From assembly GCA_902787575.1 (NCBI GenBank), contig CADAGX010000009.1, positions 1-64,000 of the forward strand: DNA of 64,000 nucleotides. Direction: 5' to 3'. Positions 1-64,000 of the stretch are shown piece after piece. A program made the position numbers and the translations under genes. The first letter of the stretch is position 1. Each line of letters starts with the position of its first letter. The notes under the pieces are model-generated. The model searched no databases. It was not told the DNA's origin and worked only from the letters and a program-made list of their open reading frames with translations. Source of the DNA: an uncultured Bacteroidales bacterium (GTDB lineage: Bacteria; Bacteroidota; Bacteroidia; Bacteroidales; Bacteroidaceae).

Positions 1-1284
1 CGAGAACACATACCACGTGAAGCGTGGCGCATACGACTCCCGCCCTTCGCCTTTCATCAGGTACGTTTCGCGGCCCAGCGGCGACTCGCACACATATTTC
101 ACGCTCACTTTCTGGCCTGCTGCGCCCGAGATGTTCTTCAGCCGCACCCAGCCCGACACTTCCTTCTCGAATTCCACTTCCCACGCGCCGTTCTCCTTCT
201 GTTTCACGCTGATGGGCTGCAGCACTTCGCATATCTTATCCGTGGGCGAGGTGTGTGCCGTTAGCCTTCCCACAGGCGCCACGGCCAGTCTGACGGGCTT
301 CCAGTCCGCCTCGTCGCATGCCGCCTCGGCCCACTGCGGCGTCTCCAGCCGTGCGTCGTAGTCCTCGCCGTCGTACACGCCCGTCATGGTGATTGCCGAA
401 GGCTTCGTCAGCCATGTGTCGTCCGTCGCTATCGTCTGCCGGCTGCCATCCTCGTACGTCACCTCTATCTGGCACAGAAAACACGGCTCGCCGAACGAGC
501 GCACCCAGTGCGTAGTGCTGCGGTAGAAGCCGTCGCCCACGATGGCGCCCGCCGCATTCTGTCCGCTGCGCAGGAGCGACGTGATATCATACGAGAGATA
601 GAGCACCCTGTAGGCCGTAAACTTGGCGTCGAGTGCCAGACCGCCCTTGTCGAGGTCGGGACGTGTGGTGTAGTTCGTGAAATTCGGCACCAGGCAGTCG
701 TCGCCCACACGCCGTCCGTTCACATACAGCTCAAAGTAGCCACCGGCCGTCACGTAAGCCTTCGCCTGCCGGATGCTGCCTTTCAGGTCGAATTTCTTGC
801 GCAGCAGCGGTGCACCCTTCTCCTGTCCGGCACTTATCCACTTCGCCTTCCAGTCGGCGGGCGACAGCAAGCCCATGCCCCAGTGCGCTACCTCGCTCCA
901 CTGCGACACCTTCTTCTTGGCGTCCCACGTCTGCACCTTCCAGTAGCAGTCCTGCCCCGAGCGGAGCGGCCTGCCAGCGTACGGAATCAGCGTGGACACC
1001 TCCGACGGCACGCGGCCCGTGTCCCACAGGTCGTAGTCGCCCGCTGCCAGTCGCTCCTCCGACGATGCCACCACCACGCGGTAAGCCGTCTGTCGCTGGC
1101 CGCGCGCAGCCTCGTCTGCCTCGTTAATCCACGAAAGGCGAGGGTGCACCTCGTCCACCGTACTCGGGTTTTGCATGTGCTCCACCGTGAGCGCACCAAC
1201 CCGCAACTGTGCTTGCATTTGCGTGCAGGTCACCACTGCCACCGCACCAGCCGCCATCCACTTTATTAGCCGTAAATGTCCCAT
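1..1284 (-). CDS. Alpha-L-rhamnosidase, GH78 family (5' part, runs off window)
   Basis: Read on the minus strand from ATG at 1284, the frame stays open to the window edge, giving 428 codons without a stop. A hydrophobic N-terminal signal segment is followed by a fibronectin-like domain (LSWINEADE, then YRVVVASS), then the GH78 N-terminal beta-sandwich (LLRKKFDL, AYVTAGGYFELYVNGRRVGD, YLSYDITSLL, GAIVGDGFY). The catalytic (alpha/alpha)6 barrel must lie outside the window. The family removes terminal alpha-L-rhamnose from plant glycans and glycosides; the signal points to the periplasm or cell surface. A rhamnose catabolic operon lies in the same window near 36.5-41.2 kb. The N-terminal assignment is strong. 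Substrate is not deducible. Confidence 0.88.
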   Translation of the reverse strand, partial: MGHLRLIKWMAAGAVAVVTCTQMQAQLRVGALTVEHMQNPSTVDEVHPRLSWINEADEAARGQRQTAYRVVVASSEERLAAGDYDLWDTGRVPSEVSTLIPYAGRPLRSGQDCYWKVQTWDAKKKVSQWSEVAHWGMGLLSPADWKAKWISAGQEKGAPLLRKKFDLKGSIRQAKAYVTAGGYFELYVNGRRVGDDCLVPNFTNYTTRPDLDKGGLALDAKFTAYRVLYLSYDITSLLRSGQNAAGAIVGDGFYRSTTHWVRSFGEPCFLCQIEVTYEDGSRQTIATDDTWLTKPSAITMTGVYDGEDYDARLETPQWAEAACDEADWKPVRLAVAPVGRLTAHTSPTDKICEVLQPISVKQKENGAWEVEFEKEVSGWVRLKNISGAAGQKVSVKYVCESPLGRETYLMKGEGRESYAPRFTWYVFS

Positions 1285-1315
1285 TTCTGCGTGTATTCTT
1301 GTTAGTTTCACGCGC

Positions 1316-1323
1316 CAAAGTTA
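1316..1323 (-). promoter_or_regulatory. -7 promoter box TAACTTTG for the GH78 gene
   Basis: Minus-strand TAACTTTG matches the Bacteroidota -7 consensus TAnnTTTG, 31 nt before the GH78 start codon. It forms the edge of the tandem repeat that begins at 1320. Confidence 0.6.
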
Positions 1324-1536
1324 CGAATTAACGAGCGAAATACAAAACGAAAAGTCGCCTTTTCGTTTTTATTTCCGAGTGCCAGTAACTTCGATGGCAA
1401 TCACAGTTACGAATTAACGAGCGAAGTACAAAACGAAAAGACTCTTTTCGTTTTTATTTCCGAGTGTCAGTAACTTCGATGACAGTCACAGTTACGAATT
1501 AACGAGCGAAGTACAAAACGAAAAGCCGCCTTTTTT
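1320..1536. repeat. Tandem intergenic repeat, period 85-86 bp, about 2.5 copies
   Basis: Units starting at 1320, 1406 and 1491 share GTTACGAATTAACGAGCGAA, then an AAAACGAAAAG / CTTTTCGTTTT inverted repeat, then CCGAGTG.CAGTAACTTCGATG. The third copy breaks off near 1536. The first unit begins at the GH78 promoter box. A related 76 bp repeat lies at 52063-52210. The arrangement suggests duplication of an upstream promoter region; no coding potential is seen. Confidence 0.85.
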
Positions 1537-1575
1537 GTTATAAAATTCTTAAAAAACCTCCAATTTGGGGCAAAA

Positions 1576-1668
1576 CCTACACCATTTTGCCTTACCTACA
1601 CCCGAACCTACACACCCTTAACGCACTGCTTACCAGTGAACTAAACCACAAAAAGTGTAGGATGTAGG
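1576..1668. repeat. CCTACA direct repeats with facing TGTAGG copies
   Basis: CCTACA occurs at 1576, 1595 and 1607. Its complement TGTAGG occurs at 1656 and 1663. The two groups could pair across about 45 nt into an imperfect hairpin, or act as a multi-site operator. The function is unknown. Confidence 0.5.
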
Positions 1669-1804
1669 TTTTTTCGCAGAAAAATTTTGTTGGGTAGTGT
1701 TGTACTGGCCATTTCACACATCTCGTCCTCCTGCTCCCCTCGCTTCTCCAACATTATGCCTCCGAAATATTTGTTTCTCCCAAAGAAATTACATATCTTC
1801 GCAT

Positions 1805-1812
1805 TAAATTTG
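1805..1812 (+). promoter_or_regulatory. Candidate -7 box TAAATTTG for the DpnI-like gene
   Basis: TAAATTTG fits TAnnTTTG and lies 29 nt before the ATG at 1842. A GGGAG stretch just before the start could act as a ribosome site, although Bacteroidota rely little on these. Confidence 0.45.
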
Positions 1813-1841
1813 AATGGGAACAATGGGAATAATGGGAGAAA

Positions 1842-2618
1842 ATGATGGACTTGCACTTCAATCAAAACTTGGCAATTGGTTATCATAGTGGTTCGCAGAT
1901 ATCGCGCGTGATAACAGAAGACTGGGTTGCACGTAATATGTTTTGCCCAGTTTGCGGTGCTCCTGTTCTGGGGCATTATGAGGCCAATAAACCTGTGGCA
2001 GACTTTTTTTGCGATGATTGCCAGTCAGACTTTGAACTGAAGAGTAGAAAGAGTAAGAATGCTACAATCGAGCACAAGATTGCCGATGGTGCATACGCAA
2101 CGATGATTGAACGTATTACATCATTGCGCAACCCTCACTTGTTTGTGATGACATATGCCGATTGGAAGGTAAATAATCTACTGATGATACCCAATTATTT
2201 TTTTGTTCCAGATATCATCGAGAAGCGCAAGCCGCTTGCTGAAACTAATCGTCGAGCAGGTTGGGTAGGCTGTTATATCGAGATTGGAGATATTCCTGAA
2301 AGCGGTAAGATATTTATTATAAGAAATAGTCGGCAAGAGGACAAATCTCGTGTTGTAGACCAATATCAGCGTTCATTATCATTAAGAAAGGCAGAGATAG
2401 GGAGTCGTGGTTGGCTGATGGACGTTTTGAAATGTCTGGAAAGGATACCAGACGACAACTTCCGACTTGATGAGGTTTATGCATTTGCTGATGAACTGCA
2501 ACTGAAGCATCCCGATAATAACCACATACATGACAAAATTCGTCAGCAGCTTCAGTTTCTTCGCGACAAGGGATTTGTTCAGTTCATATCCCCAGGCAAA
2601 TACTGTAAGATTCGCTGA
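1842..2618 (+). CDS. DpnI-like type IIM (methyl-directed) restriction endonuclease
   Basis: This 258-residue protein resembles DpnI over its whole length. The N-terminal half carries RVITEDWV, a zinc-binding pair of CxxC motifs (C35/C38 and C57/C60), and the PD-(D/E)xK core PVAD...FELKS with D54, E65 and K67. These become D53, E64 and K66 if the second ATG at 1845 is the start, which matches DpnI numbering from memory. RKPLAETNRRAGWVGC and SRGW follow. The C-terminal winged helix (HDKIRQQLQFLRDKGF, then GKYCKIR) corresponds to the DpnI domain that reads methyladenine. DpnI cuts GATC only when adenine-methylated, so the host should lack Dam methylation. No methyltransferase is adjacent. The gene is much more AT-rich than its neighbours, which suggests horizontal acquisition. 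Activity is inferred. Confidence 0.93.
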   Translation: MMDLHFNQNLAIGYHSGSQISRVITEDWVARNMFCPVCGAPVLGHYEANKPVADFFCDDCQSDFELKSRKSKNATIEHKIADGAYATMIERITSLRNPHLFVMTYADWKVNNLLMIPNYFFVPDIIEKRKPLAETNRRAGWVGCYIEIGDIPESGKIFIIRNSRQEDKSRVVDQYQRSLSLRKAEIGSRGWLMDVLKCLERIPDDNFRLDEVYAFADELQLKHPDNNHIHDKIRQQLQFLRDKGFVQFISPGKYCKIR

Positions 2619-2633
2619 AATGATCTCCTGTCA

Positions 2634-2780
2634 ATGAGTAGGGCAAGAAGAGAAGAGATTGAAAACGTTGCTGTTCGGAATGATTATCTTGAAAGATTGG
2701 CAAAAGCAAAAATCATTTTGCCTTACGAAGAATTCTTTGTGGCTGATGAATCAAACAATGCGTACGATGTTCCTTGGTAA
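2634..2780 (+). CDS. Small unknown ORF directly after the DpnI-like gene
   Basis: Starting at ATG 2634, 48 codons run to TAA at 2778. The product is charged (MSRARREEIENV, then LERLAKAKIILPYEEFF, ending NAYDVPW). It lies in the same frame as the preceding gene, 15 nt after its TGA stop, in the same AT-rich segment. The family is not recognised. It may be a small partner of the nuclease (DpnI-type operons carry a second gene, dpnD), a decayed remnant, or a chance frame. No good ribosome site is seen. Confidence 0.4.
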   Translation: MSRARREEIENVAVRNDYLERLAKAKIILPYEEFFVADESNNAYDVPW

Positions 2781-2823
2781 TAAATTATCAAGATAGATAA
2801 TCGAACTTTTATACTTTTAATCG

Positions 2824-2831
2824 TATCTTTG
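2824..2831 (+). promoter_or_regulatory. -7 promoter box TATCTTTG for the GH30 gene
   Basis: TATCTTTG is a perfect TAnnTTTG match, in AT-rich sequence 62 nt before the preferred start at 2894. Confidence 0.65.
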
Positions 2832-2893
2832 CAAAAACAAATGTTTGCGGACGAATGCTTACGCGCGTGCGCGTAATAAATAATAAGGTAGGT

Positions 2894-4339
2894 ATGATGA
2901 GAAGAGTTTGTTTCTTTGCGGCGGGCTTGTGGCTCGCAGTGGCTCCGCTGTGGGCGCAGTATTACAAGACGTACACCACCACGGCTGACGGACGACGGCT
3001 GATGGCTGTGGAGACGGGACGCTCGGCTGAGGGCGAGGGGAGTGTGGTGTCTGTGGATGCGGGCAGGAAGTATCAGACGATGGAGGGCTTCGGGTATGCG
3101 GTGACGTACAGCGCGGCATACAACTTGCTCCGTATGCAGCCGAGCGAGCGGCATGCGTTTCTGGTACGCACGTTCAGCCCCAAGGCGGGCTACGGATGCA
3201 GCTACGTGAGGGTTAGCATCGGGTGCAGCGACTTCAGCAGTACGGAGTACACGCTGTGCGACACGGAGGGGCTGGAGCACTTTGGCTTGCAGCGCGACGA
3301 GACGGACTACGTGATTCCTGTGCTGCACGAAATCCTGCAGATAAATCCGGAGCTGAAGATTATCGCAGCGCCGTGGACGTGCCCGCGATGGATGAAAGTG
3401 GAGAATCAGCAGAGCCTGAAGCCGCACTACGAGTGGACAGCCGGTCATCTGAATCCTAAATACTACGCTGACTACGCGCAGTACTTCGTGAAGTTTGTGC
3501 AGGCAATGGGCGAACAGGGCATTCCCATCTATGCCGTCTCGCCGCAGAACGAGCCGCTGACGGGCGGCAACTGTGCATCGTTGTTCATGCTCTGGGAGGA
3601 GCAGGCGGAGTTTCTGAAGCATCTGGCGCCGGTCTTCAAGCGTGCAGGGCTGAAGACGAAGATTTATGCCTTCGACCACAACTTCAACTACGACCGGATG
3701 AGCGGGCAGGAGCAGTACCCGCTGAAGGTGTTTGCTGCGCTGGGCGATGTGGAAGGCAAGGAACTGGTGGCCGGCTCGGCATGGCACAGCTATGGCGGCC
3801 ATCCGAGCGAGCTGGAGAAGATACGACGTGGCGCGCCGGAGAAGGGCATCATCTTCACGGAGGCGAGCATCGGCACGTGGAACGACGGTCGCAACCTCTC
3901 GTCGCTGCCCGACGACTTCGACTTTCTGGTGCTCGGCACTGTGAATCGCTACTGCAGCGCGGTGGTGGTGTGGAACCTGATGCTCGACCTGCAGCGTGGC
4001 CCCAATCTGGCCGGTGGCTGCACCACGTGCTTCGGCGCCGTGGACATAGACGAGAAGGACTACCGCACGATTACGCCTAACCGCCAGTACTACATGATTA
4101 ACCACATTGCGGCGGTGGTGCAACCGGGCGCCGTACGCATAGGCGGCGAGGGGAGAGCCGAGGGCGTGAACATGGCTTTCTTCCGCAATCCGGACGGCAC
4201 GGTGGCTGTGGTGGCTGCCAACCTGGGAACGGAGGACCGCAAGGTGACGCTCAAGGTTAAGAAGCCGCGTGTGTCGGCTCCTGTGGTGGTGCCGGCCCGC
4301 AGTGTGGTGTCTGTGCTGTTGAGCAGACGGAAACTATAA
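2894..4339 (+). CDS. Glycoside hydrolase family 30 (glucosylceramidase-like)
   Basis: The 481-residue product starts at the ATG that gives a clean signal peptide (MMRRVCFFAAGLWLAVAPLWA, cut before QYYK); an in-frame ATG at 2855 would add 13 unlikely residues. GH30 hallmarks are QTMEGFGYAVTYSAAYNL, YVRVSIGCSDFS, APWTCPRWMK, the acid/base glutamate in VSPQNEPL and the nucleophile glutamate in IIFTEASIGTW. A C-terminal beta domain (VRIGGEG...VAAN) follows. GH30 enzymes hydrolyse beta-glucosyl, beta-1,6-glucan or xylan linkages; the exact substrate cannot be read. It is probably periplasmic or surface-exposed and transcribed alone, since terminator and promoter signals flank it. Confidence 0.92.
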   Translation: MMRRVCFFAAGLWLAVAPLWAQYYKTYTTTADGRRLMAVETGRSAEGEGSVVSVDAGRKYQTMEGFGYAVTYSAAYNLLRMQPSERHAFLVRTFSPKAGYGCSYVRVSIGCSDFSSTEYTLCDTEGLEHFGLQRDETDYVIPVLHEILQINPELKIIAAPWTCPRWMKVENQQSLKPHYEWTAGHLNPKYYADYAQYFVKFVQAMGEQGIPIYAVSPQNEPLTGGNCASLFMLWEEQAEFLKHLAPVFKRAGLKTKIYAFDHNFNYDRMSGQEQYPLKVFAALGDVEGKELVAGSAWHSYGGHPSELEKIRRGAPEKGIIFTEASIGTWNDGRNLSSLPDDFDFLVLGTVNRYCSAVVVWNLMLDLQRGPNLAGGCTTCFGAVDIDEKDYRTITPNRQYYMINHIAAVVQPGAVRIGGEGRAEGVNMAFFRNPDGTVAVVAANLGTEDRKVTLKVKKPRVSAPVVVPARSVVSVLLSRRKL

Positions 4340-4394
4340 GGCGGGATTGTTTGGCCTCGCAGATGACATGTGCGTTTTGCGAGGCAGCATAAAG

Positions 4395-4422
4395 AAGGGC
4401 TCAGCCATGTGGCTGAGCCCTT
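4395..4422. terminator. Bidirectional hairpin terminator
   Basis: AAGGGCTCAGCCA and TGGCTGAGCCCTT form a near-perfect stem around a very short loop. It lies between the convergent GH30 and PpiD-like genes. Confidence 0.75.
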
Positions 4423-4450
4423 GCGTTTGTATTTCCTGAAAGAGGGGAAA

Positions 4451-6604
4451 TCAATAGAAGATGTAGCGGTTGTCCGTCACCTTGGCTTTCTTGTAAAGCT
4501 CTGCTACGAAGGTATTGGCGCTGCGGCGTGCGGCCTGAGTGGCCTGTGCTGCCTCCTGCTTGGCGTCGAACGTGCCCTCGAGCGTCTTCTGGTCGAGCAC
4601 CTCGAAAGCATATACACCAGCATTGCCCTTCACACCGGAGCGGAAGTCGCCCTTCTTGGCTGTGCTGACAGCTCCGCTCAGTGCGGGCTCGCTGCTGCCA
4701 ACCTTCGATACGAAGGCGTTGCTTGCGAACGTAATGTGAGAAATCGTGTCGGTCTGCACGCCTTCCATCTTAGCCACGTCGGCAAAGCTCTTGGCGTCCT
4801 TCATCTTCTCCTGCAGGATGGCTGCCTGCTTGTCTTTCATCACCTCGGAGGTGAGGAAGGACTTCACCTGCTCGTCGTCCCAAGGCAGATAGCCTTTCTT
4901 GTGAATGCCGGTGAGGATGACAACGAGCATGTGGTTGTTGTCGCCACATTCGTAGAGCGGAGAAACGTCGCCCACTTTGGTGTCCTTGTTGAAGATCCAA
5001 CGCAGAGCATCGCGGGTGCTACGCACGCCAGCCACGTTGTGGTCTGTGTTGCTCATGTTCGGGCGGCTCTGTACGGCATATCCCTCCTTCGAGGCGTTGG
5101 CCTCGATGCTGTCGGCATTGTTGTTGCCGGCCAGGAAGCTGCTGAACTTGTTGTAAGCCTGTCCGTAAGTATCCTTGCTGAAGTCCTGAGCGCGCTTGAT
5201 AACAGCGACGTCATACTTGTCTACCATGTTGTGCTTTGCGACAACCTGAGCAATAATCACGCCCTGTCCGTCGAGAACTATCTTATTGTACGTGCCAACT
5301 GCGGCATTGGAGATGGTCTGGATGAATTTGCGGTTGTTGTCGTCGATAACGTTGCCTTCGTACTGCGAACTGGTAACCCATGAGGGCTCGGCCGTCTGGT
5401 TGTACTTCTTGGCAATGGAGTCGAGCACTGCGCCTGCGCTGAGTGCCGTCATGATGCTGTCGGCGGTCTTCTCGGCAGCTGCCATGTCTGCGCCGGAAAC
5501 GCCAAGCTGACGCACCAGAACGGAGTCGGGCAGTGTGGTCTTGGAGATGACGCGAATGATGTTGAGCGTATTGTCGCTGGCATTGAGGTACGGGCCCTTC
5601 TGCGTGCCAACGGCCATGGAATCTACGGCTGCATCAATGTCGCGGGGCAGAGCGCTGCAACGGATGGGAAGTGTGCTGTAGGACACCTGGCTGGCAGCCT
5701 CACGTACCACCTTGGCAGGTTCGGCGCCCTCGGCCAGCTGCTGAGCGTAGCCTTTCATCTCTTCCATGAGTGCCTGCTTGTCTTCCTCGCTTGCCGTCAC
5801 GTTTACATCGATGTACTTGATGTCGCGTGTCTCCTCCATCGTGAAGAAGATTTCCTTCACTTCTTCGTACTTGGCCTTCAGCTCGCTGTCTTCGACCTTC
5901 ACATCCTCTTCCTTCACCGTGTTGTAGGGAAGCACTGCCATGAGGATGTCGCTTTCCTGCGTGCGGCCGTCGAAGTTCATCTTAGCAGCAACGGGGTTGC
6001 CAAGGAACGTGGCGTTGAGCAGCGTCTGGTACTTCTGTACCAACGTCTGCTGGCGGATGGTCTTCTCGACGAAGTTCCAGTAGTTCAGCATCTGCTGGTA
6101 CTGGTCTTTCACGTCGTTACCCAAATCGGTCGAGTTCATAATCTCGTCGTGCTGCGAGAGGAACTGCTTCAGTGCGTTGATGTCGAACGTGCCTTGCTGC
6201 GTACGGAACGGGGTCTGTGCCAGCATGGGGCTGCGTCCGTTGTTGATGATGTCCTGAAGTTCGGCATCCGATACGGTGATGCCCAGTTTGTTGCATTCGT
6301 GCTCGATGAGCTTCTGGTTCACCAGCGTCTGCCACACCTGGTCGCGAATCATAGACATCTGGTCATCGCTGAGGGTGTTGATGCCATTCGAGAACTTCAC
6401 CACGTCGGTGTATTCTTCCACCAGCGCGTTGAATTCCTGAACACTTACGTTCTCGTCATAAACTTTGCCAATACGTTGGCGCGTCTCGCTGCGAGTGTAG
6501 GAAAGCGAACGCACAAATTCTTCTGCAATGAATGCAAAGAGGGCCAGTCCCACCACTGCAATGAGAATCTTACCTCTGTTACGGATTTTTTGTAATGTTG
6601 CCAT
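4451..6604 (-). CDS. PpiD/SurA-type periplasmic peptidyl-prolyl isomerase
   Basis: The 717-residue product has a short cytoplasmic N-terminus, one membrane anchor at about residues 12-30 (ILIAVVGLALFAFIAEEFV), a SurA/PpiD N-terminal helical chaperone region (VSVQEFNALVEEY...WQTLVNQKLIEHECNKLGI) and rotamase-like domains with parvulin features, including VGDVSPLYECGDNNHMLVV. Length and arrangement fit the Bacteroidota PpiD family, which folds proteins leaving the Sec translocon and helps outer-membrane protein biogenesis. A -7 box lies at 6646-6653. The downstream outer-membrane assembly genes (lptC and a barrel protein) are consistent with an envelope role. Confidence 0.88.
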   Translation of the reverse strand: MATLQKIRNRGKILIAVVGLALFAFIAEEFVRSLSYTRSETRQRIGKVYDENVSVQEFNALVEEYTDVVKFSNGINTLSDDQMSMIRDQVWQTLVNQKLIEHECNKLGITVSDAELQDIINNGRSPMLAQTPFRTQQGTFDINALKQFLSQHDEIMNSTDLGNDVKDQYQQMLNYWNFVEKTIRQQTLVQKYQTLLNATFLGNPVAAKMNFDGRTQESDILMAVLPYNTVKEEDVKVEDSELKAKYEEVKEIFFTMEETRDIKYIDVNVTASEEDKQALMEEMKGYAQQLAEGAEPAKVVREAASQVSYSTLPIRCSALPRDIDAAVDSMAVGTQKGPYLNASDNTLNIIRVISKTTLPDSVLVRQLGVSGADMAAAEKTADSIMTALSAGAVLDSIAKKYNQTAEPSWVTSSQYEGNVIDDNNRKFIQTISNAAVGTYNKIVLDGQGVIIAQVVAKHNMVDKYDVAVIKRAQDFSKDTYGQAYNKFSSFLAGNNNADSIEANASKEGYAVQSRPNMSNTDHNVAGVRSTRDALRWIFNKDTKVGDVSPLYECGDNNHMLVVILTGIHKKGYLPWDDEQVKSFLTSEVMKDKQAAILQEKMKDAKSFADVAKMEGVQTDTISHITFASNAFVSKVGSSEPALSGAVSTAKKGDFRSGVKGNAGVYAFEVLDQKTLEGTFDAKQEAAQATQAARRSANTFVAELYKKAKVTDNRYIFY

Positions 6605-6645
6605 TTCTTTTTATGTTTTTTTATTGTATTTTCGCAATTAGCCCA

Positions 6646-6653
6646 CAAAGGTA
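6646..6653 (-). promoter_or_regulatory. -7 promoter box TACCTTTG for the PpiD-like gene
   Basis: The minus-strand TACCTTTG matches TAnnTTTG 41 nt before the start codon at 6604. Confidence 0.6.
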
Positions 6654-6698
6654 CGAAAAATTTCGCGATTCGCAACTAAATTGTCGCGAAAAAGTAAT

Positions 6699-7994
6699 TT
6701 ATTCGGTGACTTTGAGTTTCACGAGTTCTATCTTGGTGGTTGTATTCTGTAATATCTTGAATTCCCAGCGGCCGAATTTCACGATTTCGTTCAGCTTCGG
6801 GAAATTCTGGAATTGGTGCAGAATGAGTCCGCCCACGGTGAGGTATTCGTCGCTCTCGGGCAAGTCGAGGTCGAAGAGTTCGTTCACTTTCTCGATTTCG
6901 AGGCGTGCCGAGAGGATGTACTCGCCGGGGCCGATGTTTTTTGCCGTGTAGTTGTCCTTGTCGTGCTCGTCTTCGATGTCTCCGAAGATTTCCTCCACGA
7001 GGTCTTCGAGTGTGACAATGCCGCTGGTGCCTCCGAATTCATCCACTACGACGGCCAGCGAACGTTTCTGCGAGATGAAGATGCCCAGCAACTTCTGCGC
7101 GTTCATGGTTTCCGGCACGATGGAAGCCTCGCGGATGCACTTCGTCCAGTCGTCTTTCTCGCCGAGGCGGAACATTTCCGACGAGTGGATGTAGCCCACG
7201 ATATTGTCGATATCCTCGCGATAGACCACGATTTTGCTATGTCCGCTTTCGACGAAATGATTTTTCAGCACTTGGAGCTCGGTCTTTTCGTCCACGGCAT
7301 CTATCTCGGTGCGCGGAACAATGCAGTCGCGCACCTTCACGTTGCTGAAGTCGAGCGCGTTCTGGAAGATTTTCACCTCGTCTTCTATCTCCTCGTCATT
7401 CTCGATATTTTCGATATTGCTCTGTATCAGATAGTCGAGGTCCACTTTGCTGAAAGATTTCTCCTGCTTGCCGTGTTCCACTCGCATGCCCAGCGTGCGC
7501 AGCACCCACTTGCTGAGCGAGCTGGTGAACTTGCTAATGGGCCATAGCACGATATAAAAGAAGTAGGCGGGCAGGGCGAAGATGCGCATCATGCGGTTGG
7601 GATTGAGGCGGAAGAGCGTCTTGGGCAGGAACTCGCCAGCCACCAGCACCAGCAGCGTGCCGAGCAGTGTCTGCGTGAGCAGGCAAATCCATTCGTGCGG
7701 GCAGTCGGGTTCGGTGTGGACGCCCAGCGGCACGAGGATTAGCGTGTTTATGAGCTTGGCCATCAGAATGCCGTAGATGACCAACGCAATGTTGTTTCCC
7801 ACCAGCAGGGTGGAGATGAAATTGTTGGGATGGCGATAGAATGTGTCTATGAGGTGTGCCGTGAATCCCTGTTCCTCGCGGTCCATCTCGAAACGGAACT
7901 TGCTGCTCGAGACGAAGGCTATCTCCATGCCCGAAAAGAAGGCCGAGACAAGCAGGATGATGAGGGCGAATATGGCCAGTGAAGGGTCTTCCAT
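6699..7994 (-). CDS. GldE/CorC-type CNNM transmembrane protein with CBS domains
   Basis: The 431-residue product has a DUF21/CNNM membrane domain over about residues 1-200 ([24 protein letters not shown]; later [15 protein letters not shown]), a CBS pair at about 215-330 (MRDC-like [34 protein letters not shown]) and a C-terminal CorC_HlyC domain. Such proteins are linked to Mg2+/Co2+ export, and the Bacteroidota version is often named GldE. The motif [20 protein letters not shown] is classic. It sits upstream of the PpiD gene and downstream of lptC on the same strand, probably as part of one envelope transcription unit. Confidence 0.9.
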
Positions 7995-8010
7995 CTGTGA
8001 TGTCTTGTCG

Positions 8011-8751
8011 TTAATATGTTTTGTGCGGGTCGAATTTCAGCGGCGGCGTCTTAGGTGCAGCCGTCTTTGGCGTCTTTGGTGCCTCGGGCAGTGTGCCAGC
8101 CTGTGTGGAGTCGGCAGCCGCTTCGTCGGCCGTGTTCTCGGTGTCCGAAACGGGGAATGCGCCCGCCGAGTTCGAAACCGAGTATTTTGTCATCTGTTCG
8201 TTGCTGCGGAATTCTGTGCCTTCGAGTTCGCGCTCGGGCGTAATGATATGCATGTACTGGTGGTTCCACATTTCGTGTGTCTCCATGTCCCAGAAGAGTT
8301 CCTCGGTGAGAAAGCGGTCGTTCTTGACGTTGCGGATGCGGACGCGGCCGCGCAGTTCCCAGAGATTTTGCTTATAGAGGTAGGCTGTGTCGGCCTGCAC
8401 GAAGAGGTCGACGTGGAAGTTTTCGTCGAAACGCTCCATCAGAAGTCCTTTCAGAAACTTCCACGTGGCCGGCACGTTGGGTTCGGAGTAGATGTCCCAC
8501 TCCTCGGCCACCAGCCTGTAACGCATCACACCTGAGTCGGAGATGAGCGTATTGATGCCGCAAGCGTGCATCAGGGGCAGGGAGTCCGCCTCGCGGATGG
8601 CTTCGGCCGTGTGCTCTACTTCGCCGTGGCACGAGAAAAGCATGAGGACTGAGAGGAGGAACGCCGATGCGATGCCCCTCGATGCGTGCCGCGCCCAACT
8701 ATGATAGTCGTCAGACGGCCGGCCCTTGGTCCTGTGCTCTTTGTTTTTCAT
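8011..8751 (-). CDS. lptC: LPS export ABC transporter periplasmic protein LptC
   Basis: The 246-residue product has an N-terminal anchor ending in a lipobox-like LMLFSC and then the LptC beta-jellyroll (LISDSGVMRYRLVAEEWDIY, GRVRIRNVKNDRFLTEELFW). The C-terminal tail is rich in Ala, Pro, Thr and Lys. LptC passes lipopolysaccharide from LptBFG to LptA across the periplasm. The start codon abuts the stop of the upstream barrel gene (8752), implying translational coupling, and the GldE-like gene follows 16 nt downstream. The gene order barrel-lptC-gldE-ppiD is typical of Bacteroidales, as I recall. Confidence 0.85.
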   Translation of the reverse strand: MKNKEHRTKGRPSDDYHSWARHASRGIASAFLLSVLMLFSCHGEVEHTAEAIREADSLPLMHACGINTLISDSGVMRYRLVAEEWDIYSEPNVPATWKFLKGLLMERFDENFHVDLFVQADTAYLYKQNLWELRGRVRIRNVKNDRFLTEELFWDMETHEMWNHQYMHIITPERELEGTEFRSNEQMTKYSVSNSAGAFPVSDTENTADEAAADSTQAGTLPEAPKTPKTAAPKTPPLKFDPHKTY

Positions 8752-10047
8752 TTATTGGATGCGCGATTTCATGAACCACCGTTCGTTGAACGTCATGCCT
8801 ACGTTCAGCATAAAGTAGTTCTCCTTTATCATGCCGGCCTGGCTGGCTGCGCGGCGGAACCACTGCACGTTGACGTTCACCATCGAGCGGTTGTTGTATC
8901 GGTTGGCGATGGGCAGACCCACGCCTGCCGTGAGGCTCAGCTCGGACGGGCCGTTCTGTCCGTTCACTTTCAGGTATGGCGTGGAGTAGCTCAGGCCTGC
9001 GCGGTATTGCATCCGCTTGATGTAGTGGTTGTCGAATGCGTCGGGCAGATACTGTGCACCTGCAGAAATCTTCGTGCGATTGAGATAGGCGTTCTTGTGC
9101 GCGCGGTAGATTATGGTAGTGCCACTCTTCACTTCTTCGGGCGCATGGCAGTTGGCCCATTGCTCTTGCCTTACGTCGGCTGCCACCAGCAGTCCCTTGT
9201 GCGTCCACGAGGCTCCGATGCCGAAGGAGTAGGGCAGGTCGAACGGGTGTTTGGCCACGCTGACGGTGCTGTCGCCTGCGCTGGAGTAGTGGGTCAGTGT
9301 CACATCGCTGCCGATGCGGTGTCCTATGCCTGCTGTGGCGCCCAGCGTCAGTCGGTCGCCCTTTGCGAGCGGGAGTACGTACTGCGCGCCGAGGTCTATC
9401 TTATATGTGCGCAGGTTGGCGCTGTGCGTCAGATTCTGGTCGCTGGTGCCCGAGGCCGAGCTTGTCTGCTTGAGGCTGTGGCTGTATTCGCCCCACAGGA
9501 AAGCGATGTTGGCGCCCACCGAGAACGGTTTGAAGGGCTGCCAGCCCATTCCGACGTATGCCTGGTGCAGTCCGCCTTCGCCCTTGTAGGTGCTCGTGCT
9601 GGTGATGGTCTGCAACGTCGAGGGGTCGGTGCCCACCTTGCGCTGGTTATAGAAGTTGTAGCCTATGGTACTGAACGGCACAAAGCCGAACGAGAGGCCC
9701 AGGCCACGACGCAACTGCAGTCCGGCGTTCACATAGTCGAGGCTGCAGTTCTGCACATTCTTGCTGGTGCCTGTCATCGACAGACGGCCAAGCGACACAT
9801 TCATACCCACGTCGAAGAGAAACGACAGCGAGTCGATAACGGCGTACGAAGCGGGGTTGGCCATGTTCACGCGGTTGCCCAGCTGGATGCCAATGCCCAC
9901 GCCGGCCATGCCGCGGTTGAAGCCCTGCGACTGGTCGTTGAGCGTGCCAAGCCCGAAACGCGAGTACGACGAACTGCTTCCGTTCGTCTGCGCCTGAATG
10001 CCCGAGGCCAGCAAAGTAAATGCGACAGCCAGAAATATTTTTTTCAC
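8752..10047 (-). CDS. Predicted outer-membrane beta-barrel protein
   Basis: The 431-residue product has a signal peptide (MKKIFLAVAFTLLASGIQA) and a FadL/OmpP1-like start (SSSSYSRFGLGTLND, GMAGVGIGIQLGNRVNMANP). Alternating amphipathic strands run throughout (FGIGASWTHKGLLVAADVRQ, VNVNVQWF). The C-terminus FNERWFMKSRIQ closes the barrel. It lies directly upstream of lptC. Its exact substrate is unknown; the resemblance to FadL-type transporters is only at the start and in overall architecture. CoaX follows upstream with a 25 nt gap on the same strand. Confidence 0.75.
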   Translation of the reverse strand: MKKIFLAVAFTLLASGIQAQTNGSSSSYSRFGLGTLNDQSQGFNRGMAGVGIGIQLGNRVNMANPASYAVIDSLSFLFDVGMNVSLGRLSMTGTSKNVQNCSLDYVNAGLQLRRGLGLSFGFVPFSTIGYNFYNQRKVGTDPSTLQTITSTSTYKGEGGLHQAYVGMGWQPFKPFSVGANIAFLWGEYSHSLKQTSSASGTSDQNLTHSANLRTYKIDLGAQYVLPLAKGDRLTLGATAGIGHRIGSDVTLTHYSSAGDSTVSVAKHPFDLPYSFGIGASWTHKGLLVAADVRQEQWANCHAPEEVKSGTTIIYRAHKNAYLNRTKISAGAQYLPDAFDNHYIKRMQYRAGLSYSTPYLKVNGQNGPSELSLTAGVGLPIANRYNNRSMVNVNVQWFRRAASQAGMIKENYFMLNVGMTFNERWFMKSRIQ

Positions 10048-10072
10048 CTTCAGTTCTTTTAATTATTACACG

Positions 10073-10837
10073 TCAGAAAGTGGAAACCGCAGGTTCCAGC
10101 TTTTCGACTTCCAATTCCATGTTGTAGTCTAATATCCTGTTCAGTCCGCGCGGCACGATGTACTTGTCGTCCAGAATGATGTTCTTGATTCGCACATCGA
10201 AGTTAATCTTGTCGCCGCCTGTGAGGAAGATTACCAGGTCGGGATACTTCCGGCGCATTGAACGTATGTAGCCTTCTATCTCGTACTTCATGCCGCGCAG
10301 CACGCCCGAGCGTATGGCCGTCTCCGTGTCGTAGCCCATTCCCGGCACCGGGCCTTCGGCATCAACGCACGGCAGCTTGGCCGTATATTCGTGCAGCGCC
10401 CGCAGCCGCATGTGCATCCCCGGTGCAATGTTGCCGCCCCAGTAGTTGCCTTGGGCGTCTATAACTTCGTATGTGATGCATGTCCCCGCGTCGATGATAA
10501 GCAGGTCTTTGTTGGGTTCAAGCGTGCTGGCTCCCACCACTGCGGCCAGTCGGTCTGCTCCCAGCGTCTGCGGCGTGCGGTATCGGTTGGTGATAGGCAC
10601 GGGCGTGGCCGAGGTAAATCGCAGTACGGGGAATGACAACGCGTCCAACTGCCTTTGAGCCGCTGGCGTGATGCCGCGGACAGTGCAGACGATGCCTCGC
10701 TCGAAGATATATTTGTCGGCAAACGGCGCCAATCCTTCCAGCGTATCTCCCGACGTTTTCACTTCCTCTACGGGCTCGTTCCCGTCGAACGCCACCAACT
10801 TGGCTACCGTATTTCCGATGTCGATAATCAGTTTCAC
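10073..10837 (-). CDS. coaX: Type III pantothenate kinase
   Basis: The product phosphorylates pantothenate in the first step of coenzyme A synthesis. Motifs are KLIIDIGNTVAKL (ASKHA phosphate 1), LGADRLAAVVGA and IIDAGTCITYEV (phosphate 2), and GGNIAPGMHMRLRAL. A longer frame reaches a TTG at 10855, but those extra codons contain the promoter -7 box TATCTTTG. The likely start is therefore GTG at 10837, giving 254 residues and the usual family N-terminus. The spacing leaves almost no 5' leader, so the mRNA may be leaderless. The gene heads a run with the barrel gene, lptC, gldE and ppiD. Confidence 0.93.
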   Translation of the reverse strand: MKLIIDIGNTVAKLVAFDGNEPVEEVKTSGDTLEGLAPFADKYIFERGIVCTVRGITPAAQRQLDALSFPVLRFTSATPVPITNRYRTPQTLGADRLAAVVGASTLEPNKDLLIIDAGTCITYEVIDAQGNYWGGNIAPGMHMRLRALHEYTAKLPCVDAEGPVPGMGYDTETAIRSGVLRGMKYEIEGYIRSMRRKYPDLVIFLTGGDKINFDVRIKNIILDDKYIVPRGLNRILDYNMELEVEKLEPAVSTF

Positions 10838-10841
10838 GGTG

Positions 10842-10849
10842 CAAAGATA
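10842..10849 (-). promoter_or_regulatory. -7 promoter box TATCTTTG for coaX
   Basis: A perfect TAnnTTTG box ends only 4 nt before the GTG start at 10837. This decides the start and suggests a leaderless transcript. Confidence 0.7.
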
Positions 10850-10962
10850 GTGCAAACGAGTGGATTGCGCAAGAAAACGAAAGACTTTTCGCCGCCCGCC
10901 ACGCTCCGACGGGTCGCACGGCGCGACTCTCTGCGTCGGAATTGCAGCGCAGCAGCAAAAAG

Positions 10963-10996
10963 AAGAGGGTATGCCCTGTGGGAAGCATACCCTCTT
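10963..10996 (-). terminator. Rho-independent terminator after the carAB fusion
   Basis: AAGAGGGTATGC pairs with GCATACCCTCTT. On the minus strand the hairpin is followed by a CTTCTTTTT tract, 26 nt after the fusion gene stop. Confidence 0.8.
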
Positions 10997-11021
10997 GCGT
11001 AGGAAGATTTTCTCTGGAGTC

Positions 11022-14000
11022 TTACTTATACTCGCTCCAGCTTCTGATGGCCAGGTCTTCGGGACGCATGGTGCAGAAAGCTTGGATGAATGCTGCGGCC
11101 AGACGTGTGTTGGTGATGAGCGGCACGTTCAGGTCCACAGCTGCGCGGCGAATCTTGTAGCCGTTCGTGAGTTCGCCGGCAGAAAGGTCCTTCGGAATGT
11201 TCACCACCATGTCTATCTTGTGCTGGTGCAGCAGGTCGAGTGCCTGCGGCTGACAGTCGGCATCGCTGGGCCAGTGCACGAGCGTGTTGGGGATGCCGTT
11301 GTCGGTCAGATAGTGGCTCGTGCCGCCTGTGGCGTAGAGGCTGTATCCGTGCTCCACCAGCATTCTGGCGGCGTCGAGCATGGCTGCCTTGTCTTTGGCC
11401 GGACCCGTGGAAAGAAGAATGTTCTGCTTGGGAATGCGGTGGCCGACGGCCAGCATGGCTTTCAGCAAGGCCGCATTGGCGTCTTCGCCAAGACAGCCTA
11501 CTTCGCCGGTGGATGACATGTCCACTCCCAGCACGGGGTCGGCTTTCTGCAGGCGGTTGAAGGAGAACTGGCTGGCCTTGATGCCCACGTAGTCGAAGTC
11601 GAAGAAACTCTTGTGAGGCTTCTCAACGGGCAGACCGAGCATGATACGTGTGGCCAGCTCGATGAGATTTATCTTCAGCACCTTGCTGACGAACGGGAAC
11701 GAACGCGAGGCGCGCAGGTTGCACTCGATGACTTTTATTTCGTTGTCCTTGGCCAGATATTGTATGTTGAAGGGGCCGCTGATGTGAAGTTCGCGAGCAA
11801 TCTGCGCGCTTATCTTTTTGATTCGGCGAACCGTCTCGACGTAGAGTTTCTGAGCCGGGAACTGAATTGTGGCGTCGCCCGAGTGCACACCGGCAAACTC
11901 GATATGCTCGGAAATGGCGTATGCGATGATTTCTCCGTCGCGTGCCACGGCATCCATCTCCACCTCCTTGGTGTTCTGCATGAACTTGGAAATTACGACG
12001 GGATGCTTCTTGCTCACGTTTGCGGCCACTTGCAGGAAGCGTTCCAACTCGTCCTGGTTGGAGCAAACATTCATGGCAGCTCCGGAAAGCACGTATGACG
12101 GGCGAACCAACACCGGGTAACCGACGCGCTGGATGAAGGCGTTTACGTCCTCCATCGAGGTCAGCGCACTCCATTCCGGCTGGTCGACGCCGATGCGGTC
12201 GAGCATGGCGCTGAATTTGTCGCGGTCCTCGGCGTTGTCAATGTAGCGTGCCTGTGTTCCCAGTATGGGTACTTTCTGAGCATCGAGCTTCAGCGCCAGG
12301 TTGTTCGGAATCTGTCCGCCGGTGCTTACCACGACGCCGCGCGGTTCCTCCAGGTCGAGCACGTCCATGACACGCTCGAAAGTAAGTTCGTCGAAGTAGA
12401 GGCGGTCGCACATGTCATAGTCGGTAGACACGGTTTCCGGGTTATAATTTATCATTATGGAGCGGTAACCCTCCTTACGTATCGTGTGAAGTGCCTGCAC
12501 GCCGCACCAGTCAAATTCCACCGAAGAGCCAATTCTGTAGGCGCCGGAGCCGAGCACCACGATGCTGCGCCCGTCTTTCTGGAATTCGATGTCGTGCGCC
12601 ACGCCTGCGTACGTCAGATAGAGGTAGTTTGTCTGGGCCGGATATTCGGCGGCCAGCGTGTCTATCTGCTTGACGTAAGGCATGATGCCCATTTCCTTGC
12701 GTTTGCGGCGTACTTGCATCACGCCTTCTTCGATGTCCATCTTTGCCTCGAGGCCAATGGCACGTGCCACTTGGAAGTCTGTGAAGCCATAGACCTTGGC
12801 CGTCTGCAGGAGGTCGTGCGTCAGGCCGCTGAAGCCGTCGCACTCGTGCAGCTGGTTGTCGATTTGCCGAATGTGCTGCAATTTCTGCAGGAACCAGCGG
12901 TCTATCTTTGTCAGCTGATAAATATGTTCTACGGAGTATCCCTGACGAAGCGCCTTGGCGATGATGAAGACGCGCTTATCCGTCGGCTCGCGCAGGGCAC
13001 GGTCGATATCGTCGATGACAAGCTCCTTGTTCTCCACAAAGCCGTGCATTCCCTGACCTATCATGCGCAGTCCCTTTTGCAACGACTCTTCGAAAGTGCG
13101 GCCGATGGCCATCACTTCGCCCACGGACTTCATGCTACTGCCCAATTCGCGGTCCACGCCACGGAATTTGCCGAGGTCCCAACGCGGGATTTTGCACACC
13201 ACATAGTCGATGGCGGGCTCGAAGAATGCCGTCGTGGTCTTCGTTACGGAGTTTTTCAGCTCAAAGAGTCCGTATCCGAGTCCCAGTTTTGCGGCTACGA
13301 AAGCCAGCGGATAACCTGTGGCCTTGCTGGCCAGCGCCGACGAGCGCGAGAGGCGAGCGTTCACCTCAATGACGCGGTAATCCTCGCTCTCTGGGTCGAA
13401 TGCGAACTGAATATTACATTCTCCCACGATTCCTATGTGGCGTATGATCTCTATGCTCAGTGCGCGCAGCTTTTGGTATTCCGAATTGTTCAGCGTCTGC
13501 GACGGCGCCACCACGATGGATTCGCCCGTGTGAATGCCGAGCGGGTCGAAATTCTCCATGCTACAAACGGTGATGCAGTTGTCGTAGCGGTCGCGGACTA
13601 CCTCGTACTCAATTTCCTTCCATCCTTTCAGACTTTTCTCCACCAGTACCTGCGGCGAGAAGGCGAAGGCTTTCTCCGCTATCTTGTTTAATTCTTCCTC
13701 GTTGTCGCAGAATCCCGAGCCAAGACCGCCCAGCGCGTAGGCGGCACGTATGATAATCGGGTAGCCAAGTTCGCGGGCAGCCTTGCGGGCCGACTCAATG
13801 TCTTCGCACGCCTGGCTCTTGATGGTTTTCACGTTTATCTCGTCGAGTCGCTCCACGAAGAGTTCGCGGTCCTCCGTGTCGATGATGGCTTGCACCGGTG
13901 TGCCCAGCACTTGTACGCCGTACTTCTCCAGTACGCCGCTCTTGAAAAGTTGCACGCCGCAGTTCAGTGCCGTCTGTCCGCCGAATGCCAGCAGAATTCC

Positions 14001-15377
14001 CTCGGGGCGCTCCTTCTCGATGACACGCTCCACAAAGAAGGGTGTCACGGGCAGGAAGTAGATTTGGTCGGCCACTCCTTCGGAAGTCTGCACCGTGGCA
14101 ATGTTGGGATTGATGAGCACCGTCTTGATTCCCTCCTCGCGCAGTGCCTTTAGTGCCTGCGAACCGCTGTAGTCGAACTCGCCGGCTTCGCCAATCTTCA
14201 GCGCGCCCGAACCGAGCAGTAGCACCTTTTTCAGCATTTTCGGCTTGTCGCTCGATTTTGTCGGTACGTTTTTCGTCGTTTCGGTTTTAGGATCGTGGAG
14301 CAGCGCCACGAAATTGTCAAACAGCAGGTCCATATCCAGCGGGCCCGAGCAGGCCTCGGGGTGGAATTGTGCCGAAAACCAGGGATTGGTCTTGTGGCGC
14401 AGGCCCTCATTCGAGCCGTCGTTCATATTCACGAACGAGGTTTCCCATCCCTCGGGCAGCGTTGTGTCGTCTACAGCGTAGCCGTGATTCTGCGTCGTGA
14501 TGAAGCAGTGATTTGTGCCGACCTGGCGCACGGGCTGGTTGTGCGAGCGGTGGCCGTACTTCAACTTATATATGCGCGCGCCGGCAGCTTTTCCAAGCAA
14601 CTGGTTGCCCATGCAGATTCCCATGCAGGGACGCACGTTGGGAGAGGCCAGAAATTTGCGGATATTCTCGACAGTGGCCACGCAGGTCTCGGGATCGCCG
14701 GGGCCATTGGCCAGGAAGAGGCCGTCGAACTCCATATCGTTGAAATCGTAGTCCCACGGCACGCGTATTACTTCCACGCCACGGCGCAGCAGGCACCGGA
14801 TGATGTTGGCCTTCACGCCGCAGTCCACCAGCACCACTTTCTTTGTGGCATTCTCTGCCTTGTAGCGTATCACTTCCTTGCAGCTCACTTGCTCCACGAA
14901 GTTTACGCCCTCGTATTTGGCCTCAGGGATGTTGTCGGGCTCGTCGTCGAAAAGAATTTTTCCCATCATCACGCCGTGCTCGCGCAGCACCTTTGTCAGT
15001 TCGCGCGTGTCAATGCCTGTGATGCCGGGCACCTGCTCGCGCTTGAGCCAGTCGGCCAGTGTCTCCACGCCGTTCCAGTGGCTGAACTCCTCGCTGTAGT
15101 CGCTGACGATTAGCGCGTTGGCGTAGATGCGTTCGCCTTCCATATAGGTGGGCAGGCCGTTCTCTTCGAAAGTAAATGGCGGCACGCCGTAATTTCCCAC
15201 GAGTGGGAAGGTGAGCGCCAACAGCTGGCCGGCGTAGCTGGGGTCTGTCAAACTCTCTGGGTAGCCCATCATGGCGGTATTGAACACCACTTCGCCAGCC
15301 GCAGGCTTCTCGTATCCGAAGGAGGTTCCGTGGAACTCAGTTCCGTCCTCCAGTCTCAATGTAACTTTTCTGCTCAT
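11022..15377 (-). CDS. Carbamoyl-phosphate synthase, fused small and large subunits (CarA-CarB)
   Basis: This single 1451-codon frame makes carbamoyl phosphate from glutamine, bicarbonate and ATP for pyrimidine and arginine synthesis. Residues 1-365 are CarA: the N-terminal domain (KVTLRLEDGTEFHGTSFGYE) and a class I glutaminase with nucleophile Cys in MGICMGNQLLGKAAG and His in WFSAQFHPEA. A Lys/Thr/Ser-rich linker runs over about 366-380 (KTETTKNVPTKSSDKPK). CarB starts at Met381 (MLKKVLLLGSGALKIGEAGE) with two ATP-grasp halves, a middle oligomerisation domain and a C-terminal MGS-like domain (ILLSTGPAKDKA, YATGGTSHYL). I read the linker codons directly and found no stop. Bacterial CarA and CarB are normally separate; a fusion resembles eukaryotic CPSII. 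A leader hairpin upstream suggests attenuation. Confidence 0.95.
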   Translation of the reverse strand: MSRKVTLRLEDGTEFHGTSFGYEKPAAGEVVFNTAMMGYPESLTDPSYAGQLLALTFPLVGNYGVPPFTFEENGLPTYMEGERIYANALIVSDYSEEFSHWNGVETLADWLKREQVPGITGIDTRELTKVLREHGVMMGKILFDDEPDNIPEAKYEGVNFVEQVSCKEVIRYKAENATKKVVLVDCGVKANIIRCLLRRGVEVIRVPWDYDFNDMEFDGLFLANGPGDPETCVATVENIRKFLASPNVRPCMGICMGNQLLGKAAGARIYKLKYGHRSHNQPVRQVGTNHCFITTQNHGYAVDDTTLPEGWETSFVNMNDGSNEGLRHKTNPWFSAQFHPEACSGPLDMDLLFDNFVALLHDPKTETTKNVPTKSSDKPKMLKKVLLLGSGALKIGEAGEFDYSGSQALKALREEGIKTVLINPNIATVQTSEGVADQIYFLPVTPFFVERVIEKERPEGILLAFGGQTALNCGVQLFKSGVLEKYGVQVLGTPVQAIIDTEDRELFVERLDEINVKTIKSQACEDIESARKAARELGYPIIIRAAYALGGLGSGFCDNEEELNKIAEKAFAFSPQVLVEKSLKGWKEIEYEVVRDRYDNCITVCSMENFDPLGIHTGESIVVAPSQTLNNSEYQKLRALSIEIIRHIGIVGECNIQFAFDPESEDYRVIEVNARLSRSSALASKATGYPLAFVAAKLGLGYGLFELKNSVTKTTTAFFEPAIDYVVCKIPRWDLGKFRGVDRELGSSMKSVGEVMAIGRTFEESLQKGLRMIGQGMHGFVENKELVIDDIDRALREPTDKRVFIIAKALRQGYSVEHIYQLTKIDRWFLQKLQHIRQIDNQLHECDGFSGLTHDLLQTAKVYGFTDFQVARAIGLEAKMDIEEGVMQVRRKRKEMGIMPYVKQIDTLAAEYPAQTNYLYLTYAGVAHDIEFQKDGRSIVVLGSGAYRIGSSVEFDWCGVQALHTIRKEGYRSIMINYNPETVSTDYDMCDRLYFDELTFERVMDVLDLEEPRGVVVSTGGQIPNNLALKLDAQKVPILGTQARYIDNAEDRDKFSAMLDRIGVDQPEWSALTSMEDVNAFIQRVGYPVLVRPSYVLSGAAMNVCSNQDELERFLQVAANVSKKHPVVISKFMQNTKEVEMDAVARDGEIIAYAISEHIEFAGVHSGDATIQFPAQKLYVETVRRIKKISAQIARELHISGPFNIQYLAKDNEIKVIECNLRASRSFPFVSKVLKINLIELATRIMLGLPVEKPHKSFFDFDYVGIKASQFSFNRLQKADPVLGVDMSSTGEVGCLGEDANAALLKAMLAVGHRIPKQNILLSTGPAKDKAAMLDAARMLVEHGYSLYATGGTSHYLTDNGIPNTLVHWPSDADCQPQALDLLHQHKIDMVVNIPKDLSAGELTNGYKIRRAAVDLNVPLITNTRLAAAFIQAFCTMRPEDLAIRSWSEYK

Positions 15378-15403
15378 TATTCTATTGTTGCTTTAATTTC
15401 GTA

Positions 15404-15526
15404 CTAAAAATATTGCCTGTCAGATGCTTTGCGGACAAAAGAAAAGGCCACCTTTGCCGGTAATGTAATACCGGAGGTGGCCTTCTGTATCTCGCCTGCG
15501 GAAGTCTCGTTCGACAGCTTTTCCAT
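15404..15526 (-). CDS. Possible leader peptide of the carAB fusion
   Basis: A 40-codon frame (MEKLSNETSAGEIQKATSG..., ending DRQYF) starts just after the predicted transcription start and ends 26 nt before the carAB start. Its codons run through both arms of the hairpin at 15444-15484, so ribosome movement could affect folding. This is position-based inference; the peptide has no known family and the frame could be chance. Confidence 0.35.
   Translation of the reverse strand: MEKLSNETSAGEIQKATSGITLPAKVAFSFVRKASDRQYF
15444..15484 (-). promoter_or_regulatory. Terminator-like hairpin in the carAB leader (candidate attenuator)
   Basis: AAGGCCACC pairs with GGTGGCCTT (9 bp) and CCGGTA with TACCGG (6 bp), with a small bulge and a 6 nt loop. 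On the minus strand a TTTTCTTTT tract follows. It lies between the -7 box at 15548-15555 and the carAB start at 15377, with no other gene for it to terminate. Confidence 0.65.
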
Positions 15527-15547
15527 CGAGTTTTTATTTTCTGGCGA

Positions 15548-15555
15548 CAAAGATA
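15548..15555 (-). promoter_or_regulatory. -7 promoter box TATCTTTG for the carAB fusion
   Basis: A perfect TAnnTTTG match on the minus strand, about 170 nt before the carAB start, leaving a long leader. Confidence 0.6.
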
Positions 15556-15734
15556 CGACATTTATTCCTTGTGAGCAATAAATCGGCAAAGAAAAAATTG
15601 AAACTTTTTTAGGCAAAATAATTCGGATGTCAAAGCAAATCTGTCCGGATGGCGGCAGAATGGTTATTTCTGGCGCTTCGGAACTTTCGTGCGGCACGTG
15701 ATTCTTTTGCTGCGACGTGTGGCGGGCACGAAAA

Positions 15735-15758
15735 AAGGGGCTGCAATTGCAACCCCTT
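15735..15758 (-). terminator. Terminator of tRNA-Thr
   Basis: AAGGGG...CCCCTT encloses the palindrome TGCAATTGCA. On the minus strand it is followed by six T residues, just downstream of the tRNA. Confidence 0.8.
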
Positions 15759-15770
15759 CCTTGGCCGAAG

Positions 15771-15843
<73 letters not shown>

Positions 15844-15853
15844 AAACCGAGCG

Positions 15854-15861
15854 CAAAGGTA
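15854..15861 (-). promoter_or_regulatory. -7 promoter box TACCTTTG for tRNA-Thr
   Basis: A TAnnTTTG match ends 10 nt before the tRNA 5' end. Confidence 0.6.
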
Positions 15862-15924
15862 TGGCAAAATTTGGAAACTGCGAAATTATTGGGCGCTTTT
15901 TTTGCATCGAAGCGCACTTTTTTC

Positions 15925-15932
15925 TATTTTTG
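15925..15932 (+). promoter_or_regulatory. -7 promoter box TATTTTTG for mltG
   Basis: TATTTTTG matches TAnnTTTG 25 nt before the mltG start at 15958. Confidence 0.55.
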
Positions 15933-15957
15933 CGCGTCGTTAGAACAGAAACTGCGT

Positions 15958-16971
15958 ATGAAAAAAAAAATTCTACTCGTGCTTTTTTCGGTGGCGGCCG
16001 TAGCGCTGGTGGGCGTGGGTGTGCTCTCTGCAATGCTGCTGCAGCACCGCGTCGTGCTGCCCTCGGCGGCTACGGAGGAGGGCGCCTGCATCTACATCGA
16101 TGCGGACGATGATGTCGATTCCGTTCGTGCCAAGTCGGCTCTGGGCTGGCGTTTCGACTGGTATGCACGTCTGATGGATTTTCGTCCGCGTACGGGCCGA
16201 TATGTCGTGGATGACGGCATGCGAAGCCTCGATTTGTATCGCCGCTTGCGCAACGGACAGCAGTCGCCGGTGCAGCTCGTAGTGCCGTCGGTACGCACAC
16301 TGGACCGACTTGCCTCGCGTCTCTCGGCTCAGTTGATGCTCGATTCGGCGCAGCTGGCGTCGGCTTTCTGCGACACGACGTTCACGGCCGAGTATGGCTA
16401 CTCCGTTGCCACGCTTCCGGCGCTTTTCGTCCCCAATACGTACGAGGTATATTGGAATATTGGCCTTTCGGCGCTGATGCGCCGCATGGTGCAGGAGAAC
16501 GCCCGCTTCTGGGACGGCGGACGCCGCGCCAAGGCTGAGGCCATTGGCCTGTCGCCCGTGGAGGTTTCCACGCTGGCCAGCATCGTCGACGAGGAAACGG
16601 CCAACGACGGCGAGAAGCCCATGATAGCCGGCCTCTACCTGAACCGCCTGCGGCGCGGAATGCTTCTGCAGGCCGACCCGACAGTGAAGTTTGCGCAGGG
16701 CGATTTTGCGCTGCGGCGCATCCTGTATTCGCATCTCGACGTGGATAATCCCTACAACACGTATCGCTACGCCGGTCTGCCGCCCGGGCCCATTCGCATC
16801 CCCAGCGTGGCCGGACTCGACGCCGTGCTGAACGCCGTCTCCCATCCTTATATATATATGTGCGCGAAGGAGGATTTCTCGGGGACGCACAATTTCGCCG
16901 TCACGCTCTCGGAACATATGCGCAATGCGCGACGTTATGCGCGAGCCTTGAACGAGCGGGGCATCAAATAA
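15958..16971 (+). CDS. mltG: Endolytic murein transglycosylase MltG (YceG-like)
   Basis: The 337-residue product has an N-terminal membrane anchor (MKKKILLVLFSVAAVALVGV). The YceG/MltG domain follows, with TLASIVDEETANDGEKPMIAGLYLNRL carrying the catalytic glutamate, LLQADPTVKFA, NPYNTYRYAGLPPGPI and GTHNFAVTLSEH. MltG cleaves nascent glycan strands and is thought to end peptidoglycan polymerisation. The frame is open further upstream across the tRNA region, but the ATG at 15958 follows the -7 box and gives the expected anchor. It converges with radA. Confidence 0.93.
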   Translation: MKKKILLVLFSVAAVALVGVGVLSAMLLQHRVVLPSAATEEGACIYIDADDDVDSVRAKSALGWRFDWYARLMDFRPRTGRYVVDDGMRSLDLYRRLRNGQQSPVQLVVPSVRTLDRLASRLSAQLMLDSAQLASAFCDTTFTAEYGYSVATLPALFVPNTYEVYWNIGLSALMRRMVQENARFWDGGRRAKAEAIGLSPVEVSTLASIVDEETANDGEKPMIAGLYLNRLRRGMLLQADPTVKFAQGDFALRRILYSHLDVDNPYNTYRYAGLPPGPIRIPSVAGLDAVLNAVSHPYIYMCAKEDFSGTHNFAVTLSEHMRNARRYARALNERGIK

Positions 16972-16975
16972 CGCA

Positions 16976-17002
16976 GGAAGCGGCGCCAACGGCGTCGCTT
17001 CC
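16976..17002. terminator. Hairpin between convergent mltG and radA
   Basis: GGAAGCG pairs with CGCTTCC, and an inner GCC-AAC-GGC extends the fold. It lies between the two stop codons. No strong T run follows, so it may be a weak bidirectional terminator. Confidence 0.5.
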
Positions 17003-17024
17003 CCTGTCTCTGTCCCACGGCTCG

Positions 17025-18425
17025 TCAGCCAAAAAGCTCGCGCACCGCCTCCACTACGCGGCGCACGGGCACCAGTTGTATCGAGTAGCTGGCGGCATCG
17101 ATGCCTTTCATATTATGCGCCGGAAGCACCATCCGCCGGAATCCCAGCTTCTGCGCTTCGGCAATGCGCTGTTCTATGCGACTTACCGGCCGTATCTCGC
17201 CGCTCAGTCCCACTTCGCCGGCCATGCAGACATCCGTGTCGATGGGCATATCGCCGTTGCTCGAAAGCACTGCGGCCAGCACGCTCAGGTCGATGGCAGG
17301 GTCGGTAACGCGCAGGCCGCCTGCAATGTTCAGGAAAACGTCCTTCTGCGCCAACTTGAATCCTACACGTTTCTCCAGTACGGCCAGCAGCATGTTCAGT
17401 CGCCGGCCGTCGAACCCCGTGGTGCTGCGTTGCGCAGTGCCGTATGCGGCAGTGCTGACGAGTGCTTGCGTCTCGATGAGGAACGGGCGCGCGCCTTCGA
17501 TGGCACAGGCGATGGACACGCCCGAGAGGCCGTCGCGGTTGTCGGTGAGCAGAAGCTCGCTTGGATTCGACACTTGCCGCAGGCCTTCCTGCCGCATTTC
17601 ATAGATGCCCAGTTCGCTGGTGCTGCCGAAACGGTTTTTCTGACTGCGCAGGATGCGATACATGTAGTGCTGGTCGCCCTCAAACTGCAGCACGGTGTCC
17701 ACAATGTGTTCCAATACTTTCGGGCCGGCAAGCGAGCCTTCCTTGTTGATGTGCCCAATGAGCAGAATCGACACACCGCCGCCCTTGGCGTAGCGCAGCA
17801 GGCTGGCTGCACATTCGCGTATCTGCGACAGGCTGCCGGGCGCCGACTCCACGGTTTCCGTCTCTATGGTCTGAATGGAGTCGATGACAACCAGCTCGGG
17901 CTGCACTTCCTCTATCTGCTCGTAGATGCCCTCGAGCGAGGTTTCGCACAGGATAAACAGATTCTCGCCTGCCGTTGTGCCCGCGGCCTTGGCCAGACGC
18001 TCGGCGCGCAGCTTTATCTGTCGGGCGCTCTCCTCGCCGCTGACATAAAGCACGCGTCTTTCGGGCAGGTGTAGCATGGTCTGCAGCACGAGCGTGCTCT
18101 TGCCGATTCCGGGTTCGCCGCCCAGCAGCACCAGGCTGCCGTGCACCAGTCCGCCGCCCAACACGCGGTTCAGCTCGGCGTCGTGCATGTCCATGCGCGG
18201 TTCGGAGGCCGCTTCTATCTCGCGCACGGGTAGCGGCCGTGCCTGATGGGTGGACTGGCCGGCGGCTTTGAGTGCCGCACGCGTGATGGCACTGGTGGGC
18301 TTCTCGGCTTTCACCTGTATTTCCTTCATTGTGTTCCAGCGTCCGCACGCCGGGCACTTGCCGACCCACTTCACGCTCTCCTGTCCGCAGTAATCGCAGA
18401 CGTACATCGTTTTGTCTTTTGCCAT
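17025..18425 (-). CDS. radA: DNA repair protein RadA
   Basis: The 466-residue product has an N-terminal zinc finger (C10, C13, C24, C27), a RecA-like ATPase with Walker A GGEPGIGKST and Walker B LVVIDSIQTI, the RadA signature KNRFGSTSELGIYEM, and a C-terminal LonP-like domain (GGLRVTDPAIDLSVLAAVLSS; GEVGLSGEIRPV). RadA drives branch migration during homologous recombination. Length is normal for the family. The -7 box at 18448-18455 lies 22 nt before the start. Confidence 0.96.
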   Translation of the reverse strand: MAKDKTMYVCDYCGQESVKWVGKCPACGRWNTMKEIQVKAEKPTSAITRAALKAAGQSTHQARPLPVREIEAASEPRMDMHDAELNRVLGGGLVHGSLVLLGGEPGIGKSTLVLQTMLHLPERRVLYVSGEESARQIKLRAERLAKAAGTTAGENLFILCETSLEGIYEQIEEVQPELVVIDSIQTIETETVESAPGSLSQIRECAASLLRYAKGGGVSILLIGHINKEGSLAGPKVLEHIVDTVLQFEGDQHYMYRILRSQKNRFGSTSELGIYEMRQEGLRQVSNPSELLLTDNRDGLSGVSIACAIEGARPFLIETQALVSTAAYGTAQRSTTGFDGRRLNMLLAVLEKRVGFKLAQKDVFLNIAGGLRVTDPAIDLSVLAAVLSSNGDMPIDTDVCMAGEVGLSGEIRPVSRIEQRIAEAQKLGFRRMVLPAHNMKGIDAASYSIQLVPVRRVVEAVRELFG

Positions 18426-18447
18426 GTGTCTCTACGAAAAGTACAGG

Positions 18448-18455
18448 CAAATTTA
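18448..18455 (-). promoter_or_regulatory. -7 promoter box TAAATTTG for radA
   Basis: A minus-strand TAnnTTTG match, 22 nt before the radA start. Confidence 0.5.
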
Positions 18456-18562
18456 CGCTTATCGCCCCACATTTGCAAGAAATCGCGGGATTTTCCCCAC
18501 CGAGTAGGGATAATCCTACAAAGTTTTATGTGTTTTCCCTGTTCCGTGTCGGCAGAAATGCG

Positions 18563-18570
18563 TAACTTTG
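18563..18570 (+). promoter_or_regulatory. -7 promoter box TAACTTTG for the Tyr-rich lipoprotein
   Basis: A perfect TAnnTTTG match, 23 nt before the start at 18594. Confidence 0.6.
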
Positions 18571-18593
18571 CGGTGAACAAATTAAAAAAAGCT

Positions 18594-19205
18594 ATGAAAC
18601 GTCTATACAAATACACATCGATGCTCCTGCTCTTGGCTGCAGGCATCTTCGCTTCGTGCGATAGCGATACGCATCGCGCAGTGATACTTTCGGGTGAATG
18701 GCGTGGTAATTTCGGAATGTATTACGATTACAGTTATCGTGGCACGGTTGTTACCTTCGATTCCTACGATACGTATATCGTTTTCTACCCCGACTATAAC
18801 TACGCGTCACACGGGTGGGGAAAGCAAGTGGACTATTACGACTACGGACCCTACGAGTACCAATATCATCGTTTCCTGTGGACCGTGGAGGGCGGCGTGG
18901 TGTACCTGCGCTATCCACACGAGCCGGAGTTGGATACGAGCATTGCCGACTATCGTCTCTCGAGTAACACCTTCACCGGCTACTTCACGAATGCCAGCAG
19001 TCGATTCGTTCTTTACAAATTGTCGAGTTTCTACGACTGGGATGAGTACTCTGGCGACTACTATTACTACGACCGGCCCAATTGGGATCGCGTATATTAC
19101 GCCAAGTCTCGTGCTGCCGCAGACAGCGTGCCCGACGCAGCAATACCCGTGCAGGGGAGCATTGTTCGCCACGGCAACCGCTTCACGGACGGCGCAGACA
19201 AATGA
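18594..19205 (+). CDS. Tyrosine-rich putative lipoprotein of unknown function
   Basis: The 203-residue product has a lipoprotein signal (MKRLYKYTSMLLLLAAGIFASC, lipobox FASC). The mature part contains repeated aromatic clusters such as YYDYSYRG, VDYYDYGPYEYQYHRF and DYYYYDRPNWDRVYY. It also has small-lipocalin-like features (LSGEWRGNFGMYY, DYRLSSNTFTGYFTN), so a beta-barrel or sandwich fold is plausible. I do not recognise a named family. The start at 18594 follows the promoter box; a longer frame extends upstream but lacks support. The gene is a single unit with its own terminator. Confidence 0.75.
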   Translation: MKRLYKYTSMLLLLAAGIFASCDSDTHRAVILSGEWRGNFGMYYDYSYRGTVVTFDSYDTYIVFYPDYNYASHGWGKQVDYYDYGPYEYQYHRFLWTVEGGVVYLRYPHEPELDTSIADYRLSSNTFTGYFTNASSRFVLYKLSSFYDWDEYSGDYYYYDRPNWDRVYYAKSRAAADSVPDAAIPVQGSIVRHGNRFTDGADK

Positions 19206-19224
19206 CGAAACAATCCGTTGCTCG

Positions 19225-19258
19225 AGGATGTGTCTCAGCTGAGGCACATCCTTTTTTT
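19225..19258 (+). terminator. Rho-independent terminator of the Tyr-rich lipoprotein gene
   Basis: AGGATGTG pairs with CACATCCT, with an inner CTCAG/CTGAG extension, followed by a T tract on the plus strand. Confidence 0.85.
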
Positions 19259-19292
19259 CTTTTGTGCAGTGGCTAAGTTGCAGGCCGTCGGG

Positions 19293-20249
19293 TTACAGCC
19301 GGCTGTAGGCAAACGAGCAGTGCTGGCCGCGCAGGTCGTCCTCTATCTGCTGCCATTGCTCGGGTTTTGGCTCGCCGTCTGCGAGCGGGAAGCGGAAGAA
19401 ATAGTCGAACAGCCGCAGTTCCATGTCGGCTCGCGTCTCGTAGAGATGGAACAGCGCGTAGCCGATGTCGCCCCAGAAGCCCGTAGAGGGTAGGCAGAGC
19501 GTTCGCAGCACGTCGTGCGACCGCCAGTCGAAGTTGGCCCAGCTGGGCCGCCAGCGGTGGTCGTGTCCGTGAATGTATCCGCAGCACGCCGTTGCCTTGT
19601 GTAGCAAGGGCTTGAGTTGCAGTTCCTGTACGCTGTGGTGGGCACAGACGAAGGTGGGCTTCGTGGCTTTCTGCAGCGTCTGGCGCAGCCACTCGCGCTG
19701 TGCATCGTCCACCAAGCCCGGGTAGTTGTTGTCCTTCGGGTCGTCGCCCTGCTGCAGGCTGTCGAGCAGTACGAAGTTGGCCTTCGGTGTCTCTACCACG
19801 CAGGCCATACGTCCCTCTACGGCGCTTCGTGCCATCTGTTCGGGGAAGACGCTGGCAAAGTTCTCGCGGCGGTCGTGGTTGCCCAGTCCCAACGTAACGT
19901 CGATTCCTGCCTCCCAGAGCGGCTGCAGTATGCGTCGCGCGCATTCATAGTCGCGCCGTTCGCCGTACAGGTTGGCCACGTCGCCCAGTCCCAGCACGTG
20001 GCGAGGCAGGGGACGCTGCCTGAGGATGTCGTCCACCACGCGTTGCAGCCGCTCGGGCTCGTATTCGTCCGGACTGATGTGCATGTCGGAGATGAAGGCC
20101 ACGAGGGTGTCGTCGAACCCGTCGAAGCTCGGCCTTCTCCGTTTCACCCTTGGGCTTGGTGTTGGCGTGCCGGCCTGTGTGTCCAACTGCAGCATGGCTC
20201 CCTGCACGCCCAGTGCGGCCACCGAGCCGATGAAGTGTCGTCTGTCCAT
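19293..20249 (-). CDS. Secreted calcineurin-like metallophosphoesterase
   Basis: The 318-residue product starts MDRRHFIGSVAALGVQGA, a twin-arginine-like or lipoprotein-type signal. Metallophosphoesterase motifs follow in order: FISDMHISPDEY (D-x-H), GLGDVANLYGE (GD), GLGNHDRRENF (GNHD), VCAHHSVQEL and YIHGHDHRW (GHxH). The natural substrate is unknown. It is followed, in transcription order, by no same-strand gene before the lipoprotein terminator. Upstream lies the DUF4886 gene with a 19 nt gap, so the two are probably co-transcribed and act on the same exported substrate. Confidence 0.88.
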   Translation of the reverse strand: MDRRHFIGSVAALGVQGAMLQLDTQAGTPTPSPRVKRRRPSFDGFDDTLVAFISDMHISPDEYEPERLQRVVDDILRQRPLPRHVLGLGDVANLYGERRDYECARRILQPLWEAGIDVTLGLGNHDRRENFASVFPEQMARSAVEGRMACVVETPKANFVLLDSLQQGDDPKDNNYPGLVDDAQREWLRQTLQKATKPTFVCAHHSVQELQLKPLLHKATACCGYIHGHDHRWRPSWANFDWRSHDVLRTLCLPSTGFWGDIGYALFHLYETRADMELRLFDYFFRFPLADGEPKPEQWQQIEDDLRGQHCSFAYSRL

Positions 20250-20268
20250 TTTCGGGTGTGTCTGTTCG

Positions 20269-21177
20269 TTAGCGTTCCTCTGCTGTTATCTGCCACGGCG
20301 CTTCGAGGGCCCAGCGCGCGCTGCGGCGTGCCAGCCGGTAGTCCTCGTCGCTTGCCTCCTCGGGCTCTCCGTGCGGCTGTGGCGTGTGTCGTTCCTCGAT
20401 CCACTGCTGTGTAATCTTCAGCCGGCTGGCCTCGACGTCCACTTCAACGCCGTAGTGTCTGAGCAGCGTCTGCGTCGTAATCAGACCTTCCACCAGTGGT
20501 GCGATGCCCTCGTGCAGGTGGAATCCGTCGTGCACCAGGTGGCCGAACTTGCCGAAGCGGTCGAGCTGCGTGTAGCGCGCGTTCTGTATGCCCGTTCCGG
20601 CGGGTATGAGCAGGCTGATCGACGTTTCCTCCACGGCACGCTGACTGGCCGCATTGAGGCGGGCCCACATCTCGTCGCTCGACATGCCGCTCAGTCGCTT
20701 GAATCCCTCGCCGTAGGCCGGTGTCATCAGCCACGCCGTTGTGGCGTTCGGCACGGTCTCTTTGAGGTATTTCAGCATGTCGTCGAGGAAGGGCTGATAG
20801 GTGTCATAGTAGCGCGAACGTGAACTTTCCTGCTGCAGCACAACGATGTCCCACGGCTGGCGCGCCAGACCCTCGCGCAGCGACACGTCCTTTTCCTGTT
20901 TCCACACGCCGTCTGCCGTCGCATAGTAGTCGTACACGTAGGCCGGCTCGCCAGACTGCACGTTGCTCCAGTGGCGCTCGAGGCTGCAGCCGCCGATGTA
21001 GAGAATACCGAAGTCCACCTGCGCACCCGGCGCCAGTTCTTCGGTTAGGAACGGAACGTAGGCGAACGCGTCGCGGGCAAACGAATTGCCGATACTGAGT
21101 ACACGCACGTGCGGCGCCTCGGCCATGGCCGGCAGTGCGAGCAGTGCCGCCAGTAGGATAGAGTGGAATCGTTTCAT
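20269..21177 (-). CDS. DUF4886 (SGNH-hydrolase-like) secreted protein
   Basis: The 302-residue product has a signal peptide (MKRFHSILLAALLALPAMA) and then RVLSIGNSFARDAFAYVP, the GNS version of the SGNH block I motif. IYIGGCSLERHW, WDIVVLQQESSRS and a late HLVHDGFHLHEG (block V type) follow. Bacteroidota DUF4886 proteins are thought to be carbohydrate esterases or lipases; no activity can be assigned here. The frame continues far upstream, antisense to the sialidase-like gene, but the signal peptide and the -7 box at 21209 fix the start at 21177. Confidence 0.87.
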   Translation of the reverse strand: MKRFHSILLAALLALPAMAEAPHVRVLSIGNSFARDAFAYVPFLTEELAPGAQVDFGILYIGGCSLERHWSNVQSGEPAYVYDYYATADGVWKQEKDVSLREGLARQPWDIVVLQQESSRSRYYDTYQPFLDDMLKYLKETVPNATTAWLMTPAYGEGFKRLSGMSSDEMWARLNAASQRAVEETSISLLIPAGTGIQNARYTQLDRFGKFGHLVHDGFHLHEGIAPLVEGLITTQTLLRHYGVEVDVEASRLKITQQWIEERHTPQPHGEPEEASDEDYRLARRSARWALEAPWQITAEER

Positions 21178-21208
21178 CGTAAAAGGTATTTGGTGTTGTT
21201 TTCGCTCA

Positions 21209-21216
21209 CAAAAATA
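21209..21216 (-). promoter_or_regulatory. -7 promoter box TATTTTTG for the DUF4886 gene
   Basis: A TAnnTTTG match 31 nt before the start at 21177. It faces the divergent box at 21250. Confidence 0.55.
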
Positions 21217-21249
21217 CGTTTTTTCTGGCAATGGTACAAGAAAAATGCC

Positions 21250-21257
21250 TATCTTTG
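21250..21257 (+). promoter_or_regulatory. -7 promoter box TATCTTTG for the sialidase-like gene
   Basis: A perfect TAnnTTTG match, 61 nt before the start at 21319. Confidence 0.6.
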
Positions 21258-21318
21258 CACATGACATGCGCCGTGCCGGCTGCGGTACGACGCGCGAAAA
21301 TCTAAAAACTACAGCCAA

Positions 21319-22341
21319 ATGAAAACGAAACGACACGTACTTTTCCTCCTTGCCTGCCTTTGCGTTTTTGCCGCCTCGGCACGCAAAGGAACTGTCAGCG
21401 TAGAGAAAATCTGGGACAACGGCACGCACGCCGCCTTCACCTCGCTCATCAAGTACCGCGGCCAATACTATTGCTCCTTCCGCGAGGGCTACAGCCACAT
21501 CTTCAACGCAGAGGGCGAGGCCGACGGCAAGATTCGCATTCTCCGCTCGCGCAACGGTCGGAAATGGCACACCGTGGCCTACTTCGGATGCGACAGCGTG
21601 GATCTGCGCGACCCCAAACTCTCCATTGCTCCCGACGGACGCATGATGGTGACCATCGGCGGCTCGGTCTATCGGGCTCGGCGTCACGTAAAGTCCATTC
21701 CGATGGTCTGCTTCACTGCCGACGGCACACATTTCTCGCCCTTGCAACCCATAGAAATCGACCCGAAGGCGCGAACTCCGAAGGATTGGGTCTGGCGTGT
21801 GACGTGGCACGACGGGGTGGGGTACGGCGTCAGCTACTCCAGTGCGCGTCGCGACACGCTCTCCCTGCTGCGCACCACCGATGGCATCCGCTACGATTTG
21901 GTTTGCGACATGGGCATCAGCGGTTTTCCAAACGAGACTACGCTGCGCTTTGAGCCCGACGGCACAATGCTGGCCATGGTGCGTCGCGACGGCGCAGACC
22001 GCCAAGGCTACTGGGCCGCGAGCCGGCCGCCCTACGACGAGTGGCAGTGGCAGCCCATGGGCTTCCAGGTGGGAGGACAGGACTTCGTAACCTCCGACGG
22101 CACGGTCATCTTGGCCACTCGTACGTATTTCACCCGCCATTGCAAGACCGCCCTTTTCCGTGGCACGCGCACCGGCGACTGGGAGGAAGTCTACGTTCTG
22201 CCTTCCGACGGCGACACCAGCTATCCCGGCCTTCTCATCGAGGGCGACGAAGTCTGGGTGAGTTATTACGCCTCGACAAATCAGAAAGGCAAAGCCGCCA
22301 TCTATCTGGCCCGCCTTCCGCGCTCGCTTTTCGACAAGTAG
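21319..22341 (+). CDS. Sialidase/BNR-fold secreted protein
   Basis: The 340-residue product has a signal peptide (MKTKRHVLFLLACLCVFAASA) and a beta-propeller pattern typical of sialidase-superfamily proteins. Recurrent strands are FTSLIKYRGQYYCSFREG, RSRNGRKWHTV (an S/R-x-N-G-x-x-W variant of the Asp-box), VDLRDPKLSIAPDGRMMVTIGG, MVCFTADGTHF and SYPGLLIEGDEVWVSYYAS. Related Bacteroidota proteins are annotated as exo-alpha-sialidase. Whether the catalytic Arg triad is complete is not clear, so the activity is uncertain. It is divergent from the DUF4886/phosphoesterase pair and may act on the same glycan. Confidence 0.75.
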   Translation: MKTKRHVLFLLACLCVFAASARKGTVSVEKIWDNGTHAAFTSLIKYRGQYYCSFREGYSHIFNAEGEADGKIRILRSRNGRKWHTVAYFGCDSVDLRDPKLSIAPDGRMMVTIGGSVYRARRHVKSIPMVCFTADGTHFSPLQPIEIDPKARTPKDWVWRVTWHDGVGYGVSYSSARRDTLSLLRTTDGIRYDLVCDMGISGFPNETTLRFEPDGTMLAMVRRDGADRQGYWAASRPPYDEWQWQPMGFQVGGQDFVTSDGTVILATRTYFTRHCKTALFRGTRTGDWEEVYVLPSDGDTSYPGLLIEGDEVWVSYYASTNQKGKAAIYLARLPRSLFDK

Positions 22342-22392
22342 TTTCTGACTTTCTGCAGCTGCCGGACGCAAAACTGCAGGTAACAAAAAAAA

Positions 22393-22418
22393 CATCAACT
22401 TCTTCACAGAAGCTGATG
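22393..22418 (-). terminator. Terminator of the five-tRNA cluster
   Basis: CATCAACTTCT pairs with AGAAGCTGATG around TCAC. On the minus strand it is followed by a T-rich run just downstream of tRNA-Asp. Confidence 0.85.
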
Positions 22419-22456
22419 CTCACCTTAAAAATCTAATACCATGAAAAACACTTTCG

Positions 22457-22531
22457 CGGTGCGTACGGGACTCGAACCCGTGACCCCATGCGTGACAGGC
22501 ATGTATTCTAACCAAGCTGAACTAACGCACC
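22457..22531 (-). tRNA. tRNA-Asp (GTC anticodon)
   Basis: 75 nt; acceptor GGTGCGT pairs with ACGCACC, discriminator G, anticodon loop CTGTCAC, T arm ACGGGTTCGAGTCCCGT. It is last in the minus-strand cluster Val-Arg-Tyr-Gly-Asp. CCA is not encoded. Confidence 0.96.
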
Positions 22532-22543
22532 ATAAAATCAAAG

Positions 22544-22616
<73 letters not shown>

Positions 22617-22628
22617 GTTGCGGCTCTG

Positions 22629-22711
22629 TGGGTAGAGATGGATTCGAACCACCGAAGGCGTAAGCCAGCAGATTTACAGTCTGCCCCATTTGGCCACTCT
22701 GGTATCTACCC
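22629..22711 (-). tRNA. tRNA-Tyr (GTA anticodon)
   Basis: 83 nt with a long variable arm, as expected for bacterial tRNA-Tyr; acceptor GGGTAGA pairs with TCTACCC, anticodon loop CTGTAAA, T arm GGTGGTTCGAATCCATC. Confidence 0.95.
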
Positions 22712-22736
22712 AGTCTTGCTGGCGCCGCATCGGAAG

Positions 22737-22810
22737 TGACTCCTGCGGGATTCAAACCCACAACCTTTTGATCCGTAGTCAAATGCTCTATTCAGTTGAG
22801 CTAAGGAGCC
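22737..22810 (-). tRNA. tRNA-Arg (ACG anticodon)
   Basis: 74 nt; acceptor GGCTCCT pairs with AGGAGTC (one G-U), anticodon loop CTACGGA. The A34 would need TadA deamination to inosine. T arm GTGGGTTTGAATCCCGC. Confidence 0.94.
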
Positions 22811-22825
22811 GTCCCATCATGTCCG

Positions 22826-22900
22826 TGGGCGCTGACGGATTCGAACCGCCGACCCTCTGCTTGTAAGGCAGACGCTCTGAACCAGCTGAGCTAAGCGCCC
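22826..22900 (-). tRNA. tRNA-Val (TAC anticodon)
   Basis: 75 nt; acceptor GGGCGCT pairs with AGCGCCC, anticodon loop CTTACAA, T arm GGCGGTTCGAATCCGTC. It is the first tRNA of the cluster, after the -7 box at 22956. Confidence 0.96.
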
Positions 22901-22955
22901 AAAACTTCAGCGACATTGCCGACCTCTCCAGGTCTTCGCTTTCGTTTTGCGACTG

Positions 22956-22963
22956 CAAAGGTA
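22956..22963 (-). promoter_or_regulatory. -7 promoter box TACCTTTG for the tRNA cluster
   Basis: A TAnnTTTG match on the minus strand, 55 nt before tRNA-Val. Confidence 0.55.
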
Positions 22964-23163
22964 CGGCAATTTTTTATTCCTGCAAAACATTTCTCGTTTT
23001 TTTTCGAAAAAAAGTTTTTTCCCGTTTTCTTTTCTGTTTTTCGCGCCTTGCAAATGACTCCGCTCCTATCTGTTTTGCGCACGCGTAATATTATATAAGG
23101 TGTATGTCGGCACAGACCGCTAGAAACATACGGGGGAAATTGGGATGTTTGATTTAAAAAACG

Positions 23164-23171
23164 TATATTTG
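23164..23171 (+). promoter_or_regulatory. -7 promoter box TATATTTG for the aldo/keto reductase gene
   Basis: A TAnnTTTG match, 26 nt before the start at 23198. Confidence 0.6.
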
Positions 23172-23197
23172 CAGGGAAATTCAAAAAAACACGCTGT

Positions 23198-24163
23198 ATG
23201 AAATACACAACTCTTGGACACACCGACATCCGCGTCTCGCGTATCTGCGTGGGCTGCATGTCGTACGGACGGCCATCGGCCGACTTCCATCTGTGGACAC
23301 TCGGCGAAGATGAGACGCGACAGATGGTAAAGCACGCGCTCGACTTGGGCGTGAATTTCTTCGACACGGCCAACAGCTATTCCCACGGCACGAGCGAGGA
23401 GTTCCTGGGCTCGGCACTGCGGCGGCTGGGCGTCAGACGCGAAGATGTGGTGCTTGCCTCGAAGGTTTACTTCAACGACGGAATGCTTTCGCCGCAGGCC
23501 ATTCTGCGCGAGATAGACGGCACGCTGCGCCGCCTGCAGTCCGATTACCTCGATCTCTACCAGATACATCGCTTCGACTACACGACGCCCATCGAGGATA
23601 CCATGCAGACGCTTGATTCCCTTGTGCGGCAGGGCAAGGTGCGGGCCATCGGAGCCTCGGCCATGTACGGCTACCAGTTCCACAACATGCAGGTTTGTGC
23701 CGAACGCAACGGCTGGACGATGTTCTCCACCCTGCAGAATCACTACAACCTGCTGTACCGCGAGGACGAGCGCGAGCTGATTCCCGTGGCCGAGCAGTAC
23801 GGCGTCTCGCGCATCCCGTATTCGCCGCTGGCTGGCGGCCATCTTTCGCACCGCGGTTGGGAGAGCGGTACGAAACGTAGCGACACAGACACTAATATCC
23901 GCAACAAATACGACCGCGCCAAGGAGAACGACCTCGAAATCATAGAGCGCGTGGCTCAAATCTCGGAGCAGTTGGGCGTCTCCATGTCGCAGGTGGCACT
24001 GGCGTGGCAGTTCAAACGCGGCGTGGCAGCGCCCATTGTCGGCGCCACCAACCCGAAACATTTCGACGACGCCGTTGCCTCCGTCGATCTCACACTCACC
24101 GACGACGAAGCTGCCTTCCTCGAGTCGCCCTATCGGCCGCACGAAATTGTCGGACCGCGCTGA
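23198..24163 (+). CDS. Aldo/keto reductase
   Basis: The 321-residue TIM-barrel NADPH-dependent oxidoreductase is close to YajO/YghZ-type enzymes. It has MKYTTLGHTDIRVSRICVGC, the catalytic region NFFDTANSYSHGTSEEFLG (Asp and Tyr), VVLASKVYF (Lys), DYLDLYQIHRFDY (His) and the cofactor-binding tail APIVGATNPKHFDDAV. The aldehyde or ketone substrate cannot be predicted. It is followed 14 nt later by a pyridoxamine-oxidase-like protein, so the two form a small redox operon. Confidence 0.93.
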   Translation: MKYTTLGHTDIRVSRICVGCMSYGRPSADFHLWTLGEDETRQMVKHALDLGVNFFDTANSYSHGTSEEFLGSALRRLGVRREDVVLASKVYFNDGMLSPQAILREIDGTLRRLQSDYLDLYQIHRFDYTTPIEDTMQTLDSLVRQGKVRAIGASAMYGYQFHNMQVCAERNGWTMFSTLQNHYNLLYREDERELIPVAEQYGVSRIPYSPLAGGHLSHRGWESGTKRSDTDTNIRNKYDRAKENDLEIIERVAQISEQLGVSMSQVALAWQFKRGVAAPIVGATNPKHFDDAVASVDLTLTDDEAAFLESPYRPHEIVGPR

Positions 24164-24177
24164 AAAAAGAGAAAGCT

Positions 24178-24576
24178 ATGAAGAAAGCATTGGATTTCCT
24201 ACGTCAGCACGTAGAAGTTGCCTTCGCCACCTGCGAGGCCGACCGCCCAAAGATTCGCGTCTTTCAGATAATGAAGATAGACGGCACAGACCTCTTTTTC
24301 GCCACCTCGCCCCGCAAGGAAGTCTATCGCCAGTTGCAAGCGAATCCCAACGTGGAGATTCTGGCCAGCGACGGCCCGATTTCTGTTCGCTGCGTTGGCC
24401 GTGCCGTTTTCGACGTCGACGACGCCACCCAGCGCTGGATATACGAACACAACGACGTGTTGCCGCGTCTCTATCCCGCTTACGACCAGATGGCTTACTT
24501 CCGCCTGCCCATCCGGCAACTGGACTATTACGACCTCCGACCTACGCCGCCGCTGCTCCAACACTTCGAGATGTAG
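24178..24576 (+). CDS. Pyridoxamine 5'-phosphate oxidase-like flavin-binding protein
   Basis: The 132-residue product has the split-barrel fold of the PNPOx-like family: VEVAFATCEADRPKIRVFQIM, DLFFATSPRKEVYRQLQANP, VRCVGRAVF and MAYFRLPIRQLDYYDLRP. Such proteins bind FMN or F420 and often act as general stress or reductase proteins; it is not the vitamin B6 enzyme itself. The start at 24178 follows GAAAGCT, 14 nt after the aldo/keto reductase stop. It converges on the sigma-factor operon with a 2 nt gap. Confidence 0.87.
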   Translation: MKKALDFLRQHVEVAFATCEADRPKIRVFQIMKIDGTDLFFATSPRKEVYRQLQANPNVEILASDGPISVRCVGRAVFDVDDATQRWIYEHNDVLPRLYPAYDQMAYFRLPIRQLDYYDLRPTPPLLQHFEM

Positions 24577-24578
24577 GC

Positions 24579-24986
24579 TTACTCCTTTAGTATGCTTAGC
24601 CGGGAGCGCATGCCGACGATTTCCTGCACGTTGTTGATGAGGCTGATGACGCCGATCGTTGTCAGGAGGGCGAGTGCCGCGGCGGTAATGAGGCGCGAAT
24701 TGTCGGCCAGCCAGAGCAGCCAGGTATGCTGCGGGCTGAATGAGAAGAGCGGCACGCTGGCGGGCGTGGAGAGCAGAAACGCGAGGGCGGCAGCGCCGCT
24801 GATGATACCCACCACGAAGGCTGTGGCCACGGCCATCCGGTAGCGTCGGATGGTGGCTTCCTGCTGCTGTTTGACGTATTCCACGGCATCCAGTCGCTGA
24901 TTGAGGCGTGCCATGAATTCCGGCGCATCGTCGAAATGTGGTTTCTGGGCGAGGAAAAGTTCCTCGAGTTCTTTATCTTTTGTCAT
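24579..24986 (-). CDS. Small membrane protein encoded with an ECF sigma factor (possible anti-sigma)
   Basis: The 135-residue product has a soluble N-terminus (KDKELEELFLAQKPHFDDAPEFMARLNQRL) and two or three membrane segments (MAVATAFVVGIISGAAALAFLL; LITAAALALLTTIGVISL). It overlaps the sigma factor gene by 14 nt. In such operons the protein of this size and topology is often an anti-sigma factor, but no zinc-binding or FecR-type motif is visible, so the role is inferred from context. Confidence 0.7.
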   Translation of the reverse strand: MTKDKELEELFLAQKPHFDDAPEFMARLNQRLDAVEYVKQQQEATIRRYRMAVATAFVVGIISGAAALAFLLSTPASVPLFSFSPQHTWLLWLADNSRLITAAALALLTTIGVISLINNVQEIVGMRSRLSILKE

Positions 24987-25455
24987 TTAACCGTTCTTTT
25001 AGTTTGTCGCGCCCTCGCGAGAGTTGTTTCTTGACGGCATCCTCCGAATTCTCCGTGATGGCGGCAATTTCGCGGATGCTGTAGCCGTTGAGATAGTACA
25101 GCGTAATGGCCGAGCGCTCCTTTGGCGGCAGGGTTCGCAGGGCAAGGTAGAGCGTCTGGTGCTCGAAGCTACTGTCGGCCGACGCGTCGGCGGCGAGTAT
25201 GCGTGCCTCGTCGATGCTCTCCGTGACGCGTTGGCTGGCTTTGTGGTTCAGGAAGTTGTTGTAGGCTATCCTGAAGAGCCACGAGCGGAAGCGCCCGGTT
25301 TCTTGGTATCCGGCCGATGAAAGGTAGGCTTTCACCAGTGCATCCTGTGCCAGGTCGTCGGCGTCATTTTTGTTGCCGCAGCAGAGGGCGAGCAAGAAAC
25401 CTCTCAGGGCTTCCTGCTCGCGTTCCACATGGGTGATGAATGCCTCGCGCGTCAC
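24973..25455 (-). CDS. RNA polymerase ECF-type sigma-70 factor
   Basis: The 160-residue product has region 2 (LLALCCGNKNDADDLAQDALVKAYL, then RFRSWLFRIAYNNFLNH) and region 4 (LRTLPPKERSAITLYYLNGYSIREIAAIT, then SEDAVKKQLSRGRDKLK). The start is GTG at 25455, directly after the TAA of the upstream gene. The order membrane protein, sigma factor, membrane protein suggests an envelope-sensing switch. Target genes cannot be named. Confidence 0.92.
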   Translation of the reverse strand: MTREAFITHVEREQEALRGFLLALCCGNKNDADDLAQDALVKAYLSSAGYQETGRFRSWLFRIAYNNFLNHKASQRVTESIDEARILAADASADSSFEHQTLYLALRTLPPKERSAITLYYLNGYSIREIAAITENSEDAVKKQLSRGRDKLKERLNDKR

Positions 25456-25908
25456 TTAGCTCTCGGGTTGTTGTGTCAGTACCTTCTCTTCTGCGTCCAG
25501 TTCCTTGGCCAGCATTTTCTTTCCTATCGCGAAGTTGATGAGAAAGGATATGCCAATGGCCAGCAGCATCAGGCCGATGACGATGAACCCCGGTGCGTCA
25601 GCTGCGCCTCCAATGTTGTTTGCGCGGAGATAGACCGCAAAGGCTATAGCTCCGAGGCCAGTAATTGTGGCGAGTGTGCCCCACAGCAGTTTTGTCAGCA
25701 GTCTTTCCTTCAGCAGTCTCCTTTTGGGCGAGAATTTCTTCAGCAGGTCCTCGATGTCCGTCTCGGCGTTTTTCTCGATAGCGGCCAGAATGATTTGTGT
25801 GCGCCTGTTGGTTTCATTCATCTTCATGCGGACAATGAGCCAGACAAGCGCGATGGGGAGTACGCCGCACACGAAAATAGGAAAAAGGTATTTAATTACA
25901 TGTTCCAT
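25456..25908 (-). CDS. DUF6249-type membrane protein
   Basis: The 150-residue product has an N-terminal membrane segment (YLFPIFVCGVLPIALVWLIV), a basic cytoplasmic stretch (LLKKFSPKRRLLKERLL) and two further membrane segments (LLWGTLATITGLGAIAFAV; GFIVIGLMLLAIGISFLI). Small proteins of this layout are common next to ECF sigma factors in Bacteroidota. Its TAA abuts the sigma factor GTG. An inverted repeat lies just upstream at 25918-25973. Confidence 0.75.
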   Translation of the reverse strand: MEHVIKYLFPIFVCGVLPIALVWLIVRMKMNETNRRTQIILAAIEKNAETDIEDLLKKFSPKRRLLKERLLTKLLWGTLATITGLGAIAFAVYLRANNIGGAADAPGFIVIGLMLLAIGISFLINFAIGKKMLAKELDAEEKVLTQQPES

Positions 25909-25917
25909 AGTCCTTCT

Positions 25918-25973
25918 TGTTATTTGTATGGTTAAACATTTTGTTTTTTCGAACCGGTTACATACAAATAACA
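25918..25973. promoter_or_regulatory. Inverted repeat upstream of the ECF operon
   Basis: TGTTATTTGTATG at 25918-25930 is the exact complement of CATACAAATAACA at 25961-25973, with a 30 nt spacer. It lies within 10-65 nt upstream of the DUF6249 start, so it may be an operator or an mRNA leader hairpin. Confidence 0.6.
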
Positions 25974-26010
25974 GGCAGGAGGGACAGAAGGTGACGTGGC
26001 CGGCGATTTT

Positions 26011-26745
26011 TTATTCTGCGTCGGGTTGCTGACCGTCGTGCGCCTTCCACATACATTCGGTAAGCCGCATGTCGGTGAACGCGGCTGTGAAGGACGATTC
26101 CTCGGGCGAGCAGGCGTAGATGCCAAATCTGATTTCGTCTGCGGCAGCAAACATGTGGCAAACGCGCATTTGGGAGAATGAAATGCCGTCGGCCGAGCAC
26201 TCGATGCAGAAGTCGTCTTCGCGGCGCGACAGGCGGTACCACATGGTCTTCACGTCGGCGGCAATGGCCGTCGTGGCCCAGTCGGAGTAACCATTGTTGG
26301 TGGCTACGCTGCCGAGGTGCTGAAACTCTTCGTTCTCGTATTCGACCGACGCTTTCAGCCAGTTGTCGCTGTCCAGATACATGACGATGCCGCACTGGTC
26401 GAAGCGCTGGTGGCTCTGCGTGAAGTCGGTTTTCACCACGAAGGAGAAGAATTTCTGCCGTGTGGCGAGTTGCAGCACGGGCGCGTTGTCGTTGCGGAAG
26501 TGGTAGTATGTGCGTTGCCACAGGTCGGTGTGCGGCGCAGTGGTGATGAGCAGTGTGTCGCCCTTCGTCTCATAGGCGGCAGGCTGGCGTGTCCACTGCA
26601 ACTGGGTGAGGTCCATGCGCCCGTCTCCGGCAATTGCGGTTACCACGGCGTCCGGCGCGTCTGTGTCTGTCGATTTCGGTGCCTGATTCTCACATGCAGC
26701 CAGCGCGAAGCCGAGGGCCAGCGAGGCAAAAAACAGTCTCTTCAT
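26011..26745 (-). CDS. DUF1349 lipoprotein
   Basis: The 244-residue product has a lipobox (FALAAC), a DUF1349 concanavalin-like region (LLITTAPHTDLWQRTYYHF, FSFVVKTDFTQSHQRFDQCG, GIVMYLDSDNWLKASVEYE, DWATTAIAADVKTMWYRLSR, EIRFGIYACSPEESSF). The fold resembles a glycoside hydrolase 16/beta-sandwich type; a carbohydrate-binding or hydrolase role is possible but unproven. It is upstream of no same-strand gene before the ECF operon start, with a -7 box at 26770. Likely exported and lipid-anchored. Confidence 0.85.
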   Translation of the reverse strand: MKRLFFASLALGFALAACENQAPKSTDTDAPDAVVTAIAGDGRMDLTQLQWTRQPAAYETKGDTLLITTAPHTDLWQRTYYHFRNDNAPVLQLATRQKFFSFVVKTDFTQSHQRFDQCGIVMYLDSDNWLKASVEYENEEFQHLGSVATNNGYSDWATTAIAADVKTMWYRLSRREDDFCIECSADGISFSQMRVCHMFAAADEIRFGIYACSPEESSFTAAFTDMRLTECMWKAHDGQQPDAE

Positions 26746-26769
26746 AGTCGTTTTTTTATTGTTTTGCTA

Positions 26770-26777
26770 CAAAGTTA
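26770..26777 (-). promoter_or_regulatory. -7 promoter box TAACTTTG for the DUF1349 gene
   Basis: A perfect TAnnTTTG match, 24 nt before the start at 26745. Confidence 0.6.
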
Positions 26778-26881
26778 CGAAATATTCTGCATCCGGCGTA
26801 CTTTCTGCGTCGAAAAGCAGAATTGTCTGCCATTGCCGCCCGTTTTCCGCCCGAAGCGTTTGCAGTGTGGAAATAAAGTTT

Positions 26882-26889
26882 TATCTTTA
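26882..26889 (+). promoter_or_regulatory. -7-like box TATCTTTA for the nitroreductase operon
   Basis: A one-base variant of TAnnTTTG, 16 nt before the start at 26906. No other promoter candidate is seen for the run of genes that follows. Confidence 0.4.
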
Positions 26890-26905
26890 CCGCAAAAATC
26901 AGCGT

Positions 26906-27592
26906 ATGACACTACAGGAGGCCATTGCCGTGCGGCACAGCGTACGGGCGTACACCGAGCGTCCGCTGGAGGCTGACGCCGTGTGGCAGTTGCAGCAGCG
27001 CATAGAGGAACTGAACTCCGACGGGCTGCTGCATGCGCAGTTGGTGTGCGGCGAACCGAAGGCTTTCAGCGGCCGGCTGGCGCGGTACGGCCGATTCCGT
27101 AACGTGCGGAACTACATCGTCATGGCTGGCCGCCGCGGCGACGGCCTCGACGAGCGCATCGGCTACCGCGGCGAGCTGTTGGTGCTGCTGGCGCAAACCT
27201 TGGGACTGAACACCTGCTGGGTGGGAATCAGCTACTCGAAGGTGCCAGGCACGTATGCCTTGGCCGACGACGAGGCCATCGGCGCCTACATTGCCATCGG
27301 CTACGGCCAGACGCAGGGAGTGACGCACCGCATAAAGAGCGTGGCGCAGGTAAGCAATGCTGACGACCGGACGCCGCAGTGGTTCCGCCGCGGCGTGGAG
27401 GCTGCACTGCTGGCTCCCACAGCGCTCAATCAGCAGCGTTTCCACTTCGATTACCTCGGCCAGCAGAACGGGCGGCACTGCGTGCGGGCACGCAGAGGAC
27501 GTTCGCTGGTGGGATTCTCGCAGTTGGATTTGGGAATTGCGAAGTGTCATTTCGAAATTGCGGCGGGTGGCAACAATTTCGACTGGGTGTGA
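26906..27592 (+). CDS. Nitroreductase family protein
   Basis: The 228-residue FMN-dependent oxidoreductase shows the family start MTLQEAIAVRHSVRAYTERP, GYRGELLVLLAQTLGLNTCWVG (FMN/NADPH region) and AIGYGQTQGVTHRIKS. The C-terminal part contains a second core (WFRRGVEAALLAPTALNQQRF) as in the TM1586-like nitroreductases. The start follows the -7-like box; a longer frame upstream lacks support. It leads a plus-strand run of small redox and hydrolase genes. Confidence 0.9.
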   Translation: MTLQEAIAVRHSVRAYTERPLEADAVWQLQQRIEELNSDGLLHAQLVCGEPKAFSGRLARYGRFRNVRNYIVMAGRRGDGLDERIGYRGELLVLLAQTLGLNTCWVGISYSKVPGTYALADDEAIGAYIAIGYGQTQGVTHRIKSVAQVSNADDRTPQWFRRGVEAALLAPTALNQQRFHFDYLGQQNGRHCVRARRGRSLVGFSQLDLGIAKCHFEIAAGGNNFDWV

Positions 27593-27615
27593 TAATTTGA
27601 ATGTGATGTGTGACA

Positions 27616-28428
27616 ATGCAAGACGCGGAGTTTTATAACGACAAGGATAAGGCCGCCGGCCTGCTGAAACCGCTGATGCCGCTGCTGGCGACGGCCTACG
27701 GCCTGGCGGTTATCTACGTGACAGCGCTGCCGCTCGACGGCGAAAATCTAGGCATCGTGGGCGAGATGCTGACGTGGCTGCTCTCGTTGGCGGCTATCGG
27801 GCTGACGCTGCTGCTCGTGCATCGTGTGGAACCGGAGTTGTTTCCTGCGGCCCGGCAGTTTTCGCTCCGGTGGCCCAAGGTTTCCATCGTAGGCCTTTTG
27901 CTGCTGGCGCCTCTGCTGATGGTTGTGAAGGAGTATATCGTTTTGGGCATCACGTCGCAGATGCATCCCGTGGCGTTGGAGCCGATGTCGTGCACGGCAG
28001 CCGAACTGCGCGAAGACCTGCTGTCGGGCGTACATGCTGTGCTGCTTGCGCCCGTGCTCGAGGAACTGTGTTTCCGACAGCTGGCCATCTCGCCTTTCCG
28101 CCGACGTGGCGCACAGGTGGCCGTCTGTGTGCTGATGGCCATCCTGTTCGGCATCCTCCACGTGCGCAACTTTCCCGGCGCCTTCATCAGCGGCTTGTTC
28201 TACGGGCTGGTGTTTGTCTGGTCGCGAAGCATCTGGTGCAGTGTGGTACTCCATGCCGGTAGCAACCTCTCGGCCACGCTCTTGGCCGTTTACAGCTGGC
28301 TGCAGTTGGGCGACGTGCAGACGACCCGTTTGCCGGTCATCTTCCTGCCCGATGCGAAGTTCATCGTCGGCAGTATGGCCTTGGCCGCCGTGGGACTCGT
28401 GCTGCTGATGCGGAAAAAGAAGGAGTAA
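27616..28428 (+). CDS. CPBP-family intramembrane metalloprotease
   Basis: The 270-residue membrane protein has several transmembrane segments and the CPBP (Rce1-like) motifs: LAPVLEELCFRQLAISPF (EExxxR), ILFGILHVRNFPGA (second His) and VVLHAGSNLSA (HxxxN). Members process peptides or prenylated/propeptide substrates; in bacteria many roles are unknown. An upstream GTG at 27610 is in frame, but the ATG at 27616 is preferred. It follows the nitroreductase by 23 nt, so the two are likely co-transcribed. Confidence 0.92.
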   Translation: MQDAEFYNDKDKAAGLLKPLMPLLATAYGLAVIYVTALPLDGENLGIVGEMLTWLLSLAAIGLTLLLVHRVEPELFPAARQFSLRWPKVSIVGLLLLAPLLMVVKEYIVLGITSQMHPVALEPMSCTAAELREDLLSGVHAVLLAPVLEELCFRQLAISPFRRRGAQVAVCVLMAILFGILHVRNFPGAFISGLFYGLVFVWSRSIWCSVVLHAGSNLSATLLAVYSWLQLGDVQTTRLPVIFLPDAKFIVGSMALAAVGLVLLMRKKKE

Positions 28429-28460
28429 AACGAATTGTTTAACATATAATACGTAAGTTT

Positions 28461-28976
28461 ATGAAAGTCATGATTTTACAGGCCTCTCCGCGAGCCAATG
28501 GCAACACCGCTTGGATGGCGGACGAGTACAAGAAGGCAGCCGAGGCTGCAGGCCACGAAGTGACGCTGGTGAACGTCGCACGCAAGAAGATTGCAGGCTG
28601 TCTGGCCTGTGAGTACTGTCACAACAAGGGCAACGGCGCTTGCATCCAGAAAGACGACATGCAGGAACTCTATCCGCTGATGGCCGAAGCCGAGGCGCTG
28701 GTGCTGGCCGGTCCCATTTATTACTTCACACTCTGCGCGCAACTGCAGGCGCCCATACAGCGCATGTACTGCGTCAACAGTCCCGCCAAGGTGAAAAAAA
28801 TGGCGCTGCTCGTGTCGTCTTACTCTCCTGGCGTTTACGACGGAGCCACCGCCGAGTTCCGCGATATTTGCAACTACTGGAAAGCAGAGAACATGGGCAT
28901 GGTAACTGCCAAATTCGACGAGCAGAAGACCGACGAGACGAAGCAGAAGATCGTGGCCCTCGTGGAGAAACTGTAA
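28461..28976 (+). CDS. Flavodoxin-fold NAD(P)H reductase family protein (first copy)
   Basis: The 171-residue product has the FMN-binding start MKVMILQASPRANGNTAWMA and a CxxC cluster (CLACEYCHNKGNGAC) that also occurs in iron-sulfur flavoproteins. ALVLAGPIYYFTLCAQLQAPIQRM matches the NADPH-dependent FMN reductase family. The likely role is electron transfer or quinone reduction. A related but distinct protein lies at 29637. Confidence 0.88.
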   Translation: MKVMILQASPRANGNTAWMADEYKKAAEAAGHEVTLVNVARKKIAGCLACEYCHNKGNGACIQKDDMQELYPLMAEAEALVLAGPIYYFTLCAQLQAPIQRMYCVNSPAKVKKMALLVSSYSPGVYDGATAEFRDICNYWKAENMGMVTAKFDEQKTDETKQKIVALVEKL

Positions 28977-29003
28977 ATCCTCGTGTAGCGGTCGGCAGAA
29001 GAT

Positions 29004-29621
29004 ATGAGACAGGAAATAGACCCCAAGGAGACTTCTCGGGCGCAAGCCTTCGCATTGTGGATGAAATCGCCGATGCCGATGGTGACGGTGGTCAAGACGT
29101 TCGACGTGACGCATCTCCGCCGTGTCTGCAAGCGCCGCAGGCTGAAGTTTAACATGCTCTTGTGCTGGTGCATAGGGCGAGCGGCCAGTCAGATGGACGA
29201 ATTCTACTTGCTTCCCATCGGTGACAAGTTGTACAAGTTCGACCGCCTTGGCATCAACGTCATCGTGGAAAATGCAGCGGGAGGCATCAGCAGTTGCGAT
29301 ATCCCCTTCAGCAACAATCTGGAGCAGTTCGGCCGCGACTACGACTTGCTGACGCAGCAGGCCGCCCGCGAGTGCCGCGACATCACCGACGCGGAAGCCA
29401 TGGTTTTCGGCACGTCGGCCGTGGTGGCCACCGAGCTGGACTGCATCGTCAACCAGTACTCGGGGATTTTCAACAATCCGTTTTTCGCGTGGGGCCGTTA
29501 TCGCCGCAGCTGGTTCAGGACGAAACTGAGGCTCTCCCTTCAGTTTCATCACGCTCAGCTGGATGGCAAACAGGCTGCGCTGTTTCTGGAGAAGTTGCAA
29601 CAGGCAATGAATGAGATGTAA
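29004..29621 (+). CDS. Chloramphenicol acetyltransferase-like acyltransferase
   Basis: The 205-residue product belongs to the CAT-type acetyl-CoA transferases. The catalytic motif HHxxxDG appears as FHHAQLDGKQAA near the C-terminus, and KFNMLLCWCIGRAASQMDEF plus GINVIVENAAGGISSCDIPF match the core fold. Length is close to the usual 210-220. Many CAT-like proteins in anaerobes acetylate unknown substrates, so resistance is not implied. It lies between two flavoprotein genes, 27 nt after the first. Confidence 0.85.
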   Translation: MRQEIDPKETSRAQAFALWMKSPMPMVTVVKTFDVTHLRRVCKRRRLKFNMLLCWCIGRAASQMDEFYLLPIGDKLYKFDRLGINVIVENAAGGISSCDIPFSNNLEQFGRDYDLLTQQAARECRDITDAEAMVFGTSAVVATELDCIVNQYSGIFNNPFFAWGRYRRSWFRTKLRLSLQFHHAQLDGKQAALFLEKLQQAMNEM

Positions 29622-29636
29622 TAAAGAGTAGGAAAA

Positions 29637-30173
29637 ATGAAACGTGTAATTGTCATTTCCACCAGCCTGCGACGTGGCTCCAACAGCGATATGCTGGCCG
29701 AGCGCTTTGCCGCCGGAGCCAAGGATGCCGGCCACGAGGTGGAGAAACTGACGCTTGTCGGCAAGGATATCCAGTTCTGCCGCGGCTGTATGGCCTGTCA
29801 GAAACTGGGCCGCTGCGTCATCCAGGACGACGTGAACGCCATCATGGCGCGCGTACTCGAGTCGGACGTGGTGGTGTGGGCCACGCCAATTTATTATTAC
29901 GAGATGAGCGGACAGATGAAGACGCTCATCGACCGCATGAATGCCATGTACGAGCAGGACTACCGCTTCCGCGACGTCTATTTGCTCACGACGGCGGCCG
30001 AGGACGAAACCGAGACTCCCAAACGCGCAGAGGCGGGACTGACGGGCTGGACGGACTGCTATCCGAAATGTCGGCTCGCAGGTACGCTCTTTTGCGGCGG
30101 CGTGAACGATGCGCGCGAGATTGAGGGAAATCCCAAGCTCGACGAGGCTTATGCCATGGGGCAGCGTGTGTGA
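29637..30173 (+). CDS. Flavodoxin-fold NAD(P)H reductase family protein (second copy)
   Basis: The 178-residue product starts MKRVIVISTSLRRGSNSDML (FMN phosphate loop) and has FCRGCMACQKLGRCVIQDD (cysteine cluster) and VVVWATPIYYYEMSGQMKTL, like the protein at 28461. It probably binds FMN and an Fe-S centre or cysteines. The downstream hydrolase ATG overlaps almost at once (30175), so the genes are coupled. Confidence 0.88.
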   Translation: MKRVIVISTSLRRGSNSDMLAERFAAGAKDAGHEVEKLTLVGKDIQFCRGCMACQKLGRCVIQDDVNAIMARVLESDVVVWATPIYYYEMSGQMKTLIDRMNAMYEQDYRFRDVYLLTTAAEDETETPKRAEAGLTGWTDCYPKCRLAGTLFCGGVNDAREIEGNPKLDEAYAMGQRV

Positions 30174-30174
30174 T

Positions 30175-30792
30175 ATGACGGCCCGGAAGCGTCCCACCAT
30201 CCTCTTCCTCCACGGCTTCTACGCCAGCGGACAGTGTGTGCCAGCCGTGGCACTGCGAGAGGCATTCGAGGGCAGGGCAGCGGTGCTCTCGCCCGACCTG
30301 CCTTTGCACCCGCGTGAGGCGCTCGCCCTCATCCGCCGGCTAGCCGACGACGTGCAGCCGACACTCTTGCTGGGCAACAGCTGCGGAGCGTTCTACGCCC
30401 AGATGCTGGCGCCCGAACTTGGCATCCCGGCTCTGCTGGGCAATCCGCACTTCCGGATGACGGAGTTTCTGCGGCCGCGCGTGGGCGAACAGCAATACAA
30501 GTCGCCGCGCGCCGACGGCCGCCAGCAGTTTTTTATCGACGAGGCGCTGATAACTGAGTTCTCGGAGCTGGAAGCCACGCAATTCAGCCGTTGCAGGGCT
30601 GATTTCCGCGACCGTGTGTGGGGACTCTTCGGCGAGCAGGACACGCTGGCACACTTCGAACCCCTGTTTTTGGAGCATTACACGCGCTCGTTCCACTTCC
30701 CCGGAAATCATACGCCCACGGCGGAGGAGGTGCGCGCATGGTACGTACCGCTGGCCGAGCGTATGCTGGCCGAAACGACACCCGTAGAATGA
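30175..30792 (+). CDS. YqiA/YcfP-type alpha/beta hydrolase
   Basis: The 205-residue product has the esterase motifs ILFLHGFYASGQC (oxyanion region), TLLLGNSCGAFYAQML (nucleophile elbow G-x-S-x-G with the variant GNSCG), LFGEQDTLAHF (acid) and HFPGNHTPT (His). Members hydrolyse small esters or act on phosphoglycolipids; the substrate is unknown. The start is one base after the TGA of the previous gene and the stop overlaps the next ATG. Confidence 0.88.
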   Translation: MTARKRPTILFLHGFYASGQCVPAVALREAFEGRAAVLSPDLPLHPREALALIRRLADDVQPTLLLGNSCGAFYAQMLAPELGIPALLGNPHFRMTEFLRPRVGEQQYKSPRADGRQQFFIDEALITEFSELEATQFSRCRADFRDRVWGLFGEQDTLAHFEPLFLEHYTRSFHFPGNHTPTAEEVRAWYVPLAERMLAETTPVE

Positions 30793-31487
30793 ACGCACGC
30801 GAACTCCTGATTTCCGGCCGCCGCTGCCGTCTGTATGCCACCGACGCAGCAGAATTCCTGCTCGTTCAGCCCGTTGACAGGCAGGAGCTCGCCACGCTGG
30901 ACGACGAGGTGGCAGCCATCCGTGCATTTCGCGTGGCGCCTTTCGGTCTGGCGGCTTTCGAAATTGCCGACTGGCAGCACGAACTCTCGCCGTGGGCAGC
31001 ACCGCCGGTCTTCGGTAAGGTGCCTTTCGGCGACGGAGCGGAGCAGACGCTGGCTTTCGTCGTCGAGCAACTGCTGCCGCACCTCTCGGACGCAGGTTTC
31101 TACAGCGCAGAGCGGATGTCGTTGCTGCTGGGCGGATACTCGCTGGCCGGGCTTTTTGCCCTGTGGGCTGCGTATCAGACTGACCTATTCTGCGGCATCG
31201 CAGCCGCCTCGCCATCGGTGTGGTTTCCGGGCTGGACGGACTATGCTGCTACGCGTTGCTCGCAGGCCGAGGCCGTCTATTTGAGTCTCGGCGACCGCGA
31301 GGAACACACGCGCAACCCGCTGATGCGACAGGTGGGCGACGCCATACGGTGGCAACACCAGCTGATGGAACAGCAGACGAGGAGCACCACGCTCGAGTGG
31401 AACGCCGGCAACCACTTTGTCGATGCCGAGAAACGTATGGCGCGAGGCTTCGCGTGGCTGATTGGCACGCTGCGGAAAAAACGTTGA
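30789..31487 (+). CDS. IroE/Fes-like alpha/beta hydrolase esterase
   Basis: The 232-residue product has MSLLLGGYSLAGLFALWAAY with the nucleophile elbow GYSLAG, VYLSLGDREEHTR (acid) and LEWNAGNHFVDAEKR (His). These are typical of esterase-like enzymes such as IroE. The function is uncertain. It overlaps the preceding hydrolase stop at ATGA (30789-30792), showing translational coupling. A YdeI-like gene follows by 12 nt. Confidence 0.85.
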   Translation: MNARELLISGRRCRLYATDAAEFLLVQPVDRQELATLDDEVAAIRAFRVAPFGLAAFEIADWQHELSPWAAPPVFGKVPFGDGAEQTLAFVVEQLLPHLSDAGFYSAERMSLLLGGYSLAGLFALWAAYQTDLFCGIAAASPSVWFPGWTDYAATRCSQAEAVYLSLGDREEHTRNPLMRQVGDAIRWQHQLMEQQTRSTTLEWNAGNHFVDAEKRMARGFAWLIGTLRKKR

Positions 31488-31499
31488 AAGCGTCTGGCT

Positions 31500-31847
31500 A
31501 TGGAGGTGACCAATCTTCTGACATGTTGCGACCGGCAGCAACTGAGGCAGTGGCTCGAGGCAAATCATGCTTCGGAGCGCAGTTGCTGGGTGGCCTGCAG
31601 TCGTTCTAAACAGCCTGTGCCGAACACACTGCCGTATCTCGACATCGTGGAGGAAGCCCTGTGCTTCGGATGGATAGATTCTACGCTGAAGAAACTGCCC
31701 GACGGCCGTCTGGCACAACGCCTCTCGCCCAGGCGGAAGGGCAGCCACTGGACGGAACTCAACCGCGAGCGCTGCCGACAACTGGAAGCGCGCGGACTGA
31801 TGACGGATGCGGGCCGCCGCGCCCTAAATGCCGCAGGTGGGAAATAA
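31500..31847 (+). CDS. YdeI/OmpD-associated family protein, C-terminally short
   Basis: The 115-residue product matches the N-terminal part of the YdeI family (WLEANHASERSCWVACSRS, LDIVEEALCFGWIDSTLKKL, AQRLSPRRKGSHWTELNRER). Family members I recall are about 190 residues and continue with a C-terminal helical segment, which is missing. The stop lies 5 nt from the end of the convergent HigA gene, so insertion of the toxin-antitoxin pair may have cut it. The real role of YdeI proteins is poorly known. Confidence 0.75.
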   Translation: MEVTNLLTCCDRQQLRQWLEANHASERSCWVACSRSKQPVPNTLPYLDIVEEALCFGWIDSTLKKLPDGRLAQRLSPRRKGSHWTELNRERCRQLEARGLMTDAGRRALNAAGGK

Positions 31848-31852
31848 AATTG

Positions 31853-32230
31853 CTAAGCAAGAATCAGGTCGGATGGGACGCCCAGCATGTGGTGAATGCT
31901 GCGGGCCACGTCAAAGCTCAGCGGTCGGCGACCATGCAGCAGGTCGCTAAACATAGTGGGAGAGAGGCCAATCAGCGGTGCGGCGTCCTTCTGCTTGTAT
32001 CCTTTGCGTCGTAGTGCGCTTTTAATCTCAGCCACCAGCGTCGGACTTACGCGCCATGCTCGCGGTTCCTCGCGGCATTCCCATTCGTAAACGGCGTTGC
32101 TCAAGGTCTTATATTCGGCCATGTCTTCGGCGCACAGGTTGTCCATGCCGCCTAAGGCCGTTCCTTTCTGAATCAACGCTTCCAGCCGCGCGTCGCACAT
32201 CTCGTATTGTTTTTCGCCTCTTATTTTCAT
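31853..32230 (-). CDS. HigA-type antitoxin with HTH domain
   Basis: The 125-residue product has an N-terminal dimerisation part (EDMAEYKTLSNAVYEWE) and a C-terminal helix-turn-helix (ALRRKGYKQKDAAPLIGLSPTMFSDLLHGRRPLSFDVARSI). It sits directly downstream of a HigB-like toxin (stop-start gap 1 nt), the reverse of most toxin-antitoxin pairs but normal for HigBA. It should bind HigB and repress the shared promoter at 32546. Confidence 0.85.
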   Translation of the reverse strand: MKIRGEKQYEMCDARLEALIQKGTALGGMDNLCAEDMAEYKTLSNAVYEWECREEPRAWRVSPTLVAEIKSALRRKGYKQKDAAPLIGLSPTMFSDLLHGRRPLSFDVARSIHHMLGVPSDLILA

Positions 32231-32231
32231 G

Positions 32232-32528
32232 TTAAATGCTTTTGATATCTTTTATTCTGTCGTATTCTGCGTGTGTCCCGACGAATCGTAGGTGCATGTC
32301 GCCGGCGAAGAAAACGACTACGGCAACGGTGCGAAATTTATTGCCGCCGATGTTGAAGACGTAGCGGTCGTTTCCTACATAATCTGCAGCTGGGAAAGTC
32401 TTTTTCAGGTCGGCGTGCGAAGTCCAGTCGCTCGTCTCCACCAGTTCGGCCCATCTTGTCAGCGCTTCCTTTGCTTCGGGATGTTTTTTCCAGAACGCCA
32501 CCAGCATTTTATATTTGAAGAGTCTCAT
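32232..32528 (-). CDS. HigB-type mRNA interferase toxin
   Basis: The 98-residue product (MRLFKYKMLVAFWKKHPEAK, HADLKKTFPAADYVGNDRYV, FNIGGNKFRTVAVV, LRFVGTHAEYDRI) is a typical HigB-like RelE-fold ribosome-dependent ribonuclease. The start is the ATG at 32528 rather than 32612, because the -7 box at 32546-32553 would lie inside the longer frame. It pairs with the HigA gene one base downstream. Confidence 0.9.
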   Translation of the reverse strand: MRLFKYKMLVAFWKKHPEAKEALTRWAELVETSDWTSHADLKKTFPAADYVGNDRYVFNIGGNKFRTVAVVVFFAGDMHLRFVGTHAEYDRIKDIKSI

Positions 32529-32545
32529 CTGCGTCTTTCTCGTTG

Positions 32546-32553
32546 CAAAAGTA
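32546..32553 (-). promoter_or_regulatory. -7 promoter box TACTTTTG for higBA
   Basis: A TAnnTTTG match, 17 nt before the toxin start. It also decides between two possible starts. Confidence 0.6.
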
Positions 32554-32624
32554 CGAAATAGTTCGCAAATACGTGAAGTTTCTTGCGCATTTTTTTTGCT
32601 TTCGCACTTCATCTGTACAAAAAA

Positions 32625-32653
32625 ACGCGCCTCCTACGGTTGTGGAGGCGCGT
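32625..32653 (-). terminator. Terminator after the YfhO gene
   Basis: ACGCGCCTCC pairs with GGAGGCGCGT; on the minus strand a run of T residues follows, 23 nt after the YfhO stop. Confidence 0.85.
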
Positions 32654-32675
32654 GGTATCTGATTTCCGACGTGCG

Positions 32676-35201
32676 TTATGCAGCGTCTGTGCGTTGTTTC
32701 TTCCTGCGCCACAGCGCTACGGCTATGGCGGCGAGGGTGAGCACGGCCAGCACGCAGAGGGCCACGTAGGCGATGGCCTCGGTGGTATGGACGGTCTGCG
32801 GGTCGAATGTAAGTACCAGCTGATGTGTGCCAGCCGGCACGCGCACGGCGCGCAGCACGTAGTCTGTGCGGCCGATTTCTGTCGGCTGGCCGTCGAGCGT
32901 GGCTGTCCAGCTGGGATAGTATATCTCGCTCAGCACCACGATGCCGCCCGTCTGCGACGTCACTTGGTACGTGAGGCGGTTGGCCTCGTAACCTGTGAGC
33001 ACCACGCTGGCTGCGCTGTCGGGTGCGGTTTCCACCTGTCCGAGCACGGATTCGAAGCGCTTGTCGGCCACTGCGGTGTGACGCGGGTCGATGAGGTGCA
33101 GCGAGGCGATTTCGGTGTCGGCGTCGCCCACATACTGGATGCGGTCTACAAACCAGCCGTTGCCGTAGGCGTGCGGGTTAGGCACGGGTGCGGTGCGGTC
33201 TTCGGCCACAGGGAGTATGATGTACTTGGTGTTGAGCATATTCAGCACGGGGAAGAGGCTGTCGCCGCGGACCGTTGAGAGGTCGCCCTTGGTTTCGACA
33301 ATGGCATTGCGCACGCGCGACATTTCAGAAATAATGTGCTCGTCGATGAGTTCCTGGTATCGGCGGAGCTTTGCGGCGTGATAGCCGCCTACGCTCTTGT
33401 GGTAGTAAGAGGTGGTATTATCGTTGAAAGTGCTCACGCTGAGGTTCAGTACGCGGTAGTAGCGCGCGGTGTCGGAGAGAATTACCTCGTCGGTGGTCGT
33501 CTTGGGGAAGCTCTGCGCGTTGGTTTGCGGCTGCGAGAACATGGCATCGTTGAGGTAGCGCTTGTTCACGCCCCACATGTCAATGAGGCAGAGGGCTGTG
33601 ATAAGCAGCACTGCGGGCAGTTGTTTCAGTTTGGCGAAGCGTGCCAGCAGCAAAACGAGCGTTCCCAGTGCGATGATGACAACGCTGCGCAGTGCGTCCG
33701 ACGTGAACATGGCGCGACGCATCTCGGCCATGTTGGCGAGAATGCCGCTTGCCATATCCTGTGGGATGTAGCCGGCCTGCACGTACTGCGCCATGTAGAG
33801 ACGGTCCGACGAGCTGACATAATTGCCGAAGAACACGTCGGGCATCAGCCAGAAGAGCAGTGCCGCGCCGCCCGTCAGCCCGAGGCTGACCCAGAGTGCC
33901 TTGACTGGCGATTTCTCGGGCGCGTCGAACCATTGTTTCAGCGCCAGCATGGCCAGCAGCGGAATGGTGAATTCGGCAATGACGAGGATGCTGGAGACGG
34001 TGCGGAACTTGTCGTACATCGGCACATAGTCGAGAAAGAAATCGGTGAAGGGCATAAAGTTTTTGCCCCACGAGAGCAGCACGCTCAGCACCGTGGCAGC
34101 CAGCAGGCACCACTTCATAGGTCCGCGCACGATGCATAGTCCCAGCACAAAGAGCAGCATCACGAAGGCGCCCACATACACGGGGCCGCTGGTGCCCGGC
34201 TGCTCGCCGAAATACTGTGTGAAGGCGCGATAGACCGGCGTGTACGACGGATTGGCCTTCTCCATGGCTGTCTTGTTGCTGGCCAGCGGAACACTGGCGC
34301 CGCCCTTGGTATTTGGCACGAGCAACGTCCATGTCTCGCCGATGCCGTAGCTCCAGTGGGTGATATACGAGCGCTCCAGCCCGCTGCTTGTCTGGTCGGC
34401 CGGGTCTTTCGTCTTTTGCGTCAGCTCACTCTTGCCACGCATGCTCTCTTTCGAGTATTCCCACGTATGATAGAGGTTACTCAGATTGATGCACACGCCC
34501 AGCATTCCGCCAACTGCGAAAGCTGCCGTGCCGGCCATCCAACGACGCAGTTGGCGCGTGCGAATGGCGTCGATGAGCCACGCAAGGCACATCAGACCTA
34601 TGACAAAGAGGAAGTAGTACGACATCTGCACGTGGTTCGAGAGCACTTGTAGCGCCGTGAAGAGTCCCGTGCATACGATGCCTGGCAGATATTTGCCTCG
34701 GTAGCACAGCACCAGACCCGCTATTGTGGGCGGGATGAAGCAGAGCGTCAACAATTTCCAGATGTGACCCGCTGCAATGATGATGAAATAGTAGCTCGAG
34801 AAAGCCCAAAGCACCGCACCCAAGGCGGCCATCCATGCGCGGAAGTCGAAGGCGCGCAGCAGAATGTAGAATCCCAGCAGCATCATGAAAACGTAGGATG
34901 CCACCTGCGGCAGGCCCAGCTGGTAGCACTTCTCGATGCGGCTCAGCGTGTCCGTGCTCGGGTAGGAGGGACTCATCTGGTAGGTCGGCATACCGCCGAA
35001 GAGCGTGTTCGTCCAGCGCGTGCGCTCGCCGTTGTGGGCTGCGCGGTACTGTTCCATCTCTATGCTGCTGCCGATTGCTGCCGTGTGGTCGTGCCCCGTG
35101 AGCACCAGCCCGTCGCGGATGGGCTGGAAGAAGTAGGCAATGCTGACGGCAACAAAGAAAACGATGGCCGCCAGGTCGGGAATAAGACGTTTGTAGTTCA
35201 T
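32676..35201 (-). CDS. YfhO-family membrane protein
   Basis: The 841-residue product has about a dozen transmembrane segments (LIPDLAAIVFFVAVSIAYFF; VASYVFMMLLGFYILLRA and others) and a large C-terminal soluble domain ending in a small barrel (VVLTGYEANRLTYQVTSQTGG, VLSEIYYPSWTATLDGQP). The start MNYKRLIP fits the family; a further upstream ATG adds residues without a signal. YfhO proteins are thought to glycosylate lipids or teichoic acids or to act as flippases. In Bacteroidota their substrate is unknown. A terminator follows. Confidence 0.88.
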   Translation of the reverse strand: MNYKRLIPDLAAIVFFVAVSIAYFFQPIRDGLVLTGHDHTAAIGSSIEMEQYRAAHNGERTRWTNTLFGGMPTYQMSPSYPSTDTLSRIEKCYQLGLPQVASYVFMMLLGFYILLRAFDFRAWMAALGAVLWAFSSYYFIIIAAGHIWKLLTLCFIPPTIAGLVLCYRGKYLPGIVCTGLFTALQVLSNHVQMSYYFLFVIGLMCLAWLIDAIRTRQLRRWMAGTAAFAVGGMLGVCINLSNLYHTWEYSKESMRGKSELTQKTKDPADQTSSGLERSYITHWSYGIGETWTLLVPNTKGGASVPLASNKTAMEKANPSYTPVYRAFTQYFGEQPGTSGPVYVGAFVMLLFVLGLCIVRGPMKWCLLAATVLSVLLSWGKNFMPFTDFFLDYVPMYDKFRTVSSILVIAEFTIPLLAMLALKQWFDAPEKSPVKALWVSLGLTGGAALLFWLMPDVFFGNYVSSSDRLYMAQYVQAGYIPQDMASGILANMAEMRRAMFTSDALRSVVIIALGTLVLLLARFAKLKQLPAVLLITALCLIDMWGVNKRYLNDAMFSQPQTNAQSFPKTTTDEVILSDTARYYRVLNLSVSTFNDNTTSYYHKSVGGYHAAKLRRYQELIDEHIISEMSRVRNAIVETKGDLSTVRGDSLFPVLNMLNTKYIILPVAEDRTAPVPNPHAYGNGWFVDRIQYVGDADTEIASLHLIDPRHTAVADKRFESVLGQVETAPDSAASVVLTGYEANRLTYQVTSQTGGIVVLSEIYYPSWTATLDGQPTEIGRTDYVLRAVRVPAGTHQLVLTFDPQTVHTTEAIAYVALCVLAVLTLAAIAVALWRRKKQRTDAA

Positions 35202-35256
35202 AGTTTCGGAGTGGTGTGTGATAGAAATCTCGTTTCGGAGCCTGCTGTCTGCAAAC

Positions 35257-35287
35257 AAAGAAGCCGCAGACGGGCTGCGGCTTCTTT
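35257..35287 (-). terminator. Terminator of rpsO
   Basis: AAAGAAGCCGCAG pairs with CTGCGGCTTCTTT around a 5 nt loop. It lies 27 nt after the rpsO stop. Confidence 0.85.
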
Positions 35288-35313
35288 CTTATCAGCAAGG
35301 GACTGCCGCGTTT

Positions 35314-35583
35314 TTACTTGCGCAGACCCAGAGCTTTCACGATGGCACGATAGCGTTCGATGTCGCGCGTCTTCAGATACTTCAGAAGGCTACGACGCTT
35401 ACCTACGAGGCCCGTCAGTGCACGCTCCGTGCTGTGGTCCTTGCGGTTCTGCTTCATGTGCTCGGTCAGGTGCTTGATGCGGTGCGTAAAGAGCGCAATC
35501 TGGCTCTCGGCGCTGCCCGTGTCTGTGGCACTCTGGCCGTACTGAGTGAAAATCTCTACTTTCTTGGCTGAATCCAAATACAT
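35314..35583 (-). CDS. rpsO: Ribosomal protein S15
   Basis: The 89-residue product is the usual length for S15. Motifs: FTQYGQSATDTGSAESQIAL, RIKHLTEHMKQNRKDHSTER, LVGKRRSLLKYLKTRD, RYRAIVKALGLRK. S15 binds the 16S rRNA central domain. The -7 box at 35661 is 77 nt upstream, so a leader is present in which S15 could bind its own mRNA as in other bacteria; this is not visible directly. Confidence 0.97.
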   Translation of the reverse strand: MYLDSAKKVEIFTQYGQSATDTGSAESQIALFTHRIKHLTEHMKQNRKDHSTERALTGLVGKRRSLLKYLKTRDIERYRAIVKALGLRK

Positions 35584-35660
35584 AATTTTTTGTGTATTGA
35601 AGTGTAACTTGTTTGTCGTGCAGCCGCCTCTCTTTTGGGACTGCCTCGCAAATGCGGGTG

Positions 35661-35668
35661 CAAAGATA
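35661..35668 (-). promoter_or_regulatory. -7 promoter box TATCTTTG for rpsO
   Basis: A perfect TAnnTTTG match, 77 nt before the start codon. Confidence 0.6.
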
Positions 35669-35773
35669 CGAAGATTTTTTGAATCCGCAAGATGTTTTCA
35701 GAGAAAAATGAGCCTTCTTCCTCTGGCAGGCGCGTTCATGTTTGTGGAATTTGCCCTGCGATGGCTGCAACAA

Positions 35774-36274
35774 TCAGTCTGTCGTGGGAACAAAAGGCGG
35801 CGTCAGCAATTCAAGTGACGGGTCGTACGTGTCGGAGAAAAGAAGGTAGGTGTTTGCTGTTTCCGAAAGTTGAAGTTGTCCGTCGCGAAAGTCGAACGTC
35901 TTCGACTTGCCCAGTTTGTTCGCATATGTCCTGCTAAAAGGATCGGAGTCGCCCACCTTTGTTGCGATAAAATCATTGCCCCAAATGAGACTGTTTCCTA
36001 TGATTCTAAAACTCACAGAGAAAGAATTTGCTCCGAATCTCCCTTCTGCTCTCCCTATTTGTTCTTTGAACGAAACAGTGTATCGCGGGTTGCCCACGCC
36101 ATTTCCCACCTCCGTATATTTCCCATCTTCGGCGTATCCCGCCAGATACCACTTGTTCTTCTGCAACGCCGCTGCCTTTGCCGACGGATCTCCTTCATCG
36201 TCGCTGCACGAACTTAGGAATGGGATTGCCACGATGGCAACTGCCATGATTGCAAAAAATAGGTTCTTTTTCAT
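35774..36274 (-). CDS. Putative lipoprotein of unknown function
   Basis: The 166-residue product starts MKKNLFFAIMAVAIVAIPFL and has the lipobox LSSC. The mature part shows lipocalin-like or META-like strands (ALQKNKWYLAGYAEDGKY, RYTVSFKEQIGRAEGRFG, LIWGNDFIATKVGD, KTFDFRDGQLQLSET). I do not recognise a named family. A longer frame to 36367 lacks a signal; the ATG at 36274 follows the -7 box at 36304 and is preferred. It is AT-richer than its neighbours. Confidence 0.75.
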   Translation of the reverse strand: MKKNLFFAIMAVAIVAIPFLSSCSDDEGDPSAKAAALQKNKWYLAGYAEDGKYTEVGNGVGNPRYTVSFKEQIGRAEGRFGANSFSVSFRIIGNSLIWGNDFIATKVGDSDPFSRTYANKLGKSKTFDFRDGQLQLSETANTYLLFSDTYDPSLELLTPPFVPTTD

Positions 36275-36303
36275 GCTTTTAGAAATTTGGGTGTAAATCT
36301 CTG

Positions 36304-36311
36304 CAAAAATA
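36304..36311 (-). promoter_or_regulatory. -7 promoter box TATTTTTG for the lipoprotein gene
   Basis: A TAnnTTTG match, 29 nt before the start at 36274. Confidence 0.55.
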
Positions 36312-36407
36312 CTGAAGTAAATTTTATTGTCCAAGTATCTTTCATAAAAATAATACATTCGTGGCATCTTTTTTTACTCGACAAGCGTGAACGCGAAGAA
36401 CGAAAAG

Positions 36408-36498
36408 ACGGAATTTGACAAGCAAATTCCCTACATTGCAGTGTTCGCGTTTAGATCTTCGCGATTTTGCAGTAGGGAATTTGCTTGTCAAATTCCGT
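36408..36498. repeat. Perfect 27 bp inverted repeat with 37 bp spacer
   Basis: The arm at 36408-36434 is the exact complement of 36472-36498. Each arm holds the small palindrome GGAATTTG-ACAAG-CAAATTCC, and the spacer holds TCGCG/CGCGA. On the minus strand a TCTTTTCG tract follows, so it may terminate the rha operon ending at 36529; the strict symmetry also fits a MITE-like or REP-like element. Confidence 0.85.
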
Positions 36499-36528
36499 TT
36501 GTGGCGTAGTGCATCGTGCTTCCGCTCG

Positions 36529-37350
36529 TCAGCAGGGGCGTTTGGTGGGCAGGTGGAAGACCTGCTGCACCTCGCGCATGGCCTCGGGCGTCATGCCGTC
36601 GGGCTCGGAACCCATGGAACGGGCGCACATATAGATGTTGGCGGCTTTGCAAAGCACGTCGGTCTGGTCGAAGGCGTCCATGATGTCGGTGCCGACGGCC
36701 ACGGTGCCGTGTTTCTCCCACAGCACCACGTCGTGCTCCTTTATCTGTTCCAGTGTGGCGTCGGCCAGCTCTACGCTGCCGGGCAGTTTGTACGGCACGA
36801 TGCCGATGCCCAGCGGTGCGAAGGCCAGCGTCTCGGGTATCATGCTCCAGAGCACGCGCGTCATCTCGCCGGGGCGCAGAAAACGCTGTATGTGGCTCAT
36901 GGCTACGAGCTCGATGGGATGGGTGTGGAGCGTGGCCTTGTAGGTGCTGCCCGTGCCAAGCAGGTAGTCTTGCAGTGCCAAGTGCGACGGCAGCTCGCTG
37001 GTGGGCATCACCGGCAGGTCGGCGATGATTTCGTACGAGGCGCAGTCGGGGCAGATGCGTATGACGGAGCCGTTCTGCATGGGTTGGCGTGCGAGGTCAC
37101 GCATGCGCTTGCCGGTGCCTTTGACGTAGAAAAACTTGCCGCGCAGGTTGGGCAGTGTCTTGCCGATGGGCTGTGCCGGAGCCAGTGCGGGCAGGGCGGC
37201 CATTTCGGTGTCTGCGAACTCGGTAATGTTGACGGTGATGTTGCCGCCGTTGCGCTCGGCCCATCCTTTTTGCCACAGATAGCCGGTCACTTCGGCCACT
37301 TGTTCTATCACCTCGCGCAGGGCGGGGCGTGAATCCAGAATGCTGCTCAT
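36529..37350 (-). CDS. rhaD: Rhamnulose-1-phosphate aldolase
   Basis: The 273-residue class II aldolase cleaves rhamnulose-1-phosphate to dihydroxyacetone phosphate and L-lactaldehyde. Motifs: GWAERNGGNITVNI (substrate-binding AERNGGN), FFYVKGTGKRMRDL, the zinc-binding ATLHTHPIELVAMSH (HxH) and VVLWEKHGTVAVG (third His). It is last in the rhaB-rhaA-rhaT-rhaD operon, 4 nt after the rhaT stop. A longer frame extends upstream, but the ATG at 37350 matches the family start. Confidence 0.93.
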   Translation of the reverse strand: MSSILDSRPALREVIEQVAEVTGYLWQKGWAERNGGNITVNITEFADTEMAALPALAPAQPIGKTLPNLRGKFFYVKGTGKRMRDLARQPMQNGSVIRICPDCASYEIIADLPVMPTSELPSHLALQDYLLGTGSTYKATLHTHPIELVAMSHIQRFLRPGEMTRVLWSMIPETLAFAPLGIGIVPYKLPGSVELADATLEQIKEHDVVLWEKHGTVAVGTDIMDAFDQTDVLCKAANIYMCARSMGSEPDGMTPEAMREVQQVFHLPTKRPC

Positions 37351-37354
37351 ACGC

Positions 37355-38386
37355 TTACAGAAGTTGAGGCACGAAGGTGCTGAAGATGAGAATGATGATT
37401 CCACACACGAGCACTGCGATGGTCTTAGGCGAGCAGCCTTTCCACTCCTTCAGAATGATGCCCCACACGTTGGAGAACGTGACGTTGAGCGCCATGAGGA
37501 TGCAGAACGACAGGGTGTCCATGGTGCCGCCGGCCTCGAAAAACGAGCGCCCGAGCGAGAGACCGAAGAATTGGCTGTACCAAAGTGCACCGGCCAGGCA
37601 GCAGAAAAGCAGGTTGTTGGCCCAGACGCTGGTCTTTCCGTAGTCTGCCCATGTGTGATTCTTCTGGTTCTGATAGAAGCAATAGCAGGCGTTGGTGAGG
37701 AAACCGCCCAGCGTAACGAGCAATGTGGCAGGCAGCGTGCGATACATGTCGGGTGTGGCGTCGAAGTGTATGCCTTTGCCGAACTCCAGACCCACGTTGA
37801 AGCAACCGCTCATAAAGCCGGCCAGCAGTGCGATGGCCAGTCCTTTCGGGAAGTTGAAGTCCTTCACCGCTGCTTTCTTCTCTTCGTCGGAGAGGGAAGC
37901 CGACTTCATGCTGCCGGCTACGCCTATGACGGCGATGCCGACGAGTGTCACAACGACGCCCATGATGACGGCGAAGGTGAGCGACTCGAGGGCGCCAAGT
38001 TCGGGGAAGAACATGTTAAGCAGCACGGGGCCCATGATGGTACCCAGAGCGGCGCAGGTGCCCAGTGCAATGGACTGTCCGAGCGCCACGCCGAGGTAGC
38101 GCATCGAGAGTCCGAACGTGAGTCCGCCCACGCCCCACAGCACGCCGAAGAAAATTGTCATCCAGAAGTTGAACGACGGTGCGGCAGCAAACAGGCCCAA
38201 CAGGCTCTCTCCTGCCGGAACGGCCAGCAGTGCGCCCAGCAGCGGGAACAGCAGCCAGGCAAACACGCCTTGCACTATCCAGTAGCTCTCCCAGCTCCAC
38301 TGCCGCACGCGGTTGATGGGAACGTAGCTGCTCGACTGGCAGAACGCGCCCACTGCAATTATCAGTAGTCCGATGATGATATTCAT
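37355..38386 (-). CDS. rhaT: L-rhamnose/proton symporter RhaT
   Basis: The 343-residue membrane protein has ten predicted segments starting IIIGLLIIAVGAFCQSSSYV and the RhaT-type motifs VRQWSWESYWIVQGVFAWL, GVLWGVGGLTFGLSMRYLGV and ALGTIMGPVLL. RhaT imports L-rhamnose with H+. Length fits the E. coli protein (344). It sits between rhaA and rhaD, 24 nt after the rhaA stop. Confidence 0.95.
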   Translation of the reverse strand: MNIIIGLLIIAVGAFCQSSSYVPINRVRQWSWESYWIVQGVFAWLLFPLLGALLAVPAGESLLGLFAAAPSFNFWMTIFFGVLWGVGGLTFGLSMRYLGVALGQSIALGTCAALGTIMGPVLLNMFFPELGALESLTFAVIMGVVVTLVGIAVIGVAGSMKSASLSDEEKKAAVKDFNFPKGLAIALLAGFMSGCFNVGLEFGKGIHFDATPDMYRTLPATLLVTLGGFLTNACYCFYQNQKNHTWADYGKTSVWANNLLFCCLAGALWYSQFFGLSLGRSFFEAGGTMDTLSFCILMALNVTFSNVWGIILKEWKGCSPKTIAVLVCGIIILIFSTFVPQLL

Positions 38387-38410
38387 AGTTGTGGACTTTT
38401 ATTTGTTCGT

Positions 38411-39664
38411 TTATCGCTTGCTCTGTACGTTTTTCTCGTAGCTCTCAATCTCGGCAATGAAGTCGGCACCCACGGGCACGTCGTTGCGCAGGCAGAATTC
38501 GTCGTACACTGCGTTCCAGGGCAGCGCTTTGGCTTCCTCCAGCAGCGCGAGGCTCTGGAATCCCTTGCCTTCGAGTTCATATTTGCCGATTTGGGCCGTA
38601 GGCTCGAGCAGTGCGCGAGTCATGCACTTCTGTGCGGCGCGCGAACCGGTGACGTATGCGCCCACACGGTTGATGCTTCCGTCGAAGTAGTCGAGGCCGT
38701 AGTGTACGCGGTCCATCGCTTTGGCGCGCACAATCTCCTGGAAGAGTTCGAGCGTGGGGTCGTCCATCAGCGTCACGTGGTCTGAGTCCCAACGGACGGG
38801 ACGGCTCACATGGAGCATCAGTTCGGGCACGAACTGCAGCACGGCGCTTACCTTGTCGGCCGGGCTCTCGGTGGGATGATAGTGCCCCGTGTCGATGGTC
38901 AGAATCTTGTTGTTCTTCGAGGCGTATGCCGTGTAGAAGTCGTGGCTGCCCACGGTGAAGCTCTCCAGTCCGATGCCGAACACCTTGCCTTCGATGCAGT
39001 CTTTCATCATCGGCTGCGGCTTGGCGAAGATTTCGTCGAGCGACTCCTTCAGCAACTGGCGGTAGAGATAGTGGTTCACGCTCTGGTCTTTGCAGCCGTC
39101 GTGCACCCAAAGGTTCATGATGCAGGCGTCGTTCTGAGCCTCGCCCATGGCGTTGGCGATGTCGCGGCAGCGCTTTGTATGTTCGATCCAGAAATCGCGG
39201 ATTCCCTTGTCGGGATTCGAGAGCGAGAGGTTGCCGCTCTTCGGGTGCGAGAAGGACGTGCTGTTGAAGTCGAGCTTCGTATTGTTCTCCTTGCCCCAGT
39301 CAATCCAGCTCTGGAAGTACTCGACCGTCACTTCGTCGCGGTCCACCACTTTTCCCTTGAAGTCGCCGTAGATTTCGTGCAGGTTGAGTCGGTGCGTGCC
39401 GGGTATCAGACTTTTGGCCTTGAGTATGTCGGCGCGCAGTTCGTCTATGTTACGAGCCTTACCGGGGTAGTTGCCCGTGCTTTGTATGCCTCCCGAGAGA
39501 GCTCCGGCCTGCACTTCGAAGCCGGCCACGTCGTCGGCCTGCCAGCAGTGCATGGAGAGGTGGAAGTCCTGCAGTTGGGAGATAACTTTCTCTGTGTCGA
39601 TGCCAAACTCGGCATAGCGCTCTTTGGCCACTTCGTAGGCCTTCTGAATTTGTTCGCTTTTCAT
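38411..39664 (-). CDS. rhaA: L-rhamnose isomerase
   Basis: The 417-residue product converts L-rhamnose to L-rhamnulose. Motifs: QLQDFHLSMHCWQADDVAGF, LNLHEIYGDFKGK, LDFNSTSFSHPKSG, the metal-binding LWVHDGCKDQSVNH and TIDTGHYHPTESPADKVS. E. coli RhaA has 419 residues. It follows rhaB by 33 nt in the operon. Confidence 0.96.
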   Translation of the reverse strand: MKSEQIQKAYEVAKERYAEFGIDTEKVISQLQDFHLSMHCWQADDVAGFEVQAGALSGGIQSTGNYPGKARNIDELRADILKAKSLIPGTHRLNLHEIYGDFKGKVVDRDEVTVEYFQSWIDWGKENNTKLDFNSTSFSHPKSGNLSLSNPDKGIRDFWIEHTKRCRDIANAMGEAQNDACIMNLWVHDGCKDQSVNHYLYRQLLKESLDEIFAKPQPMMKDCIEGKVFGIGLESFTVGSHDFYTAYASKNNKILTIDTGHYHPTESPADKVSAVLQFVPELMLHVSRPVRWDSDHVTLMDDPTLELFQEIVRAKAMDRVHYGLDYFDGSINRVGAYVTGSRAAQKCMTRALLEPTAQIGKYELEGKGFQSLALLEEAKALPWNAVYDEFCLRNDVPVGADFIAEIESYEKNVQSKR

Positions 39665-39697
39665 TTCCTTGAGTTTATTAGTTATTCAATCAGTTTG

Positions 39698-41167
39698 TTA
39701 TTTGCTGAATTTCTGGAATCGTGCGTAGGCCTCGTCCCACTCTGCGGTGTGATGAGGCTCGTAGCGCTTCATTTCTATGCTCTGAGCTATGATACGCCGC
39801 ATGTCGAAGATGTCGTTCACCACGCCTGCTGCCTTGGCCTGCAGCATGATGTTGCCGATGGCTGTTCCCTCCACGGGGCCGGTGAGCACCGGCATGTCGA
39901 TGCTGTCGGCTGCCATCTGCATGAGGTTGCGATTGTACGTGCCGCCGCCGATGACGTGCAGTTTCTCGATGGGGAAGGGTGCCAGTTCCTTCAGATAGCC
40001 CAGCACCTGGCGATAGCGCAACGCGAGGCTTTCGAAGATGCAGCGTGCCGTCTGCTTGTATCCCTCGGGCACCGGCTGTCCTGTCTCCTGACAGAACGAG
40101 GCGATGGCCTGCACCATGCTCTCGGGGTTGGCGAAGCGTGGGTCGTCGGGGTTGATGAGCGAGCGGAAAGGTGCGGCCTCCATGGCCTCGCGGTTAATCT
40201 GGTTTACGTCGGCCGGCGCGTCGGTCCACTCCTGTCGGCAGCGCTCCAGCAGCCACATGCCGCAGATGTTCTTCAGGAAGCGTGTGGTGCCCTCGATGCC
40301 GCCCTCGTTGGTAAAGTTGTAGGCGTAGCTCTGAGAGTTGATGATGGCCTGGCGCGTCTCGATGCCCAGCAGGCTCCACGTGCCGCAACTCAGGTAGGCG
40401 TAGCGTTCATCCGAGGCAGGCACGGCGGCAACGGCGGCACCCGTGTCGTGTCCGGCCACTGCCACCACTGGCACAGGTCCGAGTCCCGCCTGTCGCTGCA
40501 CCTCGGGTGTGATGGTGCCCACCACGTCCGACGGATTCACGTATGTGCCGAACTGTTCCTCGCGCAGATTCAGCGCCTGCAGCAGTTCGGGGTCGATGCG
40601 CTTCGTGCGCGGGTCGAGCAGTTGGCTGGTGCTCAGAATTGTGTACTCGCAGACGGCGCGGCCCGTGAGCATGTAGGTGAGTGCGTCGGGCACGAAAAGT
40701 ATCTTGTCGGCTGCCGCCAGTGCCGAGTCGCCGTGACGGCGCATGGCTGCGAGCTGGAAGAGCGAGTTGAAGTTCATGAACTGGATGCCCGTCTTCTCGT
40801 AGACGCGCTCCTTCGGCACGAGGCGGAAGAATTCCTCCATGGCACCTTCGGTGTGCGGGTCGCGATAGCAGAGCGGGTTGCGCAGGATGGCTCCGTCGGC
40901 GCCTACGCAGACGAAGTCCACGCCCCACGTGTCGATGCCGATGCTCGTCAGGCGGATGCCTTCGTCGGCCACCGCCCGGAGTCCGCGCAGCACTTCGTGG
41001 TAGAGCGCAAAGATGTCCCAGTAGAAATGACCTCCCGTCTGTATGATATGATTTGGGAAGCGCGTCAGTTCGCGCTGTTGCAGTTTGCCGTCCTCGATGG
41101 TGCCCAGTATGGTGCGTCCGCTGGTGGCGCCCAGGTCTACGGCAAAGAAATTCGGTGTCTCGTTCAT
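39698..41167 (-). CDS. rhaB: Rhamnulokinase
   Basis: The 489-residue FGGY-family sugar kinase phosphorylates L-rhamnulose at C1. Motifs: FFAVDLGATSGRTILGTIED (phosphate 1 loop), GIDTWGVDFVCVGADG, VAGHDTGAAVAAVPA and the adenosine-binding LHVIGGGTYNRNLMQMAAD. The start is the ATG at 41167 (MNETPNFFAVDLG), not the one at 41206. It is the first rha gene, 32 nt after the stop of the Sel1-repeat gene; no strong -7 box lies between, so the operon may begin upstream or use an unseen promoter. Confidence 0.95.
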   Translation of the reverse strand: MNETPNFFAVDLGATSGRTILGTIEDGKLQQRELTRFPNHIIQTGGHFYWDIFALYHEVLRGLRAVADEGIRLTSIGIDTWGVDFVCVGADGAILRNPLCYRDPHTEGAMEEFFRLVPKERVYEKTGIQFMNFNSLFQLAAMRRHGDSALAAADKILFVPDALTYMLTGRAVCEYTILSTSQLLDPRTKRIDPELLQALNLREEQFGTYVNPSDVVGTITPEVQRQAGLGPVPVVAVAGHDTGAAVAAVPASDERYAYLSCGTWSLLGIETRQAIINSQSYAYNFTNEGGIEGTTRFLKNICGMWLLERCRQEWTDAPADVNQINREAMEAAPFRSLINPDDPRFANPESMVQAIASFCQETGQPVPEGYKQTARCIFESLALRYRQVLGYLKELAPFPIEKLHVIGGGTYNRNLMQMAADSIDMPVLTGPVEGTAIGNIMLQAKAAGVVNDIFDMRRIIAQSIEMKRYEPHHTAEWDEAYARFQKFSK

Positions 41168-41199
41168 CGTTTTCAAGTTCTTATGCTGTTTAAATATTC

Positions 41200-42723
41200 C
41201 TACCATCCCTCACGTTTCATTCTGATGTCGATGAGCGGCTGGTTGTCATTTGGTTGCTCATAAGCCATCTTGTACCATTTTGCAGCCTCGGCTGCGTTGC
41301 CTGGCGCTCCTAAGTGTTTGGAGTAGTGGTCGCCCAGTTTGGACATGGCGTCGTGGCAGCCCTGCTGGGCGGCCAGCGTGAGCCATTTTATGCCTTCTGC
41401 TTCTGCTTCCTTGTCGTCGGTCTTCAAAAGGCATCTTGAGCCCGCCTCGTACCGGGCAAACTTGTGTCCTTGTCTGGCTGCGGCCTTATAATATCGTAAG
41501 GCTTCAGCATGATTGATTTTCACATTGCCGTATCCGTGTGCGTGGAACTCGGCAGCATCGAACTGCGACTCTGCGTCGCCCTGATCGGCAGCCTTGGTGT
41601 ACCATTGCAGGGCCTTTACCATGTCCTTTTCTACACCTTTTCCCGACTCGTAGCATATGGCCATTTCACGTTGTGCCTGCACGTTTCCGTTCTCGGCCAT
41701 GTGAGTGAGTTGTTGCATGGCCTGCTCGTGATTCTGCCGTGCCGCATCGGCGAGCATTCTGAATTCCTTTGCCGGATCTTTCTCCACGCCAGTTCCGTTT
41801 TTGTACAGCTCAGACATGAGGTATAGTGCGTTGCCGTCATTCTTTTGGGCTGCCCGCATGAGCAGTTCCACACCCTTTGCAACGTCCTTCTCCATATGTT
41901 GTCCGTACAGATACCATGCGCCCAGAATATATAAGGCGTTGGCATTGCCTTTCTCGGCAGACTTCTGCAGCCATGCGACGGCCAGGGAGTCGTTTTGCTC
42001 CACCAAGTCGCCCGACTCGTAGCATGCGGCCAGCGAGAGCATGGCCCTAGCGTTGCCGGCCTCGGCTGCCTCGCGGTAGAGTCGTAGCGCTTCAGCGGCA
42101 TTCTGCTGCACGCCGTATCCTTTGTGGTAGCACAAAGCCAAACTCCACTTGGCTTCGGTGTCTTCATTAGCGGCTTTGCTGAGCGCCTCCAGTGCCGTCT
42201 TGCTGCCGTTTTGGATGGCCATTACGTAGATTTCGTAGGCTTTGTTCTTGTCTTTTTCTACGCCGATTCCCTCCTCGTAGCACGCACCCAGATTGTTCAG
42301 ACCGCGTGCGTGGCCCTTTTGGGCGGCACGCGAGAACCACATTGCGGCTTGTCGGTAGTCTTTTTTCACGCCGAAGCCGTTGTAGTAGCATATGCCAAGG
42401 CTGCATTGTGCGTCGGGCAAATCCTGTTCGGCAGCCTTGCGATACCATTTCACAGCCTCGGCTGCATTCTGCTGCACACCGTCGCCGTATTCGTACAAAT
42501 AGCCCATCCACGACTGAGCCACAGCAACGCCCTTTTCGGCCAGTTGCAGTAAAAGTTCTGCGGCCTTGGCGTGGTCTTTCTGCTTGCCGTTGGTGCCTTG
42601 ATAATAGGCTATAGCTTCGTCGTATAGCTTCTGCAGTTCGTTGTCGCTCTGAGCCATTGCTGGCATCAGCAGACAGAAGGCTACCAGCAGGCAAGATAAG
42701 AGGCGTTTGGCATGTGTGCGCAT
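41200..42723 (-). CDS. Secreted Sel1-repeat protein
   Basis: The 507-residue product has a signal peptide (MRTHAKRLLSCLLVAFCLLMPAMA) and about a dozen Sel1-like TPR repeats of some 36 residues, such as AQSWMGYLYEYGDGVQQNAA, AQCSLGICYYNGFGVKKDYR and SQFDAAEFHAHGYGNVKINH. The repeats form an alpha-solenoid for protein-protein contacts. The binding partner is unknown. It lies just upstream of rhaB on the same strand but has no sugar-related motif. Confidence 0.9.
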   Translation of the reverse strand: MRTHAKRLLSCLLVAFCLLMPAMAQSDNELQKLYDEAIAYYQGTNGKQKDHAKAAELLLQLAEKGVAVAQSWMGYLYEYGDGVQQNAAEAVKWYRKAAEQDLPDAQCSLGICYYNGFGVKKDYRQAAMWFSRAAQKGHARGLNNLGACYEEGIGVEKDKNKAYEIYVMAIQNGSKTALEALSKAANEDTEAKWSLALCYHKGYGVQQNAAEALRLYREAAEAGNARAMLSLAACYESGDLVEQNDSLAVAWLQKSAEKGNANALYILGAWYLYGQHMEKDVAKGVELLMRAAQKNDGNALYLMSELYKNGTGVEKDPAKEFRMLADAARQNHEQAMQQLTHMAENGNVQAQREMAICYESGKGVEKDMVKALQWYTKAADQGDAESQFDAAEFHAHGYGNVKINHAEALRYYKAAARQGHKFARYEAGSRCLLKTDDKEAEAEGIKWLTLAAQQGCHDAMSKLGDHYSKHLGAPGNAAEAAKWYKMAYEQPNDNQPLIDIRMKREGW

Positions 42724-42926
42724 TTCCGGTAGATATGTTTTGTGTATTTTTCCCTGCGAAATTACACATTTTTCTAGTCATATCCAAATTCTTGGCCCGT
42801 CTTTTCTCTTTTTTACCTTATTATAATAGTATGCACCTGCTAAGTGTGGTTTCTGCGACGGTTCGTTTTGTGCCGTGCGACACTACAAAAATCTGGTGCA
42901 ACGTGCCGAAATTGAAAAAAATGCCT

Positions 42927-42934
42927 TATCTTTG
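42927..42934 (+). promoter_or_regulatory. -7 promoter box TATCTTTG for the GT2 gene
   Basis: A perfect TAnnTTTG match, 21 nt before the start at 42956. Confidence 0.6.
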
Positions 42935-42955
42935 CGCCGGTTTAAGCTTGGAAAT

Positions 42956-43705
42956 ATGAAAAACAAGACTTCGGATTACGAGTTTACGGTCGTCGTACCT
43001 GTCTATAACGAGGCTCCCAATATTGCTCGCATCGAGCAGGCTTTCGACGATTTCCTGCCCATATCGGTGCGCCACACGTGTGTACTTTTCGTCAACGACG
43101 GTTCCGTGGATGAAAGTTTGAGTCTCATCCGCAACATTTGCGCCTCGAAACCGGATTACTATTACATCAGCTTCGAGCACAACGCAGGTCTGAGCGCAGC
43201 CCTGAAGGCCGGCATCGACTGGTGCCAAAGCCCGTATGTGGGATACATAGATGCCGACTTGCAGACTTCGCCGCGCGATTTCAACCAGTTGTTGGCCTAC
43301 ATCTCGAACCACGAGCTGGTGTCGGGCATACGTACAGGCCGTAAGGATTCCTTTGGCAAGCGCCTGCAATCTAAAATTGCCAATTCGTTTCGCCGCTGGA
43401 TGACAGGCGACACGGCTCAGGACACAGGTTGTCCGCTCAAGGTGATGCATACCGACTATGCCCAGCGCGTGCCGTTCTTTAATGGGATGCACCGCTTCCT
43501 GCCGGCGTTGTTCGGACTTCTGGGCGGTCGCTTCATGCAGGTTCCGGTGCAGCACTTTCCGCGCGTGGCCGGCGTCAGCAAGTTTCACCTCTCCAATCGG
43601 CTGATAGGTCCGTTTGTGGACTGCTTCGTTTTCCGTTGGATGCGCAGCCGTTTCCTCAATTACACGGTAGGGGAGAACAACCTCTGCGAGCCAGACAGCG
43701 AATGA
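42956..43705 (+). CDS. Family 2 glycosyltransferase (DPM/ArnC-like)
   Basis: The 249-residue product has the GT-A signature: FTVVVPVYNEAPNIARIEQA, VLFVNDGSVDESLSLI, EHNAGLSAALKAGIDW, and the DxD-type motif YIDADLQTSPRDF. DQxxxGx-like TGDTAQDTGCPLKVM resembles polyprenyl-phosphate sugar transferases. It lacks C-terminal membrane segments. A likely role is making a polyprenyl-phosphate-linked sugar for the PMT-type transferase encoded at 45062. The start follows the -7 box; the frame is open upstream but unsupported. Confidence 0.88.
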   Translation: MKNKTSDYEFTVVVPVYNEAPNIARIEQAFDDFLPISVRHTCVLFVNDGSVDESLSLIRNICASKPDYYYISFEHNAGLSAALKAGIDWCQSPYVGYIDADLQTSPRDFNQLLAYISNHELVSGIRTGRKDSFGKRLQSKIANSFRRWMTGDTAQDTGCPLKVMHTDYAQRVPFFNGMHRFLPALFGLLGGRFMQVPVQHFPRVAGVSKFHLSNRLIGPFVDCFVFRWMRSRFLNYTVGENNLCEPDSE

Positions 43706-43737
43706 CGTGCGTCGTCCCTGCTGTCGGCACAATAATT

Positions 43738-44859
43738 CTATCTTATCACAAAGCGCTGGCTGGTATGTTTCGAGCAGCCGGCATGTAGGTCTGCGGTGAC
43801 GCCCGTGGACGAGACGCTCAGTTTGTACGAACCGGCGGCCTGCGACACGGAATACTGACGCACGCCGGGCTGGAACGGAGCGTAGAGTTCGGGAGTGCCG
43901 GCCTTGATGGCTTTCTCGCTGGTGGACAGCAGGCCGTACTTGTCGGCGCCTTCACGCAGCGCGGTGTACGTGCCAAATTCCTCCTTTGCCCAGACACTGT
44001 TCATCGTAAACTGCGTGATGCGTCCTCCGTGGCCGCGCCAGTCGAGAAACTCCGTCAGGTGGGTGTGGCCGCACAGGAAGATGGCGTTGCGCCGAGCAAA
44101 CCGTTCTACGAAATGCTCGTGCAGCAGCGGCTCGGCGGCCTTCTTCTGTCCGCCGTAGAGATACCAGCGCGGATAATTGTTCACGGCGGGGAAGAGCGTG
44201 CCGTGCGAGACAATGAACGTATGGCGCGCGCCCTCCGACTCGTCGAGCATACGGTCGAACAATGCGGCGTCCGGGTCGTTGAAGTCTATGACGATGAACA
44301 CGTCGTCGCCAACGCTGAAACTGAACGAGGTGTCGGTCACCTGCGTGCCCAGCTCACGCGACATGATGGGCGGCATCAGGCGGTGGTAGCATTCCTTGGC
44401 CTCCGTGCCGCGAATATCGTGGTTGCCCACCACGCTGACGAAGGGCAGGCGGCCGCATACGCGCTTCTTCATCAGACTGACGGCGTCTGTGAGCATCCGT
44501 TCGTGCACTGCGGGGTCGCCGCAGTCGCCCTGCACGAGGTCGCCCATCTGCAGCACGAAGCGCGTTTTCTCGTCCGTCAACTTTCCGGCTCGCTTTAGCA
44601 GGGCCGGGCAGCGGCGGCGCCACATCTCTCCGTTGCGCACAAATTCGGCGCGGTGGCGCAGGTTGGACGACTCATTGAGGTCGATATATTTGCTGTGATA
44701 CACGTCGGCCGGTTCTGTGTCGAAATGCGTGTCGCCCAGTGCCACGATGTTGTATTCGGCCAGGCTGTTGGGAGTCGGCGTCTTGGCTGCCAGACGGCTC
44801 ACCAGTGCCATGTTGGCCACGCCGGCTGCCGATAGGGTGAGGAATTCTCGTCTGTTCAT
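43738..44859 (-). CDS. Secreted calcineurin-like phosphoesterase
   Basis: The 373-residue product starts MNRREFLTLSAAGVANMAL (Tat-like signal). Metallophosphoesterase motifs: NIVALGDTHFDTE, VLQMGDLVQGDCGD, FVSVVGNHDIRGTE, TFIVSHGTLFPA and IFLCGHTHLTEF. The C-terminal beta domain (GVRQYSVSQAAGSYKLSVSS) resembles those in secreted phosphoesterases. The frame is open upstream to 44970, but the ATG at 44859 gives the signal. It lies between the GT2 and PMT genes in the opposite orientation, so a shared role in envelope glycolipids is only suggested. Confidence 0.88.
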   Translation of the reverse strand: MNRREFLTLSAAGVANMALVSRLAAKTPTPNSLAEYNIVALGDTHFDTEPADVYHSKYIDLNESSNLRHRAEFVRNGEMWRRRCPALLKRAGKLTDEKTRFVLQMGDLVQGDCGDPAVHERMLTDAVSLMKKRVCGRLPFVSVVGNHDIRGTEAKECYHRLMPPIMSRELGTQVTDTSFSFSVGDDVFIVIDFNDPDAALFDRMLDESEGARHTFIVSHGTLFPAVNNYPRWYLYGGQKKAAEPLLHEHFVERFARRNAIFLCGHTHLTEFLDWRGHGGRITQFTMNSVWAKEEFGTYTALREGADKYGLLSTSEKAIKAGTPELYAPFQPGVRQYSVSQAAGSYKLSVSSTGVTADLHAGCSKHTSQRFVIR

Positions 44860-44936
44860 CTTCTTTCGTTGTGTTGTTTCCTTTTTGTTCTTAGGTGTCC
44901 GTCGGAATTTGGCCCTCGCTGTGGCCGTTTCCTCTG

Positions 44937-44944
44937 CAAAAATA
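44937..44944 (-). promoter_or_regulatory. -7 promoter box TATTTTTG for the phosphoesterase gene
   Basis: A TAnnTTTG match, 77 nt before the start at 44859. It is divergent from the box at 45038. Confidence 0.5.
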
Positions 44945-45037
44945 GAAAATAATTCCGAAAGGCGTGCCAAACGTGTCGAGGAAATGTGTTTTTTGCAGAG
45001 AAACGGGGCAAAACTTTGCCGTCTCGGATTATTTGAT

Positions 45038-45045
45038 TACATTTG
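45038..45045 (+). promoter_or_regulatory. -7 promoter box TACATTTG for the PMT-LAB_N gene
   Basis: A TAnnTTTG match, 16 nt before the start at 45062. Confidence 0.55.
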
Positions 45046-45061
45046 CACGGAATTTGCTGAT

Positions 45062-47176
45062 ATGAAACGCATTTTGTTTCTCATCTTCTGTCTGGCCACG
45101 TTCTTCGTGAACAACGGCGTGCTGCGGCCCGACATCATGGAAGTGCGCAACCTCGTGGCTGCGCACGAGATGGTGACGGACGGCCATTGGCTCGTGCCGA
45201 CGATGAACGGCGACTGGCGGCTCGAGAAGCCGCCTCTGCCCACATGGGTGGCGGCAGGCGTGGAAATGGTCTGTGGCGACAGTCTCAGTGCGCAGCGTTG
45301 CGCTGCCGGAGTGATGGCTCTGCTGCTGGCTTATTTCCTTTTCCTCTTGGCAAAATTCCTGAGTGGGCGGACCGACACGGCCATCACGTCCACGCTGGTG
45401 CTGATGACGTGCTACACCATTGTCCTGCAGGGCCGCACTGCCACGTGGGACATCTATTGCCACGCCTTCATGCTTGGAGCCGTCTATTTTCTGGCCGTGC
45501 TATGGAAACGGCAGCCTGACAGGCCGGCCAGCCTGCTCGAGCAAGCCGCTCCGTGGGCTGCCACACTGCTGATGGGACTCTCGTTTATGTCCAAGGGGCC
45601 TGTGGCATTCTTTGCCATGCTGCTGCCGGCCGCCATAGCATTGCTGGCATGGCAGCGGCCGCAGATGCGAGGCCGCTGGGCAGGCGTGGCGCTGATGGTG
45701 CTGAGCGTGCTGGTGCTGAGTGCATGGTGGTACGTGTATATTTATGCAGCCGTGCCCGAGGCTACGCGCTTTGTGGTGCACAAGGAGAGCGCCTCGTGGG
45801 TGAACCACAACGTGCGCCCGTGGTGGTACTACTGGCGTTTCTTCCTCGAGGCAGGCATCTGGGCGCCAATGGTGCTCTTCGTGCTGTATAAGTCGCTGCG
45901 TCACTGGCGTCAGGAGTCGGCCACCACGCGCATTGCCGTGGTGTGGACCTTGGCCGGCGTGGTGCTGCTGTCGCTTTTCCCCGAGAAGAAAATGCGCTAT
46001 CTGATGCCGCTCATGGTGCCCATCTCGCTGATGATAGCCGATTGGGTGTGCCGCCACTGGTCGCGCCGCACGGTGACGCGCCTGATGGCCGTCGTCTGCG
46101 GCCTGTTCTGCGTGCTGGAGGTGGCAGCACTGCCATTCCTGCGCAATATCTTTGGCTACGAGGCGCGCCACAGCCTTACCGAGCTGCGTCCGGCGGCCAG
46201 CGTGCCCGATGTGAACGTCTATTACGTGGAGGCCCCGGGCCGCGACTTCCGCATCGACATGGTCTATTTCCTTCGCCACCGCATAGAAGCTGTCTCCGAG
46301 GCGGAGTTGGATTCGGTGCTCGCGTTGCGCGGTCGGAAGATACTGCTCGTCTCTGCCGACAGCCTGCCGGAGGCGCTGCAGCGGCTGCAGCCGTGTTGCC
46401 GCCGCGATATGGGCGTCTATGACGACAACCCTTATGCCCGTTCCAACAAGCATTACAATCGTGGGCTCATCAATCGTGCCGTGGCCGTCCACCTGCCGCG
46501 TGCTGCCGTTGTGCCGCCGGCATCCGACCGCGACCCGCTGTGGGCCATTTTCCTGCTTGGCTTTATCTCGCAGCTCATCTTCGGTGCGCGAATGCTGGCG
46601 CAGTGGGTGCTCAGCGAGAAGCAGAAACGTGTGGTGACGCCCACGTCGTACTGGGTGATGAGCCTCGTGGGTTCGCTGCTGATGCTGATGTACGGACTTT
46701 TCCGCCACGATTTTTCCATCCTGCTGGGTCAGACGCTGACGTACTACATCTACATCTGGAACATCCACCTGAAGGGCCACTGGCAGCGCCTTCACCTGCT
46801 GTTGCGCTGGCTGCTGATGCTGATGCCGCTGATAGTGGGAGTGCTGCTGGCGGGCGACGCACGTAGCTTCCTGGACGGACTTTTCCGCAACGAGGACATC
46901 CCGCTCTGGCTGCTGCTCGTGGGCAGTCTGGGGCAGACGGTCTTCTCGCTGCGTTTCGTGTATCAGTGGATATGGTCGTACCGCCACGGCGTGTCGAGCC
47001 TGCCGCTGGGTTTCTGGGTCATCAGCCTGCTGGGTTCGTCGCTCATTGTGGTTTATGCGCTCATACGCCTCGACCCTGTGCTTATCATGAGTCAGAGCTT
47101 CGGATACGTCGCATACGTACGCAATCTGATGCTTTCGTTGCGCGAGAGAAGGGAGGCACGGAAGTGCACCGATTAA
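45062..47176 (+). CDS. PMT/ArnT-type glycosyltransferase fused to two LAB_N domains
   Basis: The 704-residue membrane protein begins with a PMT/ArnT-type (GT83-like) region: FFVNNGVLRPDIMEVRNLVA with the acidic motif in the first loop, MNGDWRLEKPPLPTWVAAGV, LMGLSFMSKGPVAFFAM and LFPEKKMRYLMPLMVP. A periplasmic part covers about residues 380-480. Two tandem LAB_N (lipid A biosynthesis N-terminal type) domains follow: GFISQLIFGARMLAQWVLSE...TYYIYIWNIHLKG and SLGQTVFSLRFVYQWIWSYR...GYVAYVRNLMLSL. PMT enzymes move sugars from polyprenyl phosphate to lipid or protein acceptors. LAB_N proteins are usually separate small neighbours. The longer frame upstream lacks support. Confidence 0.9.
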   Translation: MKRILFLIFCLATFFVNNGVLRPDIMEVRNLVAAHEMVTDGHWLVPTMNGDWRLEKPPLPTWVAAGVEMVCGDSLSAQRCAAGVMALLLAYFLFLLAKFLSGRTDTAITSTLVLMTCYTIVLQGRTATWDIYCHAFMLGAVYFLAVLWKRQPDRPASLLEQAAPWAATLLMGLSFMSKGPVAFFAMLLPAAIALLAWQRPQMRGRWAGVALMVLSVLVLSAWWYVYIYAAVPEATRFVVHKESASWVNHNVRPWWYYWRFFLEAGIWAPMVLFVLYKSLRHWRQESATTRIAVVWTLAGVVLLSLFPEKKMRYLMPLMVPISLMIADWVCRHWSRRTVTRLMAVVCGLFCVLEVAALPFLRNIFGYEARHSLTELRPAASVPDVNVYYVEAPGRDFRIDMVYFLRHRIEAVSEAELDSVLALRGRKILLVSADSLPEALQRLQPCCRRDMGVYDDNPYARSNKHYNRGLINRAVAVHLPRAAVVPPASDRDPLWAIFLLGFISQLIFGARMLAQWVLSEKQKRVVTPTSYWVMSLVGSLLMLMYGLFRHDFSILLGQTLTYYIYIWNIHLKGHWQRLHLLLRWLLMLMPLIVGVLLAGDARSFLDGLFRNEDIPLWLLLVGSLGQTVFSLRFVYQWIWSYRHGVSSLPLGFWVISLLGSSLIVVYALIRLDPVLIMSQSFGYVAYVRNLMLSLRERREARKCTD

Positions 47177-47208
47177 ACTTTACGCGCACCGCTTTGTCAT
47201 ATCATCGT

Positions 47209-50200
47209 ATGACGAAGCTGCTGCACTTTCTGTTTTTCTACGTTTTGTTGCTGTGCCTGCCACGTGTGGCATGGGCGCAGGAGCCCGTCGTTCCCGACTC
47301 GGCGCTCTCGTCTACGCTGGGTCTCGACCAGGAGGAAGAGCTGCCTCAGAGTCGTTATAAACTCAACGTGCGCGGCACCGTCTTCGAGAACCAGAGCCTG
47401 AAGCCGTTGGCCGACGCCACAGTGAAGCTTACCACCAAGGGCGGACAGCTGGTGGCAGGTGCCATGACGAAGGAGAACGGCCAGTACGTGCTGCAGAACG
47501 TGCCGTCGGGCAGCTACACGCTGCGAGTAACGTTCATGGGATTCAAGGAACAGACGTTCGCACTCACGCTGCCCGAGAAAAACGGCAATTACAAGGTCAC
47601 CGACGTGCTGATGCGCGAGGAAGCCACCATGATGCAGGAGGCCGTGGTGGAGGGGCAAATGCCCGAGATGACGGTGGTGGACGACACGGTGATGTATAAC
47701 GCCGACGCCTTCAAGGTGCCAGAGGGCTCGATGATAGAGGAGGTGATAAAGAAACTGCCCGGCGTGGACACCGACGAGAACGGCAACTATACGTGGAACG
47801 GCAAGGAGATTTCGCAAATCCTGGTGGACGGCAAGGAGTTCTTCGGCAACAACCGGCAGATGACGCTACAGACGCTGCCGGCCGACATCGTGGATAAGAT
47901 AAAAGCCTACGAGCGAAAGAGCGACCACGCACGCATCACCGGCATCGACGACGGGCAGGAACGCACCGTGCTGGACCTGCAAATAAAGAAAGACCGCAAG
48001 CGCGGATGGATGCTCGACGCCACAGGTGGATTCGGCTCGGCAGACCGCTATCAGGGCGACCTGAACATGCGTCGCTTCGTGGGCGAGAAGAAATATTCGG
48101 TGGTAAGCAACGCCAACAACACGCAGGGCAACGGAATGGCCGACCATCAGAGCCTCGGCTTCACCATGAACTACGAGAAAAAGAAAAAGCTGGAGGTGGA
48201 CGGCACCGTGAATGCCAACTTCAATCAGAACAAGAACGAGTCGTCGTCGGCCAACGAATCGTTCGTCAACGCCAATTCGGCTTTCTCCAACAGCGCCAAC
48301 GCCAGCCACGGACACTCGCAGAACATCAACCTCAACTATAAGGTGGAGTGGAAACCAGACACGATGACGAACATCCTGGTGCGTCCCAACTTCTCGTTTT
48401 CAGGCAGCGGCAACACCGGTCGCAGCGAGAACGCCACCTTCCGCAAGGACCCCTACGCAGTGGAGGGCATCACAGACCCGCTGGCGCAGATACTCAGCAT
48501 TCCGAAGGCACAACGCGTGAACCACCGCTCGAACACCAACTACAACAGCTCGGACAGCCACAACGGCAGCCTCATGGTGCAGGTGAACCGCCGCCTGCGG
48601 AAACGTGGCCGCAACGTGACGCTGCAGATGAACGGCGGCTTCGGGGCTTCAGACTCCGAGAGCGGCAACTTCGCCCACGTGGACTACTACCGCCTGAAGG
48701 CGGCCGGAGGCGGAGACTCCATCTATCACAAGGCACAGTATGGCGACACGGACAACAAACGGCGCAACGCCTCGGCGCAAATCTCGTGGAACGAACCGCT
48801 GGCCGACCGCCTCTACCTGCAGGCCACCTACCAGTATTCCTACAACTTCACAGACAACAACCGCTCCGTCAGCACCATCTTCGACCCGTACAACACGCTG
48901 TGGGGCGTGGACATCGACACGTACCGCTCTTTCCGAAGCATGGCACCGGCCGACACCGCACAGTGCAACTACACCAAGAACCACTACCAGGTGCATCGCG
49001 CCAACCTGCAACTCCGGCTCATGCGCACACAATATCGCCTGACGGCCGGTGTGCGAGTGGCACCACAGGTCAACGAGGTGGACTACAACAAGGGATTCAA
49101 GCACCACGACGTGCGCCGCTCGGTGGTGAATGCCGCGCCGACCATCAACTTCCGCTATCGTTTCTCGCGGCAGGAAGAGCTGGAAGTGAAATACGACGGC
49201 GAGACCGGTCAGCCCAACATCACAGACCTCATCCCCGACACGCTGAACAACGCCAGCCCGCTCAACATACGACTCGGTAACCCAGGTCTGAAACCCTCGT
49301 TTACGCAGAAGTTCGATGCCAACTACCGCAAGAGCTTCCCGTCGCTGCAGCGGTCGTTCACCGCCAGCGCTGCGTTCCAGACCACGCAGAACAGCGTAAG
49401 CAACATGACGCAGTACGACGACGAGACCGGCGGCCGTGTGACCCGACCTGAGAACATCAACGGCAACTGGAACGGCCACACAAACGTGAACTTCAACACC
49501 GCACTGCCGCGCAATAAGCAGTTCCGCATCAACACCAACACGTCCACCAACCTCACCAACGCCGTCAGCTACGTCTATATCAACAAGGAGAAAGCCACCA
49601 AGAAGAACCGCACGCGCGGACTCAACGTGAATCAGAATCTCCGTCTGACGTATCGCAACGACTGGCTCGAGGTGACGGCGCACGGCTCCTTCGCCTATCA
49701 CCACAGCAGCACCACGCAGACCAGCGCCGGCAAGCTGGACACCTACCGCTTCACGTACGGCGGACGCACACAAGTGCAGATGCCGTGGTACATGACACTC
49801 TCCACAGACATCACGCAGCAGAGCCGCCGCGGATATTCCAACCCGGCGATGAACACCAACGAGCTGTTCTGGAACTTCCAGCTCACGCAGCGCCTGCTGC
49901 CCAGACGCAACCTGCTCATCAGCCTGCGTGCCGTGGACGTGCTGAACGAGCGCGAGGACGTCAACCGGCGCGTCACCAGCACCGGCCGCTCAGATACGCG
50001 CACGCGCAACATACGTTCTTATTATCTTCTCACCCTCACCTACAACTTCCGCACCTTTGGCGGCCGACAAATGGGCCGTGGCGGCAACCGTATGGGACAG
50101 GGTGGCGGCGGTGGCAGTCGCAATAATGGCAGTGGTGGCAGTCGCAACAATAGCGGCGCCGGTCGCAACAATGGCGGTGGCGGTAACCGTGGCGGCGGTG

Positions 50201-50220
50201 GCGGCGGCAATCGTTTTTGA
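47209..50220 (+). CDS. Large outer-membrane beta-barrel protein with carboxypeptidase-like domain
   Basis: The 1003-residue product has a signal peptide (LLHFLFFYVLLLCLPRVAWA), a CarboxypepD_reg-like domain (VRGTVFENQSLKPLADATVK, GQYVLQNVPSGSYTLRVTFM), a plug-like segment (EVIKKLPGVDTDENGNYTWN, then ILVDGKEFFGNN) and an OMP_b-brl_3 barrel. It resembles TonB-dependent receptors. After the last strand (YYLLTLTYNFRTFGG) comes a 50-residue Gly/Asn/Arg-rich tail ending GGGGGGNRF, which is unusual. The substrate is unknown. It follows the PMT gene by 32 nt, so co-transcription is likely. The start choice gives the signal peptide. Confidence 0.9.
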   Translation: MTKLLHFLFFYVLLLCLPRVAWAQEPVVPDSALSSTLGLDQEEELPQSRYKLNVRGTVFENQSLKPLADATVKLTTKGGQLVAGAMTKENGQYVLQNVPSGSYTLRVTFMGFKEQTFALTLPEKNGNYKVTDVLMREEATMMQEAVVEGQMPEMTVVDDTVMYNADAFKVPEGSMIEEVIKKLPGVDTDENGNYTWNGKEISQILVDGKEFFGNNRQMTLQTLPADIVDKIKAYERKSDHARITGIDDGQERTVLDLQIKKDRKRGWMLDATGGFGSADRYQGDLNMRRFVGEKKYSVVSNANNTQGNGMADHQSLGFTMNYEKKKKLEVDGTVNANFNQNKNESSSANESFVNANSAFSNSANASHGHSQNINLNYKVEWKPDTMTNILVRPNFSFSGSGNTGRSENATFRKDPYAVEGITDPLAQILSIPKAQRVNHRSNTNYNSSDSHNGSLMVQVNRRLRKRGRNVTLQMNGGFGASDSESGNFAHVDYYRLKAAGGGDSIYHKAQYGDTDNKRRNASAQISWNEPLADRLYLQATYQYSYNFTDNNRSVSTIFDPYNTLWGVDIDTYRSFRSMAPADTAQCNYTKNHYQVHRANLQLRLMRTQYRLTAGVRVAPQVNEVDYNKGFKHHDVRRSVVNAAPTINFRYRFSRQEELEVKYDGETGQPNITDLIPDTLNNASPLNIRLGNPGLKPSFTQKFDANYRKSFPSLQRSFTASAAFQTTQNSVSNMTQYDDETGGRVTRPENINGNWNGHTNVNFNTALPRNKQFRINTNTSTNLTNAVSYVYINKEKATKKNRTRGLNVNQNLRLTYRNDWLEVTAHGSFAYHHSSTTQTSAGKLDTYRFTYGGRTQVQMPWYMTLSTDITQQSRRGYSNPAMNTNELFWNFQLTQRLLPRRNLLISLRAVDVLNEREDVNRRVTSTGRSDTRTRNIRSYYLLTLTYNFRTFGGRQMGRGGNRMGQGGGGGSRNNGSGGSRNNSGAGRNNGGGGNRGGGGGGNRF

Positions 50221-50320
50221 TTTCTTGCCACTTTCCGTGCCTGACGGCCTGATGAGGCCACTGCTTTGGCCGAAAAATCGATACTTACTTGTTAAATTCC
50301 GAAAACCTCACGCACCATGC

Positions 50321-51175
50321 TCACCCCTTCACCACGTGAGTGCCGAGGGCATAGTTGTGTTCCATCTCGCCGGTGCCTTCCATGGTGTCGGTCTTGGCGC
50401 TGATGTTGTCGAGATACGTTACGATGGCGGCTTCCTGCGTGCAGGGCACGACGGGACTGCCGTACTCACGCTCGCCGTGGTGGGCCAGCACGCAGTGTAC
50501 GATGCGCTTCACCTCCTCGGCCGGCACGCCTTTCTCGTCGAGCACGTTGTGCAGTTTGTGGGCCGACAGGTAGATGTGTCCCATCAGGTACATGTCTGGC
50601 TGCGGGTCGCCTTGCCGCGTGTATTCGTACACCTTGCCGTAGTCGTGAAAGAGAATGGCCAGGATGACGCGCTCGGGCTTGATGGTGTAGGGCAGGCAGG
50701 GATAGAGGCCCTCAAACATGTGCAGCATCTGATAAGTGTGGTTGAGCAGTCCGCCGGCGTAAGCGTGGTGCACGGTGGTGGCAGCCGGATATTCGCTGTA
50801 GGGGCGGAAGAGCTTGTCGGCAAAGTCGCGTATGATGGGCACCAGCTGCGTGTCGTGGCAGTAGGATATGAGCTGCTCGATGCACGTGTTCCAGTCTCCG
50901 CGCCGGATGGGGCGGGGCAGCAGGTTGTAGAGCGGGTGGTCGGCTTCGGCCACCTTGCCCACGGCCAGGTCTGTAGGCTGACAGGATTTCTTTCCGGCGT
51001 TATCCGTGATGTTGCGGAAGGCCACAATCTGTCCCACCACGGGCGGCTGTATGGGTTGCAAGTCCCAGACGGAGACGGTCATGGAACCTTCTGTGTCGGC
51101 CACCTTCAGTTGAGCATAGGATGAGCCGTTGCGTGTGGTGCCGTTGGTGCGGCCGATGACGAGATATTCTTTCAT
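50321..51175 (-). CDS. HD-domain nuclease with OB fold (YhaM-like)
   Basis: The 284-residue product has an N-terminal OB-like domain (SSYAQLKVADTEGSMTVSVW, VGQIVAFRN) and a C-terminal HD domain: HHAYAGGLLNHTYQMLHM, AILFHDYGKVYEY (HD pair), GHIYLSAHKLH and HCVLAHHGEREYGSP. It matches the YhaM/CBF1 family, 3'-5' exoribonucleases of Firmicutes; the Bacteroidota versions are little studied. It overlaps the upstream membrane protein gene by 4 nt. Confidence 0.85.
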   Translation of the reverse strand: MKEYLVIGRTNGTTRNGSSYAQLKVADTEGSMTVSVWDLQPIQPPVVGQIVAFRNITDNAGKKSCQPTDLAVGKVAEADHPLYNLLPRPIRRGDWNTCIEQLISYCHDTQLVPIIRDFADKLFRPYSEYPAATTVHHAYAGGLLNHTYQMLHMFEGLYPCLPYTIKPERVILAILFHDYGKVYEYTRQGDPQPDMYLMGHIYLSAHKLHNVLDEKGVPAEEVKRIVHCVLAHHGEREYGSPVVPCTQEAAIVTYLDNISAKTDTMEGTGEMEHNYALGTHVVKG

Positions 51176-52056
51176 ACGACGTTAGCTTTTCGTAAGGATT
51201 TATTCGTTTGGTATTCTTCGTAGAGACTCTTCAGCAGGCAGAGCGTCCAGTACATGCAGAAGAAGCAGACGCCCGTCACGGCGTTGTCCAGTCCCAGCGG
51301 TGCGAAGGGCAGAAATACGATGGCGAACATGGCGCAGGCGCAGAGCAGCGTGTGGCTGCGGAAGGTGTGCAGAATGCGGCGGCGTCCCTTATGGCTGAGG
51401 CTGAGCCACGTTGTCAGGACCACCGAGAGCAGGAAAATCTTTGTCTCCCATAGCAACTGCAGTGCGCGCATTGTCTGCGACAGTCCGTCGCTCAGCGAGG
51501 CTGGCACGTCGGCCTGTCCGCTGCGCAGGTGCTGCCATACGCTCAGCGCCGTGCCCAGTACGAAACCCACCACCATGGGCCAGCAGGCCGTGCGCCAGAA
51601 GCGGTCGCGCGCCAGATACGAGAGCCACAGGAAACCGGCGCAGAGCGGCAGCGTAATGCCGTTGTGCGTGTACGAACAGAAGATGCCCATGAGCAACATC
51701 AGCAGGTAACCCCAACGAAAGTCGCGCGTGTGGATGCGTTCGTATTGGCCGATGAAGAACGGCACGATGCATTGCGACGAAAGTTCGAGCATGGCCTCTT
51801 CGTCGCGCTCGAAGAAGTTGTCCGCGCCCGGCAGGAAGAACAGCACGAAGAGCGACGTGCAAGCCACCTCCGCCACGCTGCCTCCTGTGCCCGCCAGCTG
51901 TGCCGACAGATAGACCAGCAGCGTGATGAGCAGTGCGCAGATGGGAATTACCACTGCGGGCTCCCACATCATCCATTCGTGTGTGGGCAGCAGTGCCATC
52001 ATCAGCGCCGCAAGCGCGAAAATGCACAGGTACGTAACAACCATTTTCCACCTCAT
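51172..52056 (-). CDS. Hypothetical membrane protein (DUF6056-like)
   Basis: The 294-residue product has about eight predicted segments (VVTYLCIFALAALMMALLPT, VVIPICALLITLLVYLSA, FRWGYLLMLLMGIFCSYTHN, IFLLSVVLTTWLSLS) and an NFFERDEEAMLELSSQC loop. It weakly recalls DUF6056/glucosyltransferase-like membrane proteins. An earlier TTG at 52065 is in frame but overlaps the -7 box TAACTTTG, so the ATG at 52056 is chosen, leaving almost no leader. It overlaps the HD gene, so translation is coupled. Confidence 0.6.
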   Translation of the reverse strand: MRWKMVVTYLCIFALAALMMALLPTHEWMMWEPAVVIPICALLITLLVYLSAQLAGTGGSVAEVACTSLFVLFFLPGADNFFERDEEAMLELSSQCIVPFFIGQYERIHTRDFRWGYLLMLLMGIFCSYTHNGITLPLCAGFLWLSYLARDRFWRTACWPMVVGFVLGTALSVWQHLRSGQADVPASLSDGLSQTMRALQLLWETKIFLLSVVLTTWLSLSHKGRRRILHTFRSHTLLCACAMFAIVFLPFAPLGLDNAVTGVCFFCMYWTLCLLKSLYEEYQTNKSLRKANVV

Positions 52057-52062
52057 CGCCTG

Positions 52063-52070
52063 CAAAGTTA
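52063..52070 (-). promoter_or_regulatory. -7 promoter box TAACTTTG for the membrane protein/HD operon
   Basis: A perfect TAnnTTTG match, only 6 nt before the ATG at 52056. It forms the first base block of the repeat at 52063. Confidence 0.6.
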
Positions 52071-52210
52071 CGAATAAGTGAGAGAAAAGCCAAATAATAT
52101 TTGAGCTTTTCCGAACGAGAGTAACTTCGACCGCAGGTCAAAGTTACGAATGAAAGCAAAATTATTTTTGGCTTTTCCGAACGAGAGTAACATCTGTCAG
52201 GCGGTGGACT
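52063..52210. repeat. Tandem intergenic repeat, period 76 bp, two copies
   Basis: Units at 52063 and 52139 share CAAAGTTACGAAT, GCTTTTCCGAACGAGAGTAAC and flanking parts. The layout (TAACTTTG box, then AAAGC/GCTTTT inverted repeat, then CGAGAGTAAC) matches the 86 bp repeat at 1320-1536, so both belong to one dispersed family. Each unit carries a minus-strand -7 box. Confidence 0.75.
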
Positions 52211-52243
52211 GACATTTTGTCGTGTCTGACGTTTTGGCACGCA
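52211..52243. promoter_or_regulatory. Candidate operator upstream of groES
   Basis: TGACATTTTGTCGTGTC is followed at once by TGACGTTTTGGCACGC, an imperfect direct repeat. The first copy contains the palindrome GACA-TTT-TGTC. It lies about 60-90 nt before groES. No CIRCE element is seen. Binding protein unknown. Confidence 0.4.
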
Positions 52244-52301
52244 GTTCGTTTCTCTCAAGGCAGAAATAATAGGTTAAACAACTTTTTAAAAATAAAGTAT
52301 T

Positions 52302-52574
52302 ATGAACATTAAACCTTTAGCAGACCGCGTGCTGATAGAACCGGCACCGGCAGAGACAAAGACAGTGGGTGGTATCATCATTCCCGACACAGCAAAGGAG
52401 AAACCGCTTCGCGGCAAGGTGGTGGCCGTAGGTCACGGCACGAAGGACGAAGAGATGGTGCTGAAGGCTGGCGACGAGGTGCTCTATGGCAAGTATGCCG
52501 GCACGGAGCTGGAGTTCGACGGCCAGAAGTATCTGATCATGCGTCAGAGCGACGTGGTGGCAGTGCTGGCATAA
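52302..52574 (+). CDS. groES: Co-chaperonin GroES
   Basis: The 90-residue product has the family length and motifs: [65 protein letters not shown] and a final VLA. It caps GroEL in protein folding. It is followed by groEL after 67 nt, so the two form the usual operon. Confidence 0.98.
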
Positions 52575-52620
52575 GGCACCGCTGCGAGAGAGATAATAAC
52601 GGATTAACGACATAACGTAA

Positions 52621-54282
<1,662 letters not shown>

Positions 54283-54313
54283 TTCGGCCCAAGATACATA
54301 CACACAAAGTGGG

Positions 54314-54349
54314 GCGGAGGACGCGCGAGGCGTTCTCCGCTCTTTTTTT
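54314..54349 (+). terminator. Terminator of groESL
   Basis: GCGGAGGACGC pairs with GCGTTCTCCGC (one G-U), followed by a TCTTTTTTTG tract, 32 nt after the groEL stop. Confidence 0.85.
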
Positions 54350-54358
54350 GTCGTGTGT

Positions 54359-56023
54359 TTAGTAAGCCTGCTCGTGTATGCCCTTGACGGCGCGACCGCT
54401 GGGCTCGTTCATTCCTCGGAAGGCGGCGTCCCACTGCAGTGCGACGGATGTGCTGCAGGCTACGCTGGCCTCGCTCGGCACGCTGCGGGCTGCGGATTCG
54501 CTGGGGAAATGCTCGGAGAAGATGCTGCGATAATAGTATTCCTCCTTGTTCTTTGGCGGATTGATGGGGAAGCGCTCGGCGGCGTGTGCCATCTGCTCGT
54601 CGGTGACGGCTGCGGCAGTGACGGCCTTGAGTGTGTCTATCCACGAGTAGCCCACGCCATCACTGAACTGCTCCTTCTGCCGCCAGGCCACGGCCTCGGG
54701 CAGCATGTCGGCGAAGGCTTCGCGCACGATTCGCTTCTCGATGTTATGTCCGGGGCACATCTTAGCTTCTGGATTGGTGCGCATGGCCACGTCGAGAAAC
54801 TCACGGTCGAGAAACGGTACGCGACCTTCCACACCCCATGCCGCGAGACTCTTGTTGGCGCGCAGACAGTCGTAGAGATGCAGCTTCGATAGCTTTCTGA
54901 CGGTTTCCTCGTGGAAGTCGCGCGCCGTGGGTGCCTTGTGGAAATAGAGATAGCCGCCAAAAATCTCGTCGGCGCCCTCGCCCGAGAGTACCATCTTTAT
55001 GCCCATCGATTTGATGACGCGTGCCAGGAGATACATGGGTGTGGAGGCGCGTACGGTGGTTACGTCGTAGGTTTCGATGTAGTAGATGACGTCGCGCAGT
55101 GCGTCGAGTCCTTCCTGTATGGTGTAGTTTATCTCGTGGTGGACGGTGCCGATGTGCTGTGCCACGAGGCGAGCTTTCTGCAGGTCGGGCGCGTCCTTCA
55201 GTCCCACTGCAAACGAGTGGAGGCGCGGCCAGTAGGCCCGCGTCTGACTATCGTCCTCGATGCGATGCTCGCTGAATTGCTGTGCGATGGCCGAGACGAC
55301 GCTGCTGTCGAGTCCGCCCGAGAGGAGTACGCCGTACGGCACGTCGCTCATCAGCTGTCGGCGTACGGCTGCGGTGAGCGACTCGCGTATGGCCTCGACG
55401 CTGGCGTCGTTCTCTCGCACGGCGTCGTAGGAGAACCAGTCGCGCTGGTAGTAGCGCCGTAGGCCTGGCTCGCGGCTCCAATAGTAATGGCCGGGGAGGA
55501 AGGGCTCGTAGCGCTCGCATTGTCCCTCGAGGGCTTTCAGTTCCGAGGCCACGTAGGTCGTGCCGTCGGCGTCGTAACCGATATAGAGAGGAATGACACC
55601 GATGGGGTCGCGGGCGATAAGATATTCGTCGCGCTCCTCGTCGTAGAGCACAAAAGCGAAGATCCCGCTCAGTTGCTCGAGGAAGTTGATTCCCTCGTGT
55701 CGGTAGAGCGCCAGTATGGCCTCGCAGTCGCTACCCGTCTGGAAGGCGTACTGGCCGGCAAAGCGGCGACGAATCTGCTGATGGTTGTATATCTCGCCGT
55801 TGACGGCCAGCACCTGGCGCTTGTCGGGCGAGAAGAGCGGTTGTCCGCCCGATTCGGGGTCTACGATGCTCAGCCGCTCGTGTGCGAGGATGGCGGAGCC
55901 TCCGCAGTAGATGCCACTCCAGTCGGGGCCGCGGTGGCGAAGTTTCTGACTCATGCGCAGGGCTTTCTGCCGCAGAGCGGGCGTCTGTTTCCTGACGTTG
56001 AGGATGGCTACTATTCCACACAT
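54359..56023 (-). CDS. asnB: Asparagine synthase (glutamine-hydrolysing), type B
   Basis: The 554-residue product makes asparagine from aspartate, ATP and glutamine. The N-terminal class II glutaminase has Cys2 (MCGIVAILNV), RHRGPDWSGIY, LSIVDPESGGQPLFSPD and VNGEIYNHQQIRR. The C-terminal synthetase has the PP-loop LSGGLDSSVVSAI and MVLSGEGADEIFGGYLYFH. E. coli AsnB also has 554 residues. It is the last gene of the glnK-amtB-omp-pyrG-purF-asnB cluster, 22 nt after purF. Confidence 0.97.
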   Translation of the reverse strand: MCGIVAILNVRKQTPALRQKALRMSQKLRHRGPDWSGIYCGGSAILAHERLSIVDPESGGQPLFSPDKRQVLAVNGEIYNHQQIRRRFAGQYAFQTGSDCEAILALYRHEGINFLEQLSGIFAFVLYDEERDEYLIARDPIGVIPLYIGYDADGTTYVASELKALEGQCERYEPFLPGHYYWSREPGLRRYYQRDWFSYDAVRENDASVEAIRESLTAAVRRQLMSDVPYGVLLSGGLDSSVVSAIAQQFSEHRIEDDSQTRAYWPRLHSFAVGLKDAPDLQKARLVAQHIGTVHHEINYTIQEGLDALRDVIYYIETYDVTTVRASTPMYLLARVIKSMGIKMVLSGEGADEIFGGYLYFHKAPTARDFHEETVRKLSKLHLYDCLRANKSLAAWGVEGRVPFLDREFLDVAMRTNPEAKMCPGHNIEKRIVREAFADMLPEAVAWRQKEQFSDGVGYSWIDTLKAVTAAAVTDEQMAHAAERFPINPPKNKEEYYYRSIFSEHFPSESAARSVPSEASVACSTSVALQWDAAFRGMNEPSGRAVKGIHEQAY

Positions 56024-56045
56024 AATGTTGATTTTACTGATTTAA

Positions 56046-57800
56046 TTATTTATGATTTGCCGATTTGGATCTCTGATACGACTCTTCGTAGTATTGGACG
56101 AATGCCTGATTGGCCATGCGTGTTCCGCCGGGCGTGGGGTAGTGGCCTGTGAAGTACCAGTCGCCGTGGTGTCGGGGAATGGCTGCGTGTAGGCCGTCTA
56201 TGCTTTGGAACACGAGTTCTACGGGCGTCTGTAGGTCGACTGGCCGCAGCATTTGGGCTATCTTTCGACTTATGTCGTCGGCGCTGAACGGCTCGTAGAT
56301 GTGGCGCACGTGGTTTTCGGCCGTGGGATGGGTCTTGCAGGCTGTGTACGTCTGGTCGATGAGTTGCTGCATGCCGCGTTCCTCTATGAGCCGTATGGCG
56401 GCGCGGAAGGCGCAGAGTTCCTCGAGGCGTGCCATGTCGATGCCGTAGAAGTCGGGATAGCGAATCTGAGGCGCGCTGCTCACCATTACGATCTTTCGCG
56501 GCTGCAGTCTGGCGAGCATCTTCAGAATGCTCTCGTGCAACGTTGTGCCGCGCACTATGCTGTCGTCGATGACTACGAGCTGGTCGCGCCCTGGCCGCAC
56601 GCTGCCGTATGTGACGTCGTAGACGTGGGAGGCCAGGTCGTTGCGCTTGCCGGCGTCGGTGATGAAGGTGCGCAGTTTGATGTCTTTCCACGCAACTTTC
56701 TCGGTGTGCACGTCGTGGCCCATTTGGCGCAGACCTTCCACCATGCCGTAGAAAGCCACCTCGGCTGTGTTGGGTATGAAGGAGAAAACGGTGTCGGCCG
56801 TAGTGCCGCCGATGGTCTGCAGTATGGGTGTGGCGAGTTGCTGTCCCAGTTGCTTGCGCTCGCAGTAGATATCGCGGTCGGAACTTCGGCTGAAGTAGAT
56901 GCGCTCGAAGGAGCACGCTGCGTCGGCCTGCTGCGGCAGGATGCGCTGCAGCCGTATGTCGCCGCCTGCAGTGACGATGATGGCCTCGCCGGCTGCCAGT
57001 TCGCGTATGTCGTCGCATTCGGCGCCGAAGGCCGCCTGCAGTGCGGGCCGCTCGCTGGCCACCGCCACCAGCTCGTCGGTGCGCAAGTAGAAGGCCGGCC
57101 GGATGTTCCACGGGTCGCGCATGGCAAACATCTCGCCGCTGCCCGTCATGCCGCACATGACGTATCCGCCGTCGTACGCCTCCATCGTGGTGCGCAGCAC
57201 GCGAGCCATGTCTATGTGGCCTTCGATGTGGCGAGTCACGTCCAGTCCGCCGAGCCCCTGCTGTCGTGCTTCGGTGTAGAGGCGCTCCACCTCGCGGTCG
57301 AGGCGGTGCCCCATCCGCTCGAGCGTGACGAGCGTGTCGGCTGTCGTGCGTGGCGACTGTCCCTGACGCGTCATTTCGGCCAGGATGGCATCGATATTAG
57401 TCATGTTGAAGTTGCCGCACAGACAGAGATTGCGTGCGCGCCAGTTGTTGCGCCGCAGGAACGGGTGTACGAAGGTGAGTCCGCTGCGCCCTGTGGTGGA
57501 GTATCTCAGGTGTCCCATGTAGAGTGCGGCTGCGGGCCATTGGGCAGTCTGTGCGAAGACCTGCGAGATGGCGTCTTTCCCCTCGGCGCGCTCACGGAAC
57601 ATATACTCGGTGCCGACCGGGGCGGATGTGTCCACGCAGGCGATGCCTGCACCTTCCTGTCCGCGGTTGTGCTGTTTCTCCATCATCAGGTAGAGGCGTT
57701 CGAGGCCGTAGGCTCGGGAACCGTACTTGCGGCGGTAGTGGTCGAGTGGTTTAAGCAGTCGTATGAGCGCCACGCCGCATTCATGCTTCAGTACTTCCAT
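56046..57800 (-). CDS. Amidophosphoribosyltransferase (PurF family)
   Basis: The 584-residue product transfers glutamine nitrogen to PRPP in the first step of purine synthesis, or a related reaction. It has a short propeptide before Cys8 (MEVLKHECGVALIRLL), YLMMEKQHNRGQEGAGIAC, HLRYSTTGRSG and LCLCGNFNMTN. The PRPP loop is LVVIDDSIVRGTTLHESI. It is longer than classic PurF (about 500), as I recall for a Bacteroidota-specific paralogue with an extended C-terminus (GGTRMANQAFVQYY). It overlaps pyrG by 20 nt, showing tight coupling. A second, canonical purF may lie elsewhere. Confidence 0.9.
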   Translation of the reverse strand: MEVLKHECGVALIRLLKPLDHYRRKYGSRAYGLERLYLMMEKQHNRGQEGAGIACVDTSAPVGTEYMFRERAEGKDAISQVFAQTAQWPAAALYMGHLRYSTTGRSGLTFVHPFLRRNNWRARNLCLCGNFNMTNIDAILAEMTRQGQSPRTTADTLVTLERMGHRLDREVERLYTEARQQGLGGLDVTRHIEGHIDMARVLRTTMEAYDGGYVMCGMTGSGEMFAMRDPWNIRPAFYLRTDELVAVASERPALQAAFGAECDDIRELAAGEAIIVTAGGDIRLQRILPQQADAACSFERIYFSRSSDRDIYCERKQLGQQLATPILQTIGGTTADTVFSFIPNTAEVAFYGMVEGLRQMGHDVHTEKVAWKDIKLRTFITDAGKRNDLASHVYDVTYGSVRPGRDQLVVIDDSIVRGTTLHESILKMLARLQPRKIVMVSSAPQIRYPDFYGIDMARLEELCAFRAAIRLIEERGMQQLIDQTYTACKTHPTAENHVRHIYEPFSADDISRKIAQMLRPVDLQTPVELVFQSIDGLHAAIPRHHGDWYFTGHYPTPGGTRMANQAFVQYYEESYQRSKSANHK

Positions 57801-59406
57801 CGATGCAGTGTTTTACGAAGTTCATAAACAGAGGGTGAGGGCTGAGAACGCTGGAACTGTACTCGGGATGGAACTGCGTGCCCACAAACCAGCGCAGTGT
57901 AGGCAGTTCGACGATTTCCACCAACTGCATCTCGGGATTCACACCCGAGCAAACCATGCCGTGGCGCTCGAAGTCGGCGCGATAGCGGTTGTTGAACTCG
58001 TAGCGGTGGCGGTGGCGCTCGCTGATGTTCCGGGCTCCGCCATAGGCCTGCTGTGCGCGGCTGCCGTTGGAGAGCGTGCAGTCGTAGGCTCCGAGGCGCA
58101 TGGTGCCGCCCTTCTGCGTGACGTTTTTCTGCTCCTCCATGAGGTCGATGACGGGGTGGGGCGTGGCAGGGTTCATTTCGGCACTGTCGGCGTCGAGGCC
58201 GAGCACGTGGCGTGCAAACTCGATTACCATCATCTGCATGCCCAGACAGATGCCCAGGGTTGGTACGTCGTGCTGCCGCGTGTATTCGATGGCCGCTATC
58301 TTGCCTTCCACGCCTCGTTGTCCGAAGCCCGGACATATCACCACACCGGCCATGCCTGCCAACTGGTCGGCCACGTTCTGGGGCGTCAGGTGTTCGCTGT
58401 TGATGAAGACAGGACGCACGCAGCGGTCGTGATATGTGCCGGCGTGGGCCAGACTCTCGCGTATGCTCTTGTAGGCGTCCTGCAGGTCGTATTTTCCCAC
58501 CAGTGCGATGCGGACCTCGCGCGTGGCGTTCTTCCGTCGCTCTATGAACGTCTGCCAAGGCACCATGGCCTCTTGCTGTCGGCGTTGCGTGGCCTCGGCG
58601 TCGAGTCCCAAGCGCTTCAGGCAGATGGCGTCGAGTCCCTGTCGCTGCATGGCCAGCGGCACCTCGTAGATGCTGGGCATGTCTTGGCTCTGGATGACTG
58701 CGTCGATGGCCACGTTGCAGAAGTGAGCCACCTTGCCGCGCAACTCGTCCGAGAGTTCGTGCTCCGTGCGCAGCACCAGCACCTCGGGCTGTATGCCCAG
58801 CCCTTGCAACTGTTTCACGCTGGTCTGTGTGGGCTTCGTCTTCAGCTCGCCGGCGGCCGCCAGATACGGCACGTAGGTGAGATGTATGTTGAGGGCGCCC
58901 TGCGGTCCCAGTTCCCAGCGCAGCTGACGTATGGCCTCGAGGAAAGGCTGTCCCTCGATGTCGCCGATGGTGCCGCCTATCTCGGTGATGACAAAGTCGA
59001 GCTTCTGCTTTGTGGCACAGAGCAGGATGCGTCGCTTTATCTCGTCAGTGATGTGCGGCACCACCTGAATGGTCTTTCCCAGGTAGTCGCCGCGGCGTTC
59101 GCGCTCGATAACGCTCAGATAGATTCTCCCCGTGGTGACGCTGTTGTCGCGTGTGGTGCGTATGCCCGTGAAGCGTTCGTAGTGCCCGAGGTCGAGGTCG
59201 GTCTCCATGCCGTCGGCCGTGACGTAGCACTCACCGTGCTCGTAGGGGTTGAGCGTGCCCGGGTCGATGTTGATGTAGGGGTCGAACTTCTGAATCGTTA
59301 CTTTGTAGCCGCGAGCCAGCAGCAGTTTGCCTAGCGAAGCCGAGATGATGCCTTTGCCGAGCGAAGAGGCCACGCCTCCGGTGATGAATATGTATTTCGT
59401 GTCCAT
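57781..59406 (-). CDS. pyrG: CTP synthase
   Basis: The 541-residue product converts UTP to CTP with glutamine. Synthetase motifs: YIFITGGVASSLGKGIISAS, DPYINIDPGTLNPYEHGE, FVITEIGGTIGDIEGQPFLE. The glutaminase has VICPGFGQRGVEGKIAA, the nucleophile in TLGICLGMQMMVIEFAR and FVGTQFHPEYSS. The ATG at 59406 gives the known MDTKYIFIT start; a longer frame extends upstream. It is preceded, 93 nt away, by the outer-membrane protein gene. Confidence 0.98.
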   Translation of the reverse strand: MDTKYIFITGGVASSLGKGIISASLGKLLLARGYKVTIQKFDPYINIDPGTLNPYEHGECYVTADGMETDLDLGHYERFTGIRTTRDNSVTTGRIYLSVIERERRGDYLGKTIQVVPHITDEIKRRILLCATKQKLDFVITEIGGTIGDIEGQPFLEAIRQLRWELGPQGALNIHLTYVPYLAAAGELKTKPTQTSVKQLQGLGIQPEVLVLRTEHELSDELRGKVAHFCNVAIDAVIQSQDMPSIYEVPLAMQRQGLDAICLKRLGLDAEATQRRQQEAMVPWQTFIERRKNATREVRIALVGKYDLQDAYKSIRESLAHAGTYHDRCVRPVFINSEHLTPQNVADQLAGMAGVVICPGFGQRGVEGKIAAIEYTRQHDVPTLGICLGMQMMVIEFARHVLGLDADSAEMNPATPHPVIDLMEEQKNVTQKGGTMRLGAYDCTLSNGSRAQQAYGGARNISERHRHRYEFNNRYRADFERHGMVCSGVNPEMQLVEIVELPTLRWFVGTQFHPEYSSSVLSPHPLFMNFVKHCIDGSTEA

Positions 59407-59498
59407 GTGAGAAGAGTGTGTTGGTCTTGTTCTTGTTGTGGTGGCGTGTGTCTGTCTGGTTGCGACGTGTCGTTTTGCGGTTGCGACGTGTGGCGTGC

Positions 59499-60188
59499 TC
59501 AGATGGCAAACGACGTACCGAAGACGAGGTAGAGTCGCTCCAAGCGTGGGTTGCACGTCAGCCCCACAAAGACGGGCATGCGGTATTTCTGCTTGATGAC
59601 GAAGTTCTTGGTGGCACGCAGTGCAACGTTGGTGACGCAGAAGCCGTTGGCGCCGTACAGCGTCGTGGCATATGGCACCGCACCGAGGGCGGCCGTCCAG
59701 TCGAGGTCGGCGAGCCGGAAGGGCGCTGACAGCTCACAGTAGCTGCTGTAGGCACGTTTGCCATTGTGCGTACCGTCGTTGCCGGCAAAGTTGGTAAACC
59801 ACTGCACTGCGAGGACCCCGAAGTCGTAGCCTACGTTGGCCTCCCAGATGTGGCTCGTCGCGTTGTTTCTGTAGCGGAAATAACTGTCCTCGGAGAACCA
59901 GTAGTCTGTCACTGCGGCGTGAAAGCCTTTGTGGGCGTAGGTGAGCGTCAGGTCCAGTTCCTTGGTGTCCGCCGCTTCTATCCCTACGTTTCCCCAGGCG
60001 CTCAGGCTGAACTCTTTGTAGCTGGCGCCGAGTGTGGGTTGCAGGCTGACGTTGCCAAGTGCCATACCGCGCCAGATGTATTGGCTCACCAGGTCGGCTC
60101 CAAGCGTAGCCTCCACTTTTTCGCTCGCTGCTGCCGTGGCCATAAAGGCCACGCACAGCAATGTCATTATCGTACGTCTCATAAGCAT
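59499..60188 (-). CDS. TorF-like outer-membrane protein next to amtB
   Basis: The 229-residue product has a signal peptide (LLCVAFMATAAASEKVEA) and barrel-type strands: LGADLVSQYIWRGMALGNVS, FSLSAWGNVGIEAADTKELD, WEANVGYDFGVLAVQWF, ending LYLVFGTSFAI with terminal aromatic features. DLVSQYIWRG is typical of TorF-family proteins. The neighbouring ammonium transporter suggests a porin for nitrogen sources, which is inference. It starts 2 nt after the amtB stop, and an alternative ATG lies at 60182. Confidence 0.8.
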   Translation of the reverse strand: MLMRRTIMTLLCVAFMATAAASEKVEATLGADLVSQYIWRGMALGNVSLQPTLGASYKEFSLSAWGNVGIEAADTKELDLTLTYAHKGFHAAVTDYWFSEDSYFRYRNNATSHIWEANVGYDFGVLAVQWFTNFAGNDGTHNGKRAYSSYCELSAPFRLADLDWTAALGAVPYATTLYGANGFCVTNVALRATKNFVIKQKYRMPVFVGLTCNPRLERLYLVFGTSFAI

Positions 60189-60190
60189 TG

Positions 60191-61450
60191 TCAGTTGTAG
60201 CAGGTTTCTCCGTGTTCGTACACATCCAGTCCCTCATCCTCGATGCGCGCGTCCACACGCAAGCCGTGCATGTGTTTGATACCATAGAATAATACCAGTC
60301 CGCAGGCGGCTGCCCAAAGGTCGATGACGAGGATGCCAAAGCACTGCGCTCCGAAGAATCCCCAGCCGTGGCCGTAGAAAGCTCCGCTGGAGGTGGAGAG
60401 CAGGCCGGTGAGCAGCGTGCCAAGGATGCCGCAGACACCGTGTACGCTCGATGCACCAACCGGGTCGTCGATGTGCAGACGGTGGTCTATGAACTCGATG
60501 GAATACACCAGCACAATGCCACACACGAGGCCGATGGCTGCAGCGCCCGCGGGCGAGACGAGGTCGCAGCCCGCTGTGATGCCCACTAGTCCGGCCAGCA
60601 CGCCGTTGAGCATCAGAGAGAACGAGGGCTTTCCGTATTTGCGCCACGTCAGAAACATCGTGCCTACGCCTCCGGATGCGGCTGCCAGGTTGGTGGTCAG
60701 CAGCACGTGGCTGATGGCCGTGCGGTTTACCTCGCCCGACGCTGCCAACTGCGAGCCGGGGTTGAAACCGAACCAGCCGAGCCAGAGGATGAAAACGCCC
60801 AGAGCGGCCAGCGTGAGTGAGTGGCCCGGAATGGCACGGCTAACGCCCTCGCTGGTGTACTTGCCGCGTCGGGCGCCAAGCGCCATGGCGCCTATGAGGG
60901 CCAGCACACCGCCCACGCTATGCACGATGGCCGAACCGGCAAAGTCGTGAAAGACGGTGCCGAAGGTGGTGGTCATGAAACTGCCGCTCGCATCGTTGCA
61001 GAGCCAGCCGCCGCCCCACGTCCAGTGGCCTTCTACCGGATAGATGAGCAGCGTGATGACGGCGCTGTAGATGACGTACATCGAAAACTTCGTGCGCTCG
61101 GCCATTGCTCCGCTTACGATGGTGGCACTCGTGGCGCAGAATACTGTCTCGAACATGAGGAAACCCTCCACCGGAAGGTCGCCGCTGTAGAACGAGAGGT
61201 CGCCCCAGTTGGGCGCGCCGATGAAGCCTGCACCCTCCGAGCCAAACATAAAGCCGAAGCCTACGAACCAGAAAAGCAGCGAGCCGAACATGAAGTCTAC
61301 GAAGTTCTTAAACAGAATGTTGGCCGTGTTCTTGCCGCGCGTGAAGCCGGCCTCGCACAGCGCGAAGCCCGGTTGCATCCAAAATACAAGCATGGCTGCC
61401 AGTAGCATCCATACGGTGTCGAGTGAGAGAGCGATGTCATTCATATGCAT
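60191..61450 (-). CDS. amtB: Ammonium transporter AmtB
   Basis: The 419-residue product has eleven predicted membrane segments and the Amt signatures: LVFWMQPGFALCEAGFTRGK, FVGFGFMFGSEGAGFIG, FETVFCATSATIVSGAMAER, HDFAGSAIVHSVGGVLALIG (pore His), LWLGWFGFNPGSQLA and DPVGASSVHGVCGILGTLL. It lacks a signal peptide, as expected for Bacteroidota Amt proteins. It is 33 nt downstream of glnK, the classic pair. Confidence 0.97.
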   Translation of the reverse strand: MHMNDIALSLDTVWMLLAAMLVFWMQPGFALCEAGFTRGKNTANILFKNFVDFMFGSLLFWFVGFGFMFGSEGAGFIGAPNWGDLSFYSGDLPVEGFLMFETVFCATSATIVSGAMAERTKFSMYVIYSAVITLLIYPVEGHWTWGGGWLCNDASGSFMTTTFGTVFHDFAGSAIVHSVGGVLALIGAMALGARRGKYTSEGVSRAIPGHSLTLAALGVFILWLGWFGFNPGSQLAASGEVNRTAISHVLLTTNLAAASGGVGTMFLTWRKYGKPSFSLMLNGVLAGLVGITAGCDLVSPAGAAAIGLVCGIVLVYSIEFIDHRLHIDDPVGASSVHGVCGILGTLLTGLLSTSSGAFYGHGWGFFGAQCFGILVIDLWAAACGLVLFYGIKHMHGLRVDARIEDEGLDVYEHGETCYN

Positions 61451-61483
61451 AGGGTGTAATTTGTGGTTTGTCGTTTTGCAATC

Positions 61484-61831
61484 TTATTTCTTATCTCTGA
61501 GCACGGTGTCGCCGTGTTCGCCCGTGCGGATGCTCCACGTGTCGATGATGTCGCTGACGAAGATGCGTCCGTCGCCCACCTCTCCGGTGTGGGCCGTTTC
61601 GGCTATCACCCTGACCGTTGGCTCCACGAAATGGTCGCGGCAGACGATGGCGAGTGCCACGCGCTCTATGACATCCGTAGAATACTGCACGCCGCGGTAG
61701 ATGCGTTCCTGTCGGCTCTGGCCAATGCCATGCACGTCGTGATATTCGAACCAGTCAATATCCGACCTGAGGAGCGCTTCTTTGACGTCCTCGAACTTGG
61801 TTTTGCGAATTATCGCCTCAATTCTTTTCAT
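61484..61831 (-). CDS. glnK: Nitrogen regulatory protein P-II (GlnK-like)
   Basis: The 115-residue product is a P-II protein: MKRIEAIIRKTKFEDVKEAL, T-loop RGVQYSTDVIERVALAIVCR with Tyr50 in place of the usual Tyr51, and the C-terminal TGEVGDGRIFVSDIIDTW and IRTGEHGDTVL. P-II proteins bind ATP, ADP and 2-oxoglutarate and block AmtB when nitrogen is plentiful. Tyr50 could be modified, but no uridylyltransferase is in the window. The promoter box at 61882 lies 50 nt upstream. Confidence 0.96.
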   Translation of the reverse strand: MKRIEAIIRKTKFEDVKEALLRSDIDWFEYHDVHGIGQSRQERIYRGVQYSTDVIERVALAIVCRDHFVEPTVRVIAETAHTGEVGDGRIFVSDIIDTWSIRTGEHGDTVLRDKK

Positions 61832-61881
61832 TCTGTAGGGTAAAAAATTAAAATGAATAACAAAAAGTTTGTTTCCGAGGG

Positions 61882-61889
61882 CAAAAGTA
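61882..61889 (-). promoter_or_regulatory. -7 promoter box TACTTTTG for the glnK operon
   Basis: A TAnnTTTG match on the minus strand, 50 nt before the glnK start. Confidence 0.55.
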
Positions 61890-61982
61890 GTGCATTCTGA
61901 TATTTGGAGCAGGCGATGAGGCGCATTTTAATTCTTATTTTGCGTGCAAAATTTTAATCTGAAAGCTCAAATGTGAATTCGC

Positions 61983-61995
61983 TTTCATATTGAAA
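61983..61995. promoter_or_regulatory. Palindrome TTTCATATTGAAA in the glnK-dapF interval
   Basis: A 5-3-5 dyad with perfect TTTCA/TGAAA arms, about 95 bp upstream of the glnK -7 box and 90 bp upstream of the dapF -7 box. Possible operator; regulator unknown. Confidence 0.35.
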
Positions 61996-62086
61996 TAATT
62001 TTCTCGCATCGCCTTGCAATCTGTAACATTTGATGTATTTTTAGATTTATTTGGCGCTGCATATTGCGACATGTGTCAAAACGTCG

Positions 62087-62094
62087 TACCTTTG
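62087..62094 (+). promoter_or_regulatory. -7 promoter box TACCTTTG for dapF
   Basis: A perfect TAnnTTTG match, 48 nt before the dapF start. Confidence 0.6.
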
Positions 62095-62142
62095 CGTCGA
62101 AAAATTGCATTTAGTCAGTCGTCGACTGAAAAACAAACGAAA

Positions 62143-62952
62143 ATGACACGAAAAGTACGTTTTACCAAAATGCAAGGCGTAGGCAACGACTACATCTACG
62201 TCAATACATTATTAAATAAAGTAAGCGACCCGTCTGAGGCCGCACGCCTGTGGAGTTCGCCTCACACGGGCATTGGCAGCGACGGGCTGGTGCTCATTGG
62301 CGCTGCCACCGAGAGCGGAGCAGATTTCTCGATGCGTATCTTCAACGCCGACGGCTCGGAGGCCACGATGTGCGGCAACGCCTCGCGCTGCGTAGGTAAG
62401 TATCTCTACGAGCGCGGCCTGACGGACCGCACGGAGATAGGGTTGCAGACACTCTCGGACGTGAAAAAGCTCAGGCTACAGGTGGAGAACGGAACGGTAG
62501 AGTCTGTCAGCGTGGATATGCTCGTGCCACGTCTGGCCGACGACAAGTTGTTCTGCCCTGCGCCCGGGCTGCCCGATGGAACCTTCGTGTGGGTGGGCAA
62601 TCCCCACTACGTAATATTTACCGACGACGTGGACGGGGTGGAGGACGACGGGCCGCTGCTGGAGTGCCATCCATCGTTTCCGCAGCGCTCGAACATAGAG
62701 TTTGCGTACGTGCTGCCCGACGGTCGCATCCGCATGAGGGTGTGGGAGCGCGGCAGCGGAGTGACGCGAGCCTGTGGCACGGGAGCCTGTGCCACGGCTG
62801 TGGCAGCAGTGCTGAAGGGCCTTGTGGGCCGGCAGACGGAGGTGGTGATGGACGGCGGAACGCTTAGCATAGACTGGCACGAGGCCGACAACCACGTCTG
62901 GCAGACCGGGCCGGCCGAATTCGTCTTCGACGGCGAGATAGACGACGTGTGA
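62143..62952 (+). CDS. dapF: Diaminopimelate epimerase
   Basis: The 269-residue product interconverts LL- and meso-diaminopimelate for lysine and peptidoglycan. The two catalytic cysteines are in [16 protein letters not shown] (C77) and [16 protein letters not shown] (C211); the start is [20 protein letters not shown]. The longer upstream frame is not used. dapL follows after 46 nt, so both steps of the aminotransferase pathway are encoded together. Confidence 0.97.
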
Positions 62953-62998
62953 CATCCGAGAAAACAGTGTGTAAGATTTTTATTCCAAAACGAGAAAT

Positions 62999-64000
62999 AT
63001 GGCTTTAGTTAACGACCATTTCCTGAAATTGCCCAACAACTATCTGTTCTCCGACGTGGCAAAGAAGGTGAACGCCTTCAAGGCGACGCATCCCAAGGCG
63101 CGCGTCATCACGCTGGGCATCGGCGACGTCACCCAGCCGCTCTGTCCGGCCGTTGTCGAGGCCATCCACCGTGCCGCCGACGAGTTGGCGCAGCAGTCCA
63201 CATTCCGCGGATACGGCCCCGAGCAGGGCTACGATTTCCTTCGCGAGGCCATCCTCAAGAACGATTTCCTGCCGCGCGGCATCCACCTCGACATGAGCGA
63301 GATTTTCGTCAACGACGGTTCCAAGAGCGACACAGGCAACATACAGGAACTCATACGCTGGGACAATTCCATTGGCGTCACCGACCCCATCTATCCCGTT
63401 TACATCGACTCGAACGTGATGATAGGCCGTGCCGGTGTGATGGAGGAAGGCCGATGGTCGAACGTCATCTACATGCCATGTACGGCCGAGAACGGATTTG
63501 TGCCCCAGATTCCCGAGCGGCGCGTAGACGTCATCTATCTGTGCTATCCCAACAATCCGACGGGTATGACGCTCACGAAGGACGAACTTCGCCACTGGGT
63601 GAACTATGCCCTACACAACGATGCGCTCATCTTCTTCGACGCAGCCTACGAAGCATACATCCAGGACGATCGTATCCCGCACAGCATCTACGAGATTCGC
63701 GGTGCGCGCAAGTGCGCCATCGAGTTTCACTCCTATTCGAAGACGGCGGGCTTCACGGGCGTGCGTTGCGGTTACACCGTAGTGCCCAAGGAGGTGACGG
63801 CTGCCACGCTTGGCGGCGAGCGCATCTCGCTCAACCATTTGTGGCTGCGCAGGCAGAGTACTAAGTTCAACGGCACGAGTTACATCTCGCAGCGCGCTGC
63901 CGAGGCTGTCTATACGCCCGAGGGGAAGCGTCAGGTGCGTCAGACCATCGACTACTACATGCAGAACGCGCACAAGATGCTCTCCGCACTGCGTGCTCTC
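62999..64000 (+). CDS. dapL: LL-diaminopimelate aminotransferase (3' end outside the window)
   Basis: From ATG at 62999, 334 codons remain open to the window edge. The fold type I PLP enzyme converts tetrahydrodipicolinate directly to LL-diaminopimelate. Motifs: FLKLPNNYLFSDVAKKVNAF, ITLGIGDVTQPLCPAVV, FRGYGPEQGYDFLREAI, VIYLCYPNNPTGMTLTKDEL, IFFDAAYEAYIQD and the PLP lysine in FHSYSKTAGFTGVRCGYTVV. About three quarters of the expected 410 residues is seen. Confidence 0.96.
   Translation, partial: MALVNDHFLKLPNNYLFSDVAKKVNAFKATHPKARVITLGIGDVTQPLCPAVVEAIHRAADELAQQSTFRGYGPEQGYDFLREAILKNDFLPRGIHLDMSEIFVNDGSKSDTGNIQELIRWDNSIGVTDPIYPVYIDSNVMIGRAGVMEEGRWSNVIYMPCTAENGFVPQIPERRVDVIYLCYPNNPTGMTLTKDELRHWVNYALHNDALIFFDAAYEAYIQDDRIPHSIYEIRGARKCAIEFHSYSKTAGFTGVRCGYTVVPKEVTAATLGGERISLNHLWLRRQSTKFNGTSYISQRAAEAVYTPEGKRQVRQTIDYYMQNAHKMLSALRAL

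Follow-up and report, generated by a model that had tools for sequence, protein, structure and literature searches.

A DpnI homologue and a dpnA remnant in a Bacteroidales genome suggest exchange of DpnII-type and DpnI-type systems in Bacteroidaceae

DpnI and DpnII are alternative cassettes of the pneumococcus (PMC12707154, PMC8547433, PMC4687349; here and below, sources given by PMC number are cited for the parts of their text that were available). In Neisseria, drg replaces dam (PMC516771, PMC4269198), and in three gonococcal genomes a gene for a DpnIIB-like methylase comes after drg (PMC4269198); in the one record that we examined, it carries an in-frame stop. DpnI-like genes have also been reported beside frameshifted methylases, one of them in Bacteroidota (PMC11037411), and P. 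intermedia 17, in which the nuclease gene has been lost, has in its place a second methylase assigned to GATC, which gave no protection when cloned (PMC5608340). Moreover, of 42 genomes that encode methyl-directed enzymes, 38 have fewer GATC sites than expected; this avoidance is a puzzle, as a host without the methyl mark should have nothing to fear from such an enzyme, and switching between DpnI and DpnII has already been proposed as its cause (PMC4687349). Among the matches listed for the open-licence PMC literature, we found no description of a DpnII-to-DpnI replacement in Bacteroidaceae.

The stretch of DNA analysed here, the window, comprises 64,000 nucleotides of an uncultured Bacteroidales bacterium (contig CADAGX010000009.1, positions 1 to 64,000), and its relevant features are collected in Table 1. 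The 258-residue ORF evidently is a real DpnI homologue. It matches R.DpnI (4esj/4kyw) over its full length (residues 2-257, phmmer E 6.7e-78), Pfam recognizes both PF06044 (DpnI, 2.1e-76) and, for the C-terminal winged helix, PF17726 (DpnI_C, E 2.6e-32), and PADLOC classifies the protein as mREase_II, a type II methyl-directed restriction enzyme (1.2e-98). In the phmmer alignment, D54, E65 and K67 correspond to the catalytic D53, E64 and K66 of DpnI, and L132, R138, W141 and G143 to its methyl pocket of L129, R135, W138 and G140 (for the roles of these DpnI residues, see PMC4117772). The catalytic triad and the zinc-site cysteines C35, C38, C57 and C60 are invariant in all 18 aligned homologues. 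Thus, the end-to-end DpnI identity that an earlier sequence-only reading had proposed, with catalytic residues, zinc-type cysteines and a C-terminal winged helix, is borne out in each of these respects.

Table 1. Features at the left end of the window (position 1 is its first letter).
Feature	Position	Strand	Evidence
GH78 alpha-L-rhamnosidase, left flank, runs past the window edge	1..1284	-	
AT-rich leader/intergenic DNA, ~40% GC, three copies of a 19-bp repeat	1281..1841	.	
DpnI homologue, 258 aa, N-terminal PD-(D/E)XK nuclease with 4-Cys zinc site, C-terminal winged helix	1842..2618	+	phmmer, Pfam, PADLOC, alignment
3' end (~53 codons) of a dpnA-type beta-class (PF01555) methyltransferase gene	2620..2785	+	blastn, tblastn, base-level alignment
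48-aa ORF P0002 inside the dpnA scrap	2634..2780	+	72.9% to L058 enzyme
GH30 glycosidase, right flank	2897..4339	+	

The gene resides in an AT-rich stretch, approximately 1281-2896, that is wider than dpnI itself, with a GC content of 0.41-0.42 in the 500-bp windows across 1251-3000 as compared to 0.53-0.65 in the flanks. The dpnI ORF has a GC of 0.423 and a GC3 of 0.409, the GH30 gene reaches 0.606 and 0.792, respectively, and the window as a whole has a GC of 0.575. Among 50 ORFs of at least 120 aa, chosen greedily and some surely spurious, dpnI has the lowest GC3. The sharp compositional break and the location between two glycosidase genes, GH78 to the left and GH30 to the right, were correctly recognized in the sequence-only reading. 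Its suggestion of horizontal transfer also stands, dpnI likely having been acquired in this manner as judged from base composition and patchy presence, with homologues of the protein (P0001) in 22 of 399 family genomes. At the order level, 4 of the 247 genomes have a PF06044 match over the cut-off; the window's own genome is included in both counts. The AT-rich stretch need however not all be imported DNA, since a repeat in its left part, TTACGAATTAACGAGCGAA, found three times in the leader about 86 bp apart (window 1321, 1407 and 1492), is resembled by sequence in locus L012 and, twice, in L140. As to mobile elements, one partial phage match and two gonococcal records were recovered for DpnI on phages and plasmids, and no DpnI relatives were found on viral contigs. 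Elsewhere in the window, a single 1451-aa ORF (11022-15377, minus strand) resembles, by eye, the small and large subunits of carbamoyl-phosphate synthase in one chain.

The earlier view that the island holds no methyltransferase requires amendment, as the very segment so described contains the 3' end of a DpnA-type gene, although only as a scrap. The stop of dpnI ends at 2618, and homology to dpnA begins at 2620 and runs to 2785. At the DNA level, the scrap is 72-78% identical to the dpnA genes of loci L058, L138 and L142 (blastn), and by tblastn it aligns to residues 309-361 of the 362 of the L058 enzyme with 69.8% identity (E 5.4e-18 against all loci, and 1.2e-23 when this short stretch is searched alone). 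The 48-aa ORF by itself is weak evidence, and one may ask if the similarity arose by chance or if the ORF is a small gene of other origin. This can practically be dismissed, however, considering that the homology is in frame and covers the extreme C-terminus of each of two full-length enzymes, that of L058 and a second one (E 4.2e-14, likewise against all loci), and that it lies at the flank of DpnI that holds dpnA in relatives. The scrap is no working methyltransferase gene. The pN/pS of the 48-aa ORF against five dpnA tails is 0.20-0.32, near the 0.11-0.25 of pairs among those five, and the truncation of dpnA in the window thus looks recent. The presence of a dpnA tail behind the DpnI gene suggests that one defence system displaced the other. 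To the left of the gene (1201-2000), scraps of dpnM, KilA-N and DpnD were sought and nothing rose above noise; as no dpnM scrap is found there, the DpnII ancestry of the window itself rests on this one scrap. Downstream, the best match to DpnD in 2561-2900 had an E of 0.97, equivalent to noise.

What kind of enzyme is encoded by the full-length dpnA-type genes? N6_N4_Mtase (PF01555) is detected in the L061 copy, the one tested. The best PDB sequence match of the L058 enzyme is CcrM (2.7e-54), which targets GANTC, and NCBIfam also returns CcrM for the L061 enzyme, far under the model cut-off. Since the best sequence match is CcrM, the DpnA assignment rests on operon context and on plasmid relatives. 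Three of the latter were examined, on pSRQ700 (54% identity) and from Staphylococcus and Lactiplantibacillus, and each lies within an operon of a dam-type methylase, the dpnA-type methylase and a type II nuclease; the pSRQ700 operon we take to be LlaDCHI, a DpnII isoschizomer. In Bacteroidaceae, 61 of the best 81 dpnA-type matches out of 105 listed (the other 24 being more distant or fragmentary) follow a Dam-like D12 gene of the same strand at a distance of no more than 5 kb. The gene order in the operons examined is dpnM-dpnB-dpnA, with a middle gene that in six of them (L138, L140, L141, L143, L147 and L157) encodes a nuclease of 272-282 aa, DpnII-like as judged by eye and assigned to PF04556 with an E of 1.4e-101 in L138, the single copy tested with Pfam. 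The D12 copy of L050 matches M.DpnM (2dpm) at 1.4e-47. GATC specificity of the dpnA-type enzyme would follow from this operon context.

A DpnD-like stretch is fused ahead of the dpnA-type methylase in L007, L009, L058, L061, L069, L149-L153, L155 and L156, as detected by tblastn or alignment. The starts of the 12 Bacteroidaceae dpnA copies labelled DpnII display no such extension. Separate DpnD-like matches are present upstream of dpnM in three DpnII-type operons (L141 2302-2457, L143 2245-2409 and L146 6156-6326).

We then surveyed 34 DpnI loci, the window and 33 relatives, 12 of which stem from one search and 21 from other family genomes, for remains of dpnM and dpnA by tblastn; the tallies cover the sequence present in each locus only, with L009 ending at a contig edge and L060 and L067 being 97% identical versions of one locus. 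Sequence of dpnM is found within 1.7 kb upstream of DpnI in 11 of the 34 loci, and in none of the 11 is the gene undamaged. Eight retain 5' scraps of 26-68 codons (L005, L006, L007, L013, L052, L057, L058 and L064), L010 has dpnM in pieces, and L008 and L050 have it nearly whole. A motif kept in all 12 operon copies of dpnM, RG--TE----N(Y/F), is affected in the latter two, as the L050 gene is without the RG--TE block and that of L008 stops inside it; these C-terminal changes would inactivate both. Downstream of DpnI, full-length dpnA is present in seven loci (L004, L005, L007, L009, L058, L061 and L069) and its 3' part only in three (L050, L066 and the window); of the former, L007 comes from a cultured organism, Prevotella cerevisiae DSM 100619. 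Together, dpnM and/or dpnA remains are found in 17 loci and neither in the other 17, and many DpnI copies may thus be plain insertions. Two further neighbors were observed: a small protein without Pfam match (114 aa in L006, shorter elsewhere) directly downstream of DpnI in 10 of the 34 loci, and a KilA-N domain protein, or pieces thereof, directly upstream in five (L050, L051, L052, L057 and L059, with the KilA-N identity Pfam-tested on L059 only).

Damaged DpnI genes are common among the relatives, five of the 34 loci having truncated copies and one, L055, a copy with three in-frame stops. L055 is a telling case, as its genome (G047) maintains an intact dpnM-dpnB-dpnA operon (L143) elsewhere. 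Such decay raises the question of whether the window nuclease, intact in sequence, is nevertheless silent or has drifted in specificity. The window copy, however, keeps its catalytic, zinc and methyl-pocket residues, and gonococcal Drg, 40% identical, cuts Gm6ATC (PMC4269198), and we hold silence or drift to be quite improbable.

In the relatives, an exchange is visible in the DNA itself. Locus L058 (genome G125, DpnI) and locus L142 (G228, DpnII) share 91% DNA identity up to approximately codon 55 of dpnM, lack any blastn match across dpnI-dpnD versus dpnM-dpnB, and match again, at 85.6% identity, over dpnA from approximately codon 5 to the end of the gene. Hence, the rest of dpnM and dpnB in the one locus is exchanged for dpnI and a DpnD-like domain, the latter forming an in-frame fusion with dpnA, in the other. 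The left homology of L138, L139, L140, L144 and L147 to L058 also ends at L058 7771-7775. The dpnM scrap of L058 has a pN/pS of 0.03-0.12, near intact-gene values, and the swap in this locus therefore looks recent. In a tree of 27 dpnA proteins, in which 15 of 24 inner branches are poorly supported, the three nuclease labels (DpnI, DpnII and a putative third) are intermingled, with minimum numbers of label changes on the well-supported branches of 4, 5 and 4, respectively. Swaps have thus probably recurred.

Alternatively, DpnI and the dpnA-type methylase could constitute a working pair, with the methylase marking single-stranded DNA for a DpnI-tied purpose. The seven loci with full-length dpnA downstream of DpnI would fit such an arrangement, mostly with the DpnD-like domain fused ahead (DpnD-PcfM, PF14207, E 8.1e-11 by Pfam on the L061 methylase, which alone was tested), as would a dpnA dN/dS of 0.02-0.04 in the three unsaturated comparisons that involve L058. 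However, the equally low pN/pS of the L058 dpnM scrap is a sign of a recent swap, such that intact dpnA may be a leftover. Furthermore, dpnA is cut down to its 3' part in the window, L050 and L066, the gonococcal neighbor methylase is broken, and frameshifted methylases accompany DpnI-like genes in PMC11037411. We thus regard a working pair as unlikely.

Aggregated, our preferred reading, with a rough probability of 0.7, is that a DpnII-type operon was displaced by a DpnI cassette, and that the window dpnI encodes a type IIM enzyme. The enzyme is predicted to attack phage and plasmid DNA that enters the cell with Dam or DpnII methylation, cutting it at Gm6ATC, and the host would be protected by the lack of methylation at its own GATC sites. 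In the exchange, dpnM and dpnB of an older dpnM-dpnB-dpnA operon would have been replaced, and dpnA spared or merely clipped. Each fate has a plausible rationale: dpnM would need to go, as its methylation would expose the chromosome to DpnI; dpnB would need to go, as it would cut the chromosome once unmethylated; and dpnA could stay, as pneumococcal DpnA works on single strands (PMC3573125). In the window genome, a remnant on the left is not detected, and directly behind DpnI the last 53 or so codons of dpnA persist. The direction of the swap is one that we infer, as is its setting, in the lineage of the window or in a donor.

Indeed, several observations at the window are compatible with a plain insertion, in which a ready-made cassette of dpnI and a dpnA stub arrived between the glycosidase genes and no DpnII operon was ever present at the site. 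Left of the gene there is no dpnM scrap, and the pN/pS of the dpnA scrap is close to that of intact dpnA pairs. GH30 homologues (E <= 1e-60) occur in 31 of 101 genus genomes, the window's own included, with a best foreign identity of 65%. No neighboring gene is common to the window and the other DpnI loci by blastp, and, apart from the repeat, blastn aligns no DNA of the window flanks to the DpnI, DpnII and third-nuclease loci. We consider such an insertion to have close to an even chance. Nevertheless, an in-place swap is visible elsewhere in the family, and an insertion at the window would alter the place of the swap, not its occurrence.

A search of the genome for Dam homologues, as called for by the sequence-only reading, which held that the host must lack Dam-type methylation, returned no D12 (Dam-type) match and no DpnA-type match at E <= 1e-20 in an assembly that is 86.9% complete. 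For PF01555, one partial match was obtained on another contig (25.9 bits versus a cut-off of 26.7, 51 profile positions). An intact DpnII-type R-M system is thus absent at the window, with only the dpnA 3' scrap adjoining dpnI and no D12 gene in the assembly. That reading had also described DpnI-like enzymes as known mainly from streptococci. This is not supported, as they are described in Neisseria (PMC4269198, PMC516771), mentioned for one case in Bacteroidota (PMC11037411), and scattered through Bacteroidaceae.

Genome-wide mutual exclusion of Dam-like D12 genes and DpnI was also evaluated, and was rejected as not significant. Some D12 match is present in 11 of the 22 DpnI genomes, above the Pfam cut-off in 10 (gene or piece). 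Intact-looking, more distant D12 genes, for which GATC specificity is not implied, are found in G190, G256, G355, G027 and G356; that of G355 (54 bits), unmatched by the dpnM queries, is located about 1.5 kb upstream of DpnI. With Dam-like D12 defined as 170 bits or more, a cut picked after the scores were seen, and the best 79 matches counted (170.9 bits or more), such genes occur in 1 of 19 intact-DpnI genomes versus 78 of 380 others (Fisher P = 0.14). The 19 are the 22 genomes less G047 (stops) and G338 and G128 (truncated), and the single exception is G152, which has the altered L050 copy. For intact dpnM-dpnB-dpnA operons alone, present in 61 genomes, the result was marginal, with 0 of 19 intact-DpnI genomes against 2.9 expected (P = 0.039), and 1 of 22 when all DpnI genomes are considered (P = 0.12). 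Exclusion of DpnI and DpnII across genomes is only suggestive.

The putative third nuclease, a protein of 239-247 aa, occupies the same slot in L148, L149, L150, L152, L153 and L155 (G152, G006, G155, G008, G386 and G025, respectively). By eye, its N-terminal part resembles a winged helix, and a conserved motif, DVIWF...E-EH, recalls PD-(D/E)XK nucleases. Scraps of dpnM lie upstream in L148, L153 and L155, and DpnD-dpnA lies downstream in all six except L148, which has a dpnA 5' part. The protein has no match in Pfam (one copy tested) or NCBIfam (three tested), and a weak one to REase_II in PADLOC (one tested). A homologue with 46% identity is encoded on a Halobacterium plasmid, where the five features listed within 3 kb in an incomplete gene table include no methylase. 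Structure prediction yielded a mean pLDDT of 41.5, and no reading was drawn from it.

Depletion of GATC was considered as a signature of the window DpnI and rejected as specific. In the window together with L071 and L072 of the same contig (90,239 bases), 38 GATC sites are observed versus approximately 274-277 expected from trinucleotides (0.14), and 11 CTAG sites versus 111 expected. Across the loci examined, GATC ranges from 0.09 to 0.88 of expectation and is low in most, whatever system they carry.

We tentatively extend the displacement reading, at somewhat less than even odds, to a GATC exchange slot in Bacteroidaceae, with dpnA anchoring it on the right and the 5' end of dpnM on the left, between which DpnII, DpnI and the third nuclease, possibly a second methyl-directed enzyme, would trade places. 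If such a slot exists, recurrent swaps, made easier by a scarcity of GATC sites, would account for GATC avoidance in genomes with methyl-directed enzymes only. The second methylase of P. intermedia 17 may be a further member of the slot. The exchange in Bacteroidaceae offers a concrete setting for the avoidance puzzle raised in PMC4687349. On the practical side, we predict that DpnI-bearing Bacteroidaceae would be best transformed with dam-minus DNA.

The pneumococcus offers the classical instance of DpnI/DpnII exchange, and replacement of dam by drg is known in Neisseria; the present case adds another clade, Bacteroidaceae, with clear scars. The textbook version comes from a single naturally transformable Gram-positive, and Neisseria provides a partial parallel; in Bacteroidaceae, the junctions allow the same exchange to be read. 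Among described systems, the winged-helix fusion m6A-dependent endonucleases of PMC11037411 include DpnI-like PD-(D/E)XK-wH enzymes, while a DpnII operon as the displaced partner is not described in the available parts of that work. The DpnII/MboI/LlaDCHI R-M systems represent the source of the dpnA scrap, and their three kinds of genes recur in the Bacteroidaceae operon; they follow the opposite logic, however, cutting unmethylated GATC, the Bacteroidaceae operons examined are ordered dpnM-dpnB-dpnA, and the window keeps only the 3' end of dpnA. Neisseria drg, the "dam replacing gene", is likewise a low-GC DpnI-like gene at a GATC methylase locus, in that case leuS/dam, with a product 40% identical to the window protein, whereas 5' dpnM scraps and DpnD-dpnA fusions are seen in Bacteroidaceae. 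The R.DpnI/dpnI cassette of Streptococcus pneumoniae shares with the window homology over the full length of the protein, the active site, the zinc site, the methyl pocket and the winged helix, and is likewise tied to a DpnII-type locus. The window differs in belonging to another phylum, in being without dpnD, and in keeping a dpnA 3' end directly behind the nuclease gene.
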